Assembly (NCBI GenBank): GCA_009782875.1
Contig: WRIE01000009.1
Span: forward strand, 1 to 64,000
Direction of reading: 5' to 3'
Source: Eubacteriaceae bacterium
Lineage (GTDB): Bacteria; Bacillota; Clostridia; Eubacteriales; Anaerofustaceae
DNA: 64,000 nt
Shown: in pieces, positions 1 through 64,000 of the stretch
Numbering within the stretch: position 1 is the stretch's first letter
How the letters are laid out: each line of letters opens with the position of its first letter
Position numbers and translations under genes: made by a program
The notes under the pieces: model-generated
Seen by the model: the letters and a program-made list of their open reading frames with translations, nothing else
Told to the model about the DNA's origin: nothing
Databases searched by the model: none

Positions 1-40
1 GAGTCTTGCGGCGAGACTCGTGATTGGTGTTCGTGCTCAT
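1..40 (-). CDS. N-terminus of a gene running off the left edge (unidentified)
   Basis: Reading leftwards, an ATG at 38-40 opens a frame (M-S-T-N-T-N-H-E-S-R-R-K-T) that stays open to the window edge. An AAGGA Shine-Dalgarno-like stretch lies about 9 bases upstream. Two further in-frame ATGs sit at 44-49, but the SD abuts them. A well-formed sigma-70 promoter at 78-106 points into it. Only 13 codons are visible, so no function can be given. It could also be a non-coding leader. Confidence 0.35.
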   Translation of the reverse strand, partial: MSTNTNHESRRKT

Positions 41-77
41 CTTCATCATTCCTTTAACTATTCTTTCAGATGATGAA

Positions 78-106
78 ATTATATATTATTTAGCACCACT
101 GTGCAA
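78..106 (-). promoter_or_regulatory. Sigma-70-type promoter at left edge
   Basis: On the minus strand, TTGCAC (101-106) and a perfect TATAAT (78-83) are separated by exactly 17 bases. It points out of the left edge of the window, away from the TraB-family gene, whose transcript ends at the hairpin at 208-232. Confidence 0.55.
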
Positions 107-207
107 GTTAGGATTTATAAGAAAAGCCAAGCAAATTCTTGATCGTGTAGTTCTTGGATTCTCAAACTCGAAAGCTTGTTTTGAGGCATATTTGTGGCAA
201 AAGGCAA

Positions 208-232
208 GGCATCTTCACGATCTGAAGATGCC
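208..232 (-). terminator. Intrinsic terminator of the nrdJ-traB unit
   Basis: A 10-bp perfect stem (GGCATCTTCA / TGAAGATGCC) with a 5-base loop is followed on the minus strand by TTGCCTTTTGCC. The TraB-family stop codon at 215-217 lies in the hairpin, so translation and termination sites overlap. Confidence 0.6.
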
Positions 233-1384
233 TTTGAATATTCCTATGACATTAATGCCGCCCATGATTGTCCCGATGCTCGCGCCCAAATTCGCTAGGA
301 AAATGACCAAGATCACCCTGGTCACCTTGTTTTTCCACAGCCCGCTAATTTTGTCCAAGTCGTCTGACAGGGATTCGAAATCCCCTACTGTGGGCTTTCT
401 CATCTTTGCCTCCACCAGCCCTGAAAACCATCCGACTGCAAGCAAGGGGTGGATAGTGGTCAATGGGGCCATTAGCAGAGAAGTGGCAATTGATGCAGGA
501 TGGCCGCCGGCAAGGATCGTTCCGATTGCCGCCAAGATGCCAGTAGTCATAGTCCAAGTTTTTATCTGCTCAAAGCCTGCGCCTGAATCCATAAACAGTG
601 TCGCAATGATAATTGCCACTATAGCGACCGGGATTATCCATCCAGCCGCTTTGCTGGCTTTTGACGCGGTTTTTAAAGTTTCCAATTGGGACTTGTCCAC
701 ATTCTTGCCGAAGCTTGCTAGCAATCCATCCATATGGGCTGCCCCTACAATAGCAACAACCGACTCTCCCTCTGCTTGCTCGATGCTGGCGGCCAGGTAC
801 ATATCCCTCTCGTCTACCAAGTATTTCTTTACAGCCGGAAACTCGTTTGCCAGTTCGCCAAGGGCTGAGCTTAGCATGTCTTTGCCCATCAGCTCTGACA
901 AGTCCTCCTCTGTGATCTCTTCGTCATCAAGGAAGCTTAATAGGCCAGAGTAGATAAGTTTATACTTCTCCGTTACGCCCATATTCTGCCAGATACGCAT
1001 GAATGTTGTTCTAATGCTTCTATCTATGCCAATAAGCTTTGCGCCAACCTGCTCTGCCGCTGAAATGCTTTCAATCATTTCTTGGCCGGCTTCAATTCCA
1101 AATGAGCTTGCCAGCCTTTTTTGGTACGAGGACAGCAGTATAGTCGCAAGCATATACGTAGTCCGCTTTTGGCGGATTACATCTGTAATATTCGTATTCT
1201 TCCATGCATCAGGGTTTTGGATGCTGGCAATCCGCTCTTCGTCAAGCTCGATGCACACAGTGTCTGGATTGGTTGACAATATCAGCTCTTTTGCCTCCAT
1301 CGCGCTGTCCTTTGACACATGGGCGGTGCCCAAAATCCTTACTGTTTTGCCGGGCAATTGGATTGTAGTATGGTTTTCTGCCAT
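215..1384 (-). CDS. TraB/PrgY-family membrane protein
   Basis: TraB-family protein of about 389 residues, related to enterococcal TraB/PrgY (pheromone-shutdown proteins) but present in many bacteria with no pheromone system. The N-terminal two thirds carry the family motifs: GTAHVS near residue 20, an acidic CIELDEER segment, and VAIVGAAHMDG. The GxxH and acidic residues are the proposed metal-dependent hydrolase-like signature. The C-terminal third has about four hydrophobic segments. A longer frame reaches 1510, but that start lies deep inside the upstream ribonucleotide reductase gene. The ATG at 1384, 7 bases after that gene's stop, gives a normal N-terminus (MAENHTTIQLPG). Probably cotranscribed with nrdJ. 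Molecular function in this organism is unknown. Confidence 0.85.
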   Translation of the reverse strand: MAENHTTIQLPGKTVRILGTAHVSKDSAMEAKELILSTNPDTVCIELDEERIASIQNPDAWKNTNITDVIRQKRTTYMLATILLSSYQKRLASSFGIEAGQEMIESISAAEQVGAKLIGIDRSIRTTFMRIWQNMGVTEKYKLIYSGLLSFLDDEEITEEDLSELMGKDMLSSALGELANEFPAVKKYLVDERDMYLAASIEQAEGESVVAIVGAAHMDGLLASFGKNVDKSQLETLKTASKASKAAGWIIPVAIVAIIIATLFMDSGAGFEQIKTWTMTTGILAAIGTILAGGHPASIATSLLMAPLTTIHPLLAVGWFSGLVEAKMRKPTVGDFESLSDDLDKISGLWKNKVTRVILVIFLANLGASIGTIMGGINVIGIFKGIFRS

Positions 1385-1391
1385 TTTGTGT

Positions 1392-4349
1392 TTAGCTGCA
1401 GCCAGTCGTTGTGCCGCAATCCTTGCATACTTTGCATGTCCCGTTTTTAAACATGTAGCTGGAGTTGCAATTTGGGCACACTTCGCCGTATAGCCTTTCA
1501 TAATTCTCATCGCTATTCAACAAATTATCCTTCTTTTCAATCGGCAAGTCAATGGAAGGGGCGGAATTGTTGGAAATTTGGGCATCCATTGTCTCAAAAT
1601 GCACTGGGGCTACTTGGCATCTGGAAAAGTCGCCTAGCTCAATTTCCACTATTTTGCTTAGCAAGTCGGCAATCGAGGATGCGCTCCTTATATATGGATG
1701 GCGTGAGACAAAGCCGCTTGGCTCAAATTGCTGCCCTCTCAAAAGCCTTGCTATCTCTTTTGGCGGGACATTGTATTGGAGCATGTTCGAGATTGCTTTT
1801 GACAATGAAGCCAATAAACCTTTGACCACCGTGCCTTCTTTGTCAGTGGATACAAACACTTCCGCCATTTTGCCGTTTGGATAGAAACCAATTGTGACAT
1901 ATAGCTCTATATCACCTATTTTTGCCGAATGGGTCCTGGATGTCCTCATGCCCTCAGGCCTAATCCTTTCTGGCACTTTATTGCGGCAGTTTTCAGCAAA
2001 TTCCAAAAGCTCGCTATAGGAAAGGGCTGTTAGGTCGGCTTCGTCCCGCGCAGACCCTGCCCCGCTGACCAATGGCTGGGCAGCTTTGCAGCCGTCCCGA
2101 TAAATCGATATCGCTTTGACTCCTGTCAAATATGCCAATTTGTATATTTCTGAGATGTCTTGGGCTGAAGCTGAATTAGGCATATTCACAGTCTTTGACA
2201 CAGACCCGCTAATCATAGGCGTGATAGCCGCCACCATAAGCACATGCCCTTCGGGGGATATCTCATTTGCGCAGCTAAAAACATTTTTGTGTTCCGGCTT
2301 TAAGTAAGGGCAGTCAACCAAGGAGTAGTTCACATACCCTCCAGATTTGTCTTGCTCCAGAAGGTATTCCCGCACACTAGCAACTTCGCTCTCGCCATAG
2401 CCCAGATTGCGCATGGCGTCATCTATAAGGGGGTTGACAATTTCCATGGACCCGCCTCCGGCCAAGGTTTTGTAAACCCTGTGGGAATAGAAAGGCTCTA
2501 CTGATGTGGCATTGCAATCCATGGCAAAGGATATTGTGCCTGTGGGGGCGATCAAGCTGACTTGGGCATTGCGGATGCCATATGAGCCCGCTTTCGCTAT
2601 AGCGCCTCCCCACTCGCTTTTGGCAGCCAGCGCCAAGACTTCTTGGCCGGCGTCGGCCAGCAGCGCCCCGTCAAGGCAGAAAGGTTTGTAATCCAGCCCC
2701 TCAAAACTGTCCCCTAAATACCCTGCGCACCTTGCATGGTTTCGCAGGACTCTCTCAATATATGGTTTATTGTATTCGTAGGCGGAAAATGGCGATGTTT
2801 TCTTTGCCATCAGTGATGATACAAAATACGAGCGCGCAGTCATTATCGAGCAAATTGCGGCAATGATGTTGCGCCCTTGCTCGCTTTCGTATCCAAACCC
2901 CAAGCTGAGGAGCAAAGAGGCGGCATCTGCAATGCCCAAGCCTGTAGCCCTGTACTCGTAGGTTTTTCTGGCAATATCAGCAGTCGGGTACTGGCCCATA
3001 AGAATCGAAGCTTCCAATACCAGCTGGCACAAGGTTACGACATGCAGGAAGTCATCAATTTCAAACTGTGAGCCTTCCAGGAATCGAAATACATTTATCG
3101 AAGCCAAATTGCATGAGGAATCGTCCAAAAATGCATACTCGCTGCATGGGTTTGTTGAATTGAGCCTGTTATGCTTCGCTCCATACTCCCCGTCTGAGCC
3201 TGCAGGGCATGTATGCCATGCGTTGTACAAATCGTCAAATTGAAGCCCTGGATCTGCGCACGCCCAAGCCGACTCGCAGATCTTCTCCCACAAACCGGCA
3301 ATAGGAACCTCCCTGTTGACAGTGTTGTCGATCCTGCCGAGCAGCTCAATAGTTGAATCCGGATTTCTGTTCAGGGACATGACAGACTCCATGAAATGCT
3401 TGTCCACCCTCACAGAGTTGTTTCCATTTTGCCCGCTGACAGTCAAATACGCCTCCCCGTCCATTCCGGTGTCATAGCCCATTTTCGCCAACGCCCTTAC
3501 TTTGTCTTCCTCGCGGGCTTTCCAAGTGATGAAATCCTCGATTTCTGGATGGTCTATATCCAGTATGACCATTTTTGCCGCGCGCCTGGTAGTGCCTCCG
3601 GATTTGATTGCGCCAGCATTACGGTCGAGCCCTTTAAGAAAACTCATAACCCCGCTTGACACGCCTCCGCTGGAGAGCCTTTCGTTTACAGCCCTTAGAG
3701 TCGAAAAATTAGTTCCGACACCAGACCCGCCCTTGAACAGCTTGGTCTCGGTGACGTAAGTGTCGCTGATTGAGTGGGGTCCAACCAGCGAATCCTCGAT
3801 TGACAGGATAAAACAAGCTGACGCTTGGGTGCGTGTATACCTGTCAAGGCTGGGCACGACTTCGCCTAATTCCTCGTTGAAATAGAACAGCCCGTCATCA
3901 TCCCCGGCTATGCCGTAATTGCGTTTTATGCCCGTATTGAACCATTGGGGAGAATTTGGCGCCCACATTTGCGCCAAAAGCGCGTAGACGGCCTCGTCGT
4001 AGAAAACCTGCCATTGCTCTTGGCTGATTATGCCGCCATCCAGAAGAGAATCAGCCCAAAATCCAACCATGCGGTCAGCGACTTGCTTTATGCTGTCCTC
4101 ATTTGAATTGTCCGGACCGACACCAGCTTTCCTGAAGTACTTGGACGCTACGATATTGCACGCATTTTTTGAGTAATCGACAGGAAACTCCAAACCACGC
4201 ATATCCACAATGGCTTCTCCTGTCTTCCTGTCGATGATAATTGCATCGACTTTTTTATATTCGAACAAGTCATACACAGTTTTTTTGCTGTCTGCTGACA
4301 GTTCTTTGGTAAAACGCCGGACAAGCAGGTCATCTAAAAAATCAACCAT
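1392..4349 (-). CDS. nrdJ: Adenosylcobalamin-dependent (class II) ribonucleotide reductase
   Basis: Makes deoxyribonucleotides without oxygen, using coenzyme B12 to generate the active-site thiyl radical. About 985 residues. Visible family features are FKGGSGVGTNFSTLRA (phosphate/substrate loop), STNPCSEYAFLDDSSCNL with the active-site NPCSE signature, and PTGTISFAMDC. The C-terminus has a four-cysteine tail (CPNCNSSYMF...CKVCKDCG) that likely binds zinc and holds the re-reducing cysteines. I prefer the ATG at 4349, which has AAAGGG 6-7 bases upstream; another ATG five codons earlier has no SD. Expressed from its own promoter with an NrdR-like box and followed by the TraB-family gene. No class I or III enzyme is visible in the window. 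Confidence 0.96.
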   Translation of the reverse strand: MVDFLDDLLVRRFTKELSADSKKTVYDLFEYKKVDAIIIDRKTGEAIVDMRGLEFPVDYSKNACNIVASKYFRKAGVGPDNSNEDSIKQVADRMVGFWADSLLDGGIISQEQWQVFYDEAVYALLAQMWAPNSPQWFNTGIKRNYGIAGDDDGLFYFNEELGEVVPSLDRYTRTQASACFILSIEDSLVGPHSISDTYVTETKLFKGGSGVGTNFSTLRAVNERLSSGGVSSGVMSFLKGLDRNAGAIKSGGTTRRAAKMVILDIDHPEIEDFITWKAREEDKVRALAKMGYDTGMDGEAYLTVSGQNGNNSVRVDKHFMESVMSLNRNPDSTIELLGRIDNTVNREVPIAGLWEKICESAWACADPGLQFDDLYNAWHTCPAGSDGEYGAKHNRLNSTNPCSEYAFLDDSSCNLASINVFRFLEGSQFEIDDFLHVVTLCQLVLEASILMGQYPTADIARKTYEYRATGLGIADAASLLLSLGFGYESEQGRNIIAAICSIMTARSYFVSSLMAKKTSPFSAYEYNKPYIERVLRNHARCAGYLGDSFEGLDYKPFCLDGALLADAGQEVLALAAKSEWGGAIAKAGSYGIRNAQVSLIAPTGTISFAMDCNATSVEPFYSHRVYKTLAGGGSMEIVNPLIDDAMRNLGYGESEVASVREYLLEQDKSGGYVNYSLVDCPYLKPEHKNVFSCANEISPEGHVLMVAAITPMISGSVSKTVNMPNSASAQDISEIYKLAYLTGVKAISIYRDGCKAAQPLVSGAGSARDEADLTALSYSELLEFAENCRNKVPERIRPEGMRTSRTHSAKIGDIELYVTIGFYPNGKMAEVFVSTDKEGTVVKGLLASLSKAISNMLQYNVPPKEIARLLRGQQFEPSGFVSRHPYIRSASSIADLLSKIVEIELGDFSRCQVAPVHFETMDAQISNNSAPSIDLPIEKKDNLLNSDENYERLYGEVCPNCNSSYMFKNGTCKVCKDCGTTTGCS

Positions 4350-4395
4350 TGAAATCCCTTTCATAATACAACATATTGCGATATATATCTATGTA

Positions 4396-4436
4396 ACAAC
4401 AATATGTAGTGTAACAGAAGCAATATGACCTGTCAA
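4396..4436 (-). promoter_or_regulatory. nrdJ promoter with NrdR-box-like site
   Basis: Minus-strand TTGACA (4431-4436) and TACACT (4408-4413) are 17 bases apart. Overlapping the -10, bases 4396-4411 resemble the 16-bp NrdR box (consensus ACACWATATATWGTGT). The match is good on the AGTGT side and weaker on the other arm. NrdR normally uses two boxes. A second AT-rich candidate near 4371-4386 is too diverged, and its spacing is not canonical. Confidence 0.45.
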
Positions 4437-4492
4437 TGGATATTAAAATTTTAAATATTTTGATATGTCAATCATAAAGTGGAATCCTCGTA

Positions 4493-4498
4493 TATAAT
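4493..4498 (+). promoter_or_regulatory. Probable glmS -10 box
   Basis: Perfect TATAAT 86 bases before the glmS start. I see no convincing -35 at 16-18 bases. The short leader of about 80 bases lacks the conserved core expected of a glmS ribozyme, so glucosamine-6-phosphate feedback through that riboswitch is not supported here. Confidence 0.4.
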
Positions 4499-4583
4499 AT
4501 TTTATATGCTAAACGGCATTTTCTCTGGAGCTGCAGACAAAATGCGATCTACTCAAATATGTGTAAAGTAAGGAGAAATACAA

Positions 4584-6416
4584 ATGTGCGGCATAGTAGG
4601 TTATGTAGGTTATCAAGATGCGACTGACATTTTGTTAAATGGGTTAGCAAAACTTGACTATAGAGGGTACGATTCCGCAGGAATCGCGCTCGTTCATAAT
4701 AACCAGATAAAAATCGACAAATATAAAGGAAAACTAGAGGTTCTCGCAGGACACCTTGAAGGGGAAAACCGTCCCGGCAAAACGGGGATCGGCCATACAA
4801 GATGGGCAACCCATGGCAAACCATCGGACGCCAATGCCCATCCGCACCCCAGCGAAGATATGTCTATAGCGGTAGTCCATAATGGCATAGTTGAAAACTA
4901 CAAGTCCCTAAAAAATGAGCTCATTGAAAACGGGGTCACTTTTGCCTCTGAGACAGACACCGAAGTAATCTCCCACTTGGTTCGGTCTTATTTTGATGGC
5001 AATAATATACTTGAAGCTGTTTCGAAAACCGTCAAGCGGCTAAAAGGGGCGTATGCCCTATGCATCTGCGCAGCAAACGAGCCTGGCAAAATTGTCGCTG
5101 TAAAAAAAGACAACCCGCTCATTATTGGCATCGGTGAAAATGAGAATTTCGTCGCATCGGATGTCCCTGCCATTATCGAGCACACCCGCCAAATATACAC
5201 CCTTTCACAAGGGACAATAGCCCTTGTGACTGCCGATAGCGTCGAGTTATTTGACGAGGATTTAAACCCGATCACAGCCCAGGTTGAACAGGTCACATGG
5301 TCTGCAGAGGCTGCCACTAAAGCAGGATATGAGCATTTTATGCTCAAGGAGATTTATGAGCAGCCGGATGCTTTACAAAACACCTTTGGATCCATTCTCG
5401 ATGGGGAAGCAATTGAATTCGAGGACTTTCCTCTTGATAAAGAATTGCTTTCAGGTATTTCAAGAATCTATATGGCTGCATGTGGCACTGCGTATTATGC
5501 TGCTAGCTATGGCAAGCAGATTATTGAAAAGATAGCCCGCATCCCTGTGGAAATCGATGTAGCAAGCGAGTTCAGGTATAAAAATCCAATTATCAGCGAA
5601 GATACCCTATTTGTGGCTGTCAGCCAATCTGGGGAAACTGCCGACACTTTGGAGAGCTTGAGGCTGGCTACCACAAGCGGGGCGAAGGTTTTGTCAATAA
5701 CAAACGTTATCGGAAGCGCTATCGACAGGGAGACCAGATATGCCATACATACCAATGCCGGACCGGAAATTGCTGTCGCATCTACGAAAGCATTCACCAC
5801 CCAAGTAATCTGCCTTTATTTGCTGGCAATCGAGCTAGCCAGGTTGAGTGGCAAGTTGACTCCAGAGGAATATAAGGGATACAGGAAAGCAGCTTTTGAT
5901 GCGCCTGAATATGCGAAATCAGCAATTACCCAAAATGATGCGATCAAAGAGATTGCTTTGAAGATAGCAGAAGCCCAAAGCGTCTTCTTCATCGGCCGCG
6001 GTGTTGACTTTTGCTGTGCACAGGAAGGCTCCCTGAAGCTGAAGGAACTGTCATACATTCACGCAGAGGCATACCAAAGCGGGGAGCTTAAACACGGGCC
6101 CATTGCCCTTTTGCAGGATGGATCCCCAGTAATCGCTGTGTGCACGCAGTCGACCGAGCTTTTTGACAAGACACTAAACAACATTAAAGAAGTCAAGGCT
6201 CGTGGTGCTTACGTTTTCGCGATAGCTAAGAAACACATGGAAAGCGAAATCATTGATGAAGTTGATGATTTGCTGCTTATTGACGATGGCCCAGACGAGC
6301 TTTCGCTGATCCCGGCAGCTATAGCTTTGCAGCTGCTTGCATACCACACAGCGGTTGCGCTGGAAAGGGATGTCGACAAACCGAGGAACTTGGCAAAATC
6401 AGTGACAGTAGAGTAG
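4584..6416 (+). CDS. glmS: Glutamine-fructose-6-phosphate aminotransferase (isomerizing)
   Basis: Makes glucosamine-6-phosphate from fructose-6-phosphate and glutamine, the first step toward UDP-GlcNAc for peptidoglycan. 610 residues, full length. The N-terminal glutamine amidotransferase domain starts with MCGIVGYVGY; Cys2 becomes the N-terminal nucleophile after Met removal. It also has RGYDSAG and GHTRWATHG. Two SIS sugar-binding domains follow (SQSGETADTLESL near residue 350; the second near 460-600), and the C-terminal tail PRNLAKSVTVE is the conserved family end. AGGAG lies about 9 bases upstream of the start. Single-gene transcript ending in a strong terminator just before the CRISPR array. 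Confidence 0.97.
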   Translation: MCGIVGYVGYQDATDILLNGLAKLDYRGYDSAGIALVHNNQIKIDKYKGKLEVLAGHLEGENRPGKTGIGHTRWATHGKPSDANAHPHPSEDMSIAVVHNGIVENYKSLKNELIENGVTFASETDTEVISHLVRSYFDGNNILEAVSKTVKRLKGAYALCICAANEPGKIVAVKKDNPLIIGIGENENFVASDVPAIIEHTRQIYTLSQGTIALVTADSVELFDEDLNPITAQVEQVTWSAEAATKAGYEHFMLKEIYEQPDALQNTFGSILDGEAIEFEDFPLDKELLSGISRIYMAACGTAYYAASYGKQIIEKIARIPVEIDVASEFRYKNPIISEDTLFVAVSQSGETADTLESLRLATTSGAKVLSITNVIGSAIDRETRYAIHTNAGPEIAVASTKAFTTQVICLYLLAIELARLSGKLTPEEYKGYRKAAFDAPEYAKSAITQNDAIKEIALKIAEAQSVFFIGRGVDFCCAQEGSLKLKELSYIHAEAYQSGELKHGPIALLQDGSPVIAVCTQSTELFDKTLNNIKEVKARGAYVFAIAKKHMESEIIDEVDDLLLIDDGPDELSLIPAAIALQLLAYHTAVALERDVDKPRNLAKSVTVE

Positions 6417-6449
6417 GAGATCCTTGAGGATAAGCCATAAAACAGGCAT

Positions 6450-6502
6450 CATCCCGCGCAGCACCTCGCATCTACGAGGAGCACAAAACGGGATGGTTTT
6501 TT
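6450..6502 (+). terminator. glmS terminator
   Basis: CATCCCG (6450-6456) pairs with CGGGATG (6489-6495), with an inner CCTCG/CGAGG hairpin between, followed by six Ts (6497-6502). It insulates glmS from the convergently transcribed CRISPR array, whose last repeat starts 14 bases further on. Confidence 0.8.
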
Positions 6503-6516
6503 AAAGCTGCCGCCTG

Positions 6517-9500
6517 TAATCACCCCTGCATACGCAGGGCATACCAAAAACGAAAAAAAGAATTCATAACCCATCCGGAATCACCCCCGCATACGCGGGG
6601 CATACAACTGCGCCACATTCGGAAACTTGGTTGTGCCGGGATCACCCCCGCATACGCGGGGCATACACTGCTTAATGCGATACCGCTTTCCAGTCTTTGG
6701 GATCACCCCCGCATACGCGGGGCATACATCACTTCCACAAAGCCGCCAGCGTCAGGATGGGGATCACCCCCGCATACGCGGGGCATACTCCAACGTAAAA
6801 CTCCATGCATTCGCCGCTGGGGGATCACCCCCGCATACGCGGGGCATACATATCTGAAGTCACGCCCGGAACGCTGACAGCGGGATCACCCCCGCATACG
6901 CGGGGCATACTGCCAGTATTGGAGTCGCGTCAGGATCCAGCTGGGATCACCCCCGCATACGCGGGGCATACAACTACATCGAGTTTTTGCCATTCGAGAG
7001 CCAGGGATCACCCCCGCATACGCGGGGCATACCGCATTTTGTCCGGCTGCTCGATAGCCACCGGGGGATCACCCCCGCATACGCGGGGCATACGCTATGT
7101 GAGCAAGAAACACAGCGCGGGCAAGGGGATCACCCCCGCATACGCGGGGCATACCCTGGCAGAATGTGCCAATAATATTCGACACAGGGATCACCCCCGC
7201 ATACGCGGGGCATACTTCCTGCTCCGGCAGGTAGACTCCCAAATTGAGGGATCACCCCCGCATACGCGGGGCATACCCCCACAACCATGTCAACCTTGCC
7301 CGCGCTGTGGGATCACCCCCGCATACGCGGGGCATACTGCGTATAAACCGCATCCTCTGTCATCACATGGGGATCACCCCCGCATACGCGGGGCATACTC
7401 CAAAAAGGTATGGATCAAGGGTTTTATGCTGGGATCACCCCCGCATACGCGGGGCATACAGCCTACATCTTGATACTAGGACAGCCAAGTGGGGATCACC
7501 CCCGCATACGCGGGGCATACATCAATTGTAGAAGGCGAACCAGTACCAGACAGGGATCACCCCCGCATACGCGGGGCATACATCAATTGTAGAAGGCGAA
7601 CCAGTACCAGACAGGGATCACCCCCGCATACGCGGGGCATACCCCTCCAGCTTTCCGCCGACTCTGGCGGGGCAGGGATCACCCCCGCATACGCGGGGCA
7701 TACAGCATATAGCGCATTTATTTGAGCGGCCGTTGGGGATCACCCCCGCATACGCGGGGCATACAACAAAGCGATAATAAACGCAGAACCATTAGAGGGA
7801 TCACCCCCGCATACGCGGGGCATACGCAAGCAAGCAATGAGATGCCCCACTGCGTTAGGGATCACCCCCGCATACGCGGGGCATACTGCCCCATTCACTT
7901 AATCAGCTTCCTTAGCGAGGATCACCCCCGCATACGCGGGGCATACCCGGGATTGCGCAGCAAGAGACTGCGGCTGTAGGGATCACCCCCGCATACGCGG
8001 GGCATACAGCTCTGGCTGAACTTGGAACATGCCTGCTATGGGATCACCCCCGCATACGCGGGGCATACTCAACTCTACGATATCATGCCGGATCACTGCC
8101 AGGATCACCCCCGCATACGCGGGGCATACGCTTAATTGCTGCTTCTAAAGATGGCAATAAGGGGATCACCCCCGCATACGCGGGGCATACACAGCCACAT
8201 GACGTGGATTTACCACTGACTAAGGATCACCCCCGCATACGCGGGGCATACGATGATAGATACTCATACTATTCAGGCACGACGGGATCACCCCCGCATA
8301 CGCGGGGCATACCATCATCAGGAGGCCAGGGGGCTAGGAGGAAAGGGATCACCCCCGCATACGCGGGGCATACAAAATTGTCAATTTTGCCCATACAGAG
8401 CACATGGGATCACCCCCGCATACGCGGGGCATACGGCCCCCTCCATGACTCCAGAAAGGCCAAGAAGGGATCACCCCCGCATACGCGGGGCATACGAAGC
8501 TAATATATTTGAATCACACCATTTGAGGGGATCACCCCCGCATACGCGGGGCATACTCCTGCTTGGCTAATGCGATTAGGCTTGCCAAGGGATCACCCCC
8601 GCATACGCGGGGCATACTTCTGATTCTAGCTCTAGCTTTGATACGGCCTGGGATCACCCCCGCATACGCGGGGCATACGCTGGCAAAGTATAGCCATGCC
8701 CCCGCCTAGCGGGATCACCCCCGCATACGCGGGGCATACCAGCATAAGTCACTTGTAGTACAATGTAGACAGGGATCACCCCCGCATACGCGGGGCATAC
8801 GCAAAGCGTTTTTGCGCTAAAAAAAATGGAGAGGGATCACCCCCGCATACGCGGGGCATACGTCCCGGAAGGGGAGCCGACTAAGCGCCGCCTGGGATCA
8901 CCCCCGCATACGCGGGGCATACTGGAAATTGGAAATTAGGAATTGCGAATGTGTGGGATCACCCCCGCATACGCGGGGCATACTGAAGCCTTCCGCTCCA
9001 GCATTCGGGTTGTCTGGGATCACCCCCGCATACGCGGGGCATACTCGCCGATGTTGGCAGAAGCCCCAACGCCATGGGGATCACCCCCGCATACGCGGGG
9101 CATACCACACCGTTTTATAATATGCGCAAAAACTATAGGGATCACCCCCGCATACGCGGGGCATACAGGGAATTTGACTATGAAGGGGCTTTCGGGATGG
9201 GATCACCCCCGCATACGCGGGGCATACAAGTCAACGACTCCCCCAGAACCTCATAGGTTGGGATCACCCCCGCATACGCGGGGCATACGAATTGCGGCTT
9301 TTGCAGCTCTTGCAGTAGGCGGGATCACCCCCGCATACGCGGGGCATACAACAAGATAGGCACACGCATGTACCCGCTATAGGGATCACCCCCGCATACG
9401 CGGGGCATACGCACTGGCATGATTAGCGCATAGCCTTTATCCGGGATCACCCCCGCATACGCGGGGCATACAATTCGCTATTTGTTGCTTTTCCAGCCCG

Positions 9501-10630
9501 GCTGGGATCACCCCCGCATACGCGGGGCATACACGAGTCGCCAAATGCGCAAGAGACCACCAAGGGGATCACCCCCGCATACGCGGGGCATACCCTTTAT
9601 TCTTTCAGTCAAGGTTTCGTCTTCGGGGATCACCCCCGCATACGCGGGGCATACCCGGGAATTGATTGATTCCCACCAAGATTTAGCGGATCACCCCCGC
9701 ATACGCGGGGCATACCTTCTTGACTGGCGGCTCTACCTTGCCAGGCAGGGATCACCCCCGCATACGCGGGGCATACGGCGCGAGGATCGATTTTAAGGTG
9801 CCTCTGGAGGGATCACCCCCGCATACGCGGGGCATACCGATGCTGGCGTGTTGATGCTGCGTATTGACAGGGATCACCCCCGCATACGCGGGGCATACTA
9901 TGACTGCCCGGAAATTGACACGATTGTTGTGGGATCACCCCCGCATACGCGGGGCATACAGCCTGTGCCAGAAGGCATGTGGCTGAAATTAGGGATCACC
10001 CCCGCATACGCGGGGCATACCGATTTTTGTTAGTGTCAAAATTGCATCTGGCGGGATCACCCCCGCATACGCGGGGCATACTCGGGGCCAGGGGGATCGT
10101 GGCCAGGGGGATCGGGATCACCCCCGCATACGCGGGGCATACCACCTCGCTTCCGGTGTAGGCTTGGTAGGCTTGGGATCACCCCCGCATACGCGGGGCA
10201 TACTCTGCCTAATTCCTTCATTTCGTCGTCTTTTTGGGATCACCCCCGCATACGCGGGGCATACTGGAAATTGGAAATTAGGAATTGCGAATGTGCGGGA
10301 TCACCCCCGCATACGCGGGGCATACCAAACCGTTCTGATCGCCTAATTTCCCCCATGGGGATCACCCCCGCATACGCGGGGCATACGCATCCTCCACAAT
10401 CACAAGCTATGAACCTGAGGGATCACCCCCGCATACGCGGGGCATACTATCGGATGCCCTTGGCAAAATCGGCATGATGGGGATCACCCCCGCATACGCG
10501 GGGCATACATCCGATAGCGATAGATGCCAGCAATACAATTGGGATCACCCCCGCATACGCGGGGCATACAGGATCTTGATATTGGATATTTGGAATTCAG
10601 GGGGATCACCCCCGCATACGCGGGGCATAC
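6517..10630 (-). CRISPR. Type I-E CRISPR array, 68 repeats / 67 spacers
   Basis: 28-base repeats at a constant period of 61, giving 33-base intervals (one interval of 32, before the repeat at 7919). In crRNA orientation (minus strand) the repeat begins GTATG, has the stem CCCCGC-GTAT-GCGGGG, and ends GTGATCC, the first seven bases of the 8-base 5' handle. Direction is set by the cas2 side (10630) being the leader end and by the only decayed repeats lying at the other end (6517 with four changes, 6578 with one). The base after the repeat is C for 63 of 67 spacers by my count (T before repeats 7919, 8102 and 8224; G before 9688). That matches a PAM-derived 29th repeat base, as in E. coli I-E. 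The many near-perfect repeats suggest a recently active array. Confidence 0.99.
7521..7614 (-). repeat. Tandemly duplicated spacer-repeat unit
   Basis: The 33-base spacers at 7521-7553 and 7582-7614 are identical, separated by one repeat. This looks like duplication of one 61-base unit by recombination or slippage rather than two acquisitions. Confidence 0.95.
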
Positions 10631-10655
10631 ACTAATCAAATCCCATTACAATCAG

Positions 10656-13238
<2,583 letters not shown>

Positions 13239-13239
<1 letters not shown>

Positions 13240-13895
13240 TACGGTCCCACCCCTTCAAATGCATCATGCTCTGTTTTATACCCATTGTGTTGTTGTGTAT
13301 GGGTTTTTATATAGCGATAGGTGTATTTTCTATGTGCTTGGCTGAAACTAACCGGCAAGTCGCGTTGCCTGTAAACACCAACTTCATCTGTATCCATATA
13401 CAAAGTAATATTTACAGGCTCATCATTTCTCTTAGAAGCCTCGAATGGTTCGCTTAATAAAGCCTCTTTCAACGGCACTTCTCGCACACCCAAGCATATG
13501 CGCCCTGTGGGCGGACAAGAACGCCGCCCTAAGAACAAAGGGAAAAACGGCGAATTTACAGCTGATTCAAGCGATTTCAGAAACTCGGTATTTCCTTCCA
13601 AACCTACCAAAAAAACCGCATCTTCAAGATAAAGTCGTTTCGTTACATATGTTTGCTTAGGACCGAGCGCTGTGTGGAAATCCATAACAATCTGCCCCGC
13701 CTTATCTACACGCACTCCGAATTTTAATCCGGCTAAATCATCAACAGGCTCATTTCTCCTACGCCCAAGTGCTGCAGCTAAAAGCCCAATTACTCCGCTT
13801 TTGCTTGGCTCCCTCTCTGTCGCCCGCCTTTCAAATTTGCTTTCGGTTCCCCATGCCTGCAGTGGCGCAGCTAGTCGAAGCAGCAAGGTGCTCAT
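13239..13895 (-). CDS. cas5e: Cas5e, Cascade subunit gripping the crRNA 5' handle
   Basis: 218 residues, normal length. The N-terminus LLLRLAAPLQAWGTESKF followed by RATEREPSKSGVIGLLAAALG is the classic Cas5e signature. Later blocks (YVTKRLYLEDAVFLVGL; PFFPLFLGRRSCPPTG) are the conserved beta-hairpin thumb region and the RAMP core. Cas5e binds the 8-base handle GTGATCC+N and Cse1. It overlaps the cas7 stop by 4 bases and runs into cas6e. No anomalies seen. Confidence 0.96.
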
Positions 13896-14953
13896 GAGGT
13901 GACCTTCTTCACTGCTTCTTTGGCAGCTTCTTCGAGCATCTCATTTATATTCAACTTTTGGCCAAGTTCTATGGGCAGTTCACCAAGTATATAACTGGCT
14001 TCAGGTTTTGCACAAAAGTCTGCATAGACTCTAACAGCGTGCTCTGCAAAGGCTATGGTAGATGGTTTTGTAAACCCTTCTTCTGGTTTAATTGGATTCT
14101 CAAAAGCGTCTGCAAGATTTAGCGGGCGGTCAGGTCGCAGACTAACCAGTGCTGCATACGGCAGGGTATGGGCGGCAAAAGTGTTTTGCTTTCCGCTTGG
14201 CATTGACAGAAGGAAAGCGCGATTGAATTCGATCAATGCCTTTTCCAAGGCTTTTGGATCCTCGGATAGTTGGCTGAACAGCTCATGGACAGCTACTGTT
14301 GCATAGCGATACAAAGTTGCGGAGTTGTATTCTACAGTGCCTATCATGCCAGCACCTGCGTGATCCTCGGTGGACAAATCATCAACAGCGGTAAAGTAAT
14401 CGTATTCATTTTCTACACTATGTGTTGATATCGCATGTGCAACTTGCGCAGAAGCATCACAGTTAATCTCAGGATTAGACGCAACCATACGCCCAAATAA
14501 GGCTAAATCAATCCCATTATTTACCTTTAGTGTTTGAACCACAGCTTTTGCAATGTCTTTTTCTTCTAAATTGCCAAGTGCCAGGTTAGCCAAATTCTCA
14601 GCCTGCTGGGTGGACAAAAAGAAAAGAGCGTCTGATTTTTCAGCATTCTTTTTAGACGGTTCTACCTTAGCTTTTTTAAAGATCTCTTTGGCAAGCCTTA
14701 GTGCCTCTTCATTGCTGCATCCAGGAGACTTATCTTGTATTTTTTCAGCAACAAGGTCAAAAATCCTTAAAGTACGATAACTCAATTCGTTTTTGTCTAA
14801 GTATTCACTAAACATCAGGCGCATGGCGCGTTTCCACGATTGCGAAGACACCCGGGCACGACGCACTCCGCCGTAAACTGCAGTTTTTGGGCTGCCTGTG
14901 TCGTCTCGATTTAAACAGCTCGGTGGCACTGATTGAATCACGTGTATATCCAT
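13892..14953 (-). CDS. cas7e: Cas7e (Cse4/CasC), Cascade backbone
   Basis: Multiple copies form the helical backbone of Cascade, each covering six guide bases and flipping out every sixth. 353 residues from the ATG at 14953, which has GAGG about 7 bases upstream and gives the family N-terminus MDIHVIQSVPPSCLNRDDTG. An ATG at 14965 that overlaps the cse2 stop is less likely. Conserved blocks are GSPKTAVYGGVRRARVSSQSWKR and the central finger region GRMVASNPEINCDASAQVAHAISTH. Length is as in E. coli CasC (about 360). Confidence 0.97.
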   Translation of the reverse strand: MDIHVIQSVPPSCLNRDDTGSPKTAVYGGVRRARVSSQSWKRAMRLMFSEYLDKNELSYRTLRIFDLVAEKIQDKSPGCSNEEALRLAKEIFKKAKVEPSKKNAEKSDALFFLSTQQAENLANLALGNLEEKDIAKAVVQTLKVNNGIDLALFGRMVASNPEINCDASAQVAHAISTHSVENEYDYFTAVDDLSTEDHAGAGMIGTVEYNSATLYRYATVAVHELFSQLSEDPKALEKALIEFNRAFLLSMPSGKQNTFAAHTLPYAALVSLRPDRPLNLADAFENPIKPEEGFTKPSTIAFAEHAVRVYADFCAKPEASYILGELPIELGQKLNINEMLEEAAKEAVKKVTS

Positions 14954-14961
14954 AAATAACC

Positions 14962-15519
14962 TCATTTTTTATCCGTCCTTTCAACTAAAGTGTTTTCATT
15001 AAAATCTATGCGGTAAAACTGTTTGCCCCATTCCAGGCGGATCCGATTTTTTCGTTCCGGAAATTGGAAATAATATAGTTCGCTCGCAAAACGAGGGTAA
15101 TCCAACTTAATATTATTTGATTTTAGTAGCTGTACCAGACCTCTGGCATGGTAAGCGAGCTCAGAAAACTCCAGGGATGTCGCAACTGCATTAAACCGGC
15201 GTCGTATTGCAACTTCGTTGTCGGGATTTATCACTATTAGCTTTGATATGGCAGTTCCAAACCCCGTTTCTTGATCACACATGCTCTCTTCTTTGCCTTG
15301 CCTGTGAAGGGCATATAAAGTGAGACATGCATGTATAGCTTTTCCGGATATTTCGCCTTCCGGCGCACCTTGTATTGTTATGTCCCAAACATCAGGAGCT
15401 TCTTCACGAAGCTTGCCAACAGCTCTACGTAATTTTGCACAAGCGGCTTTGCTGTACGGCTCGTCCTTATCAAGCAGAGCGATTTTTGCGCTTACAAAAC
15501 GTCTTATCTCTCTAGACAA
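14962..15519 (-). CDS. cse2: Cse2 (CasB), Cascade small subunit
   Basis: Alpha-helical belly subunit that stabilises the R-loop. An open frame extends upstream into cse1, but a TTG at 15517-15519 has a strong AGGAGGTG Shine-Dalgarno 6-7 bases before it and starts right after the cse1 stop (15521-15523). This gives a normal 185-residue protein beginning (M)SREIRRFVSAKIALLDKDEP. The family pattern of Lys/Arg-rich helices is visible (SKAACAKLRRAVGK; FNAVATSLEFSELAYHARGLVQLLK). Sequence conservation of Cse2 is low, so position in the operon carries part of the call. Confidence 0.88.
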   Translation of the reverse strand: MSREIRRFVSAKIALLDKDEPYSKAACAKLRRAVGKLREEAPDVWDITIQGAPEGEISGKAIHACLTLYALHRQGKEESMCDQETGFGTAISKLIVINPDNEVAIRRRFNAVATSLEFSELAYHARGLVQLLKSNNIKLDYPRFASELYYFQFPERKNRIRLEWGKQFYRIDFNENTLVERTDKK

Positions 15520-15520
15520 T

Positions 15521-17149
15521 TTATTCACCTCCTCTCTGCTGGGTTGCTTCGCCCAGCTTTTTAAAAATGTTGCCAACAAACCATCCGTATACCTTTGGCG
15601 TGCTATAGTAGTCTTCCTTTGCGCCAAACTTGACAGTTCTTCCAACAAAAGCTTGTGTACCTGCTTGTGAAACAAGAAATTCACCATGGTCCAAAATTAT
15701 TTTTTTAGCTGTATCAAGCCAATTGCCACACTCCTCTACAATGTCTGAGGTGCTGCGGTCAATGGATGCGAGCCAATTCCTAAAAGGTATATCCAGTCCC
15801 GCATATGCTTGTTGCATAGCTAGTTCTCTGTAATTATCCCCATTAGGAGATCCAGCTGCCCGCTCGATATTTGAGGCTAGATTGCCCAGAATTCTAACTA
15901 AGTCTTCCGTTATTTTTACTATATCTGCGATCCGGTCAATCCATTCACTTGCCAGATCCGATAAAATATTTGCGTTTACTGAAAGCGAATCGCTCCAAAC
16001 CTCATCTACGCCACTTTGCATATTGCCATATTTTATTGACAAAGTGCTAATTTGGATTTGCTTGGAAGGGATAATGTTTTCATACTCTAATTCAGAGATC
16101 CAACGCAGTATGCCTGGCTTGCGGCTTTTTTCGGAACCTCCCTCTGTCTCTGATAGCAGCGGAGCAAAATCGCGCCAAAGATGTCTTGCTGGGTTTCTTG
16201 CAGCGTTGCTAGGTGGTAAAAACATATCTCTTTGGCCAGATTTGCCTTTGGAAAACCTCCACATGGTCATAGGCTCTACAAATGCCTCCTCGCTGTTAAA
16301 TTTATCTCCACCTAGCAGCGTAAACCCTGCGACTTTATTGTCATGGTATTTTAGCTGGATACGGCGTGATTGCAGAGTGAACAATTCTTCACCGCTACCA
16401 GGCATAGCAATAATCGTTCTTTCGCTGGTGCGAGGCTCAGCTAATTCCCATACTGCCTTGCCGTTTTCCCAAGGTTTGCTGTCATTCAAAAGCGAAAAAT
16501 TCAGCATCAACGTCTCAAATAAGTTTTCGCCTGTAACATAAACTAGACCTAATTGGCCGAGCCAGCCCACACTCATGGACTCCAACCCTTTTCGACTCGG
16601 CTTGGCTGAAGCATCGTCAAAACTATTCAAATATAGCAGCCAACGTGCGGCTTCAGGGTATTCTAAAAACTGCTTTCCCGCACCGCTGCGGGTAGGGAAA
16701 AGTTGCGCTTTATTGCCGCCTTCAACTAGTTCGCCAATCATTTTTGAAGCCATAAAGTCGCTGCCTTTTTCGATTTTAACAACTTGGTAAAACGGCCTTT
16801 CTGGATGTCTCAGCCAGAATCTGTCATGGTGCTGCATTAAGTAGCCTTTAATTTCGTTTTCTGGAAAGTGTCCACACTCCCATAAATCTTCCCATATTCT
16901 TATACACGCATCCTTGCTTTCATCTTCTTGCGCTTCCCAGTATTCCTCTGTGCGAGTATATATTGGATAAAGCACCCCTAGTAGCAACCTCATTATTGCT
17001 AAATCCTGTGATGGCATTTCACCTGATAGGCTTTTAAGTTCATGGCTGCGAATTAGAACGTCTATTAGTGATAGCATCTCTTCATCACCTTTGAGGTTTG
17101 TTACTATAATCCATCTTTCATCAAGTAGGTTGAATATTGTATTTTCCAT
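15521..17149 (-). CDS. cse1: Cse1 (CasA), Cascade large subunit
   Basis: Recognises the PAM and recruits Cas3. About 542 residues from the ATG at 17149, which has AGGAG 8 bases upstream; an in-frame TTG at 17167 lies before that SD and is unlikely. The N-terminus NTIFNLLDERWIIVTNLKG and the later WRDFAPLL segment fit the family, and the C-terminal part is a four-helix bundle. First gene of the cse1-cse2-cas7-cas5-cas6e-cas1-cas2 operon, which has overlaps or minimal gaps throughout. Transcribed from the promoter at 17224-17252, the apparent target of the nearby crRNA-like guide. Confidence 0.95.
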   Translation of the reverse strand: MENTIFNLLDERWIIVTNLKGDEEMLSLIDVLIRSHELKSLSGEMPSQDLAIMRLLLGVLYPIYTRTEEYWEAQEDESKDACIRIWEDLWECGHFPENEIKGYLMQHHDRFWLRHPERPFYQVVKIEKGSDFMASKMIGELVEGGNKAQLFPTRSGAGKQFLEYPEAARWLLYLNSFDDASAKPSRKGLESMSVGWLGQLGLVYVTGENLFETLMLNFSLLNDSKPWENGKAVWELAEPRTSERTIIAMPGSGEELFTLQSRRIQLKYHDNKVAGFTLLGGDKFNSEEAFVEPMTMWRFSKGKSGQRDMFLPPSNAARNPARHLWRDFAPLLSETEGGSEKSRKPGILRWISELEYENIIPSKQIQISTLSIKYGNMQSGVDEVWSDSLSVNANILSDLASEWIDRIADIVKITEDLVRILGNLASNIERAAGSPNGDNYRELAMQQAYAGLDIPFRNWLASIDRSTSDIVEECGNWLDTAKKIILDHGEFLVSQAGTQAFVGRTVKFGAKEDYYSTPKVYGWFVGNIFKKLGEATQQRGGE

Positions 17150-17223
17150 AATCCAATCTCCTATCAATTAAGGATTCATTTTATTACAAGCATCCCAATT
17201 AGCTAATGTTATTATGCAATAAA

Positions 17224-17252
17224 ATTATAACAAGTACATTATGTTAAGTCAA
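17224..17252 (-). promoter_or_regulatory. Promoter of the Cascade operon
   Basis: Minus-strand TTGACT (17247-17252) and perfect TATAAT (17224-17229) with a 17-base spacer, the best sigma-70 promoter in the locus. RNA should begin near 17217, leaving a leader of about 70 bases before cse1. Confidence 0.8.
17229..17250 (+). promoter_or_regulatory. Putative Cascade operator: PAM + partial protospacer for the crRNA-like guide
   Basis: AAC at 17229-17231 followed by AAGTACATTATGTTAAGTC (17232-17250). The guide at 17341-17359 reads AAGTAGATTATTTTATCTG. Positions 1-5, 7-11 and 13-15 are identical; mismatches fall at 6, 12, 16, 17 and 19. Positions 6 and 12 are not read by Cascade. The site fills the interval between the -35 and -10 of the cse1 promoter, so binding should block RNA polymerase. 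Regulation is inferred. Confidence 0.7.
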
Positions 17253-17280
17253 GCTAAAATGAAATAGAACTGGATTTTTA

Positions 17281-17289
17281 TGTAATAAT
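17281..17289 (+). promoter_or_regulatory. Probable extended -10 promoter of the crRNA-like RNA
   Basis: TGT-AATAAT (17281-17289) resembles an extended -10. No clear -35 is visible. RNA would start near 17296, about 14 bases before the first pseudo-repeat. It is divergent from, and about 30 bases away from, the cse1 -35. Confidence 0.4.
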
Positions 17290-17309
17290 TGTGTAAACTA
17301 AGCATGGTT

Positions 17310-17387
17310 ATTTCGCCCTGCTTGTTGCGGGGGTGATCCAAAGTAGATTATTTTATCTGTATTGCCCTGCATTTGCGGGGAATAGCA
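17310..17387 (+). ncRNA. CreR-like degenerate mini-CRISPR (pseudo-repeat / 19-nt guide / pseudo-repeat)
   Basis: Pseudo-repeat 1 (about 17311-17340) has stem CCCTGC-TTGTT-GCGGGG and then GTGATCCA; seven of the eight 5'-handle bases equal the array repeat. The guide is 17341-17359. Pseudo-repeat 2 (about 17360-17387) starts TATTG and has stem CCCTGC-ATTT-GCGGGG, but its handle region is degenerate (AATAGCAA). This is what is needed for one crRNA: a 5' handle from the first repeat and a 3' hairpin from the second. The orientation is plus, opposite to the cas genes. Known analogues are crRNA-like RNAs (CreR class) that guide Cascade to repress cas promoters. Expression is not shown by sequence. 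Confidence 0.75.
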
Positions 17388-17390
17388 ACG

Positions 17391-17424
17391 GGCTTGAAAT
17401 CTGCATTAGTTTTCAAGCCTGTTT
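17391..17424 (+). terminator. Possible terminator of the crRNA-like RNA
   Basis: GGCTTGAAA (17391-17399) pairs with TTTCAAGCC (17411-17419), an 11-base loop, followed by TGTTT. The T-tract is poor. It lies between the mini-CRISPR and the convergent cas3 3' end (17435). Confidence 0.45.
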
Positions 17425-17434
17425 ACCAATTGTA

Positions 17435-20047
17435 TCAATTGTTTTTCACTTGCAATCCAGTCAATTTGCTATAGTGAAGTTGGTGACCGTCAACAACGGC
17501 ATTTTGGTCTTCGTCCAGAATCAGAACTAATGAGCCTCTAAGCCAATAAGATTCATACCAGCTATCCACTATGCCTGCCAAAACCATTTCTACTTCTATA
17601 CATTCAATTGTCTGGTTGATGTCGTAACTGAAGAGCAGAGGCAAACGCACGGAGCAGCCAGCAATAATTTTAGCCATTTTGTCGGATGGGGTATAAACAG
17701 TTAACAATTCTCCATTTTCTACCCATGGCAATAGGCAAAGCTCTCCGCCTCGCCGCTGGACTACTAATACCTCTATTGCATCCATGCCATCTCTAACAGC
17801 CGCTTCGCCTTCACTATCGTAATACGAAGTTTCAAGCCACCCTATTATATTTTTATCCAAGAGGCTTCCTTTGATTTGATAGCTTTCCGCACGGCGTTTT
17901 CTGTCTTTTGCCCTTATATCATTGTCATTACGGGCTTTTTCATATTCCTGTACAAATTCCCCAGGAGGGCCAACGTCAAAATCATCATTGTAAACCTGTG
18001 CTACTAACTGTGGGATATCATCAGGCAAGCTGATACTTGAAGACCATTTTTCCAATACTCTGCAGGTGCGCATTAATAAATATTCCCCGTAGACAGCCTT
18101 AGAGCCATCATCAAAACTTCCCCAATTCGCATCCAACACATAACACTTCGGCAGCTTGACACCATTGGGGCGGGATATCCTATCGTGCCTATGCAATCGC
18201 CCTATCCGTTGCAATAGCAAATCCATGGGGCACAGTTGCGTAAACATCACATCAAAGTCGATATCCAACGACTGTTCAAAGATTTGCGTGCCAACAACAA
18301 TATGCTTTTTATAGCGCTGCGCCGAGTCTTTTCCCAGTTTCAAAAGCAAATGCTTTTCACGCTCCGTTCTATCTCTAGCAATAAAACCTGCGTGAAGTAT
18401 CTCTACTATGTCATGCCCAAATTTTTCAGCTATCATTTCGTAAGCCTGTTGGGCGTTTTTTACAGTATTGAAAATAAGAGCTGCACAACCGCCATCTTCC
18501 AATACCGTGGCCAGTATCTCTAACACCTTGTCTTGGACAAGCATTTCAACGTCTACCACTTTGCTCCTGCCAGCTGTCCGGGCTTCAATTGGAAGAGACT
18601 TGACATCTTTTCCGTCAGTATACGTAATAAGTGGATATGCCAAAGAAGTTGCCCAATCAGCACCATCCTTGGAACTCAACCTGCTGTTTCTCTGTTTTTT
18701 GCCAAAATAAGCTTCTATGAGTGATTTACGCCTCTCTGTCGGCAAGGTTGCGGATAACACAATAATCGGCACACCATATGCGCCAAGCCACTTTACAGCT
18801 GTAAGCAAAAAGCTCTCCATATACACATCATAAGCGTGACATTCGTCTATAACCACTATTTTGCTGGCTAAACCCAAGTGCCTGAGCGCCAAATGCTTCT
18901 GCTGTAAACCTGCCATCAAAACATGGTCTATTGTGCCTATAGCAAAATCCGCCAGTATACCTTTTTTTCGCCCAACCAGCCAGCTGTCAACAAACACAGC
19001 GCCCCCTTCAGCATCTTCTTCATCAGCTTCCCTGTGGTAGGCAGAAAGCTTAATGCCTTCATATTCTTCGTTAAAGTCAGCCTTGCCGTGGGCTAAGCGT
19101 ATGCTAAGCGATCCGTCTTGTCCATCAAAGTTTTGAATCCAATTTTTAACCCTGGTAAGCATTGCGTTGGATGTTGCTTGTGATGGCAAGGCAAAATAAA
19201 CTCCGCGGCAACCAATCTTGCTTGCGAGAACTTCAGAGGCGGCGAGTGCCGCCTCAGTCTTGCCTTCTCCCATTGGAGCTTCTACAATAAAAATACCAGG
19301 TGAAAGTGATAATGAGGCAGCATCTAGCAGCTTCGATTGCACAGGCCGCGGAGTATCTATTTCAAAGCGGCGTCCATATATGTTCTCAGGAATATTAGGT
19401 ATCCACATTGTAGGCAATTTATCCTCTGGTTTGCCGCTTGCTATCCAGTCTGCCAGAATTACAAGACCGCTATATAACACTTGTTGTGGGCGTGCTATAT
19501 CTTTATGTAATGCAGTTTCTTTGGTCAAACCCGCTTCTCGCAAGGCCTCTTCCATCAGCGCATCTTGAGCTTGTACCCATGAATCTTCATCAAAACCGCA
19601 ATTATCTTTATACGTCTCGAGATCCTTGATTTGGTTCTTAGTCGGCGGTGAGCCATGATGGCCTCCAACAATAACACTTACCGAATCTTTGAAGCCATGG
19701 CGTTTTAATATGCCAAATGAAACCAGAGCATGGGGAGTGCGTTTCTTCATTTGGTAGCTTTTAATGACATAACCGGCTCTGAGAAGACCATTGAGTATCT
19801 TCTCATCTGTTTCAAAAGTGTTATAGTCTTCTTTGGTTTGAAATACAGGGCTTGCTTTGCCTAAGTCGTGTGCGTAAGAAAGAAATATGAATAGATTCCA
19901 ATCAAGCTGCTCCTGCAAAACCCTAGGAAGCCAGTCATCCCATAGCATTCTTGCAACATCAGCTGTTTCAAAAAGGTGCGTTTGCAACGGCACAATATCG
20001 TCCGGTTCATCAATCTTCGGCTTCTTTGCCCATAATGCATTTAACAT
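17435..20047 (-). CDS. cas3: Cas3 HD nuclease-helicase, type I-E
   Basis: Recruited by target-bound Cascade to unwind and degrade DNA. 870 residues, normal length. N-terminal HD nuclease: HLFETADVARML, the LSYAHDLGK motif, and VGGHHGSPP. SF2 helicase core: motif I EAPMGEGKTEAALA, motif II VVIDECHAYD, motif III LSATLP, motif VI LLQRIGRLHRHDR. A C-terminal domain follows. It is separated from cse1 by 285 bases holding the mini-CRISPR, so it is probably a transcription unit of its own. Start ATG at 20047 with only a weak SD. All motifs appear intact. Confidence 0.97.
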   Translation of the reverse strand: MLNALWAKKPKIDEPDDIVPLQTHLFETADVARMLWDDWLPRVLQEQLDWNLFIFLSYAHDLGKASPVFQTKEDYNTFETDEKILNGLLRAGYVIKSYQMKKRTPHALVSFGILKRHGFKDSVSVIVGGHHGSPPTKNQIKDLETYKDNCGFDEDSWVQAQDALMEEALREAGLTKETALHKDIARPQQVLYSGLVILADWIASGKPEDKLPTMWIPNIPENIYGRRFEIDTPRPVQSKLLDAASLSLSPGIFIVEAPMGEGKTEAALAASEVLASKIGCRGVYFALPSQATSNAMLTRVKNWIQNFDGQDGSLSIRLAHGKADFNEEYEGIKLSAYHREADEEDAEGGAVFVDSWLVGRKKGILADFAIGTIDHVLMAGLQQKHLALRHLGLASKIVVIDECHAYDVYMESFLLTAVKWLGAYGVPIIVLSATLPTERRKSLIEAYFGKKQRNSRLSSKDGADWATSLAYPLITYTDGKDVKSLPIEARTAGRSKVVDVEMLVQDKVLEILATVLEDGGCAALIFNTVKNAQQAYEMIAEKFGHDIVEILHAGFIARDRTEREKHLLLKLGKDSAQRYKKHIVVGTQIFEQSLDIDFDVMFTQLCPMDLLLQRIGRLHRHDRISRPNGVKLPKCYVLDANWGSFDDGSKAVYGEYLLMRTCRVLEKWSSSISLPDDIPQLVAQVYNDDFDVGPPGEFVQEYEKARNDNDIRAKDRKRRAESYQIKGSLLDKNIIGWLETSYYDSEGEAAVRDGMDAIEVLVVQRRGGELCLLPWVENGELLTVYTPSDKMAKIIAGCSVRLPLLFSYDINQTIECIEVEMVLAGIVDSWYESYWLRGSLVLILDEDQNAVVDGHQLHYSKLTGLQVKNN

Positions 20048-20073
20048 AAAATATATACCACTTGAAAGCTTTT

Positions 20074-20102
20074 ATTATTAGTATCGATACAAACTTATAC
20101 AA
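20074..20102 (-). promoter_or_regulatory. Possible cas3 promoter
   Basis: Minus-strand TTGTAT (20097-20102) and AATAAT (20074-20079) with a 17-base gap, about 27 bases before the cas3 start. I did not find the mini-CRISPR target sequence here, so the predicted repression would act on the Cascade operon, not on cas3. Confidence 0.4.
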
Positions 20103-20189
20103 ATCCACACATGTAATACAGGAGGGTTTGTTGAGTTTCGATTTTCACAAAAATTATTAACACTACTCTAAGAGGATGTTTAGTATCTC

Positions 20190-20990
20190 CTCAAAAGAAC
20201 TGAAATGAATGACAAAACAAACATTTGGCAAAATGTGCTCCAGCGCCTTTCGCAAACCTTCCACAGCCTCCGGCAATTGTCGGCTCATCCGAATGATCTT
20301 TCAACAATCCATCTTTTGGGAAGGACTATGAACATATGGGCCTCGTTGCGCTTGACAATCTCGACTTTCGCGTCAACCAGCCCTTTTATTGCGTTTGCAA
20401 AGCTCTCTCCACTATAAGCGCTGTCGGCTAAAACAGTCTCGACGCTCTCGTATTTGCCGGAATTAATTGCAGCCAGCTCTATTGCCCCATCCCTGTCTGT
20501 AAAATCGGCTGTCGTGGCATGTACGCCATGGGGCAGCCCTAAAATGTCAACCGCCAAGTGCACTTTCGCCCCTGATATTTTTTTTCCCCGCATCATAGCC
20601 TTTCTCGATTGCTGTGAATGTGTTTTTAATGCTTTTTGAGTCGATGGGCTAGGGCTTCTCCCGTTTATGATCCGCTCTGACATAGCTAGCTCTTCTAAAC
20701 TTCCTCAAAAGCGCTGCGCTCATCGTGTCCTGTGTAGTTTTTTTTGCCCCCCATTTTCGATAATGGCAGTAAACATCCTCCCATTTCGGAAAGTCGTGGG
20801 GCAATGCCCTCCATCTGCAACCTTCGCGTAAAACATAAAGTATTGCGCAAAAAATATCATAAAGGTCATATGTGTATGGCCTTGTTGATTTGGTGGCTGA
20901 CTCTAAAAATGGCTTGATAATCTCGAATTGGTCTCTAGTTATGTCGCTTGGATATTTTTTCTCATATAAAGGTAAATAGCCTTTTATTGT
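20190..20990 (-). pseudogene. Decayed IS5-family transposase
   Basis: A minus-strand reading that must change frame recovers an IS5-type DDE transposase. The N-terminal DUF4096-like part is FEIIKPFLESATKSTRPYTYDLYDIFCAILYVLREGCRWRALPHDFPKWEDVY, split here from the catalytic part IDSKSIKNTFTAIEKGYDAG / KISGAKVHLAVD, TADFTDRDGA, ADSAYSG and the C-terminal KRWIVERSFG. A run of eight As near 20578 shifts the frame. A TGA after ERSFG (20285) replaces the usual Trp before ADNCRRLWKVCERR. There is also a disruption near 20690. I could not identify terminal inverted repeats, so the element ends are unknown. Not expected to be active. Confidence 0.8.
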
Positions 20991-21307
20991 TATTGTACCA
21001 TTTATCGATAATAATAGACATATTCAACAGCCTCTAACAAAAATTGCGGACATTCGATCAGTTTCTTTTATCTCTTGCCAAATTGCGAAAGGTTTTAATA
21101 ATTGTTCAAATCTCGAAGGGATGATTTCATAAGTTTCACAATCAATTTACATATTTCGATATATTATACTATATTGCTACTCAAGAAGCGAAAAAAACCA
21201 AATAATCAACGTCAAAGATTTTCCCCTGAGAGCCAGATATACAAATAGATATTGTGAAATTACCGCTAAACTAGACAATTGTTATTAAGAAAAATAGAGA
21301 TAACATC
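20991..21307. other. AT-rich intergenic region
   Basis: Between the transposase remnant and the SPFH promoter. I see no gene, RNA or clear repeat here. Confidence 0.6.
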
Positions 21308-21353
21308 TTGTCATAGTTCTATCGTTATGATATTATATTGATATCACAACGAT
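21308..21353 (+). promoter_or_regulatory. SPFH operon promoter with inverted-repeat operator
   Basis: TTGTCA (21308-21313) and TATTAT (21331-21336) are 17 bases apart. An inverted repeat, ATCGTTATGATAT (21321-21333) / ATATCACAACGAT (21341-21353), matches at 12 of 13 positions with a 7-base centre and overlaps the -10 and the transcription start. It is a likely repressor operator; the regulator is unknown, and the small RHH protein of the same operon is a candidate. Confidence 0.65.
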
Positions 21354-21386
21354 AACTAACTACATTAAAAGTTTTGGAGGTATTCA

Positions 21387-22391
21387 ATGGAAAAAAGAGT
21401 TGTCACAGAAAAGATTTTAAAGCCAATAAGCGGATTGTTTATGTTGCCCGTGCTTGTCATCGCATTGTTGCTCTCAATCTGCCTCTTTATCTACAGCGTC
21501 GCCAAGGAGTTTCCAAGCGCTTTGCTAGGTGTTATAAGTTGGGTGTTTATAATATCAATTACCATAGCTTTTGGAGGCTTGAAGATCGTGAGGCCAATTG
21601 AAGCCCGCATCTTCACATTGTTTGGCTCATACCACGGCACCATAAAAACAGCTGGATATTACTTTGTAAACCCGTTTTGCTCTTCATTCAGCCCCACTTA
21701 CAACGTTGCGATGGCAGAAGCTAGAAAAGAAGCTACTGCTGCGGCACGACAAGGGGGCACAGCAATTCCGGCTACCCAAGTCACCAAGACTGTTTCATTG
21801 AAGATGCAAACCTTCGGCAACCAACGCCAAAAGGTCAACGATATTTTGGGAAACCCGATAATTATTGGGGCGGTTGTAATATGGCATGTGGAGGATCCCA
21901 CAAAAGCGGTGTTCGCAGTGGAAAACTACTATGAGTACTTGGGCATCCAAACTGACTCGACGATAAGGAATGTTGCGCGCTTGTATCCCTATGACGTGTT
22001 CGCCGAAGACGAGGGTGACGAGGCAGTGCGTGAAAAAACCTTGCGGGGCAGCTCCCTAGAAATCGCCGACACTATGCAAAGCGATCTGCAAAGCAGGATT
22101 GACTTCACTGGCCTTGTCATCGATGATGTCAGGATCACGCATCTCGCATATGCCGAGGAAATCGCTGCGGCAATGCTCCAGCGGCAACAAGCAGTGGCAA
22201 TCATTGCCGCAAGGCAAAAGATTGTTGATGGCGCAGTGGGAATGGTGAAGATGGCAATCGAGAAGCTGGGCGACGAGGAAATAGTGCTATTGGATGAGGA
22301 GAGAAAAGCTGCTATGGTCTCCAACTTGCTGGTGGTGCTTTGCGGCAACCGGGATGCCCAGCCAATAATCAATAGCGGATCGATCTATTAA
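21387..22391 (+). CDS. SPFH/Band 7 (stomatin-prohibitin-type) membrane protein
   Basis: 334 residues. Two N-terminal hydrophobic segments (about 16-35 and 45-62) are followed by an SPFH domain (IVRPIEARIFTLFGSYHGTIKTAGYYFVNPF) and a long helical region with the Ala-rich LQRQQAVAIIAARQKIVDGAVGMV stretch typical of oligomerising SPFH proteins. GGAGG lies 6-7 bases before the ATG. The family forms membrane microdomain scaffolds; the exact role here is unknown. Followed after 37 bases by a small DNA-binding protein, an arrangement I have seen described in other Firmicutes. Expression is probably controlled by the operator at 21321-21353. Confidence 0.88.
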   Translation: MEKRVVTEKILKPISGLFMLPVLVIALLLSICLFIYSVAKEFPSALLGVISWVFIISITIAFGGLKIVRPIEARIFTLFGSYHGTIKTAGYYFVNPFCSSFSPTYNVAMAEARKEATAAARQGGTAIPATQVTKTVSLKMQTFGNQRQKVNDILGNPIIIGAVVIWHVEDPTKAVFAVENYYEYLGIQTDSTIRNVARLYPYDVFAEDEGDEAVREKTLRGSSLEIADTMQSDLQSRIDFTGLVIDDVRITHLAYAEEIAAAMLQRQQAVAIIAARQKIVDGAVGMVKMAIEKLGDEEIVLLDEERKAAMVSNLLVVLCGNRDAQPIINSGSIY

Positions 22392-22428
22392 AAAGCTCTC
22401 TAGCTAGAGCAAATAAGGAGCGTAGCAA

Positions 22429-22674
22429 ATGGAAAGCACCGACCGGGAAGAGCAGTTGGTTAATAGGCTTGAGCGGATAAAAACGCTAGAGGAAGAAGTT
22501 CTGAAGCGGGAAAAAGCTTTGAAGAACAAAGAAAACGCCAGAAAACAAGTGCTTTTGAGACTCGCCCCGTCTTTATGGGACGAAATCGCTTCCTGGGCAG
22601 AAGACGACCTGAGATCCATCAACAGCCAAATCGAGTTTATTCTGCGGGAAGCAGTCAAAAAACGCACGAAGTAG
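22429..22674 (+). CDS. Small ribbon-helix-helix (Arc-like) protein with N-terminal coiled coil
   Basis: 81 residues. Residues 5-38 form a charged helix likely to coil (REEQLVNRLERIKTLEEEVL). Residues 40-81 look like an Arc/MetJ-type RHH unit: a short strand KQVLLRLAP, helix LWDEIASWAEDDL, turn RSIN, helix SQIEFILREAVKK. RHH proteins bind DNA as dimers at short inverted repeats. It is cotranscribed with the SPFH gene and ends before a terminator. It could autoregulate the operon at 21321-21353 or act on chromosome targets. No toxin gene is next to it. Confidence 0.8.
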   Translation: MESTDREEQLVNRLERIKTLEEEVLKREKALKNKENARKQVLLRLAPSLWDEIASWAEDDLRSINSQIEFILREAVKKRTK

Positions 22675-22696
22675 AGGCAACATAGCCCTCTTGAAA

Positions 22697-22743
22697 AACA
22701 AGCAGGCAAGGATTTTTCTATCCAGCCTGCTTGTTTGTTTGTT
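22697..22743. terminator. Bidirectional terminator between the SPFH-RHH operon and recA
   Basis: AACAAGCAGGC (22697-22707) pairs with GCCTGCTTGTT (22725-22735). T-rich tracts follow on both strands, so it serves the plus operon and the convergent recA end (22752). Confidence 0.85.
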
Positions 22744-22751
22744 TTAGCTAT

Positions 22752-23801
22752 CTATTCGGCATACTCTTCTGCGTCGTCGAAGATATTTGGAGACTCCTCG
22801 TAAGAGATGGTCGGTTTTGCGATAACGACCTCTTTGACCTTGGCCTCAATCTCGCGCAAAATATCCGGATTGTCAGCCAAGTACTTTTTCGCGTTCTCGC
22901 GCCCTTGGCCGATGTTTGCATTGTTGTATGAGAACCATGCCCCAGACTTGTCGATGATGTCCACTTTGGTGGCGATATCCAGCACATCCCCTTCCCTTGA
23001 TATGCCTTTGCCAAATATTATGTCAAACTCTGCCGACTTGAAAGGCGGGGAAACCTTGTTTTTCACTACTTTCGCCTTGATCCTGTTTCCAAGCACATCC
23101 TGGCCATTTTTAATTGCCTCCCCTTTTCGCACATCTATACGCACAGAGGAGTAATACTTGAGCGCATTGCCTCCCGAAGTAACTTCCGGGTTGCCAAACA
23201 TAACACCGATCTTCATCCGTAGCTGGTTGATAAAGATAACTGTGGTTTGGGATTTGCTGATGCTGCCTGCCAGCTTGCGTAGCGCCTGGGACATCAGGCG
23301 CGCTTGGGCGCCCATTGTGGCATCCCCCATCTCCCCTTCAATTTCCGCTTTTGGCACCAATGCCGCGACGGAGTCGACAACAACCACATCCAGCGCTGCG
23401 CTCCTGACCAAGGCTTCGCATATCTCGAGAGCCTGCTCGCCTGTATCAGGCTGGGACACTATCAACTCATCGATATCCACACCAATGGCGCGGGCATAGA
23501 TCGGGTCAAGGGCATGCTCTGCATCGATAAACGCGGCGATGCCCCCGTTCTTTTGGGCTTCAGCCACTATGTGCAGCGCGACAGTTGTCTTTCCCGATGA
23601 CTCAGGACCGTATATTTCGATGATCCTGCCTCTTGGCACACCCCCCACGCCAAGGGCTATGTCCAAAGAAAGTGAAGAAGTGGATATTGCTGGAATCAGT
23701 TCTGCTGTTTTTTCGCCCAGCTTCATCACCGATCCTTTGCCAAATGCTTTTTCTATGCTTTTTAGCGCTAGTTCAAGGTTTTTTTGCTTGTCGTCAGACA
23801 T
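22752..23801 (-). CDS. recA: Recombinase A
   Basis: ATP-dependent strand-exchange protein for homologous recombination and the SOS response. 349 residues, full length. Walker [10 protein letters not shown] near residue 66, Walker [13 protein letters not shown]1/L2 loop region [29 protein letters not shown], and an acidic C-terminus ([15 protein letters not shown]). It starts 23 bases after cinA, so it is read as the last gene of the whiA-ftsK-rimO-pgsA-cinA-recA unit. I saw no LexA box directly upstream. Confidence 0.98.
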
Positions 23802-23824
23802 CTTTTTGGCGCCTCACTTAATTA

Positions 23825-25081
23825 TTATTTTTTTTCTAGCCTTGCAAGCTGCTCGCTTGCGGCTAGCCCATACAAAAGATGGTATGCCCTGTTGGCAGCC
23901 CTGGCACGCACCATGTCCCTGTCCCCTCTGAAGTTATTCTCTTCAACTAGGGTTTTCCCTTTAAAATTAATCCCTATATATGCAAGCCCTGCACTTTTGC
24001 CCTCAGATTCGCCTGGCCCGGCGTTCCCTGTAAATGACACGGCTATATCAGAACTGAATACTTCCCTTGCCCCGCAAGCCATTTCATATGCTGTTTGGCT
24101 GCTGACTGCCCCGTATTTTGCCAAGATCCCTTCTTTGACACCCAACAGCTTGGCTTTCTGGGCGTTAGTGTACGCGATAATTGAGCCGATGAAAGATGCG
24201 GACATGCCCGGGGTCCTGGTCAGAAGCTCTGCAAAAAGCCCTCCGGTAAAGGACTCGGCGCTCGCGATGGTCAGGCCGTTTTCCAGAAGGATTCTGTTTG
24301 CGACTTCCCACAGCTCCGCCTTTTCCTCAGAGTATAAATGCTCCTTGATGGCTGCTTTGACCAAAAAATCCTTTGATTCAAGGATAGCTTTGGCTTCATG
24401 CTCGTTTTTTCCTTTTGCCACTGCTTTGACCATCAACCCGGAATAAGTCAGATATGTATTGAATGCATATGTGGCGTCTTCTGCCACTGTGTCGCGCAGC
24501 AGTTCCTCTGCGGCCGACTCGCCAATGCCAGACAGCATATAGCATTTTTCAAAAACAGTTTTGCTTGTCTTGGCGGATAGCTCTTTTGAGACATATTCAT
24601 GGAACATCCACTCCATCTCCCTGGGAGGGCCTGGAAGCATCACATAAGTTTTGGCGTTATGCTCCATATAGACACCCGGGGCTGTGCCGTTTGCGTTTGG
24701 CAAAGGCGTCGCGCCCTTTGGAATATAGCACTGGCTTAAATTGTTTTGTGGCATAGGCGTGTTGCGGCTTGCGTACCTCTCAAGGAGGGCATTATGTATC
24801 TGCTGGTTGAACTCCAAGCTTGCGCCTATGGCAGCGCATACAGCTTGTTTTGTCAAATCGTCCTTAGTCGGCCCCAGCCCTCCGGTGGTGATGATTATAT
24901 CAGTTTTCTGCTGTGCAGCCTGGATTGCTTTCTTTATAGCAGAAGGGTCGTCCCCGACAGTCATGTGGCACATTATGTCGATGCCGCACTTTTTAAGCTC
25001 CAAGGACACAAAGGCGGCATTGGTGTTGATGACATCCCCATTAAGGACCTCATCGCCAATGCAGATGATAGCTGCGTTCAT
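23825..25081 (-). CDS. cinA: CinA: MoaB-like / nicotinamide-nucleotide amidase
   Basis: 418 residues. The N-terminal half is a molybdopterin-binding-like domain (IICIGDEVLNGDVINTN; IIITTGGLGPTKDDLTKQ), in this family linked to ADP-ribose pyrophosphatase activity. The C-terminal half is a PncC-type NMN deamidase domain (SAESFTGGLFAELLTR; SFIGSIIAYTNAQKAKLLGV; SFTGNAGPG) that recycles pyridine nucleotide. Its ATG overlaps the pgsA stop by 4 bases, and it lies directly upstream of recA, the order seen in B. subtilis and Streptococcus. Confidence 0.95.
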   Translation of the reverse strand: MNAAIICIGDEVLNGDVINTNAAFVSLELKKCGIDIMCHMTVGDDPSAIKKAIQAAQQKTDIIITTGGLGPTKDDLTKQAVCAAIGASLEFNQQIHNALLERYASRNTPMPQNNLSQCYIPKGATPLPNANGTAPGVYMEHNAKTYVMLPGPPREMEWMFHEYVSKELSAKTSKTVFEKCYMLSGIGESAAEELLRDTVAEDATYAFNTYLTYSGLMVKAVAKGKNEHEAKAILESKDFLVKAAIKEHLYSEEKAELWEVANRILLENGLTIASAESFTGGLFAELLTRTPGMSASFIGSIIAYTNAQKAKLLGVKEGILAKYGAVSSQTAYEMACGAREVFSSDIAVSFTGNAGPGESEGKSAGLAYIGINFKGKTLVEENNFRGDRDMVRARAANRAYHLLYGLAASEQLARLEKK

Positions 25082-25638
25082 TCGCTGATCACATCCAAGT
25101 TTTTGCCGACATAATTGATGCCTGACAAAACGGTCATCACAACTGAGAAAAAAAACAGCGCGTTGACTAATGGGGTGAAGATAATAAAACTGGCCATTAC
25201 TTGCTCAAAATGCATGGCAGAGATGGCGATCAGCTGGGCAATTGTCTTGATTTTTCCGTATACATCAGCTGCAAGAACACGGTTTTTTAGCGCGGCCATT
25301 GTCCGTAGCGACATTACAATCAGCTCCCTGCCAGTGATGACCACCACAGGCACAGAATTGATCCTGCCCTGGCCCAGCAAAATGATCACAGCTGTCAGGA
25401 CCAGCAGCTTATCCGCCAATGGGTCTAAAAACTTGCCTAGATCAGTCACCATGTTGTTTTTGCGGGCAATATAGCCATCAATCGAGTCTGTGATTGACGC
25501 GGCGATAAACAGGATGCCTGCAGAAATAATAGTCCACTTGGTTCCATAATACATCAAAACCATGTACACAGGGATTACTAAAATCCTGGATAATGTGATC
25601 CTGTTTGGCAAGTTGAGCTTTAATTTTACTTTATTCAT
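25078..25638 (-). CDS. pgsA: CDP-diacylglycerol-glycerol-3-phosphate 3-phosphatidyltransferase
   Basis: Makes phosphatidylglycerol-phosphate, the first committed step to anionic phospholipids, at the membrane. About 186 residues from the ATG at 25638 (MNKVKLKLNLPNRITLSRI). A longer start at 25662 lies inside rimO. The CDP-alcohol transferase signature DG(x)2AR(x)8G(x)3D(x)3D is complete in DGYIARKNNMVTDLGKFLD. Several membrane helices are visible. It starts 7 bases after the rimO stop and overlaps cinA. Confidence 0.95.
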   Translation of the reverse strand: MNKVKLKLNLPNRITLSRILVIPVYMVLMYYGTKWTIISAGILFIAASITDSIDGYIARKNNMVTDLGKFLDPLADKLLVLTAVIILLGQGRINSVPVVVITGRELIVMSLRTMAALKNRVLAADVYGKIKTIAQLIAISAMHFEQVMASFIIFTPLVNALFFFSVVMTVLSGINYVGKNLDVISE

Positions 25639-25645
25639 AATAATA

Positions 25646-26989
25646 TTATTCCAATTCAGCAATTAAGTCGTGTTCCATTGAGTCAGTTATTGTGACTGTG
25701 CAAAAATCCCCTGCTTTAAGCTTCAAGTTTGTGTATACATAAACAACCCCGTCAATGTCAGGCGCGTCCATATAGCTCCTTGCGACATAGTACCCGTCCT
25801 GGCCTTCCTCGTCAATGAGCACGTCCAGCTTGGAGCCGACAAACCCGGATAATATTGAGCTAGAGACCTCCTCTTGGGCAAGCATAGCCCTTGCCATCCG
25901 CTGCTCTTTGACGCCTTCCGGCACTTGCTCCAAAAAGCCTGCGGCCAAGGTGCCTTCCTCTTGGGAGTATATGAACACACCTACTTTGCTCAAGCGCATC
26001 TCTTCTAAAAAAGACACTAGGCAGTCGACATCCTCGTCATCCTCGCCAGGGAACCCGACAATAAACCCGGAGCGGATAGCGATGCCCGGCATAAGGCCGC
26101 GCGCTTTTTCAATAAGGGTTTTCATGCCCTCATAGCTCGTCGGGCGCCCCATGCGGGCGAGCACCTTGCCAGAGGCATGCTGCAGGGGCATATCAATGTA
26201 GGAAAGGACTTTTGTCGAGTTTGCCATCATTTCAAGCAACTCTACAGTGATATTGTCAGGATATGCATACATGACCCTTATCCATGAAATCCCGCCTACT
26301 TGCTCCAGCCGGGCAAGCAAATCCACAAGCGCCAAGCGCCCATATATGTCGGCGCCATAGCTTGCAGTGTCTTGGGCCACCAAGATCAGCTCTACAACTC
26401 CGCTGTCAGCCAAGCTCTCTGCCTCTTGGAGGATGTCTTCAATAGTCCGGCTTACTTGTTTGCCCTTGAGCTGGGGGATGATGCAAAAGGCGCAGTTCTT
26501 GTCACAGCCTTCAGAAATCTTTATGTAGGCGTAGTGGGAAGGGGTTGAGATGATCCTGCCGGTGAAGTTTTGCTGGTTTGCCAGTTCCGGTTTGGTTATC
26601 GCCTTCCCGGGCAGCCCGCCTTCAAAAACTTGCCCGAGCAGCTTTGGGACATCCATGAAGTTGTTGGCGCCAGTCACCAAGTCGATGCCTGGCAACTCCT
26701 CTAACAGCTCTTTTGCGTAGCGCTCCCCCAGGCAACCCGCGACAACTATTTTTTTTTCGCTATCCCCTTTTTTATACTCAAGGGAGTTGACAACCATTTC
26801 TACCGACTCGTCTTTTGCCGGATCGATAAAAGCGCATGTGTTGATAATTATCGCATCGGCGCCTCCCGGCTCGCTGGTTTGCTCGTAGCCTGCGCTGCAG
26901 AGGGCATGGGCCAGCTTTTCGCTGTCAACAGTGTTTTTGTCGCAGCCTAAGGTGACTATATAAAAAGATTTACTCGAAGGTTGTTCCAT
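25646..26989 (-). CDS. rimO: Ribosomal protein S12 methylthiotransferase
   Basis: Radical-SAM enzyme that adds a methylthio group to an Asp of ribosomal protein S12. 447 residues. N-terminal UPF0004 domain with cysteines for one iron-sulfur cluster (YIVTLGCDKNTVDSEKL; INTCAFIDPAK; VVAGCLGERY). Radical-SAM motif CDKNCAFCIIP near residue 155. The C-terminal TRAM domain runs from about 385. LGCDKNTVDSE and the ISEGCDKNCAFC context fit RimO better than MiaB. Its first 20 bases overlap the ftsK 3' end. Confidence 0.94.
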   Translation of the reverse strand: MEQPSSKSFYIVTLGCDKNTVDSEKLAHALCSAGYEQTSEPGGADAIIINTCAFIDPAKDESVEMVVNSLEYKKGDSEKKIVVAGCLGERYAKELLEELPGIDLVTGANNFMDVPKLLGQVFEGGLPGKAITKPELANQQNFTGRIISTPSHYAYIKISEGCDKNCAFCIIPQLKGKQVSRTIEDILQEAESLADSGVVELILVAQDTASYGADIYGRLALVDLLARLEQVGGISWIRVMYAYPDNITVELLEMMANSTKVLSYIDMPLQHASGKVLARMGRPTSYEGMKTLIEKARGLMPGIAIRSGFIVGFPGEDDEDVDCLVSFLEEMRLSKVGVFIYSQEEGTLAAGFLEQVPEGVKEQRMARAMLAQEEVSSSILSGFVGSKLDVLIDEEGQDGYYVARSYMDAPDIDGVVYVYTNLKLKAGDFCTVTITDSMEHDLIAELE

Positions 26990-29246
26990 AATACTCTTCC
27001 TGTGTAATTAAAACTTTCCTGGGCTTTGACCCGTCCGCTTCGCTGATATAGCCGCGGTCTTCCATCTCGTCTATAATCCTGCCGGCTCTCGCATAGCCCA
27101 GCCTGAGCCTGCGCTGGATTGTGGATGTGGAAATTATATTCTTCTCAAAAGCGATTTCCATCGCTTTAGGCAAAAGCTCATCCCCATAGTCGTCATCAGA
27201 GCCAAAAGCGGCTGACGGCCCGTCCAGAGCCGCGCTTTTCACTCCTGCAATGACACCCTCGTCATAGTCCGCCTTGCTTTTTTTCTTCACAAACTCGACA
27301 ACACGCTCGATCTCTTTGTCGCTGACATAAGCGCACTGCGCCCGGATCGGCGAGTTCTGGCTCTGGTGCAAGTATAGCATGTCGCCCCTGCCTAGCAGCT
27401 TTTCCGCCCCGCTTGAATCCAGTATAGTCCTTGAGTCGACTTGGCTCATAACAGCAAAAGAGATCCTTGTAGGGATGTTGGCCTTGATCACGCCTGTAAT
27501 CACGTTGACTGACGGCCTTTGGGTAGCGAGGACAAGGTGTATCCCTGCAGCCCTGGCCAGCTGGGACAAGCGGATGATAGAAGCCTCGACTTGCTGGGCG
27601 CTCACCATCATCAAATCGTTAAGCTCATCGATTATTAGTATGATATGGGGCATGTGTTCTTTGCCAGCCTCTTTCGCTTTTTGGTTGTAAGGGTCGATGC
27701 CGCGAACTTTGCTTTCCGCAAACATCTCGTACCTTTTTGTCATTTCCTTGACAGCCCACCCCAGGGCGCCAGCGGCATTCTTGGGGTCGGTGACCACAGG
27801 GATCAGCAGATGGGGGATTTCGCTATATACGCTCAACTCGACCATTTTGGGGTCAATGAGTATCATGCGCACTTCCTCGGGGGAAGAGTGGTAGAGGATA
27901 GACATTATCATCGCGTTTATGCACACGCTTTTGCCTGACCCTGTGGCCCCGGCTATCAAAAGGTGGGGCATGGTTGTTATATCCAAAACCAAGTCGCTGC
28001 CAGTCAAGTCTTTGCCCAAGGCGATCGCAAGAGGCGACTCATGGTCTGCGAACAGCTTTGAAGTGGCTATTTGGGAGAAATGCACTAAAGAAACTTCTTT
28101 GTTCGGGACTTCAATGCCTATGGCGCTCTTCCCAGGGATCGGCGCTTCAATGCGCACTCTCTTCGCCGCCAACGCCATCGCCAAATCGTCCGACAAGTTT
28201 ACGACCTTGCTGACCCTGATCCCAGGTTTAAGCATAAGCTCGTAGCGTGTGACCGTAGGCCCCACACTCACTTCAGAGACAGACGCGTCAATCGAGAAGT
28301 CTTTGAGAGCTTTTTCAAGCAAACCCACATTCGCATAGACCTCTGCTTGCCTGGCTGACCCGGAAATGGCATCCTTTGGCTCGTCTAAAAGGGACAAGGG
28401 CGGTTTCTCATAGTTGTCTGTGCCAGGGCGGGCAAGAGCGCCAAAAATGTTTTTTGGCTTTGCCGGGGCTGCAGGCACAGGCGCCTTTTGCGCAAAAGCG
28501 TCTTCAGGGCTTATCTTAATCGCCGGTTTTTCCGACCCTGAATAGGCAAAGATCTCGGTAGTGTCTAAGTTTTTGGCTGCATCAGGGGAAACTGGCAGCG
28601 GGGAAACTTTGGCCCTTGCCAACTTTGTTTTGGCTTTCTTTTCCCTATGGGGCCTGTTTGCCCACTTTTTCTTAACGGCAACAAAGCCGTTTTGAACCGC
28701 CCCTGCAATGCTTTTTCTAAAAATTGACAAGAAAGCCACAATGCTCGCCAAAGCGACTACAATCCATGCGCCGGGCCTGCCCAAGGCTTGGCTGAGCAGT
28801 TTTGCCAGAAAATGCCCGCAAAGGCCTGCGCTTGAGGATCCCTCAACGATATTCTTGTAAAAGTTCGGTTTAAACAATGACAACTCGTCCATTGACCTGT
28901 CCATGAGCGCAATGGCGACCAGGGCGTTGGCAGCCAGTATGTATGTAAAGAATATATGCTGCCCCCTGTCGAGCTCGCTGCTGTGTTTGAAGAGCAGCAC
29001 GCCATTTATTATGATTGCGCCAATTAGGACAAATTGCCCAACGCCTCCGAAAAACTTGTATAAAAGCGCGCTGGCGACTGCGCCTATGGCGCCAGGGTCG
29101 TGATTGGCGACAATGCAAAAAAAGCCGTAAGCGCCAAGCGCGACAAGGCAGAAACCTTTGATTTCGCTTACGATTGAATCCTTCTTTTGAACTTTCTTGC
29201 TTGTGCTTTTTTTCTTCTTGGCAGATTTTGTTGCAGCTTTTGCCAT
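26970..29246 (-). CDS. ftsK: DNA translocase FtsK/SpoIIIE
   Basis: Pumps chromosomal DNA through the septum at division or sporulation. 758 residues. A lysine-rich start and about four membrane helices (30-180) are followed by a basic/Pro-Ala linker. The motor domain has Walker A GATGSGKSVCINAM near residue 440 and Walker B IILIIDELNDLMMV. The C-terminal winged-helix gamma domain recognises polarity sequences (TIQRRLRLGYARAGRIIDEME). It starts 45 bases after the whiA stop. In spore-formers the same family is called SpoIIIE; I cannot tell whether a second paralogue exists elsewhere. Confidence 0.96.
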   Translation of the reverse strand: MAKAATKSAKKKKSTSKKVQKKDSIVSEIKGFCLVALGAYGFFCIVANHDPGAIGAVASALLYKFFGGVGQFVLIGAIIINGVLLFKHSSELDRGQHIFFTYILAANALVAIALMDRSMDELSLFKPNFYKNIVEGSSSAGLCGHFLAKLLSQALGRPGAWIVVALASIVAFLSIFRKSIAGAVQNGFVAVKKKWANRPHREKKAKTKLARAKVSPLPVSPDAAKNLDTTEIFAYSGSEKPAIKISPEDAFAQKAPVPAAPAKPKNIFGALARPGTDNYEKPPLSLLDEPKDAISGSARQAEVYANVGLLEKALKDFSIDASVSEVSVGPTVTRYELMLKPGIRVSKVVNLSDDLAMALAAKRVRIEAPIPGKSAIGIEVPNKEVSLVHFSQIATSKLFADHESPLAIALGKDLTGSDLVLDITTMPHLLIAGATGSGKSVCINAMIMSILYHSSPEEVRMILIDPKMVELSVYSEIPHLLIPVVTDPKNAAGALGWAVKEMTKRYEMFAESKVRGIDPYNQKAKEAGKEHMPHIILIIDELNDLMMVSAQQVEASIIRLSQLARAAGIHLVLATQRPSVNVITGVIKANIPTRISFAVMSQVDSRTILDSSGAEKLLGRGDMLYLHQSQNSPIRAQCAYVSDKEIERVVEFVKKKSKADYDEGVIAGVKSAALDGPSAAFGSDDDYGDELLPKAMEIAFEKNIISTSTIQRRLRLGYARAGRIIDEMEDRGYISEADGSKPRKVLITQEEYYGTTFE

Positions 29247-29291
29247 ATCCCACTTTACCTACCTAGCAAGCATTATTATCGCGATGCGGCA

Positions 29292-30206
29292 TTATTTAAT
29301 GCCTGCGCGCTCTATGATGCTGCGCAAGCGCTTGTCAAGAGTCGACTTGCTGATGTTGCCGATCTTTGCGATTTCCGACAAGGAGCTTTCCGGGTTGTCC
29401 AAGCGCAGCTGGGCCGCATATAGCAGCGTCTCCGGCAGCCGTTGGTACTCCCCCTTGTCTTGGAGGGTCTCAATAGCTAAAATTTGGCGTGTGGCGCTGT
29501 CAACCATCTTGTTCATGTTGGCGGTTTCACAATTGATGACCCGGTGAAGCCGGTTTTTCATCTCTTTCATCGCGATTTTGTCTTCTAGCTTCAAAAAATG
29601 GTCGTTTGCGCCTATCAACGCAAGCAAGCTTGACTCGTCTGCTTGTTTGCTTGAAAACGCTGTATAATAATTCTGTTTTTTCAGCTCCTTCAATTCCAGC
29701 CCCATGCTTTTGGCAAACACTATGAAAGAGCGGGCATACTCTTGGTTTGTGAAAGTGAACTCCACCGTGCATCTTTTTGAAGGGTCTGAGCAATATCCGC
29801 GCATCAGGAAAACGCCCGCCAAGTAAGCGCGAGCGCTTGCCTCATCCCTTGTGTGGGACAATCCAACTTCCCTTTGCACGCCAAGCTCGATGCCAAAGGT
29901 CATCATCACTTCCTCGGATTGGGGCGTGTTTGGCATTTGGACTGTGTAGGTGGTTTTTTCGCCGAACTGGTTCGTCCGCTTGACAACAATCTGGGCTTTG
30001 AAACCGAAGACTTCCCCGATTAGTTTGAAAATACACCTGGCAACTGCCGCGCTGTCGGTATCCAAGGCCAGGGACACTTGGCCCCTCCCCTTTATAACCG
30101 GCACTGCGCTTGACTGGATCGCCCCTGCAAGCACAGATTCACTCGCCACCAAGCCTTTGGGAAGGGAAAGGCACACATAGTTTTTTACTTCATCATTAAA
30201 ACGCAT
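29292..30206 (-). CDS. whiA: WhiA, DNA-binding cell-division/sporulation regulator
   Basis: 304 residues. The N-terminal half is a degenerate LAGLIDADG homing-endonuclease fold (ARAYLAGVFLMRGYCSDPSKR); the C-terminal half has the conserved helix-turn-helix (PESSLSEIAKIGNISKSTLDKRLRSI). In Firmicutes it influences chromosome segregation and division. First gene of the operon leading to recA. A TATAAT box lies at 30234-30239 on the minus strand with a poor -35, about 30 bases before the start. No clear Shine-Dalgarno was seen. The usual partners rapZ and yvcK are not adjacent here. Confidence 0.94.
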   Translation of the reverse strand: MRFNDEVKNYVCLSLPKGLVASESVLAGAIQSSAVPVIKGRGQVSLALDTDSAAVARCIFKLIGEVFGFKAQIVVKRTNQFGEKTTYTVQMPNTPQSEEVMMTFGIELGVQREVGLSHTRDEASARAYLAGVFLMRGYCSDPSKRCTVEFTFTNQEYARSFIVFAKSMGLELKELKKQNYYTAFSSKQADESSLLALIGANDHFLKLEDKIAMKEMKNRLHRVINCETANMNKMVDSATRQILAIETLQDKGEYQRLPETLLYAAQLRLDNPESSLSEIAKIGNISKSTLDKRLRSIIERAGIK

Positions 30207-30239
30207 AGCTGTACAATATGTGATTTTTACTTAATTATA

Positions 30240-30674
30240 TATTATTTGTCCGATCAACTAAAGTCTTTGCCGCCATTCTTGGCAATTGTTTGGCAACTAA
30301 GTGGAAAGGTTTGCCCTTTGGCTGTCGAAAAGTGTTGTCGATGCACTCTTCTCTGATAATTTTCCTTGCCTGCAATCAGGATTTGGGGGCGCGTTTGCGA
30401 TTTTGTATGCGTGGGGCATACAAGAAGGCACAATCAATATTTGTATCCATGGATAGATATACGAAAATGGTTATTTATGCTGCATCTATGGTGATTTCGA
30501 ATTAGAGCCAAGAAAAAAGTGCGATTGGTTCACCTCGTGTCCTAATATTCAATTTGAAATAGGATTATTAATGAGAAATTCAGATTTTTTGATTAATTGC
30601 AAGGCGTTTTGGCGCAATTATCTACTACAGCATTGAATTGTGGTAGAATTTAATCCATAACTTGAGGTTGAAAT
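30240..30674. other. Intergenic region with a short hairpin
   Basis: No gene recognised. A perfect 8-bp stem TTGTATGC-GTGGG-GCATACAA spans about 30404-30424. Half of it resembles part of the CRISPR repeat, but there is no second copy or handle. Confidence 0.5.
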
Positions 30675-31286
30675 TTGAAGATAAAAAACTATCTGGCATA
30701 TCTGGCAGGAGCAGTGTTGTTCATGATCCTTTTCACTTCATTCGAGTCTGAATTCGATCTTGGGAATGCGTCCTACATAGATTTGTCAGCCGAGTCGATG
30801 TATTTGTCATACACCAACAGCTACAGCGAGCGCCGGCAGTCCAGCAACCTTTTTGTCTCAGGCGACTCTTCACCAATCATCTACAAATACAAGCGGGTAT
30901 TATACTATTTAGGATACTTGGAAGAAGCTGACGGCGACTATTACGATGAAGAGTTCCAAGAAGCATTGTCAAAGTACCAAGGCGACGCTGGCCTGGAAAG
31001 CACTGGGCTGTTGGGCATTGCGACAATGCGCAGGCTCGATTTGGAAAAGCCGCCTTATGTCAAAGGGCAAAAGGGCCGCGAAATACTCCGTTGCCAGCAA
31101 ACATTGGCCAAGCTTGGATATTTGGACCCGGCAAAAGACCTCGATGGCTTGTTTGACAATGAGACTTTGATCGCAGTGATCAAATACCAGCATTTTAACA
31201 GCTTGGAAGAGGTCGGCGAGATTGACTTTAAGACGCAGTTGTCTTTGTTGAAAAAAACCAGCGAGCAAGTGCCTTTTACAAAGTAG
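30675..31286 (+). CDS. Membrane-anchored protein with two peptidoglycan-binding-like repeats
   Basis: 203 residues from a TTG start with GAGG about 8 bases upstream. One N-terminal hydrophobic segment (YLAYLAGAVLFMILFTSF) anchors or exports it. Two PG_binding_1-type units follow: YKYKRVLYYLGYLEEADGDYYDEEFQEALSKYQ with GLLGIATMRRL, and LRCQQTLAKLGYLDP with DNETLIAVIKYQ. There is no catalytic domain, so it probably docks to the cell wall. Monocistronic in appearance; a TAGAAT box near 30650 may be the -10. The exact role is unknown. Confidence 0.75.
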   Translation: MKIKNYLAYLAGAVLFMILFTSFESEFDLGNASYIDLSAESMYLSYTNSYSERRQSSNLFVSGDSSPIIYKYKRVLYYLGYLEEADGDYYDEEFQEALSKYQGDAGLESTGLLGIATMRRLDLEKPPYVKGQKGREILRCQQTLAKLGYLDPAKDLDGLFDNETLIAVIKYQHFNSLEEVGEIDFKTQLSLLKKTSEQVPFTK

Positions 31287-31676
31287 CAAGAAAAGTCCAC
31301 GCAATGCAAGCGTATTTTTTTATGGGATGATGCTTTATGCCCCAGCCTTTTTAGTGGAGGGTATTTCGATAGGCCCAGGAGCAGCCCTTTGTTTGGCTAG
31401 GCTAAACGCTTGGGGCTAGAGATCTGCTTTTGAATTGAATCCTGCACAACTTTTATGTTCCCCAAAACCCCGCGCTTTATGGTTTGATAGTAAAAGCTTT
31501 AGCTGAATAACTCCAAACCTTGGTGCGAAAAGGGCTGGCAGTCCCGGTTTTTTGTCGCTGGCGGGCGGCAAATTGGGCAAGTTTTGTACAAGCAATCAAG
31601 CCGCACTTGACAGAATAAGGAGGGGGCGCATACCCCCCCCGCTCTATAAAGGCGGGGTATCCTGCGCCAAAATGTG
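31287..31676. other. Intergenic region, no gene seen
   Basis: About 390 bases with GC-rich patches (a run of Cs near 31633). I find no convincing gene, terminator or promoter. Confidence 0.5.
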
Positions 31677-34301
31677 ATGAATTTTTTTCTCGAAAGTGTC
31701 GCCGATGCCATCGCTTGGCTAAACACAAGCGAAGCCGGCTTGACACAGGAAGAAGCGGCTAGGAGGCTAGCCGAGAACGGCAGGAACGAATTAGACAAAG
31801 CAAAAGGCAAAAGCCTGGCTTTGCGGCTGATAGAGCAGATAATAAACCCGATGGTGCTGATCCTGCTCGTGGCTGCCGCAGTTTCCATTGCTCTTGCCAT
31901 CTACGAAAACGGAAGTGTGCAGGAGTTCGCGGAAGCCGGCATCATAATGACAGTTGTAATAATCAACAGCATACTTGGGGTTGTCCAAGAAAGCAAAGCC
32001 GAGAAAGCCATCGAAGCATTGCAGCAAATGACCGCTTCCACAGCGAAGGTCCGCCGCGGCGTGTCATTGGAGCAGATCCCGGCTGCAGAACTGGTTCTGG
32101 GCGATATTGTCCTATTAGAAGCAGGAGACACAGTGCCTGCGGACCTTCGCCTTACACTTTCTGCAAGCTTGAGGATTGAGGAAGCGGCGTTGACAGGCGA
32201 GTCTGTCCCTGTAGACAAGCTTGTGTCAAAGCTTAGCCCTGTCGAAGGCGACAGGGTGCCTCTTGGAGACCGCAAGAATATGGCATATATGAGCTCCGGG
32301 GTAGTGTACGGCAGGGGCGAGGGAGTTGTTTGCGCTGTCGGCATGGCTACAGAGATGGGGAAAATCGCCAGCATCATCCAGAGCACTGAGGAAAACCAGA
32401 CTCCGCTGCAAAAACGCCTTGACCAGTTGTCCAAGATACTCACTATACTTGTTTTAGGTGTGTGCGCAATTGTTTTCGCAGTCCAATTGACGAGGGCTCT
32501 GGAGTTGAATGCCGAAGTGGCTATCCACAGCTTCATGCTTGCAATCTCGCTGGCAGTCGCAGCGATACCAGAAGGCTTGGTGGCAGTTGTCACTATAGTG
32601 CTGTCAATCGGCGTCACCAACATGGCAAAACGCAGGGCGATCATCCGCCGGCTGACAGCAGTAGAGACTTTGGGGTGCGCCCAAGTCATATGCTCCGACA
32701 AGACAGGCACACTGACACAAAACAAAATGACGGTTATGGAGTATTATGGCGATGCCGAGTTGCTTGCCAGGGGAATGGCCTTGTGCTGCGATTCTGAGCT
32801 TGCCCCGGACGGCCAGGTAATTGGCGACCCCACCGAAAACGCGTTAATTGTTTTTGCGCAGGAGCATGGGTTCAACAAGAACGAGCTTGACCGCGAATTC
32901 CCGCGCGAAGCTGAAGCCCCGTTTGACAGCATGCGCAAAATGATGTCCACAATACATAAAACGACCAGGGGATATATACAATTCACCAAAGGCGCGCCAG
33001 AAGAGGTCTTGGATGTGTGCACCCATGCAATCCTTGGCGGGAAACGCATTGAGCTCGACGGGTCCTCACGGGGCAAAATACTAGACCAAAACAGGGAATA
33101 CGCCGACAAGGCCCTGCGGGTATTGGCATGCGCATACCGGGATTGGGACAGCGTGCCTAAAAACACCGGTTTTGCCAACATCGAAAGAGAGATGACTTTT
33201 GTCGGCCTGGAAGCCATGATCGACCCGGTAAGGGTTGAAGTCAAAGCTGCTATCGAGTCCTGCGACTCCTCAGGGATAAAAGTAGTCATGATCACAGGCG
33301 ACCACAAGGAGACAGCCGTTGCCATAGCCAAAGAAATCGGCATCATTGCTGATGCCAGCCAAGCTATGACTGGCAGCGAGCTTGACGAGCTTGGCGATGC
33401 GCAGTTCGAGGAGAGGGTCTCCAACACATTTGTATACGCCAGAGTACAGCCTGAGCATAAAGTGCGGATCGTTGAAATGTGGAAGAAAAAAGGATTTATC
33501 ACTGCGATGACCGGAGACGGGGTCAATGACGCCCCTGCTATCAAATCTGGGGATATCGGCGTTGGCATGGGCATAACAGGGACAGATGTCACCAAAAATG
33601 TTGCCGACATGGTTCTTGCCGACGACAATTTTGCCACAATCGTCGTTGCAGTAGAGGAAGGGCGCAGGATATATGACAACATCAAAAAAACCATACAGTT
33701 CTTGCTCGGCTCCAACCTCGCTGAAGTAATATCAATCTTCGTAGCTACTTTAATGGGCTTTGTGCTTTTCAAGCCTGTGCACCTGCTGTTCATCAACTTG
33801 GTCACTGACAGCCTTCCGGCAGTCGCCTTGGGCATGGAGGAAGCCGAGCCTGATATAATGGACAGGCCCCCGCGCAACCCGAACGCTGGGATTTTTGCTG
33901 AAGGGCTCGGTTTTGACGTTGTGTACCAAGGCATCTTGGTTACAATCCTGACGCTCGCCTCATATTTTATTGTTGACAATTGGGACATACATGAAGTCGC
34001 TATGACATCAGCGTTTTTGACAATGTCAATGTGCGAAATCTTCCACGCCTACAACATGCGTTCCCAACGAAAGAGCATTTTTTCGCTGCAAACGCGCAAT
34101 ACGCTGCTTTGGGTGACGATGGGCATTGCTTTGGCTTTGACGTTGTTAGTCATATATGTGCCAGCTCTTGAGACTCTGTTTTCCCTCGAAGCGTTGACGC
34201 TTCGAGAGCTGGTCGTCGCATTGGGATTGTCAATCACTATAATCCCATTGGTCGAGATAGTCAAAGCTATACAGCACAAAGTAGAAACTAAACCCGTTTA
34301 A
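31677..34301 (+). CDS. P-type Ca2+-transporting ATPase (P2 type)
   Basis: About 874 residues, full length for PacL/SERCA-like pumps. An N-terminal cation-ATPase domain is followed by actuator motif TGESVP, phosphorylation motif CSDKTGTLTQNKM (the Asp is phosphorylated), nucleotide-binding KGAPEEVLDVC, and hinge MTGDGVNDAPAIKSGDIG. About ten membrane helices are expected. The M4 PEGL motif (AAIPEGLVAVVTI) and M6 NLVTDSLPAVALG fit Ca2+ pumps; other divalent cations are possible. The start is ATG 31677, with a GTG one codon earlier; the SD is weak. A fossil copy of the 3' end lies at 36495-36644. Confidence 0.93.
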   Translation: MNFFLESVADAIAWLNTSEAGLTQEEAARRLAENGRNELDKAKGKSLALRLIEQIINPMVLILLVAAAVSIALAIYENGSVQEFAEAGIIMTVVIINSILGVVQESKAEKAIEALQQMTASTAKVRRGVSLEQIPAAELVLGDIVLLEAGDTVPADLRLTLSASLRIEEAALTGESVPVDKLVSKLSPVEGDRVPLGDRKNMAYMSSGVVYGRGEGVVCAVGMATEMGKIASIIQSTEENQTPLQKRLDQLSKILTILVLGVCAIVFAVQLTRALELNAEVAIHSFMLAISLAVAAIPEGLVAVVTIVLSIGVTNMAKRRAIIRRLTAVETLGCAQVICSDKTGTLTQNKMTVMEYYGDAELLARGMALCCDSELAPDGQVIGDPTENALIVFAQEHGFNKNELDREFPREAEAPFDSMRKMMSTIHKTTRGYIQFTKGAPEEVLDVCTHAILGGKRIELDGSSRGKILDQNREYADKALRVLACAYRDWDSVPKNTGFANIEREMTFVGLEAMIDPVRVEVKAAIESCDSSGIKVVMITGDHKETAVAIAKEIGIIADASQAMTGSELDELGDAQFEERVSNTFVYARVQPEHKVRIVEMWKKKGFITAMTGDGVNDAPAIKSGDIGVGMGITGTDVTKNVADMVLADDNFATIVVAVEEGRRIYDNIKKTIQFLLGSNLAEVISIFVATLMGFVLFKPVHLLFINLVTDSLPAVALGMEEAEPDIMDRPPRNPNAGIFAEGLGFDVVYQGILVTILTLASYFIVDNWDIHEVAMTSAFLTMSMCEIFHAYNMRSQRKSIFSLQTRNTLLWVTMGIALALTLLVIYVPALETLFSLEALTLRELVVALGLSITIIPLVEIVKAIQHKVETKPV

Positions 34302-34316
34302 ATATAATAGAGCTTG

Positions 34317-34362
34317 AAATAGCAAGGCCGCCTTTACTGTTGGGCAGCCTTGCTATTTATTT
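34317..34362 (+). terminator. Terminator after the P-type ATPase
   Basis: AAATAGCAAGGC (34317-34328) pairs with GCCTTGCTATTT (34347-34358), followed by ATTTCTT. The matching spot in the duplicated copy (near 36690) keeps only a broken version of the stem. Confidence 0.75.
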
Positions 34363-34421
34363 CTTGGATGTCTTTTCAAATTCAAATAATAATTAATATT
34401 TCTATTTTTTCATTCTATTTA

Positions 34422-34430
34422 TGGTAAGAT
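34422..34430 (+). promoter_or_regulatory. Extended -10 promoter of transporter copy 1
   Basis: TGG-TAAGAT, an extended -10, 54 bases before the ATG. The same box is kept in the second copy at 36780-36788. No clear -35. Confidence 0.5.
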
Positions 34431-34483
34431 AAACTAAAGCGCAGAGTGCTGGAGTTTAGAAACAAGCATTTTAAGGAGGAGAA

Positions 34484-35881
34484 ATGTCTGATTTAATTGA
34501 AGAAAAAAAGGGTTTAGACCCTAAAATCCCTTATGTATTCATGATTGCCACCATTTGCCAAGCAATCGGCAACAATATTGCTGGAAGCTATATCAACTTC
34601 TACATAACAGAGCGTATGTTGATTTCCACAACCATGTTGGCGGTTGTTATGAGCACTTCCCGAATGGGGGATCTTCTTTTGGGCATGGTGTCAGGCGGCA
34701 TTGTCCAGAAACTGCAGCTGAAAAAGGGGCAATACCGCTCATGGCTGCTTTATGGCCCTTTTTTGGTCAGCTTTGGGACCACATTGCTATTCATCAATTT
34801 CCCAATACCTGAATTCGCAAAATATGTCCAAATATTCATAGGTTACATGTTCTATGGCGGGGCTATGAGCTTTATGCAAGTCTCGTCCAACTCTATGATC
34901 AGGAAGATCGCAGGACCGGATTCGGATGCCCGGATGAGTATTACATCCAGGGTAGTCCAAGGCATGAACCTGTCGAGATTGTTAACCTCGCTTACGGTTA
35001 TCAACATCATCCTCTACTTTGAGGGCAGGGGCATGGACGGATACACAACTACCCAGCTTATTTGCATAACAATCGGCATACTTGGCTACACACAGCTTTA
35101 CCGCAGCACAGGCCAATACGAGTCATACGACCCGAATTTCAAATCGTCAGGATCAGGGAGCGTCAAGACAAGCACAATGGTTGCCAGCACGCTGAAAAAT
35201 CCGCAGCTTCTCTTTTTAATGATTGGAGACACCTGCCGCTCTACAGTTTTGACAACGCTCTCCGGTATTGCCATGTATGTGTTCACTTATGTAGCAGGAC
35301 GGCCGGCTATGATGGCACAATACTTGTCAATATCCGCTATTCTCGCAGTCGCTTCCTCATTTCTCTTAGCGCCTCTTGCCAGAAAAATGGGCAAACGGAA
35401 TTCCGGAAGGCTGACAGCAGTCATTTGCACGATCTCATACTTTTGTATGGGCTTGTTTACTGGAACAAATCCTTGGGTCTACATAATCTTTTTCTCAATT
35501 TCTAGCGCAGGCATTACATTTATCGGCACAGTCGCGGCAACCCTTTACCTGGACTGCGGCGAGTACCAACTGCATGAAACAGGCGTTGACAACAGGACTT
35601 TCACGGTATCGATGTTTGGCGTCACTACCAAGCTAGGGTTTTTCTTCTCATCAGTGCTTGTCTCTTGGCTATTGGAGTCTGGGGGATATAGCGCAGTTGA
35701 GAGGGTAATGGCAAACCCAGCAAGGTTCACTCAGATGATCGGGTTCATTGCAGGTTCATTTTATGCTGTTTATGGTGTCATCATGTTCTTTTTCTATAAA
35801 ATTTCTGATGACAAGGCAAGAGAATATGCCGCTGAAAACTTCGCAATGCTCGAAAAAAAGGAAGCAGAACAAAAAGCTTAG
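34484..35881 (+). CDS. GPH-family (MFS) sugar:cation symporter-like transporter, copy 1
   Basis: 465 residues with about 12 membrane helices, of the glycoside-pentoside-hexuronide:cation symporter type (MFS_2). Features are GQYRSWLLYGPF after helix 2 and CGEYQLHETGVDNRTFTVSMFG in the second half, which corresponds to the DxxEY/GxR-type loops of the family. Substrate unknown. AAGGAGGAG lies just before the ATG. No sugar-catabolic gene is adjacent. Roughly 85-90% identical by eye to copy 2 at 36841, most differences being conservative. Confidence 0.85.
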   Translation: MSDLIEEKKGLDPKIPYVFMIATICQAIGNNIAGSYINFYITERMLISTTMLAVVMSTSRMGDLLLGMVSGGIVQKLQLKKGQYRSWLLYGPFLVSFGTTLLFINFPIPEFAKYVQIFIGYMFYGGAMSFMQVSSNSMIRKIAGPDSDARMSITSRVVQGMNLSRLLTSLTVINIILYFEGRGMDGYTTTQLICITIGILGYTQLYRSTGQYESYDPNFKSSGSGSVKTSTMVASTLKNPQLLFLMIGDTCRSTVLTTLSGIAMYVFTYVAGRPAMMAQYLSISAILAVASSFLLAPLARKMGKRNSGRLTAVICTISYFCMGLFTGTNPWVYIIFFSISSAGITFIGTVAATLYLDCGEYQLHETGVDNRTFTVSMFGVTTKLGFFFSSVLVSWLLESGGYSAVERVMANPARFTQMIGFIAGSFYAVYGVIMFFFYKISDDKAREYAAENFAMLEKKEAEQKA

Positions 35882-36494
35882 CTTCCTTCTTCTATGGAGC
35901 TGTTGCAAAAGCCCCTCTTTAGAAAAAACTACGAATGGCCTTCTGGAGGCAAAAATTACAATCCTGAAGGCCTTTCGCATTGGTGTTGCACTTTTAAAGA
36001 TATTTAACATACAAGTATAGCCGTATATCGGTATATTTCGAGTATTTTTTATGCTTTTGATAAAAAAAAATGACATCCTAGTAGCCGATACAAGAATTTG
36101 TAGATATCTTTCATTTGTTATGAGCACTTTGACTTGGCGCTGAAGCATGTCGTTTCCAGCTCGCTAGATGCAATGCCGATAGCAATATGTCGCTATTGTG
36201 CAAAAAAAATAGCGATAATGATAATAAAGTGTCGCCAGTGTAGTGTTGCAATTCGTCGCGTAACATTGAGCCAAGGCAATAATTGGCGGCAAGCATCACA
36301 TCGCTTGCGGCTTGTTTGTTGTGCGGCTATGCATGCTTGAAAAGATACGAAAAACGGAAAAACTGGCTTATTGCTGCTTTGCGGCGGCAATAGGCCAGTT
36401 TTTGTGCTTTTAGGGGCTGCTGACCCTGGTTTTAGTAGTTGTGCGTCAGCCCCTTCTTTCCACCAGCGCGCAACTAGACAAGAGCGTAGACACA
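35882..36494. other. Intergenic region between transporter copies
   Basis: About 600 bases with no recognised gene. It holds an inverted repeat GGCCTTC...GAAGGCC near 35937-35975, possibly the copy 1 terminator, and the strong terminator at 36357-36411. Confidence 0.55.
36357..36411 (+). terminator. Strong orphan terminator
   Basis: AAAAACTGGC (36357-36366) pairs with GCCAGTTTTT (36393-36402). The stem is continued by TATTGC/GCAATA and followed by GTGCTTTT. There is no gene directly before it, so it may be the relic of a lost gene. Confidence 0.7.
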
Positions 36495-36644
36495 GCAGGC
36501 ATGGAGGAAGCCGAGCTAGATAATACGGACAGGTTCCCGCGCGACCATGACGCTCGGTTTCTCGCTGAAGAGCCCGATTTTGGCGTTGTATACCAAGGCA
36601 TCCTTAATTTTTGGGTTGAGATAGCCAAGCTATATAGCGTATAG
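36495..36644 (+). pseudogene. Fossil of the P-type ATPase 3' end
   Basis: The reading GMEEAELDNTDRFPRDHDARFLAEEPDFGVVYQGIL aligns with GMEEAEPDIMDRPPRNPNAGIFAEGLGFDVVYQGIL of the ATPase at 31677-34301. It then jumps directly to VEIAKLYSV, which corresponds to the ATPase tail VEIVKAIQ. About 100 codons in between are deleted. It sits in front of transporter copy 2 exactly as the intact gene sits in front of copy 1. Confidence 0.9.
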
Positions 36645-36779
36645 AAGAAAAAAAGCCCTTGTAATATAATTATCCCTGATAGATTCTGAAATAGCAAGTG
36701 CAGGCTGGTTTGCTGTTTTTTATGGACATGTATTCAAATTTAAATAATAATTAATATTTATTTTTTTACATTCTATTTG

Positions 36780-36788
36780 TGGTAAGAT
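36780..36788 (+). promoter_or_regulatory. Extended -10 promoter of transporter copy 2
   Basis: TGG-TAAGAT at the same distance from the ATG as in copy 1, within an intergenic stretch that is itself clearly homologous between copies. Confidence 0.5.
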
Positions 36789-36840
36789 GAACTAAAGCGC
36801 AAAGTGCTGGAGATTAGAACAAACATTTTAAGGAGGAGAA

Positions 36841-38244
36841 ATGTCTGAGTTAATTGAAGAAAAAAAGGGTTTTGATACTAAGATGCCCTACATATTCATG
36901 ATTGCCACTATTTGCCAAGCAATTGGCAACAATATAGCCGGAAGCTATATCAACTTTTATGCAACAGAGCGCATGATGATTTCCACAACCATGACGGCAG
37001 CTGCTTTGAGTGTCGCCCGGTTCGGGGATCTTCTATTGAGCCTGGTGTCAGGGGTCATAGTCCAGAAGATACAACTAAAACGGGGGCAATACCGCTCATG
37101 GCTGCTCTACGGGCCGTTTATGGTCAGTTTCGGGACTACACTGCTTTTCATCAATTTCCCGATTCCTGAATTCGGAAAATATGTCCAAATATTTATAGGG
37201 TATATGTTCTATGGCGGGGCAATGAGCTTTATGCAAGTCTCATCCAACTCTATGATCAGGAAAATCGCAGGCGCAGACACGGATGCCAGGATGAGCATAA
37301 CCGCCAAGAATATCCAAGGCCAAAACCTGTCGAGGTTCCTGACCTCCCTTACGGTCATCAACGTCATCCTCTTCTTTGAGGGCAGAGGTATGGATGGGTA
37401 CACAACCACCCAGCTTCTCTGCATAACCATTGGAATACTTGGCTACACTCAGCTATACCGCAGCACGGGCCAGTATGAGCAATATGACCCGAATTTCAAA
37501 TCGTCAGGGGCAGGGAGCGTCAAAATAAGCACAATGGTCGCAAGCACACTAAAAAACCCCCAACTTATCTTTTTGATGATTGGAGACACCTGCCGCGCTA
37601 CAGTTATGACAACGCTATCTGGCATCGCTATGTATGTATTCACCTATGTAGCTGGAAGGCCGGCAATGATGGCACAGTACTTGTCAATCTCCGCTATCCT
37701 CGCAGTAGCCAGCTCATTCCTCTTGGCGCCTATTGCCAGAAAAATGGGCAAACGGAATTCTGGGCGGCTGACGGCAGTCATGTGCATAATCTCATACTCG
37801 TGCTTGGGCTTGTTCACTGGAACCAATCCTTGGATCTACATTGTCTTTTTCTCAATCGCCAGCGCAAGCATTACTTTTATCAGCACAGTCGCCGCAACAC
37901 TTTACATGGACTGCGGCGAGTACCAACTGCACGAGACAGGCGTTGACAACAGGACTTTCACAATGTCAATGTTTGGCGTCACCACCAAGCTAGGGTTTTT
38001 CTTCTCATCAGTGATTGTCTCCTGGCTATTGAACTCGGGGGGATATAGCGCAGTTGAAAGGGTGATTGCCAACCCGGAAACATTCACTAGGTTGATTGGG
38101 TTTACCGCAGCCTCGTTCTATGTTGTCTATGCTATCATCATGTTCTTCTTCTACAAGATTTCTGATGAAAAGGCAAAAGAATATGCAGCTGAGAACATCG
38201 AAATGCTCCAAAAACGGGAAGCAGAACAAAAAGCAAACGCTTAG
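36841..38244 (+). CDS. GPH-family (MFS) transporter, copy 2
   Basis: 467 residues with the same topology and motifs as copy 1 (GQYRSWLLYGPF, CGEYQLHETGVDNRTFTMSMFG) and the same AAGGAGGAG Shine-Dalgarno. It comes from a tandem duplication that carried the ATPase 3' end, the intergenic region and the transporter. The frame is intact and most changes are conservative, so both copies appear to be under selection. Differences cluster in helix 2 (residues about 50-75). Substrate unknown. The tail carries a two-residue extension (NA). Confidence 0.85.
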   Translation: MSELIEEKKGFDTKMPYIFMIATICQAIGNNIAGSYINFYATERMMISTTMTAAALSVARFGDLLLSLVSGVIVQKIQLKRGQYRSWLLYGPFMVSFGTTLLFINFPIPEFGKYVQIFIGYMFYGGAMSFMQVSSNSMIRKIAGADTDARMSITAKNIQGQNLSRFLTSLTVINVILFFEGRGMDGYTTTQLLCITIGILGYTQLYRSTGQYEQYDPNFKSSGAGSVKISTMVASTLKNPQLIFLMIGDTCRATVMTTLSGIAMYVFTYVAGRPAMMAQYLSISAILAVASSFLLAPIARKMGKRNSGRLTAVMCIISYSCLGLFTGTNPWIYIVFFSIASASITFISTVAATLYMDCGEYQLHETGVDNRTFTMSMFGVTTKLGFFFSSVIVSWLLNSGGYSAVERVIANPETFTRLIGFTAASFYVVYAIIMFFFYKISDEKAKEYAAENIEMLQKREAEQKANA

Positions 38245-38404
38245 CTTCTATTCCATGTTGCCCTTGAACGGGGGCAAGAAGACTTGTCATTTCTTCCAGC
38301 GCATTGCTCAACAAGAGCATAAACTAAGCTAGAATTGTCCAAACTGAAGTAGATTGTCTACTGGAATCGAGTAGGAGGGGAGGCCGCCCTCCCCGACCTC
38401 TCAC

Positions 38405-38437
38405 ACCACCATAGCATACCGTCCGGTACTAGGCGGT
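38405..38437 (-). other. Group II intron domain V hairpin
   Basis: Stem ACCGCC / GGTGGT with inner TAG/CTA and TACC-GGAC-GGTA, two-base bulge included. This is the catalytic domain V shape. The RNA core thus looks better preserved than the protein gene. Confidence 0.75.
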
Positions 38438-38503
38438 TCGGTACTTAATATGCACAGAGTCGTGCTTCTTGAGTATGTCTGAGTACCCTCTCATTTCGAG
38501 GCG

Positions 38504-39757
38504 TTAATTGGTTATCGAGGTCGAGAGTATCCAGCTGCCAGCAATTCGCCAATACCCTTTGCCCGTATTCGCCCATTCCCATGCCTTCTGCCTGCTTGCT
38601 CCCAGTGCCATAAGGCTCTTGAAACGTTTGCTGGCCTTCTTCCATTGCTTCCATATGTACATCCGCAGCCTTCTGCGGATCCATCCATTCAAGCCATCAA
38701 TTATGCTTCTAGCATCTGCTATGCCGTAATAGTTGAGCCATCCATCTCCATCGGTGTAGCGCTTTAGCCCAGCTGCGATAATGTCGTAGCTTCGCCCTCT
38801 GTTGCGCTTAGTTATAGCCCTAGTCTTTTGCTTGAGCCTTTGAATGCTCTCGGGGCCTGGCTTTTCTCCCTGTCCACTGCCAGCTTCATGCTTTTGCCTT
38901 CCAGGAGCTCCACTCTTGGCCATTGCCCTCTCTGGCCGCCCTTTGGCTCTTTAGGTAGATGTTGCAGCCGCCCGCATACCGGACAAATCTGTGCCCCCTA
39001 GCTTCAAGCCATTGGTCAAAGCGTGTTAGATAGACGTTCGAAAGTATGGGCGACAGGGGCGGGCCCTGGGGGAGCCCTCGCCAGTTTCCGGCAATAAGAC
39101 CCCTTCCATTGCGCCGCCTTTCAGGAATGCCCTTATGGGCTTGATAGCCTTCCTGTCTTTAACCTTGCCCATCACCATATCCATTAGCATGTCGTGGTTG
39201 ATGGTGTCAAAGCGCTTTGCCAAGCCGATGTCGGCTGCGCGCGTGTAGCCTTCCTGGACATATTCTTTTGCTTTGGAGACAGCTTGTCGCGCGCTGCGCC
39301 CCGGTCTGGAGCCATAGCTGGAGCCTGGAAACCCCGGCTCAAATACCGGCCCTGGCGCTTGGGCTACCGGCTGGGCAACCACGCAGCCGGCCACGCGCGG
39401 GATGCCTAGCGCCCTTGTGCCGCCATCCGGCTTTGGCATGTTCACCCTCCTCGCAGGCTGGGGCTTATAGGCGCCGTTTATAAGCGATTCCGCTATTTCC
39501 CTCCAATGCCCATCCAAGTAATCGCGCGCTGCGTCGACGGCCATCCCGATTCCTGGCGCGCCTCTGTTGGCCCGAACCTTCTTGCAAGCTGCCAATAAGC
39601 TCGGCTTCCTGGCAACCTGAACAATAAGGCTATTGCCTGCACTGCCTCTTTCCTCTTCTTTTGCCATGGCGGCGCTCTGCGCTCCCGGCAGCCCTTCGGC
39701 TTCCATCCTATCCCCTGGCGGGCAGCCTGGGCCACTGTTGTGCCCAGTATTCTGCAT
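38504..39757 (-). pseudogene. ltrA: Group II intron reverse transcriptase/maturase, broken
   Basis: The 5' part (39757 down to 39026) reads RKPSLLAACKKVRANRGAPG, YKPQPARRVNMPKPDGG, SYGSRPGRSARQAVSKAKEY and FDTINHDMLMD, then loses frame after PETGEG. A second frame gives GLPQGPPLSPILSNVYL and RGHRFVRYAGGCNIYLKSQ. A third holds the maturase X domain (38923 down to 38504; WLNYYGIADA). At least two frameshifts are needed. The catalytic motif YADD reads YAGG, and the first motif aspartate (DL.K.FD) is Gly (GLAKRFD). It cannot be an active polymerase. Confidence 0.88.
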
Positions 39758-40200
39758 TCTGTGCGCCTCCCTTCCTGCTTTTAGATTAATTGGCCAAGAC
39801 CGTTCAGCCCTTCCTCAGGCTAGTGTCCAAGCACTATGGCTTCTGCTGGCTTCTCGCCTTCAGGGCGCATCCCTGCGCCCCTTCTGTACGCGGGGTCCTA
39901 TTCGCTCCACACCGCGCAGCCTAGCGAGACCTCCCCGGGCAAGGGCAACTGCTTTCCCCCCATCTGCCCGCTGCATTTACACTAAGGGGTTTGTGCAGTG
40001 TTGGGCTTTGCCTTCTAATGCAGGCTTACCCGCCCCAATTGCGCCTTTTATGCAATTTCTGTTCGCCGGGCCAGGGTTTTGCCTCCGGCTTCCTTCAGAT
40101 CGCGCCTTGCGGCGCACACCCTTGCCATTGGCTAACAGTTCCCACTGCAAAGCTTGTAGCGGACTTTCACCGCCAAGCTGTTGCCCATGCCGGGCACACA

Positions 40201-40235
40201 TCCAAAAATAGATGCCAACGAGCGCGCCGGCATCT
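40201..40235 (-). terminator. Terminator of the priA-to-rsgA operon
   Basis: Minus-strand AGATGCC / GGCATCT stem (40211-40234 core) followed by TATTTTT (40204-40210), about 55 bases after the rsgA stop. The intron begins at 40199, immediately downstream. Confidence 0.8.
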
Positions 40236-40289
40236 GTTTTCGTTAATGGATAGCAAACATTCTCATATTTTCGCATTGTTTGGTTTAAT

Positions 40290-41156
40290 TTATGGCTTGG
40301 CTTGCTCTTTGGCCTGGTTGTGGATAAAGACATATGTCTGGTAGCGGATCAGGGGGATGTTGCCCTCTTCCACTGCTGTTTTTACATTGCAATCGGGCTC
40401 ATTTATATGCAAACAATTGGAGTACTTGCAATCGGAATACTCATAAAATTCCGGGTAATACCTCCACAGCTCTGATGCCGGGATCGGTGAGTCAAAAGCC
40501 GAGAAGCCAGGGGTGTCCAGTATAAAATCCCCGTCAACCGTTTGGTAGAGCTCGGAATGCCTGGTTGTGGCGACCCCTGTCCTGGTTTTGCGGCTTACTT
40601 CGGAAGTCTTTATATCCAAACCGGGGCAGAGGAAAGAAATAAAAGTTGACTTGCCTGCCCCTGAGGCGCCGCAGAAGACGCTGATTGCCCCTGTGAGCTC
40701 TTTTTTGAACTCTTCGATCCCAATGCCTAGGCTAGCGGAGATCAAATACACCTTTGCCCCGCAACCGCTATACGCGGCCAAGACTGACTCTTTTAACTCG
40801 TCGCTTGCGAGGTCTATCTTGTTAAAACAAATGGCTACAGACAAGCCTGCAGCCATATTTGAAGCAATCATTTTGTCCAAGACAATATACGAAATTGGCG
40901 GATCCACCAATGCGCATACAATGATGCTCTTGGTGGCATTTGCCACATGGGGCCGCAGCAAGTAGGTCTTGCGGGGGTGGATCTCGACAATAGCAGGCTC
41001 CGTGTTTTCAATAAACTCGACAGTGACTTTGTCGCCTGCTATTGGCACAAGCTTCTTATTGCGGAAGCCGCCCCTTGCCCTGCACCTTGCCATTGTACCG
41101 TCTTCTAGCCGGACATCATAAAAACTGCCTACACCTTTGATTATTGTCCCTATCAT
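40290..41156 (-). CDS. rsgA: Ribosome small-subunit-dependent GTPase A
   Basis: Late 30S assembly GTPase. 288 residues: N-terminal OB fold, then the circularly permuted GTPase order G4 CFNKIDLA, G1 GASGAGKST, G3 DTPGFSAF. The C-terminal zinc knuckle is CKYSNCLHINEPDC. Its ATG overlaps the prkC stop by 4 bases, the usual Firmicutes order. The rpe-thiN genes that often follow are absent; a terminator and a group II intron occupy that place. Confidence 0.96.
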   Translation of the reverse strand: MIGTIIKGVGSFYDVRLEDGTMARCRARGGFRNKKLVPIAGDKVTVEFIENTEPAIVEIHPRKTYLLRPHVANATKSIIVCALVDPPISYIVLDKMIASNMAAGLSVAICFNKIDLASDELKESVLAAYSGCGAKVYLISASLGIGIEEFKKELTGAISVFCGASGAGKSTFISFLCPGLDIKTSEVSRKTRTGVATTRHSELYQTVDGDFILDTPGFSAFDSPIPASELWRYYPEFYEYSDCKYSNCLHINEPDCNVKTAVEEGNIPLIRYQTYVFIHNQAKEQAKP

Positions 41157-43042
41157 TTAATCACAGTAGAATTCTGGTATTTTCGGACACCGTCTACAAA
41201 CACGAAATAATCAACCACATCATTGACATACCCTTGGATCACAATTTCAAGGGTATTTTGGGTTGTGGGAAAGAAGCTGTCAGCGTAGATTTCTTCTTCA
41301 GGCTCGCCGTCGACAGAGCTTGTAACTTGGATTTGCACATACGCGTCAGTGACGCCAGACAATACATAGCCCATATCGATCGTTCGGGAGATTGTGGTTA
41401 GCGGGCCTTTGCTTACTGTCAAATCTATCTTAGAGTTTCTAGCGACCTCTGTCCCGGCAGCTTTCGACTGCTCGATTACTATGCCCGGAGCACTGCTATT
41501 GCCTTTTCTTTTGGTGTCCCCTACCCTCAAGCCTGCTTTCGCAAGCTCCTCAGTAGCTTGCGTCAAAGTCATATTTGAATTCGACACGTTTGGCACTTTG
41601 ACTATGTCCCTGCCCAGGCTTATATACAGTAGAATTCCTGTGCCCTCGTCCATGACCTCCCCAGCCTCAGGCGACTGCCTAATGACAACCCCTTTTTCAA
41701 TCTCGTCATTAAACTCCGAGTTGATCTCGCCGTATGAAAAGTTCTCATCTTCAATTTTCAGTTTTGCGGCGTTCTCTTGCATGCCGACCACATCTGGGAT
41801 CTCGCGCCTTGCAGGGCCTTTGCTGATAATAAGGATGACATAACTCCCTTTTTCAACCGAGTCCCCGGCGCCAGGCTCAGTCCGGATAACGAGGTTGACT
41901 GGGACATCCTTGCTATGCTCAAAGACCACCTCGTGCTTCAATTTGAGCTCTTCTATCTCGGCGATGGCCACGTTATATTTCATCTTTTCCAGCGGTGGGA
42001 GGGTAACTTTCCTGTTCATCAGCCAAGCCAGCACTGCGCCAACACTAAGCAGTACAACGAATAAAGACAATAGCACAATACGCATCCTGCCGCTTGGCTG
42101 CGCGACCTGCCTTTTTTCTTGGGGCTCCGGCTCCTGGTTGCGGGCCTCAAACCTCTGGATCTCTGCGGCAGTGTCAAAGGTGTCCTCTTCGTATGTGGGT
42201 TGCAATTGGCACAGGGGGTCTTCTATGAGCTTTCTCAAGTCTGAAATGAGCTCTGTGGCGCTTTGGTACCGGTCATCCGCTTTCCTTCTAGTCAGGTTGA
42301 TGACAACCTGGCTTATATTCTTGGGGATCGTGTCATCAAGGGAGGAGGGGTCCGGAACCTTGTTTTGCACATGCTTGAGCGCCACTGCCACTGGCGTATC
42401 AGCGTCGTAAGGCAAGTATCCCAAGAGCATCTCGAACATCATAATGCCTAATGAGTATAAATCGCTCCTGGCGTCGAGGAACCCGCCCCTTGCCTGCTCA
42501 GGCGATATGTAATGGACACTGCCCAAAGCTTCTTCAGTCGCGGTTATTGTCGAGGAAGTGATTGCCCTCGCTATGCCAAAATCTGCAACTTTCGGGACTA
42601 TTGCAGAAGTCAGCAGTATATTGTGGGGCTTGATGTCCCGGTGGATTATGTTGTTTAAATGGGCGTGGTGGAGCGCTTGGGCAATGGGCAAACAAAGCTC
42701 GGCTGTTTCTTGGGAGCTAAGTTTTCTCTTGGCTTTTATATGCCCTTTGAGCGTTTTGCCGTCAATAAACTCCATGACTATGAAATACAATCCCGCATCA
42801 CTGCCGATGTCATACACATTGACAATATTCGGATGGGTCAACTTTGCGTCAGATTGCGCTTCACGCATAAACTTCTTTAAGAATTGCTCGTTGTCCATAA
42901 ATTCGGACTTCAACACTTTGATCGCGACAAACCTGTTAAGCCTGATGTCTTTGGCTTTGTAAACCATTGCCATCCCGCCTTGGCCGATTAGCTCGATTAT
43001 CTCGTATTTTTCTTCAAGTATCTCGCCCACCAAGCCACTCAT
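41153..43042 (-). CDS. prkC: PASTA-domain Ser/Thr protein kinase
   Basis: Membrane kinase that senses muropeptides or lipid II; in Bacillus it triggers spore germination. 629 residues. The kinase domain (1-270) has the GQGGMAMVYKA loop, Lys in VAIKVLK, catalytic HRDIKPHNIL, and DFGIARA. One membrane helix (IVLLSLFVVLLSVGAVLAWLM, about 325-345) is followed by about three extracellular PASTA repeats (from EIPDVVGMQENAAKLKIEDE and VPNVSNSNMTLTQATEELAK) and a C-terminal tail of about 100 residues. It pairs with the phosphatase gene directly upstream, overlapping it by 4 bases. Confidence 0.95.
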   Translation of the reverse strand: MSGLVGEILEEKYEIIELIGQGGMAMVYKAKDIRLNRFVAIKVLKSEFMDNEQFLKKFMREAQSDAKLTHPNIVNVYDIGSDAGLYFIVMEFIDGKTLKGHIKAKRKLSSQETAELCLPIAQALHHAHLNNIIHRDIKPHNILLTSAIVPKVADFGIARAITSSTITATEEALGSVHYISPEQARGGFLDARSDLYSLGIMMFEMLLGYLPYDADTPVAVALKHVQNKVPDPSSLDDTIPKNISQVVINLTRRKADDRYQSATELISDLRKLIEDPLCQLQPTYEEDTFDTAAEIQRFEARNQEPEPQEKRQVAQPSGRMRIVLLSLFVVLLSVGAVLAWLMNRKVTLPPLEKMKYNVAIAEIEELKLKHEVVFEHSKDVPVNLVIRTEPGAGDSVEKGSYVILIISKGPARREIPDVVGMQENAAKLKIEDENFSYGEINSEFNDEIEKGVVIRQSPEAGEVMDEGTGILLYISLGRDIVKVPNVSNSNMTLTQATEELAKAGLRVGDTKRKGNSSAPGIVIEQSKAAGTEVARNSKIDLTVSKGPLTTISRTIDMGYVLSGVTDAYVQIQVTSSVDGEPEEEIYADSFFPTTQNTLEIVIQGYVNDVVDYFVFVDGVRKYQNSTVIK

Positions 43043-43776
43043 ACAGCTTCCTCCATCTCTTGAATAGTTACGGTGATGTTGTCTAAGCCCCCGTTAGCGT
43101 TTGCGAGATCCACAAGCTCGTCGATTGCCTCCAAAGCCCCCATTGAAGACAAAACCTTTTGGATCGTGGTTGTGTCGACCATGTTTGAAAGCCCGTCGCT
43201 GCATAGCATGATTTTTTCCCCTGCCGATAATACAACTGTGTATATGTCTACATCCACTTCTTCATCAGTTCCCAAAGCCCTAGTTATAACATTTTTTCTT
43301 GGATGGTTTTCCGCTTCCCTCTTTGTGAGCTGTCCTTGGTCAATCAGCAACTGGACAAGAGAATGGTCTTTCGTAATCTGCCTAAGGAACTGCCCATTGT
43401 AGAAATAAGCCCTGCAATCGCCAATGTGGTATATGTTGGCAATATTGTTTTCTGCTACGCAGAGTATGAGGGTTGTGCCCATCCCTTGCTGCTCAATTAT
43501 GTCTATTGACTTCTCATGTATCTTTGTGTTGATTGTCTGGATGAGTTTTTCGATATCAGTGGAGATATCGAACAGGCTGCCCTTAATGCTGGGATTGGCC
43601 AGAAAGTAAGACTCTATTTCATCTACGGCAATTTTACTTGCCACCTCGCCTGCATTGTGCCCGCCCATGCCGTCAGCTATAGCCATAGCGCAAAAGCGCC
43701 CGGCTTTCAGGCAAATAAAGCGGTCCTCATTTGTAGCGCGAAGCCTTCCATTGTGTGTCTTGCCATATGCGAACAT
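43039..43776 (-). CDS. prpC: PP2C-type Ser/Thr phosphatase
   Basis: Removes phosphates placed by PrkC. 245 residues, typical bacterial PPM/PP2C length. Metal-binding motifs: DGMGGHNAGEVAS (motif 2), IYHIGDCRAYFY, LCSDGLSNMVD and NGGLDNITV. The stop and the prkC start overlap as ATGA. It starts 8 bases after rlmN. Confidence 0.96.
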   Translation of the reverse strand: MFAYGKTHNGRLRATNEDRFICLKAGRFCAMAIADGMGGHNAGEVASKIAVDEIESYFLANPSIKGSLFDISTDIEKLIQTINTKIHEKSIDIIEQQGMGTTLILCVAENNIANIYHIGDCRAYFYNGQFLRQITKDHSLVQLLIDQGQLTKREAENHPRKNVITRALGTDEEVDVDIYTVVLSAGEKIMLCSDGLSNMVDTTTIQKVLSSMGALEAIDELVDLANANGGLDNITVTIQEMEEAV

Positions 43777-43784
43777 TAAGCACC

Positions 43785-44834
43785 TCAGGCTTCGTTATTA
43801 TCATCATTGTAGAACTTTTTGTAGCTTACTAGCTGCCCGCATGCTGCATTAATGCTGCTTCCGAGCTTTCTGCGCATTGTATGCTCAATCCCTTTGTCCT
43901 TGAGCATCATGGCAAACCTGGCCAGAGCGTTCTTAGAGTTGGGTATCGGGTTGAAATTGCTAGGGCTTGCGTCAATCAGGTTGACCAACGCGTCAGAGCC
44001 GGCTAAGAGCGACGCAAGGGCGTTGGCATTTTTAGGCGAGTCGTTATAGCCATCAATTACGGCATATTCATAGGTCACACGCCTGCCTGAGGCTGACCGG
44101 AAATCAGCTACAGACTTGGCCAGTTTCGCCAAAGGAAAAGCCCTCATCGCGGGCATCAGCTCGTCCCGCTGCTCTTGGATGGCTGAATGCAGGGAGACAG
44201 CTAGATTTACAAACAAGTTGTCGGCAATCATTCGGTAAATGCCATTTGGCAATCCACATGTGGAAAGGGTAATCCTGCGTTTAGAGTACAAGAGGCTTTT
44301 TTGGGAGCATACAAAATCAATAAAGCTCTTGACATTAAGGTAGTTTTCCAGTGGCTCTCCGCTGCCCATTAGGACAATATTGGGAATCTTGCTGGATTCT
44401 GACCCTCGCATAAGCAGCAACTGGGAGAGCATCTCATGGTTGTCCAAATTCCGGATACAGCCATCTCTTCCGGACGAACAAAATAGGCATCCCATGTTGC
44501 AACCTGCTTGGGTTGAAATACAGATTGCGTCAGCCTTGTCGTATGGAAGGAAGACACTTTCGATAATTATACCATCAAAGGTCTTATATAAGTATTTTTT
44601 GACTGAACTTTTTTGCTCCTCGAATTTGTTGTCGATATCTAGGGAAAAGGACGGGTGGGCAGCTGACAATCCCCGCCTCAAGGCTGCCGGCAAATTGCTG
44701 GCGTTTTCAATGGGTGTCCCGCCTGCCAGCCAGCCTGATACTTGGCCTGCCCTGTATTTCGGCTCATCGAGGCTTTCTAAAAGCTCCTCCAACCCGCCGT
44801 TTATCCAATATTCAACTAAAGATTTGTCTGGCAT
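43785..44834 (-). CDS. rlmN: 23S rRNA A2503 / tRNA A37 C2-methyltransferase
   Basis: Radical-SAM dual-specificity methyltransferase. 349 residues. Cluster motif CNMGCLFCSSG near residue 112, GSGEPLENYLNVKSF, and the resolving cysteine in MRRKLGSSINAACGQL near the C-terminus. Embedded in the rsmB-rlmN-prpC-prkC-rsgA order with gaps of 6-8 bases. Confidence 0.95.
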   Translation of the reverse strand: MPDKSLVEYWINGGLEELLESLDEPKYRAGQVSGWLAGGTPIENASNLPAALRRGLSAAHPSFSLDIDNKFEEQKSSVKKYLYKTFDGIIIESVFLPYDKADAICISTQAGCNMGCLFCSSGRDGCIRNLDNHEMLSQLLLMRGSESSKIPNIVLMGSGEPLENYLNVKSFIDFVCSQKSLLYSKRRITLSTCGLPNGIYRMIADNLFVNLAVSLHSAIQEQRDELMPAMRAFPLAKLAKSVADFRSASGRRVTYEYAVIDGYNDSPKNANALASLLAGSDALVNLIDASPSNFNPIPNSKNALARFAMMLKDKGIEHTMRRKLGSSINAACGQLVSYKKFYNDDNNEA

Positions 44835-44840
44835 AACCTG

Positions 44841-46190
44841 CTAGCGCCCCTTCATTATTTTTGCTATAAAAAAACCGTCTGAATCATCTTTGTCTGTAGC
44901 CAGCCGCAACAATCCGTCATTTTGCTCTTCATGGCGGCTTTTCATCTCGAAAGGCAGCTTGATGGGCTCAAGGCGCGCTGACGGGTATTTGCCAAGCAAG
45001 CCCTGGACAACATCATCGTTCTCTGCCGTGCCCAGTGTGCACGTTGAATAGAGCATGACGCCGCCTTCTGACAAGCATTCATATGCGCTATAGGCGATTT
45101 GCGGCTGCAACTCCCTCAAGGCCTCCAGATGCTTTTCATCCAGGCGCAAGTTGATTTCCGGCTTGCGGCGCAAAGCGCCCAAACCGCTGCAAGGCACATC
45201 GCAAATCGCTTTGCTGTATTTGCCTTGCCATTTTTGCCACGCTTCCCTTGCATCGTGCTTTTGGGCTTCAATTGAAAACCCTAAAGTTTTTGCAGAGAAT
45301 TGTATCATGGAGCACTTTTCCAGCGAGATGTCAATTGCGGTGATCTCGGCCTCCGGCGCAATGCACATAACCCCAAAGGATTTTCCTCCGGGCGCGGCGC
45401 ATAGATCGATGATCTTTTCTTTGCCTTGGGGATCCAGCGCATAAGTCGAGATGGCGCTGGCAATGTCTTGGGCAAAGTAATAGCCAGATGAGAAGAGTTT
45501 GTTTGTATATATATTAGCCGAAGCGCTTGCGCACAATACACCAGGCACATAGGTTTCTTCAGCCTCTATGCCAATATTGTCTAAAGCTATGACCAACTCG
45601 CTGGCGCTTGCCTTGGCAGGGTTGACCCGAAGATAGTTTTGTGCCGGCTCCAATGCCGCTTTGGCGTATGACTCAATCTGGCTGTCTGTCAGCGATTGCC
45701 TCATCACTGACACAGCGAGGGGGGAAAAGCCATACTCCATCTCCATACGCTCTAAAAAAGAGGCAAAGGAAGCTGATTCCAGTGAAAGCTTCTTTTTTTG
45801 GCGCAGCGCTGTGCGCAGGACGCCGTTGGCAAAAGGCGCAACGCTTTTGCCAACGAACAATTTGGCGATATTCACCGAGTCGTTCACAATCGCGTATTCG
45901 GGTATCTTATCCATAAAAAAGGCTTGGTACAAGCCCATCATCAAGGCTATAGCCAATTTGGGGTCAATTGACTCAAGCGGGCGGTTTGATAGTTTGCCCA
46001 AGCAGTATTCCAAGTATCTAAGCCTCTTGAGAGTGCCATACACAATAGCTGTCGCCAAACGCCTGTCGGCTTCGTCTTTGACTCCATGGAGGTGTTTCCG
46101 CAATGATACTTGGGAGAACGCCTGGCTTGCTACGACCTCGTTGAGGGCTTTGTAAGCAGCCAGCCTTGCATGGGAAATGTTAGGCGCCAT
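44841..46190 (-). CDS. rsmB: 16S rRNA C967 5-methyltransferase
   Basis: 449 residues. N-terminal NusB-like RNA-binding domain (ARLAAYKALNEVVASQAFSQ) and a Rossmann methyltransferase with the SAM loop IDLCAAPGGKSF. Catalytic cysteines lie in CDVPCSGLGALRRKPEI and YSTCTLGTAEND. It starts 2 bases after the zinc-peptidase gene ends. Normal length for the family. Confidence 0.95.
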   Translation of the reverse strand: MAPNISHARLAAYKALNEVVASQAFSQVSLRKHLHGVKDEADRRLATAIVYGTLKRLRYLEYCLGKLSNRPLESIDPKLAIALMMGLYQAFFMDKIPEYAIVNDSVNIAKLFVGKSVAPFANGVLRTALRQKKKLSLESASFASFLERMEMEYGFSPLAVSVMRQSLTDSQIESYAKAALEPAQNYLRVNPAKASASELVIALDNIGIEAEETYVPGVLCASASANIYTNKLFSSGYYFAQDIASAISTYALDPQGKEKIIDLCAAPGGKSFGVMCIAPEAEITAIDISLEKCSMIQFSAKTLGFSIEAQKHDAREAWQKWQGKYSKAICDVPCSGLGALRRKPEINLRLDEKHLEALRELQPQIAYSAYECLSEGGVMLYSTCTLGTAENDDVVQGLLGKYPSARLEPIKLPFEMKSRHEEQNDGLLRLATDKDDSDGFFIAKIMKGR

Positions 46191-46192
46191 GG

Positions 46193-46912
46193 TCAGCGCC
46201 TTCTGCTTCTGTTAAACATGCTAATGAAACGCAGCAGCTCGAAGATCGCAGTGACCATTGCCGCCACATATGTCAGGGCTGCTGCAGACAGCATTTTCTT
46301 TGACTGGGAGGCCTCCTGCGAATTGGCGACCAAGCCAAGCTCTTGGAGCTGGACCATGGCGCGCCTTGACGCGTCAAACTCGATAGGGAGCGTCACAATC
46401 TGGAAAAATACCACTGCAGAGAACAATATGATCCCAAAACCCAAAAGGCTGGGGCTAGACAACGCCATGCCTAAAAAAAGCAGAACCCAAGAAACGTTGC
46501 TGCTAATCGTCGCAAACTTGGATATCCTGTTGCGGAAGGCGAGCATAGCGTACCCTTGGCTGTGCTGCATCGCATGGCCGCATTCGTGGGCGGCGACTGC
46601 GATGGCGGCAATGGACGCCATGTTCAGGTGGGAGTTTGAAAGGTTCACTGACTTTTCCAGGGGATGGTAAAAATCTTGGCCAGCCCCCCTGGACTGTTTA
46701 ATCGACACATCCCTTATCCCGTTGGCTTCCAAGATCATCCTTGCTGCTTGGGAGCCGGTGATTCCTCTGCTGTTCCGAACTTTAGAATACTTGCTAAAAG
46801 TTGTCATCACTTTGATCTGGGCATATAGTGAAAGAATCAAAGCGGGAAGCATAAAGGCATAATAGGAAGCCATGCCTCCATAACCGTAATAATTGTTTAT
46901 TTTAACCACCAA
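46193..46912 (-). CDS. YugP-type membrane zinc metallopeptidase
   Basis: 239 residues. Zinc motif HECGHAMQH near residue 108, with an N-terminal membrane segment (ASYYAFMLPALILSLYAQ) and two or three more after residue 135. The family (Zn_peptidase_2, YugP) has no settled substrate. It sits between fmt and rsmB with gaps of 2-3 bases, an insertion common in Clostridia but absent from Bacillus subtilis. Confidence 0.92.
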   Translation of the reverse strand: MVVKINNYYGYGGMASYYAFMLPALILSLYAQIKVMTTFSKYSKVRNSRGITGSQAARMILEANGIRDVSIKQSRGAGQDFYHPLEKSVNLSNSHLNMASIAAIAVAAHECGHAMQHSQGYAMLAFRNRISKFATISSNVSWVLLFLGMALSSPSLLGFGIILFSAVVFFQIVTLPIEFDASRRAMVQLQELGLVANSQEASQSKKMLSAAALTYVAAMVTAIFELLRFISMFNRSRRR

Positions 46913-46915
46913 CTT

Positions 46916-47866
46916 TCATTCGTTATATTCAAATTTTTGGCTTTTATTTGCAAGCCCGTTGTAAAAGTCTCTAGCCGCCATCATTCTTGACCCTTCTGGC
47001 TTGAGTTTGCCAATGGCGACACTCCCGTTTTGGCTGTTTATGACCAAGTTGCCTGTTTGTTTGTCAAAACCGGCAATCTGGCCTGGCGCTAGGCCTTCTT
47101 GGCTTGCGCTATCATGCAGGGAGGCAGAAAAGAGCTTCACCCGTTTGCCTGAAAGCAATGCGTACGCGCCTGGCTCGCTGTCAAGGCTCCTGACTAATTG
47201 CACTACATGGCTGGCAGGCTTGGAAAAATCGATCCTCAATTCTTCCTTTGATATTTTTCTCGTAATAGTCACTTTTGACTCATCTTGTTTCACATATTGG
47301 GCAATTCCCAGCTGTGTCTCGGCAATTGCTTGGGCAACACACTCCCCTGAAAGGGCTGCCAATTTCTCTGAAGCTTGGGAGAATGTCATATTGTCGACGT
47401 TTGCGCGTTTTTGGACAATTATGTCCCCGGCGTCAAGTTTTGGCGCGACCTTGATGATAGTTGCCCCGCTCTCCATTTGGCCGTCCATGACCATGCGGGC
47501 TATAGGCGCAGCTCCTCTGTACAAGGGCAGCAAGGATGGATGCACATTCATGGCCTCTATCTTGGCCATTGAAGTGGCCTTCTCGCTTATAATAACTCCA
47601 AAATCGCACACCACGATTGTGTCAATGCCTGTGTCGCCAGCAATATCTTCCAGGGCAGCCTCAACTTCTTTTGCAGTCTTGGCATGCCAAACCGGAATCC
47701 CAAGATTTCGGGCAGCCACTTCAGCCTTTGAGGGCTGCATTGCCAAGCCTCTCCTGGAGGAGGCGGAGTTTGGGGATGTGACGAGCGCGTTAAAAACAAC
47801 GCCTAGCGATATGGAATGCTCAAGCACACTTGCTCCAAAAGCTCCAGTGCCAATATAAACCAGCAT
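46916..47866 (-). CDS. fmt: Methionyl-tRNA formyltransferase
   Basis: Formylates initiator Met-tRNA. 316 residues. The catalytic region is NVHPSLLPLYRGAAPI (family SLLPxxRGAAPI), followed by LDAGDIIVQK, and the C-terminal OB-like tRNA-binding domain starts near residue 205. The N-terminus LVYIGTGAFGASVLEHSI fits the usual nucleotide-fold start. It lies 13 bases after def, which removes the formyl group later. Confidence 0.95.
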   Translation of the reverse strand: MLVYIGTGAFGASVLEHSISLGVVFNALVTSPNSASSRRGLAMQPSKAEVAARNLGIPVWHAKTAKEVEAALEDIAGDTGIDTIVVCDFGVIISEKATSMAKIEAMNVHPSLLPLYRGAAPIARMVMDGQMESGATIIKVAPKLDAGDIIVQKRANVDNMTFSQASEKLAALSGECVAQAIAETQLGIAQYVKQDESKVTITRKISKEELRIDFSKPASHVVQLVRSLDSEPGAYALLSGKRVKLFSASLHDSASQEGLAPGQIAGFDKQTGNLVINSQNGSVAIGKLKPEGSRMMAARDFYNGLANKSQKFEYNE

Positions 47867-47879
47867 ATATTATTCCCCC

Positions 47880-48422
47880 CTACGTGTCAGTGTCCTCTGG
47901 CATATTGCCAGAATCGTCTTCTTCGATATCGCCATCTTCGATGTCATCATCCTCTTCCAAGTCCTCGGCAGCGACTTCCTCAAAAGTCTCTGCGATCATC
48001 GGGTACAAAACCCCGTCAAGATGGTCAAGCTCATGGCAAATCGCTTTTTTTAGCAGGCCTGTCGCCTCAAGCTCCATGTCTTGGCCGTCAATGCCCGTAA
48101 ATTTGACTTTGACGCTCACTGGCCGTTTTACCATGCCGCGGAACCCAGGGATTGAAAGGCACGCCTCTGTAGTCGTCTCTTCGCCCGCAGTTTCTGTTAT
48201 CACGGGATTGAGCATTTTAATAGGCCCCTCCCCGATGTCGACAACCACTGCCCGCCGAAGCACTCCAACTTGCACTGCCGCAAGGCCTATTCCTTTTTGT
48301 TCGCTCATGGTATCAACCATGTCGTCAATGAGCTCGATGATCCTTGGTGTGATGCTGTCTATCTCCCTGCTCTTTTTATACAACATTTCGTCGCCTAAAA
48401 AACGCATATTGCGTATTGCCAT
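47880..48422 (-). CDS. def: Peptide deformylase
   Basis: Metalloenzyme removing the N-formyl group from nascent proteins. 180 residues. Motif 1 reads GIGLAAVQVG (family GxGLAAPQ: the Pro is Val), motif 2 EACLSIPG carries the Cys ligand, motif 3 CHELDHLDG the two His ligands and the catalytic Glu. An unusual acidic tail of about 25 residues (EDDDIEDGDIEEDDSG) ends the protein. GGAGAC lies before the ATG. Located in the priA-def-fmt order. Confidence 0.95.
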   Translation of the reverse strand: MAIRNMRFLGDEMLYKKSREIDSITPRIIELIDDMVDTMSEQKGIGLAAVQVGVLRRAVVVDIGEGPIKMLNPVITETAGEETTTEACLSIPGFRGMVKRPVSVKVKFTGIDGQDMELEATGLLKKAICHELDHLDGVLYPMIAETFEEVAAEDLEEDDDIEDGDIEEDDSGNMPEDTDT

Positions 48423-48448
48423 AGTTTTATGTCTCCTTATTGCTTCAG

Positions 48449-50650
48449 CTAAATCAAACTCGATGGGTTGACCTCGACAAATAGAGTTGAGAGGATCTTT
48501 GCCCGAAGAGTATTATACTCTCTAAGAGCTGCTGTTTTAAAGGGTCCTGGCACATGATAAATTGCCATGACTTGCCAAATATACTTCCCTTTCAACTTGT
48601 GGAGCCTGTTGGGCGAAGCAGGCAGCACCCGGGCGCTTTTGCCTGAAGCCGAAACCAGCGCTTCGTGGACTTTTGCCGCGTCCGCCATGCACTTCTCATC
48701 GTCCTCGTTGGCAATATAAAAACCTGCGATCTCTGTAAATGGGGGGTATTTGCTCGATTGCCTGTGGGATATGTCATAGGCGTAAAAGCCTTCGTAATCG
48801 TGTTGCGAGGCAAATACCAAGGTGCTGTTCTCCGGCTGGTATGTCTGCATTAGCACTTTGGCTTGGCCGCCCCTCCTGCCTGCCCTGCCTGCGGCTTGGG
48901 TTGCCAGCTGGAAAGCCCTGGCCGGGCTGTTCAAGTCAGGTATGGACAGCGTGGACTCAGCAAGCATGATGCCTACAAGGCCCACATTGCTGAAATCATG
49001 GCCTTTGGCAACCATTTGGGTGCCCACTAGGATATCGATGCCTCCAAGGGCAAACTCGTCTAAAATCGCCTGGTAGGATCCTGCCGCCTTTGCTGTGTCC
49101 GAGTCAAGGCGCATAATCCTCGCATTTGGGAACAGCGCCTTGGCATCTTGTTCGATTTTTTGGGTTCCTGTGCCCATTTTTCTAAACCTTGGGCTAGAGC
49201 AGCTCGGGCAGTTTTCCATTGCATTTTTTCGAAAACCGCAGTAGTGGCATGTAAGGAATGGGCGGCCGGACTCGTGGAGCGTCAAGCTCACCGAGCAATT
49301 TGGGCACTCCTCCACATAGCCGCAATCGCGGCAGAACATATATGTGGAGTGGCCCCTGCGGTTCAAATACAAAAGCGACTGCTCTTTGCGGTCGAGAGCC
49401 TCTGATATCTCGGCTGCCAGCGCCCTGGAAATCGTGCTCCTATTGCCGGTGTACAGCTCTTTGCGCATATCAATGATTTCTACTTCAGGCAGATTACCGC
49501 TGATTCGCTCTGGCAGCTCCAATAAGCCGCATTGGCCTGTTTTTGCCTTGTAAAATGTTTGGATCGATGGGGTGGCGCTGGAATAGATCAGGCAAGCCCC
49601 TGTGAGCTTGCATATATTCAACGCGACATTCCCAGTTTCATAACGGGGGGTAAGTGATGATTTATAGCTGGCTTCGTGCTCCTCGTCAATGACAATAGCG
49701 CCGATATTGGTGAAAGGCAAAAAAAGCGCGCTGCGAGCCCCCAAAAAAACTTGGGGGCTGCCCGACTTGGCAAGGTCGTATGCCTCTTGGCGCTTTGAGG
49801 CGGATTGCCTTGAATGGAATGCCACAACACTGGTGCCAAACCGCCTCTCGATGAGGCCCACCATTTGGGGGGTCAGGGAGATCTCAGGCACAAGCATCAG
49901 GCATTGGGCGCCTTCGCCTTCAATTATCCGCTCGAATATCTCAAAGAATACGTTGGTCTTTCCGCTGCCAGTCACCCCGTACAGCAAAAACTCGCTACAG
50001 CCGGCTGCCCTTGCCTCGAAAAAACCGTTTACTGCTTTTTGCTGGGCATCGGTCAAGTGTGGTTTCACAGGCTGGCCTTTAGGCTTTTGCACAATTTGGG
50101 ACCTTGCCACAAGGCCATTTTTTTCAAGGGACTCAAGGCTTTTCTTGCTGATCCCCGACTCGGCGCCCAGCAAACTGAAGGGCATCGGCTGGACCGCCTC
50201 AGCTAGGAGAGCCATAGCGGCTTGTTGCCTGCCCCCGCCCTTTGCCAACCCGTATCCAGGTGTCAAGAGCGCCTCTTGGGTGATTTCATAGCAGGCTTCC
50301 TGCTTGGGTTTCTTTTTCGGGGCAAAAGCGATTTGGGGCACAACACATGCCAGCGCCTCAGTCAAGCTGCAAAAATATTCCCGGGCTATGAAGCTTGCGC
50401 TCTCCACCAAGTGGAGGGGGACTATCGGCTCATCGTCTAAAATATCAATAATTGGCTTTAGCCCGTTTTTGTACTCGCTTTCCAAGTGGATAGAGACCAC
50501 AAAAGCCTGTCGTGTTTTGTTGCTTTTTCCGAACGGCACAGCAACCCTCATGGCAGGCTTAAGCGTTTCAATAAAGTCTGTTGGTATTTCATAGTCATAA
50601 ACCCCAGGCGGAAATATGCCTGAGGCATACAAAGCGACCCTAGCAACCAT
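48449..50650 (-). CDS. priA: Primosomal replication-restart helicase
   Basis: Reloads the replisome at stalled forks. 733 residues. N-terminal DNA-binding domain, helicase motif I GVTGSGKTNVFFEIFE near residue 220, DEAH-type motif VIDEEHEASYKS, and a zinc region with paired cysteines (CRDCGYVEECPNC ... CHYCGFRKNAMENCPSC). Motif V/VI region is GTQMVAKGHDFSNV and QAAGRAGRRG. It starts 8 bases after rpoZ ends. Confidence 0.97.
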   Translation of the reverse strand: MVARVALYASGIFPPGVYDYEIPTDFIETLKPAMRVAVPFGKSNKTRQAFVVSIHLESEYKNGLKPIIDILDDEPIVPLHLVESASFIAREYFCSLTEALACVVPQIAFAPKKKPKQEACYEITQEALLTPGYGLAKGGGRQQAAMALLAEAVQPMPFSLLGAESGISKKSLESLEKNGLVARSQIVQKPKGQPVKPHLTDAQQKAVNGFFEARAAGCSEFLLYGVTGSGKTNVFFEIFERIIEGEGAQCLMLVPEISLTPQMVGLIERRFGTSVVAFHSRQSASKRQEAYDLAKSGSPQVFLGARSALFLPFTNIGAIVIDEEHEASYKSSLTPRYETGNVALNICKLTGACLIYSSATPSIQTFYKAKTGQCGLLELPERISGNLPEVEIIDMRKELYTGNRSTISRALAAEISEALDRKEQSLLYLNRRGHSTYMFCRDCGYVEECPNCSVSLTLHESGRPFLTCHYCGFRKNAMENCPSCSSPRFRKMGTGTQKIEQDAKALFPNARIMRLDSDTAKAAGSYQAILDEFALGGIDILVGTQMVAKGHDFSNVGLVGIMLAESTLSIPDLNSPARAFQLATQAAGRAGRRGGQAKVLMQTYQPENSTLVFASQHDYEGFYAYDISHRQSSKYPPFTEIAGFYIANEDDEKCMADAAKVHEALVSASGKSARVLPASPNRLHKLKGKYIWQVMAIYHVPGPFKTAALREYNTLRAKILSTLFVEVNPSSLI

Positions 50651-50658
50651 GGCGTGTG

Positions 50659-50964
50659 CTACTCGCCCATGTCGGCATCATCATCGTCGTCGTCTTCTTC
50701 TTCCACAGCTTGGTGATCCTCTTGCGGCCCATCTGCCAGCGGATGCTCGTAAGTCACTTTCCCTTCATGGATTTCATGAATCGCAGTTGTCACTTTGTTG
50801 ACATAGTCTTTGCTCACAAGCTGCTCGCTGCCTTCAAACAGGTCTCTGGCGCGTTTAGCTGTAAGCAGCGCCAACAAATACTTGTTTTCAACTTTCTCAA
50901 GCAAGCTGTCAATTGATGGGGAAATAAGGTTCTCTTGGACAAGGGGGGCTTGGTTTTCATCCAT
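50659..50964 (-). CDS. rpoZ: RNA polymerase omega subunit
   Basis: Assembly chaperone of the beta' subunit. About 101 residues from the ATG at 50964. An in-frame ATG at 50994 lies before the predicted transcription start and cannot be used. Core SIDSLLEKVENKYLLALLTAKRARDLFEGS is the omega signature. A long acidic C-terminus (EEEDDDDDDADMGE) is an add-on. AAGGAG lies about 12 bases upstream. First gene of the operon rpoZ-priA-def-fmt-yugP-rsmB-rlmN-prpC-prkC-rsgA; gmk is not adjacent. Confidence 0.92.
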   Translation of the reverse strand: MDENQAPLVQENLISPSIDSLLEKVENKYLLALLTAKRARDLFEGSEQLVSKDYVNKVTTAIHEIHEGKVTYEHPLADGPQEDHQAVEEEDDDDDDADMGE

Positions 50965-50992
50965 TATTTTGTCACACTCCTTGCAACTAAAC

Positions 50993-51022
50993 ATTATAAC
51001 AAAGGCATATATATCGCGTCAA
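50993..51022 (-). promoter_or_regulatory. Promoter of the rpoZ-to-rsgA operon
   Basis: Minus-strand TTGACG (51017-51022) and TATAAT (50993-50998) with an 18-base gap. Start of RNA is near 50986, which decides the rpoZ start codon. Confidence 0.7.
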
Positions 51023-51048
51023 TACAATTTTTGAATATTGCGCCAAAA

Positions 51049-53175
51049 TTATTGTCCGCTGCTCGGATGCTCTTTGTCGCAGGGGACGATAGGCGCATCC
51101 TTTTTCAACACTATTTTTGTCATTTTATTTGCCTCCAAGCATGATCCGCGCTTGAACAGCATTTGGGTTTCAGCATCGATTTCCACATAAACCACTTCAT
51201 AGTCGAGAAAGGAGTCTATTTCCTGTTCAAGGATTTCTACACGACCGATATCAAACTCCGATATCTCTGCGCCGTCCATAGGTTGTTTCAAGCAATTTAT
51301 ATGTATAGTTTTCTCCGTGCCCGGCGGGGCAAGCAACTCTTCATTGATAGCAGAGCCTTTTGAAATGCAAGCCGCAATGGAGTTTTTATACAACGTCATG
51401 CACCAAAGCGTAGAGAGGTTATCAACCCTCTTCGCGTCGATGTTGCCCATCCAGATTGACGCTGACACATTGGCTGTTGAGCCGCAAAACCAAACATTGG
51501 TAAAATTGTCAGTCGTGCCAGTCTTGCCCATCGTGCTATATCCCGGATTGGCAGGTATGGCTGTCCCCCGGCAAACAGCGCTTTCAAGGCATGATTTGAG
51601 CGTCCCGGCCGTGGAGGCGTTGAAGATGCGCGTCCCTTTTGCCGGGTTGGCAAATACAATAGTGGTGTCCTCCAGTATAATTGAGCTGATATACACAGCC
51701 TCGTGGCGAATGCCCCCATTGCTTATTGCCCCGTATATTGGAGCCATCTCAATGGGTTTGACGCCATTTGACATGCCGCCCAACGCAAAGGGGTAGGGAT
51801 GCGCCTTGTCCTGGTCTGTGATAGTGGTAATGCCCAGGTTTTTCACATAGTCGATAATCTGGTTTGTTGACGGCGCCATGGCATACAATCTCAGGGAAGC
51901 AGAATTCAGGGATTTTGCCAAAACATCCCTCATGGTCACTAGCCCATGGTAGCTGTCATAGTTTGACGGGGAATACCCCGCTATAGTGATCGGCTCGTCG
52001 ACAACCAAGGTATTTGCGTTTATTATGCCGTTATCAATCAAATATCCCATATATAGCGGCTTTATCACGCTGCCGGGGGCCCGTGCCTTCTGGGCCATGT
52101 CAATGTAGGTTTTTGATCCATAGTATCCCAGCACCTCGCCACTAGTATTGTCAACAAACACGAATGCGCAATCTAAAAGCTCGCTATTGTTTTCTAAAGT
52201 ATTTTTCATAGACTCGAGCGCCTCAGTTTGCAGCACGTTTGAAATCGTAGCGTTTATGGTTGTGTTCTCTGAAAACAAAGTGTCCTCAGCCGCTTTTTCA
52301 GCAGCTGCCCTTGTAAACCCCCTGTCGTTCCGGTAATAATCAATCAGCGTTTCAAAGCCCTTTTCGTATACCAGGTTCATATACGCCTCAAAGCCTTCCG
52401 AGCATGTCCCTTTTGAGAAAATCCGGGTGTCTGTGGGATTAATTGCGACCGGGCTGGATTTAGCCTTTTCTGCCTCCACGTTGCTTAGATACCCTTGCTC
52501 AACCATCAGCCCCAGCACTTTTTCTTTTCTTTGGTTGGCATATCCATACCCTTTTTCCGTCACTGGCGAATAGGCTGACGGCGCGGTGATGATGCCCGCC
52601 AGCATTGCGCACTCTTCCACCAAGAGGTCCATGGGCTCTTTGGAGAAGTAAGTCTGGGAAGCTTCATAGACACCGTAGGCGCCCGCGCCAAAATATACTT
52701 CATTGAGGTAAATTGTAATGATTTCGTCTTTTGTGTATTTATAATCCATCAGGACTGATGTCATAGCCTCGCGTATTTTCCTGATGTAGCTCACTTGCTT
52801 GTCAAAGAACAGCAATGTGGCTGTCTGCTGCGTGATGGTGCTTGCCCCTTCAACAACTTCCCCCTCCCGGAAATTGACGATCATGGACCGGCCTATGCCG
52901 AAGACATCTATTCCAAAATGCCTGTAGAAGCGCTTGTCCTCGACTGCCACCACAGCGTGGACTAAAGTGTCTGGGATTTGCTCCCTGCTTATGTAAGTCA
53001 CATTGCGGGAAGCAATCTCGCCGATACGGTCCCCTTCCCTGCTTAGCACAACACTGCTTGAGGGAGGCCTGTAAGCGTAGTTCGAAATATCAGGCAGACT
53101 GACTACTAGATATGCGACAAACAACAACGCAGCGATAAAACACAAAATGAACAAATTTTTAATGAATTTTTTCAC
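51049..53175 (-). CDS. Class A penicillin-binding protein (transglycosylase/transpeptidase)
   Basis: Bifunctional peptidoglycan synthase. 708 residues, GTG start with AGGAGA 4-5 bases upstream. N-terminal membrane helix (LFILCFIAALLFVAYLVV). GT51 domain: VAVEDKRFYRHFGIDVFGIGR, GASTITQQTA, KDEIITIYLNEVYFG. Transpeptidase: SxxK in APGSVIKPLYMG, SxN in KSLNSASLRL, KTG in MGKTGTTDNFTNVWFCG. The C-terminal tail is of unknown role. Divergent from the GH73-like gene. Confidence 0.96.
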   Translation of the reverse strand: MKKFIKNLFILCFIAALLFVAYLVVSLPDISNYAYRPPSSSVVLSREGDRIGEIASRNVTYISREQIPDTLVHAVVAVEDKRFYRHFGIDVFGIGRSMIVNFREGEVVEGASTITQQTATLLFFDKQVSYIRKIREAMTSVLMDYKYTKDEIITIYLNEVYFGAGAYGVYEASQTYFSKEPMDLLVEECAMLAGIITAPSAYSPVTEKGYGYANQRKEKVLGLMVEQGYLSNVEAEKAKSSPVAINPTDTRIFSKGTCSEGFEAYMNLVYEKGFETLIDYYRNDRGFTRAAAEKAAEDTLFSENTTINATISNVLQTEALESMKNTLENNSELLDCAFVFVDNTSGEVLGYYGSKTYIDMAQKARAPGSVIKPLYMGYLIDNGIINANTLVVDEPITIAGYSPSNYDSYHGLVTMRDVLAKSLNSASLRLYAMAPSTNQIIDYVKNLGITTITDQDKAHPYPFALGGMSNGVKPIEMAPIYGAISNGGIRHEAVYISSIILEDTTIVFANPAKGTRIFNASTAGTLKSCLESAVCRGTAIPANPGYSTMGKTGTTDNFTNVWFCGSTANVSASIWMGNIDAKRVDNLSTLWCMTLYKNSIAACISKGSAINEELLAPPGTEKTIHINCLKQPMDGAEISEFDIGRVEILEQEIDSFLDYEVVYVEIDAETQMLFKRGSCLEANKMTKIVLKKDAPIVPCDKEHPSSGQ

Positions 53176-53195
53176 TTGGTCTCCTATGAATATTA

Positions 53196-53204
53196 ATTAT
53201 ACCA
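53196..53204 (-). promoter_or_regulatory. Extended -10 promoter of the PBP gene
   Basis: Minus-strand TGG-TATAAT about 20 bases before the GTG start. On the plus strand, TATAAT at 53211-53216 may serve the divergent gene; the two sites are 6 bases apart, so the promoters would interfere. Confidence 0.5.
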
Positions 53205-53252
53205 AAGCAATATAATCTTAGAGGCAGTCTATGAGCATTATGAGGTAAACTA

Positions 53253-54173
53253 ATGAAAAAAAGAGTCGCTTTAGCGGTTACTTTGCTAATTTTTTTGACG
53301 TTCGCCACCAGTACGGCATTAGCGGACGAATCCCAAGAAGATGCGCAGCAGAGCGCTTATGAAATGACTGCTATCATGGGACAGGCCAGCTCGACTCCTG
53401 AAAGCATGTTCGAGATATTGATGAGGAGAAACAACCCCGATGGCTTAAACCCTGTCAGCGAAGAATACGCGAAAGCATTTGTTATCATAACAATACAGGA
53501 AGCCGGCACTGAGGGGGTGAGGGCTGATGTGGCTTTTGCTCTTATGATGCACGAGACCGGCTACTTGAATTTCGGCGGGGATGTGCTGCCCCAACAGAAC
53601 AATTTTGGGGGTTTAGGGGCGACAGGCGGCGGGGAGCAGGGAGCTAGCTTTGAAGATACCAGGATAGGGGTGCGGGCAGTTGTGCAGCACTTGAAGTGCT
53701 ATGGGTCAAACACGCCCCTTGCCAATGATGTTGTCGACCCCAGATGGAACGATTGGCTACGGACAAAAGCGGTTTATGTCCAGCATTTAGGTGTTGAGGA
53801 CAATCCCTACGGGACAGGCTGGGCAAAGCCCGGAAAGGGCTATGGGGAAAAAATACTCAGCATAGTGGAGGCGATGGACTGCACAGACACCAGCGCGACC
53901 GCTGTGATCGCTATCCCTGCATTTGACCCCGGGATGCCTGACCAGTACGCCCAGATCCCCGCACAGGACAATGGCAGCAAGCCAGGGGACAATGCAAATA
54001 GCAGTTTTCCAAGCCGGCTGATGGTTTTCAACTTCCAGAACATTATCAGCTTCACTTGCGCCTTCCTCGCTTTCTCGGCAATATGCATAATTCTAATGCT
54101 CAAGCAAACCAAAGAGCGCCGACGCCAGGGGGCTAAGACCCGGCGAAGGCGCGACAATAGGCGCAGTTATTAG
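53253..54173 (+). CDS. Secreted/membrane glucosaminidase-like (GH73-type) protein
   Basis: 306 residues. Signal peptide (KKRVALAVTLLIFLTFATSTALA). A lysozyme-like glucosaminidase domain spans about 75-215 (VRADVAFALMMHETGYLNFGG; NNFGGLGATGG; FEDTRIGVRAVVQHLK; WAKPGKGYGEKILSIV); the Glu in MMHETGYL is the likely catalytic acid. A spacer and then a membrane helix (FTCAFLAFSAICIILML) and a very basic tail (KERRRQGAKTRRRRDNRR) follow, so it may stay anchored. It ends 2 bases from the convergent ypeB stop. Probable role: wall remodelling. Confidence 0.82.
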   Translation: MKKRVALAVTLLIFLTFATSTALADESQEDAQQSAYEMTAIMGQASSTPESMFEILMRRNNPDGLNPVSEEYAKAFVIITIQEAGTEGVRADVAFALMMHETGYLNFGGDVLPQQNNFGGLGATGGGEQGASFEDTRIGVRAVVQHLKCYGSNTPLANDVVDPRWNDWLRTKAVYVQHLGVEDNPYGTGWAKPGKGYGEKILSIVEAMDCTDTSATAVIAIPAFDPGMPDQYAQIPAQDNGSKPGDNANSSFPSRLMVFNFQNIISFTCAFLAFSAICIILMLKQTKERRRQGAKTRRRRDNRRSY

Positions 54174-54175
54174 AG

Positions 54176-55507
54176 CTATCTGGAGTAGACGCTGGTTTCT
54201 GACTCAAAAACTTGCAATGCGTTCCTTTGCGCTCCGTTCTTGGCGTCGATAAAGACTTGGTATGACCCATCTCCCTTCTTGCCTGTGAACTCATAGCATA
54301 GCTGCTCGTTATGGCCTTTGCTATTGATCACGGAAAGACGTTCGCCTTGAACCTCGAAATCTCCTGAAAGCTTCTCTTTTGCCTGGTTAGGGCTTATCAT
54401 TGGCTCAAGCTCGCTTGCATCCCGCTTCAGGTGGTTTTGATAAAACTCTGAGGCGTTGTATCCGATGACTTTGCCATCCTCAAGCGAGACTTGGACCTTT
54501 ATCACATCCGGGTAGCATTTCACATCCCCTTCAAGGCAACAGAAACTGAAGAGGGCGATATTGTCATATGTGTCGTAGTCCCCCCGGGTTTCCATTGGAC
54601 CGACATTCATCCCCTCTAAAAACGCCTGCGCTTTTTCCCTGGCTTCATCCATTGAAATTTTTGTGGAAGACGGGGCTTTGGAGCTGGTAGATGAAAGCAG
54701 GTGGCCTCCTGTCTTGGAGAAATTGAATGTCCTGTAGTCTTCATCATCCCCTGTGCTGAAGTTGAAGGAATCGATCCCCGAATTCTTTGTCTCAGAATTG
54801 AACTTGAACTCAAGCTCGGGATTGTCTGCCTGGAGTTTCTCCATTATAGAGTCGCTTGTTGCCTCGTCCCCGGTAAGGCCCTTGGGCTTCGCGTCTTTTA
54901 AATGGTCAGAATATTGCCCGTCATAAACCATTTCCGGATAGTCCCCCATGCCATGCTCGATGCTCGACAGGCTTTGGGCAAAGGCATTTGGGCTTCCATC
55001 AGGCATTTCGCCGCCGATGGAGCTCCAACTAAAGTCCTTGTTTGCGCTAGACTCCTCAGTAAATGAGCTTATGCTGGCGCTTAACATTTGCGCCGTTTTC
55101 GCCAAGGCAGTTGAGGCGGCAAAATCCTCTTCTGTCATTTGCTCCCCATCAAGGTGCTTTCTGACCATTGCCATGGAAAAATCGTTGGTTTTAGCTAAAA
55201 AACTAGCCGCTATGGATGTCTCTTGCTGGCTCAAGGGCAGATTTGACAATCTCTCGCCAGCCATGCCGGAAAGCTTTGCGGCCTCGACATAGTTCAAGGC
55301 CATGTAAGCCTCGTCAGTGCCCAAACTGCCCTTGCCAAGGTTTTCGGCCAACGACCTGGTTGTGTCAGCAAACACTTGGTAATCGCGTTTGTAGCTGTTC
55401 TCTAACGAATTGCCCGCTGCTATCCCGCCCCCTTCTTGCATATACCCCCAAACACTAACAGCGACTAGCGCTGCGGACAACAATATGATTGCGATGTTTT
55501 TTCTCAT
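54176..55507 (-). CDS. ypeB: Germination protein YpeB
   Basis: Partner needed for SleB stability and localisation in the spore. 443 residues with an N-terminal membrane anchor (NIAIILLSAALVAVSVWGYM), a helical domain (about 30-200) and PepSY-type domains in the C-terminal half (KISMDEAREKAQAFLEGMN; SPNQAKEKLSGDFEVQGERL). It follows sleB after 17 bases on the same strand. Evidence that the organism makes endospores. Confidence 0.9.
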   Translation of the reverse strand: MRKNIAIILLSAALVAVSVWGYMQEGGGIAAGNSLENSYKRDYQVFADTTRSLAENLGKGSLGTDEAYMALNYVEAAKLSGMAGERLSNLPLSQQETSIAASFLAKTNDFSMAMVRKHLDGEQMTEEDFAASTALAKTAQMLSASISSFTEESSANKDFSWSSIGGEMPDGSPNAFAQSLSSIEHGMGDYPEMVYDGQYSDHLKDAKPKGLTGDEATSDSIMEKLQADNPELEFKFNSETKNSGIDSFNFSTGDDEDYRTFNFSKTGGHLLSSTSSKAPSSTKISMDEAREKAQAFLEGMNVGPMETRGDYDTYDNIALFSFCCLEGDVKCYPDVIKVQVSLEDGKVIGYNASEFYQNHLKRDASELEPMISPNQAKEKLSGDFEVQGERLSVINSKGHNEQLCYEFTGKKGDGSYQVFIDAKNGAQRNALQVFESETSVYSR

Positions 55508-55524
55508 AAATCTTAACTTTCACC

Positions 55525-56229
55525 TCACTTGCAAAATACATGGTTGCCAATTGTGGCAATAATTTGCCTTGTCCTGATCCATTGGTTGGTCGCAGTCACC
55601 GGATTGTAATAGTACAGCGCCCCTCCGCTCGGGTCCCATCCCGCCAGCGCGTCTTTTGCGGCGCGGATCGTGGAGGATTGGGGGTCCAGGTTGATTTGGC
55701 CGTCTTTGACAGCGTCAAAGGCGCCTGACTGGTATATTACCCCGCTGATCGTGTTTGGGAAGCCAGAGTCCTTTACCCGGTTGAGGATGACTGCGGCGAT
55801 AGCGACTTGCCCCTCATAAGGCTCTCCCCTGCCTTCTCCATTGATGCATCTCGCCAGCAGCATGACATCTGTGTCATTATTGCTGCTTGATCCCGATGAG
55901 CCAGAGTTTGAGGAGCCTGATTGGTTTTGATTTTGGCTTGTATTAACTTGCATGCCCAAAGCCTCCATTGTCTTGGGACCAATTTTGCCGTCGGCAGCCA
56001 GCCCGTTTGCCGACTGGAACCACTTGACTGCCTGCTCCGTCTTATAGCCATAGACCCCATCAACAGAGCCAGTGTAATAGCCCCAATTCTTCAGCTTTGT
56101 CTGCACTTTTTTTAATGTCTCATAATCAGTGCTGCCATAATAAATCGTCGTAAAGGCGCTCAAGCCCAATGTCACAGCTAGCGCAAAGGCTACGCATGCA
56201 ACTATAATCGACGTTTTTCGCTTTTTCAT
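55525..56229 (-). CDS. sleB: Spore cortex-lytic enzyme SleB
   Basis: Lytic transglycosylase that degrades spore cortex at germination. About 234 residues from the ATG at 56229 (MKKRKTSIIVACVAF, export signal). An earlier ATG at 56247 is almost on the predicted transcription start. PG_binding_1 repeat at about 35-95 (VQTKLKNWGYYTGSVDGVYG; GLAADGKIGPKTMEAL), a Ser/Asn/Gln linker, then the Hydrolase_2 domain with LLARCINGEGRGEPYEGQVA (catalytic Glu) and SGVIYQSGAFDAV. Confidence 0.93.
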   Translation of the reverse strand: MKKRKTSIIVACVAFALAVTLGLSAFTTIYYGSTDYETLKKVQTKLKNWGYYTGSVDGVYGYKTEQAVKWFQSANGLAADGKIGPKTMEALGMQVNTSQNQNQSGSSNSGSSGSSSNNDTDVMLLARCINGEGRGEPYEGQVAIAAVILNRVKDSGFPNTISGVIYQSGAFDAVKDGQINLDPQSSTIRAAKDALAGWDPSGGALYYYNPVTATNQWIRTRQIIATIGNHVFCK

Positions 56230-56256
56230 AGAAACAATAAACCCCATTTTTTTTGT

Positions 56257-56286
56257 TATTATCTCTTGTTTGCCTATTGTCTATAC
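56257..56286 (-). promoter_or_regulatory. Probable sigma-G (forespore) promoter of sleB-ypeB
   Basis: Minus-strand GTATA (56282-56286), 18 bases, then GATAATA (56257-56263), close to the sigma-G consensus (-35 gHATR, -10 CATnHTA); one mismatch at the first -10 base. It fits forespore expression of this pair in Bacillus. Confidence 0.5.
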
Positions 56287-56930
56287 GAAAGCTCAAAATT
56301 CTTTTCGATAAACTTTGCAGCTAGCGTTGCCTTTGGCCTGGAGAAAACAACAGATTTCCAATCGGCTATGTGCCTGGCTCGCTTTGGCTGGAAAAGCGAG
56401 TTGGCCCGGAAACAAGCAATTGAAAAATTCTCTATTGGCGTTTGATGCGAAACGTCGACGGGATTGTTATGCCGCGCTAAGGACAGGCTGGAAAGGCTAG
56501 GCAATAGCGCTTTGGAGGTGAAAGAGGGAGCCGGTTTAAGGGAGAATAGAAAACAACAGCGCTTAGTTTTTCATTGGCGGAAGCGCCATGGCGTTCCGCA
56601 AGAATAGAGCTAATATGCTTGTGCTCATGGCTGCTAGAGAGGCGGGAGAATATGCTCGATTCATTGAAAACAACCCTGGTTGTGAAAGCGTGTACGGGAA
56701 ACGCCCATCATGTTTCCCGCAGTTTTCTGATCCAGCATTTGCCTGCAACTTGTTGAAAAACAATGCTTCCAATCCTGCCTATCCTTGCTAATATGCGAAT
56801 TCAAAGGATATCACAAGCAGTATTGGAAGCGTCTTTTCATAGATTTTTCTTATATGTTTTTAAATTGCGCTTTAAAGCATCAACAAGCCAAAGCCCGTGG
56901 CATTGGACATGCCCTTCGCCAGCGATGCCC
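56287..56930. other. Intergenic region, no gene seen
   Basis: About 640 bases between sleB and the homocysteine methyltransferase gene. Open frames here are short and lack family features or SD sites. No repeat or terminator is evident. Confidence 0.55.
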
Positions 56931-57776
56931 TCACCCGACCATTTTCTTGATAAGCCGGATACAGTCTGGATTTGAGCCGCAGCACCCGCCAATAATATCG
57001 GCCCCGGCTTCGAATAATCCCACAACGCCCTCGGCAAACTCCTCCGCCGGCATCGTGTAGATGGCTGCGCCTTCAGGCGTGGTTTCAGGCATTCCCCTGT
57101 TGGGCTCTGCGATCAACGGCACCTTTCCTTTCACAAGCGCTTTCATAGCTTCGACCAAAGGCGCCATGGCCTTTGGGGCGAGGGTGCAGTTGCAGCCCAC
57201 TGCGTCAGCCCCTGCGTCAACAACCCTTTGGATAGACCCTAGAGGATCCCCAAGCCAAGTCTTCCTGTTTGTGCCAAAAGTCATGGTTGCATACACAGGC
57301 ATAGCAGCTGATATCTCCTTTGCCGCCTTGACAGCCTCTGCCAGCTCAAGGGATGAGGAAAAAGTTTCGAAAAAGACAAGGTCAACCCCCCCCAAAGCTA
57401 TCTGTATCTGCTCGGCGAAGTATTCTTGGATCCTTTCAGGCGAGGGCGCTTTGCGCGGGTTTACCATCAACGGGCTTGGAGACAGGTCCAATGCAATGCG
57501 CTTGCCCGGGAAAGCAGAGCAAGCTTCTCTTGCAGCCTCAATGGCGTAAAGGATAATGTCTTCCCTCGACGCTTTGGTGGCGTAGACGATATCGTCAGAG
57601 ACGCAGAAGGTGTTTGTCAGAATCACATCAGAGCCTGCAGCCAAATATGCTTTGTGGATTCCAGTGATTTCTGCTGTGTTATTTATATTTGCCAGATAGC
57701 AGCCTGCAGCGTCATAGCCCCTTGCCATTAGCAAAGCGCCCATCGAGCCGTCCAAAAGCAGCGGTTTTTGCCTCAT
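56931..57776 (-). CDS. Homocysteine S-methyltransferase family protein (MetH N-domain-like)
   Basis: 281 residues, a single homocysteine-binding (betaine-homocysteine methyltransferase-like) domain. LLDGSMGALLMARG and VILTNTF at the start are typical; zinc ligands lie in GCNCTLAP (about 208) and IIGGCCGSNP (about 270). Probably moves a methyl group to homocysteine to make methionine, either alone or with separate corrinoid partners that are not seen here. 22 bases downstream of uppP on the same strand. Confidence 0.88.
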   Translation of the reverse strand: MRQKPLLLDGSMGALLMARGYDAAGCYLANINNTAEITGIHKAYLAAGSDVILTNTFCVSDDIVYATKASREDIILYAIEAAREACSAFPGKRIALDLSPSPLMVNPRKAPSPERIQEYFAEQIQIALGGVDLVFFETFSSSLELAEAVKAAKEISAAMPVYATMTFGTNRKTWLGDPLGSIQRVVDAGADAVGCNCTLAPKAMAPLVEAMKALVKGKVPLIAEPNRGMPETTPEGAAIYTMPAEEFAEGVVGLFEAGADIIGGCCGSNPDCIRLIKKMVG

Positions 57777-57798
57777 TTAATAAAATGCCTCCATCGTA

Positions 57799-58620
57799 TT
57801 ACGCTAAGATCAAAACTATGCAGCTTGCCAGCACAAGGTAAGCGCAAAACAGGTAAGTCATGTTTTTCTTGACCATTTTTTTGAATAACACTATTGACAA
57901 GCAGCCTGTGGCTGTGCTTGAGATGAAACCTGCTAAAACCACAGGCAAGCTTAACGACAAAGCTGTGTCAAAAACTTTGGCTATATCCAACAGCAGAGAG
58001 CCTAGAATCGCAGGCACCGCCATCAAGAAAGACAACTCCAAAGCTTCCTCTCTCATTAAGCCTAAAAAAAGCCCCCCTGCTAAAGTTGTCCCAGAGCGGG
58101 ACAGGCCCGGCACGATAGCCAAGGCTTGGAAACACCCCACGAGCAGGCTCTTCTTGGCTCCTAAATCCTCCAAGCGGGTAGTGTTTTCCCTGCTCGCCGC
58201 GTTTGAAAAGGCCAGGACAACCGCTGTGAGAAAGAACGTGAAGGGAATCACATAGATGCTTTTGAACAAGCCATCGATAAAATCCTCCAACAAGATCCCG
58301 ACAAAAGCAGCCGGTATGCTGGCTATAATTATATACACAGCATATTTCCTATACTTGCTTTTGGACAAGCAAGGGCCTTTTAGCCTGGCTATATCAAACA
58401 GCATCAGGAAAAACTCTTTGGCTATCCCCAATACCGAGCCCCAATAAACAACTATGATAGCCATTGCTGTCGCTACATGGAGGATAATTGAGAAAGACAA
58501 GCCACCTTCCTCAATCCCAAAAAAATATGAGGCTGCAACCAAGTGCCCTGAACTTGATATTGGCAAAAACTCTGTCAAGCCTTGGATTATTCCAAGAATC
58601 AACGCTTCTAGAACTGTCAT
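57799..58620 (-). CDS. uppP: Undecaprenyl-diphosphatase
   Basis: Recycles undecaprenyl pyrophosphate for peptidoglycan synthesis; overproduction gives bacitracin resistance. About 273 residues from the ATG at 58620 with GAGG 7 bases upstream. Family motifs GIIQGLTEFLPISSSGHLV and PGLSRSGTTLAGGLFLG contain the Glu, Ser and Arg of the active site. About eight membrane helices. Confidence 0.96.
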   Translation of the reverse strand: MTVLEALILGIIQGLTEFLPISSSGHLVAASYFFGIEEGGLSFSIILHVATAMAIIVVYWGSVLGIAKEFFLMLFDIARLKGPCLSKSKYRKYAVYIIIASIPAAFVGILLEDFIDGLFKSIYVIPFTFFLTAVVLAFSNAASRENTTRLEDLGAKKSLLVGCFQALAIVPGLSRSGTTLAGGLFLGLMREEALELSFLMAVPAILGSLLLDIAKVFDTALSLSLPVVLAGFISSTATGCLSIVLFKKMVKKNMTYLFCAYLVLASCIVLILA

Positions 58621-58880
58621 AAATTGCCTCATTTCTCAGATAAGTGATTATATCACAGTTTAGCAGCCCAAGGCTTAAAAAATTGAGCTTTATGCTGCCA
58701 TTGCATTGCCAATGCCGGATATCGATGCGCGTGTTGAAAAACCGTGGGAAAAATGTCCATACAATTTCACTCCAAGGCTTGAAAACACGTTATGAAAACG
58801 AGATAATAAACTGCCAAGCACGTTGTTCCATAAACGGCATTATTTCGCACACGGCAATAACTTAGGGAAGCAGGGCGCTA

Positions 58881-60203
58881 ATGGAGAGCAAAATAACTAT
58901 ACTTGGCTTTGGATGCGGGGAAGAAGGAGAAATCACTTTGCGCACAATGGAGGCGCTCCGAAATGCGGACAAGGTCTTTATCCGCACAGCCAGGCATCCC
59001 GCCGCCTCAATTCTGGAGAGGGAGTCCATCGATTATGAATCCTTCGACAACTTGTATGACAATGCCCAAGACCATGAGGGCTTGTATTTGGAAATTGCCC
59101 GCCAAGTGCTCTCCTGCCCTGCGGGCAAGGTAGCCTATGTAGTGCCAGGCAATCCCTTCTTTGCAGAAAAGAGCGTCCAGCTTATCCTGTCCTTGGGCCA
59201 AGGCAGGGACATTGAAGCAGTGCCTTCTGTGAGTTTTGTCGATGGGGTCTACTCTGCTACAAGAAAAGACGCCATTGAAGGCTTCAAGTTGCTCGACGCC
59301 TTGTCATTGGACACACAAGCCCCTGACACCACTTGCATGAACATAATCTGCCAAGTATACGACAAGGCGACTGCCTGCGATGTGAAAACCGCGCTGATGA
59401 AATACTACAGCGACGAAACACCTGTCCTATTGGTGAATGCCGCCGGCACAGCCAGCGAGGACATCGTGCCCTGCTTGCTTCATGAGATTGACACAAAATG
59501 CGAAATCAGCCATTTGACATCCCTTGTAATCCCGAAAGCGGGAATTGGCTTGACGCTGGGCAGTTTTACTACACTAAGAACAATTTTTGAGGTTCTTAGA
59601 GGGGATGGCGGATGCCCTTGGGACAGGGAGCAGACAGTCCAATCGCTTGTGCCATATATTATCGAGGAAGCTTACGAGTTGGTGGGCGCAATTGAGCTTT
59701 CTGATGAAGGTGCGATTCTGGAGGAGCTTGGGGATTTGCTTTTGCAGGTTATGCTTGCCAGCCAAATTAAAAGCGATGAGGGATCGTTCTCGATTGACGA
59801 GGTTATATATGTGTTGTCTGACAAGATGCTTCGCCGCCACCCCCATGTGTTTGCCGGGGAGGAGGCAAGCGAAATTAACGCGCTATGGGAGCACATCAAG
59901 GATAGCGAGCATGGAGTAGCAAAACCTGCTGAAAGGGCAATGGCAGTATCCGACAGGCTGCCTTCGTTAATGTACGCCCAGAAAGTGATGTCACGCGCTT
60001 CGCTGGCTGGCACTATCGGCGAGCGCCTCAAGGCTTTGCAAAAGCAAGTTTCAGCCTTGGACGAAGAAAGCTTGGCTGCCTGGTTGCCTCTGGCAATGCT
60101 CGAGCTTGCCAATTTGTCTGGCATGTGCGGGCTGGATGCGGAAATGGATTTGAGGAATGCAGTCAAACTATTTCTAAAACAGCTAAATCAAGATAATATT
60201 TAA
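58881..60203 (+). CDS. YabN-type fusion: tetrapyrrole-methylase-like domain + MazG NTP pyrophosphohydrolase
   Basis: 440 residues. Residues 1-210 resemble a SAM-dependent tetrapyrrole (corrin/porphyrin) methylase (ITILGFGCGEEGEITLRTMEAL; VAYVVPGNPFFAEKSV). Residues 225-440 are MazG: GGCPWDREQTVQSLVPYIIEEAYELV, EELGDLLLQVMLASQI and RRHPHVF give the EExxE...ExxD metal site. Removes pyrophosphate from (non-canonical) NTPs. HU follows, as in Bacillus (yabN near hup-like genes). Confidence 0.93.
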   Translation: MESKITILGFGCGEEGEITLRTMEALRNADKVFIRTARHPAASILERESIDYESFDNLYDNAQDHEGLYLEIARQVLSCPAGKVAYVVPGNPFFAEKSVQLILSLGQGRDIEAVPSVSFVDGVYSATRKDAIEGFKLLDALSLDTQAPDTTCMNIICQVYDKATACDVKTALMKYYSDETPVLLVNAAGTASEDIVPCLLHEIDTKCEISHLTSLVIPKAGIGLTLGSFTTLRTIFEVLRGDGGCPWDREQTVQSLVPYIIEEAYELVGAIELSDEGAILEELGDLLLQVMLASQIKSDEGSFSIDEVIYVLSDKMLRRHPHVFAGEEASEINALWEHIKDSEHGVAKPAERAMAVSDRLPSLMYAQKVMSRASLAGTIGERLKALQKQVSALDEESLAAWLPLAMLELANLSGMCGLDAEMDLRNAVKLFLKQLNQDNI

Positions 60204-60343
60204 AATTATATAAATATTACTTTTTGCCGGCAATTTGATTACTGACAGATAATTTATTTATATCCAGAATAGTCGAATCCTGTCGATCGTTGGTAATACG
60301 TACGATTTTTAGCAAAAATATACTCATAGAATCAAAAATTGTA

Positions 60344-60372
60344 TTGATAATCGTGATCACAGCGTGTATTAT
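60344..60372 (+). promoter_or_regulatory. hup promoter
   Basis: TTGATA (60344-60349) and TATTAT (60367-60372), 17 bases apart, 27 bases before the HU start codon. HU therefore has its own promoter separate from the MazG gene. Confidence 0.6.
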
Positions 60373-60399
60373 AAAATTAATCTTATGCAGGAGGATGAA

Positions 60400-60675
60400 A
60401 TGAACAAGGCTGAGCTAATCGCGGCAATGGCTGAGAAATCTGAATTATCTAAAAAGGATTCTGAAAAGGCTTTGTCCGCATTTATTGACACCGTCACTGA
60501 AACTTTAAAAGAGGGGGACAAAGTTTCTTTAGTGGGGTTCGGAACATTCGAGGCTCGGAATAGGGCTGCTAGAATTGGAATTAACCCTAGAACAAAAGAA
60601 AAAATGAACATTGAAGCTACTAAGACACCTAGCTTTAAAGCAGGAAAAGCATTTAAAGAAGTTTTAAGAAAGTAG
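60400..60675 (+). CDS. hup: DNA-binding protein HU
   Basis: 91 residues, the standard HU length. MNKAELIAAMAEKSELSKKDSEKALSAF, then the DNA-binding arm GFGTFEARNRAARIGINPRTKEKMNI and a conserved end TPSFKAGKAFKEVLRK. AGGAGG lies before the ATG at 60400; upstream in-frame ATGs overlap the promoter. Compacts the nucleoid. In the absence of IHF in Firmicutes it could also help bend the CRISPR leader (speculative). Confidence 0.97.
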   Translation: MNKAELIAAMAEKSELSKKDSEKALSAFIDTVTETLKEGDKVSLVGFGTFEARNRAARIGINPRTKEKMNIEATKTPSFKAGKAFKEVLRK

Positions 60676-60788
60676 GCTTCAGATTTAACTTTTGTCAGTT
60701 TATTAAAAAATCCATCTTGTAACACGGCTTTAAAATAAAATTTTTAAAAAGCTGATTACATTGAAATCAGGCATTAGTTGATTCATAT

Positions 60789-60832
60789 ACTTCCTTCCAG
60801 CAGAAACAAAGCCAGAAGGAAGTTTTTTTTTT
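60789..60832 (+). terminator. hup terminator
   Basis: ACTTCCTTC (60789-60797) pairs with GAAGGAAGT (60815-60823), followed by a run of ten Ts. Strong intrinsic terminator. Confidence 0.9.
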
Positions 60833-63185
60833 GACTGATTATATGGCATAATTAAAGGGTTTTTTGGAAATTAAGCACTTGCAGCATAGTCTGGAAGCCT
60901 TTCCCATTTTTTTGGAATATATACCATGTTTTCGATACTAATCCAAGCAATCTCCACCAATAAAATTGTAATTTTCGGAAAATCATATATTTAATTTTTC
61001 AAGTTTAATGAAAATAGTGTTTAATCAAAAAAAACGAATAATATGTTTATTTCTGCTTTTTTTTCAAACATATCTTAACAAAAAATTCAAATTGAAATCC
61101 TTGTTACAACTTGCCCCAAACTCTATGCAAACCGCTTGAATTAACTGAAACATCTGCTTTATGCCGAAAATATGTTGATATATTAGTCAAGAAAATGAGT
61201 ATTTTTTTACTAGCCTTTTCTTGAATTTGCATCCAAAAGAGCAATTCAATCTTGCTAGTAACTTGAAACTTCATGCACTGACCATAAAAATATCCTGCAT
61301 TACATACTTGCTCAAATTTGCCTTAGAATTCCTTTTGTAAATTTTCATCTAAAGTATAAAGACACATCTCTTTCTCATCACATTATTAAGGATTTGAAGA
61401 GAGCGATTAGCCCAATAACGAATCCCTCAGACACACTAAAAACTCGATTAGGTTTCAAGACAGGAGATAGCGATAATACGCATTCGACAGACAAATACAG
61501 CACTATGGATGAAGAATGCTGCAACGAAAAAGAACATTTACCAATAGCAGGAAAGGCCAGAAAAGCATATGCTTTTCTGGCCTTTCTTGAATATATCGGA
61601 ATACTTTTTCGTACAAATATCGATCCGTTTTCCACGGTTCTTTGTTGTAACTTAAAACGAAAATTTGTCATGACACAAAACTCACTTTTCTTAGTTTGAT
61701 GCATAGCGCCTTGTAAAGACTGGCTGGCTCGGCACCGGTAGCTTTCGCCAAATTGTTTTAAAGGAAAACTTAGCTGTAAAGATGCAATAAAAGCGTACAG
61801 CGACCCGCAAAATGCGTAAACCATCTCCCTAACAGGAACCTATCGCTGCCATATTGCCAATCCAAGGCAGCCGCAACCTTCACACCCCAATCCCCAATCT
61901 TAACCAATTAACCTAGTGCCATTGCATGTTCACATTAGTGAAAAATATGAAAACAAATCGAGTGGTAGGTGTATTATTTCTGGCTAAGCCCTCAAAGCTG
62001 TTTTGAGACCGCTGGCATCATAAAAAGATCTTGGTTTGTTAGTGTTTCGGTTGCATGATCAACAATTCTATACTTCGCGCCATGTGTTATGTGCGGAAAT
62101 TGCAGCCATATACTTGTTTTCAATTGCCTGTTCTTGGAGGGGACGCAATGCCCTCACGCTGCGCCCAACTGGTGGTTTGCCCGTTGCTAATGCAACTTGC
62201 TTCGCATTGAATATGCCATAGGCCTGCTGGTATATTTTCCGACTAGCCATATTTCTCCTCTTGGGTGGGCAGCCAACGAAGCATTGTCCAGAATCGATGT
62301 TGCTAGCATGGTTTACTGAGTTGTTTGATGTGCCGAAGTAGCTTAGCAGCAGTTTGTTGGCCATTCTTTCGCAATTGCTAGCCAGAGCGCAGTAAAATGA
62401 TGCGGGCATCATCTCCTAGATAAATCATGGCTTAGTTTGGCTAGCGAATTCAGTGCTTTTTTTCAACTAGCAAGATACTAGCTTGCTATCGTTTATTTGG
62501 CATTGCTGAAATATATCCGTTGCAACTCGTTGGCATTAGCTTGCTAAATTTCAACATAGTTTTAGTCAATATTTCACTTTGCAAAGCAATGGCAAATCAC
62601 AAAAACACTTTCTATGCATCTAGCAGGCATTGGCTGCAAAAATTTTTTGCCAGCCTAAATTGGTGGCATCCAAAATATTAGGACCGGTTTGCTTGATGTT
62701 TGATATATTCAATTTACTGGCGTAAGAGCGTTGTTGCACCCAGAAGAAGGCAACCAGCTAGATGGTTGCCAAGCAACAATGCGTGTGGATATGGTTTTTT
62801 CCTTGCGTTGATGTGTATAAACTGGATTGCCCCACACTATTGGAGCATAGTCTTATTTTTATATCAGCACAGAAATTGCTTAGCCGGGCCATAAATTATT
62901 GTTTGCCTGATTTGAGCGAGCACTTAGTAAAAATGTGTAGCTGAACAGATAATTTCCCTTTAATCACTTTGCTGGGGCGCGATATAATAATTCTCATCCA
63001 TGGAGCTTCAGACATGGCACAAGAGCCCGGATATTGACATGCTATAATACAGCCTCCAACAATTTCCGATATATATATTCCTAACTCGCTGCCTACCTGC
63101 CTGTTCGTGAATAATTTTTCAAGATATAGGCAAACTACGAATGCAACACAATTACCATTACATCAATAGTTAAGGAAGGTACACA
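60833..63185. other. Gene-poor, AT-rich stretch of about 2.3 kb
   Basis: No protein family recognised. Open frames are short, lack SD sites and look random in composition. It contains the perfect palindrome at 61551-61586. It may be a graveyard of lost genes or hold unrecognised RNA; I cannot tell. Confidence 0.6.
61551..61586. repeat. 36-base perfect palindrome
   Basis: Arms GAAAGGCCAGAAAAGCAT / ATGCTTTTCTGGCCTTTC with no spacer. As RNA it is a long hairpin, terminator-like but with only TTGAA after it. There is no gene on either side within 600 bases. Confidence 0.85.
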
Positions 63186-63638
63186 ATGAAAAGCACTAAA
63201 GCTAGCCCGAAATCTAGCTCAACAACCACAACAAAGGCACAATCCAAAACCCAAGAATCAACTTCGAAGACACAGCGCCAAGCTGCTTCGACAACAAATA
63301 AACAATCTGCTACAGTCAAACAGACAGCAAAACAACAAGTGTCTAACCCGCCGGCAACTGGCAAAGTCAGCAGGTCCATGAATACCTTGACTGCTATCCC
63401 GAAACAAAATGCATCGGCCAAAAAAATAACCGCTCTTGTTAAAAGGAGCGGGAAAACTACCGGCTACCAATTTGCAGACGGAACTGTAATGAACAAGCCT
63501 GACGCTATCAAGCTTGCCAAAAAAGGTGGAATACAAGGTGTTGGCATTGCTAAAAGAAACGGAAGCGAATATCTCAAGACACTGCCAGACGGCAGCGTTA
63601 AAACTAACTTAACCAAGCTTCCGACTGTCACTTTATAG
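63186..63638 (+). CDS. DUF3892-domain protein with low-complexity N-terminus
   Basis: 150 residues. Residues 1-75 are almost only Ser, Thr, Lys, Gln, Ala (disordered, basic). Residues 79-148 fit DUF3892: KKITALVKRSGKTTGYQFADG, DAIKLAKKGGIQGVG, and the C-terminal R-NGSEYLKTLPDGS ... NLTKLP. Function unknown; the domain is often found as a short single protein. AAGGAAGG lies 6-8 bases before the ATG, and a strong terminator follows, so it is a real, single-gene unit in an otherwise empty region. Confidence 0.75.
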   Translation: MKSTKASPKSSSTTTTKAQSKTQESTSKTQRQAASTTNKQSATVKQTAKQQVSNPPATGKVSRSMNTLTAIPKQNASAKKITALVKRSGKTTGYQFADGTVMNKPDAIKLAKKGGIQGVGIAKRNGSEYLKTLPDGSVKTNLTKLPTVTL

Positions 63639-63654
63639 CTTTAGTCAAACTATG

Positions 63655-63683
63655 GGCTGGTTGCTGGTTACCAGCCTTTTTTT
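63655..63683 (+). terminator. Terminator after the DUF3892 gene
   Basis: GGCTGGT (63655-63661) pairs with ACCAGCC (63670-63676), followed by seven Ts. Confidence 0.85.
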
Positions 63684-63905
63684 ATTAGCTATGCCAATCT
63701 TTCAGCAAGCCAAGCGAAGCTGTAAACGGCTAGTCCAAACATCGCGAAAAAACCTGCGATGTGGTACGTTCCATATTATAACCATGTAAAAATCTTTATT
63801 TAGAGGTGGCCGGCTTGTCAAGACACAGAACCGAAAATTCTTAATGTACTTACATATGATATTCAGTGCTTGATCCCTTGGCTTTGGGGCGGTTTCTAGA
63901 CCTTG

Positions 63906-63977
63906 CGGTGGAAGGCGGAGCCTTCCACCGAGCCCTTCGCCCTTCGGAGGCTGAGGGCATAAGCCTCCGCGTTTTTT
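63906..63977 (+). repeat. Pair of GC-rich hairpins, second one terminator-like
   Basis: CGGTGGAAGGC (63906-63916) pairs with GCCTTCCACCG (63920-63930). CGGAGGCT (63945-63952) pairs with AGCCTCCG (63962-63969) and is followed by six Ts. There is no gene directly before it. It looks like a repeat-type or relic element; a genome-wide search would show whether it is multicopy. Confidence 0.6.
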
Positions 63978-64000
63978 CTTGGCTGCCACCAGCCTACACA

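Follow-up and report, generated by a model that had tools for sequence, protein, structure and literature searches.

A mini-CRISPR at 17311-17388 on the + strand, located between cas3 and cse1 of a type I-E cas locus, very probably encodes a CreR-type cas-regulating RNA, such that Cascade carrying its guide would bind the cse1 promoter and repress its own operon. This reading is based on sequence comparisons made within the window, which is the whole 64,000-nucleotide stretch of DNA that was analysed (contig WRIE01000009.1), and with related loci. That real, selected self-control operates here too is strongly supported by unrelated guides in three other genomes. Autorepression by CreR was described by Liu et al. 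(2023, Cell Host Microbe, doi 10.1016/j.chom.2023.08.005) for types I-B, I-E, and V-A, and according to passages of PMC13131331, PMC12737573, and PMC12948488, the operon encoding Cascade is repressed by Cascade that has taken up the guide; given these passages, the mechanism is not new. The window locus adds three things: guide and promoter covary naturally across four type I-E loci, the guide is very short, and cas3 falls outside the controlled unit. Set beside the same passages, the window and CreR are alike in having a crRNA-like RNA that derives from a mini-CRISPR and is partially complementary to a cas promoter, whereas the site in the cas3-cse1 gap, the 19-nt guide, and the controlled unit without cas3 are features of the window.

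The window contains a complete and intact type I-E cas locus on the - strand, in which cas3 is followed by cse1-cse2-cas7-cas5-cas6e-cas1e-cas2e/DnaQ (Table 1). All of the Cascade genes, cas6e, and cas3 are present, and the locus thus supplies a cognate type I-E Cascade and Cas6e. The cas2e gene carries a fused DnaQ-like 3'-5' exonuclease domain; such cas2e-DnaQ fusions are known from some type I-E systems. The gap between cas3 and cse1 measures 285 bp and holds the mini-CRISPR on its + strand.

Table 1. Coordinates of the mini-CRISPR, its putative target, and the cas locus in the window
Feature	Position	Strand	Remarks
canonical CRISPR array	6639..10631	-	66 repeats, 61-bp period; source of competing crRNAs
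cas2e-DnaQ fusion	10656..11639	-	TIGR01873 at residues 1-85; DnaQ-type models at ~140-325
cas1e	11636..12646	-	TIGR03638
cas6e/casE	12619..13239	-	TIGR01907; nuclease expected to process the mini-CRISPR transcript
cas5/casD	13239..13895	-	TIGR01868
cas7/casC	13892..14965	-	TIGR01869
cse2/casB (Cas11)	14962..15687	-	TIGR02548
cse1/casA (Cas8e)	15521..17149	-	TIGR02547 above cut-off; first gene of the controlled operon
cse1 promoter (predicted)	17224..17252	-	-35 TTGACT 17252-17247, 17-bp spacer, -10 TATAAT 17229-17224
putative PAM AAC	17229..17231	+	immediately precedes the target
target (protospacer) AAGTACATTATGTTAAGTC	17232..17250	+	within the cse1 promoter
R1, first degenerate repeat	17311..17340	+	TTTCG CCCTGC TTGTT GCGGGG GTGATCCA; stem folds
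guide (spacer) AAGTAGATTATTTTATCTG	17341..17359	+	19 nt; directly after the handle GTGATCCA
R2, second degenerate repeat	17360..17388	+	TATTG CCCTGC ATTT GCGGGG AATAGCAA
strong hairpin after R2	17387..17423	+	fold z -5.17
cas3	17435..20047	-	cas3_core and cas3_HD above cut-offs; upstream of the gap, outside the cse1 transcription unit

The mini-CRISPR consists of two degenerate, repeat-like hairpins (R1 and R2) around the guide, the length of which would be 18 nt if the G at 17359 were assigned to R2. Two repeat-like sequences beside cas genes, as is characteristic of CreR, are therefore present in the cas3-cse1 gap. R1 has kept the stem and the 8-nt 5' handle GTGATCCA (17333-17340) but departs in its 5' flank from the canonical repeat of the window array, GTATGCCCCGCGTATGCGGGGGTGATCCC; R2 has kept the stem (3' handle), and the 5'-handle sequence that followed the Cas6 site is gone. 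The same pattern of decay, with R1-like versus R2-like divergence, was reported for the repeats of creA, which are still Cas6 substrates (PMC8501985). Identity as a canonical CRISPR array was rejected on the basis of the degenerate repeats and of a spacer of 19 nt versus approximately 32 nt; spacers elsewhere in the same genome are 32 nt long. A sigma-70 promoter for the mini-CRISPR was sought on the + strand of the window and none was convincing. The strong hairpin that follows R2 likely terminates the guide transcript, the convergent cas3 transcript, or both.

The guide pairs with the target at positions 1-5, 7-11, 13-15, and also 18, and misses it at 6, 12, 16, 17, and 19, which amounts to 14 of 19 positions overall. 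The alignment bore out the count of 13 matches among the first 15 positions with misses at 6 and 12, as given in an earlier note on this DNA, together with its distance of about 90 bp between guide and target; the accompanying claim that mismatches are confined to every sixth base is correct within positions 1-15 and fails beyond them. The predicted cse1 promoter scores 11/12 against the consensus. The target spans the entire promoter spacer plus the last four bases of the -35 element, and the PAM reaches onto the first base of the -10 element, so the earlier placement of the site exactly between -35 and -10 is right in that the spacer is covered and otherwise slightly loose. A PAM-flanked partial complementarity to the promoter of the cas operon, as in CreR, was thus found. 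When both an AA PAM and the every-sixth-base rule were required, no match as good arose in 20,000 shuffles of the region or in 20,000 shuffles of the guide. With the rule dropped (13/15 anywhere, AA PAM), 4 of 10,000 shuffled regions and 7 of 10,000 shuffled guides did as well. The interrupted seed, a pattern that Cascade reads, is present at a single site in the 3.19-Mb genome, and tolerating one mismatch adds no further site. No phage sequence matched the canonical array of the window when such matches were sought as a direct reading of the PAM.

The cse1 loci of relatives, of the class, and of the phylum were surveyed by measuring the gap from the upstream ORF to cse1, and about 47 type I-E loci were examined. 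The gap was nearly always ≤40 bp; two gaps of ~70 bp had no hairpin pair, and only four exceeded 200 bp, namely those of the window, L010, G625 (locus L058), and G907 (locus L088). Every one of these large gaps held a mini-CRISPR, with cas3 as the upstream gene and cse1 as the downstream gene. The four guides are mutually unrelated, and each finds its match in the cse1 promoter of its own locus alone, with the seed interrupted in the same way: the matching run on the own promoter was 13 in the window, 13 in L010, 7 in G625, and 12 in G907, versus 1-4 when guides and promoters were cross-paired. Guide and promoter have therefore stayed matched in four loci while both diverged, as expected of CreR.

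The closest relative, L010, was the one locus obtained from a single scan of genome contigs for relatives and belongs to a metagenome-assembled genome titled Oscillospiraceae bacterium Co191P3bin39 (contig WQSX01000020.1), the cse1 of which is 68% identical; a search for relatives in viral contigs by means of cse1 yielded none. Its 33-nt guide matches its own cse1 promoter region beside an AAC PAM at 13/13 read positions, with a mismatch at position 6; the exact pattern occurs once in that genome and was equalled with the PAM in 0 of 20,000 shuffles. An extended -10 element (TGC TAAAAT) lies near the first repeat of this mini-CRISPR. In G907, an AAT PAM is followed by AGTGT.ATATG.GG, with 12 matched positions, mismatches at 6 and 12, and a target on the -10 element (0 of 20,000 shuffles). 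In G625, an AAG PAM is followed by matches at positions 1-5, 7, and 8 (seven in all) with a mismatch at 6 (10 of 20,000 shuffles). The targets of L010 and G625 lie just upstream of the -35 element, not on the core promoter, and the guides of L010, G625, and G907 are full-length, unlike the 19-nt guide of the window. At 1278-1500 of L058, the same design was observed in a distant, GC-rich genome, where the match is limited to the seven-base type I-E seed.

At its third base, which had been left free in the search, the PAM agrees in all four loci with the final base of the local canonical repeat (C in the window and L010, T in G907, G in G625), a comparison made with only two repeat copies for L010 and two for G907, and with a C in 62 of the 66 copies in the window. 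In E. coli, the last repeat base derives from the PAM (PMC10011333). Three layouts were distinguished, in which the mini-CRISPR is divergent from cse1 (window and L010), on the same strand upstream of the promoter (G625), or in the cse1 leader (G907). In the last of these (L088, 1230-1500), the cse1 transcript carries the mini-CRISPR in its leader, downstream of the promoter that the guide matches, and the guide would in this way restrict its own production as well. A two-repeat, one-spacer array was also observed directly upstream of cas3 in a genome of the same family (L022, G004:C10:60000-65500, ~2465-2555); no PAM-flanked target of its guide was found locally, and it was retained as a negative example. 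The two-repeat stretches seen in L027 and L082 were rejected as portions of longer arrays, and L074 was tested and no target was found.

Among the alternatives, the one that survives best, and is still improbable, is that the element is the remnant of a decayed ordinary CRISPR array, with a spacer match that is incidental or self-acquired and without current function. The degenerate repeats, the short guide, and the failure to find a clear promoter for the mini-CRISPR favour such a remnant, as does the array of G004, from which it follows that arrays of this kind can exist lacking a regulatory match. However, each of the four gap mini-CRISPRs matches the promoter of its own locus and fails to match the other three, guide and promoter would not remain matched under decay while both change, and the stems of R1 and R2 and the handle are preserved.

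A CreTA-like function, by which the guide would repress an RNA toxin from the 5' part of the cse1 transcript and loss of Cascade would be punished, is slightly less probable again. The window resembles CreA in having two divergent degenerate repeats, in pairing at 1-5 and 7-11 beside a PAM, and in the dispensable positions 6 and 12, whereas its target is a cas promoter in a type I-E system with no credible creT and that of CreA is a toxin promoter in a type I-B system (PMC8501985). The guide is of the same design as CreA, and the 68-nt cse1 leader of the window contains a six-codon ORF (MLVIK-stop, 17174-17193, - strand) with one AUA codon; this ORF, however, lacks a ribosome-binding site at proper spacing and has no counterpart in L010, the leader of which is only ~34 nt and holds only M-stop and VIGG-stop. 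In each of the four loci, cse1 is the gene that follows the target promoter, and the locus was not classed as CreTA, since cse1 and not a toxin RNA gene stands under the guide-controlled promoter.

It is less likely still that the element is a plain antisense or attenuator RNA, or that its hairpins are merely the cas3-cse1 terminator, with no involvement of Cascade. The target lies upstream of the predicted transcription start and is therefore absent from the cse1 mRNA, antisense pairing would give no meaning to a PAM or to mismatches at 6 and 12, and the guide always starts exactly after the handle; the strong hairpin at 17387-17423 and the closeness of the match to the transcription start speak for this alternative. 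Chance similarity of two AT-rich stretches, to which the AT-richness of the region and the 8% of shuffled regions reaching 11/13 read positions without a PAM requirement might point, is regarded as refuted by the shuffle tests with the PAM given above for the window, L010, G907, and G625.

Under the preferred reading, that of CreR-type self-control by Cascade, the mini-CRISPR would be transcribed from the + strand, and both repeats would be cut by Cas6e to release a crRNA-like RNA of ~48 nt starting with GUGAUCCA. Cascade would take up this guide RNA, form a short R-loop across the promoter spacer, and exclude RNA polymerase, and expression of the cse1-cse2-cas7-cas5-cas6-cas1-cas2 operon would be lowered in proportion to the Cascade free to load the guide. 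Abundant canonical crRNA, or anti-CRISPR proteins disabling Cascade, would take the repressor away, and cas expression would rise. Because canonical crRNAs compete with the regulatory RNA in the published model, the signal would be Cascade that is unoccupied by canonical crRNA. Pairing ends at approximately position 15 of the 19-nt guide, so Cas3 should not be licensed for cutting of the chromosome. The earlier proposal of Cascade self-repression, with derepression on loss of Cascade, stands as the best explanation in light of the guides of the three other genomes, with two amendments: cas3 is outside the guide-controlled unit in the window, and the signal is refined as above.

Repression by CreA is ~26-fold and Cascade-dependent, with pairing at 1-5 and 7-11 needed and sufficient and changes at 6 and 12 tolerated (PMC8501985). 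Type I-B guides shortened to ≤26 nt or ≤24 nt were found to repress without cleavage (PMC10551041; PMC10989794), and no evidence for repression by shortened guides in the E. coli I-E system was noted in PMC10551041. The main doubt about type I-E repression comes from E. coli, in which transcription did not change upon off-target binding of Cascade via short seeds and repression at promoters was weaker with PAM-distal mismatches (PMC5904413). A tentative possibility, rather doubtful at present, is that the 19-nt guide gives a shrunken Cascade with about two fewer Cas7 subunits, the near-complete short R-loop of which would repress strongly and be unable to call Cas3; if true, this form would solve the weak repression otherwise expected of partial matches in type I-E systems. 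Speculatively, a 19-nt guide with almost no unpaired distal part may be an adaptation against such weak repression. Since the guides of L010, G625, and G907 are full-length, a short guide does not seem to be required.

In type II-A systems, a natural long-form tracrRNA directs Cas9 to repress its own promoter via a partially matching guide. The likeness to the window lies in an effector acting with a partially matching natural guide on its own promoter; the tracrRNA system differs in that effector and RNA are unrelated to those considered here and the guide is within the tracrRNA, not in a mini-CRISPR. According to a passage of PMC13131331, in which the work is cited, this autoregulation of Cas9 responds to anti-CRISPR proteins. 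The window is also similar to the E. coli type I-E locus, where the promoter of the Cascade-Cas1-Cas2 operon (Pcas8e) is separate from that of cas3 and a divergent promoter (anti-Pcas) lies opposite; Pcas8e is silenced by H-NS, whereas the gap in the window instead holds a guide RNA gene (PMC10011333).

Together with its three independent partners, the locus is a clean example from nature of a guide and a promoter that changed together, and this constitutes strong sequence evidence for selected type I-E self-regulation. It offers a search rule, namely a large cas3-cse1 gap, and a natural short guide by which the minimal pairing for type I-E Cascade repression without cutting could be gauged; it could also be used to ask whether anti-CRISPR proteins raise cas expression. 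In the surroundings of the locus, an IS5-type transposase-like fragment was read from an ORF translation just upstream of cas3 (20285-20683, - strand), and the group II intron RNA domains RF02001 and RF01998 were observed at 39807-40116 (- strand) of the window.
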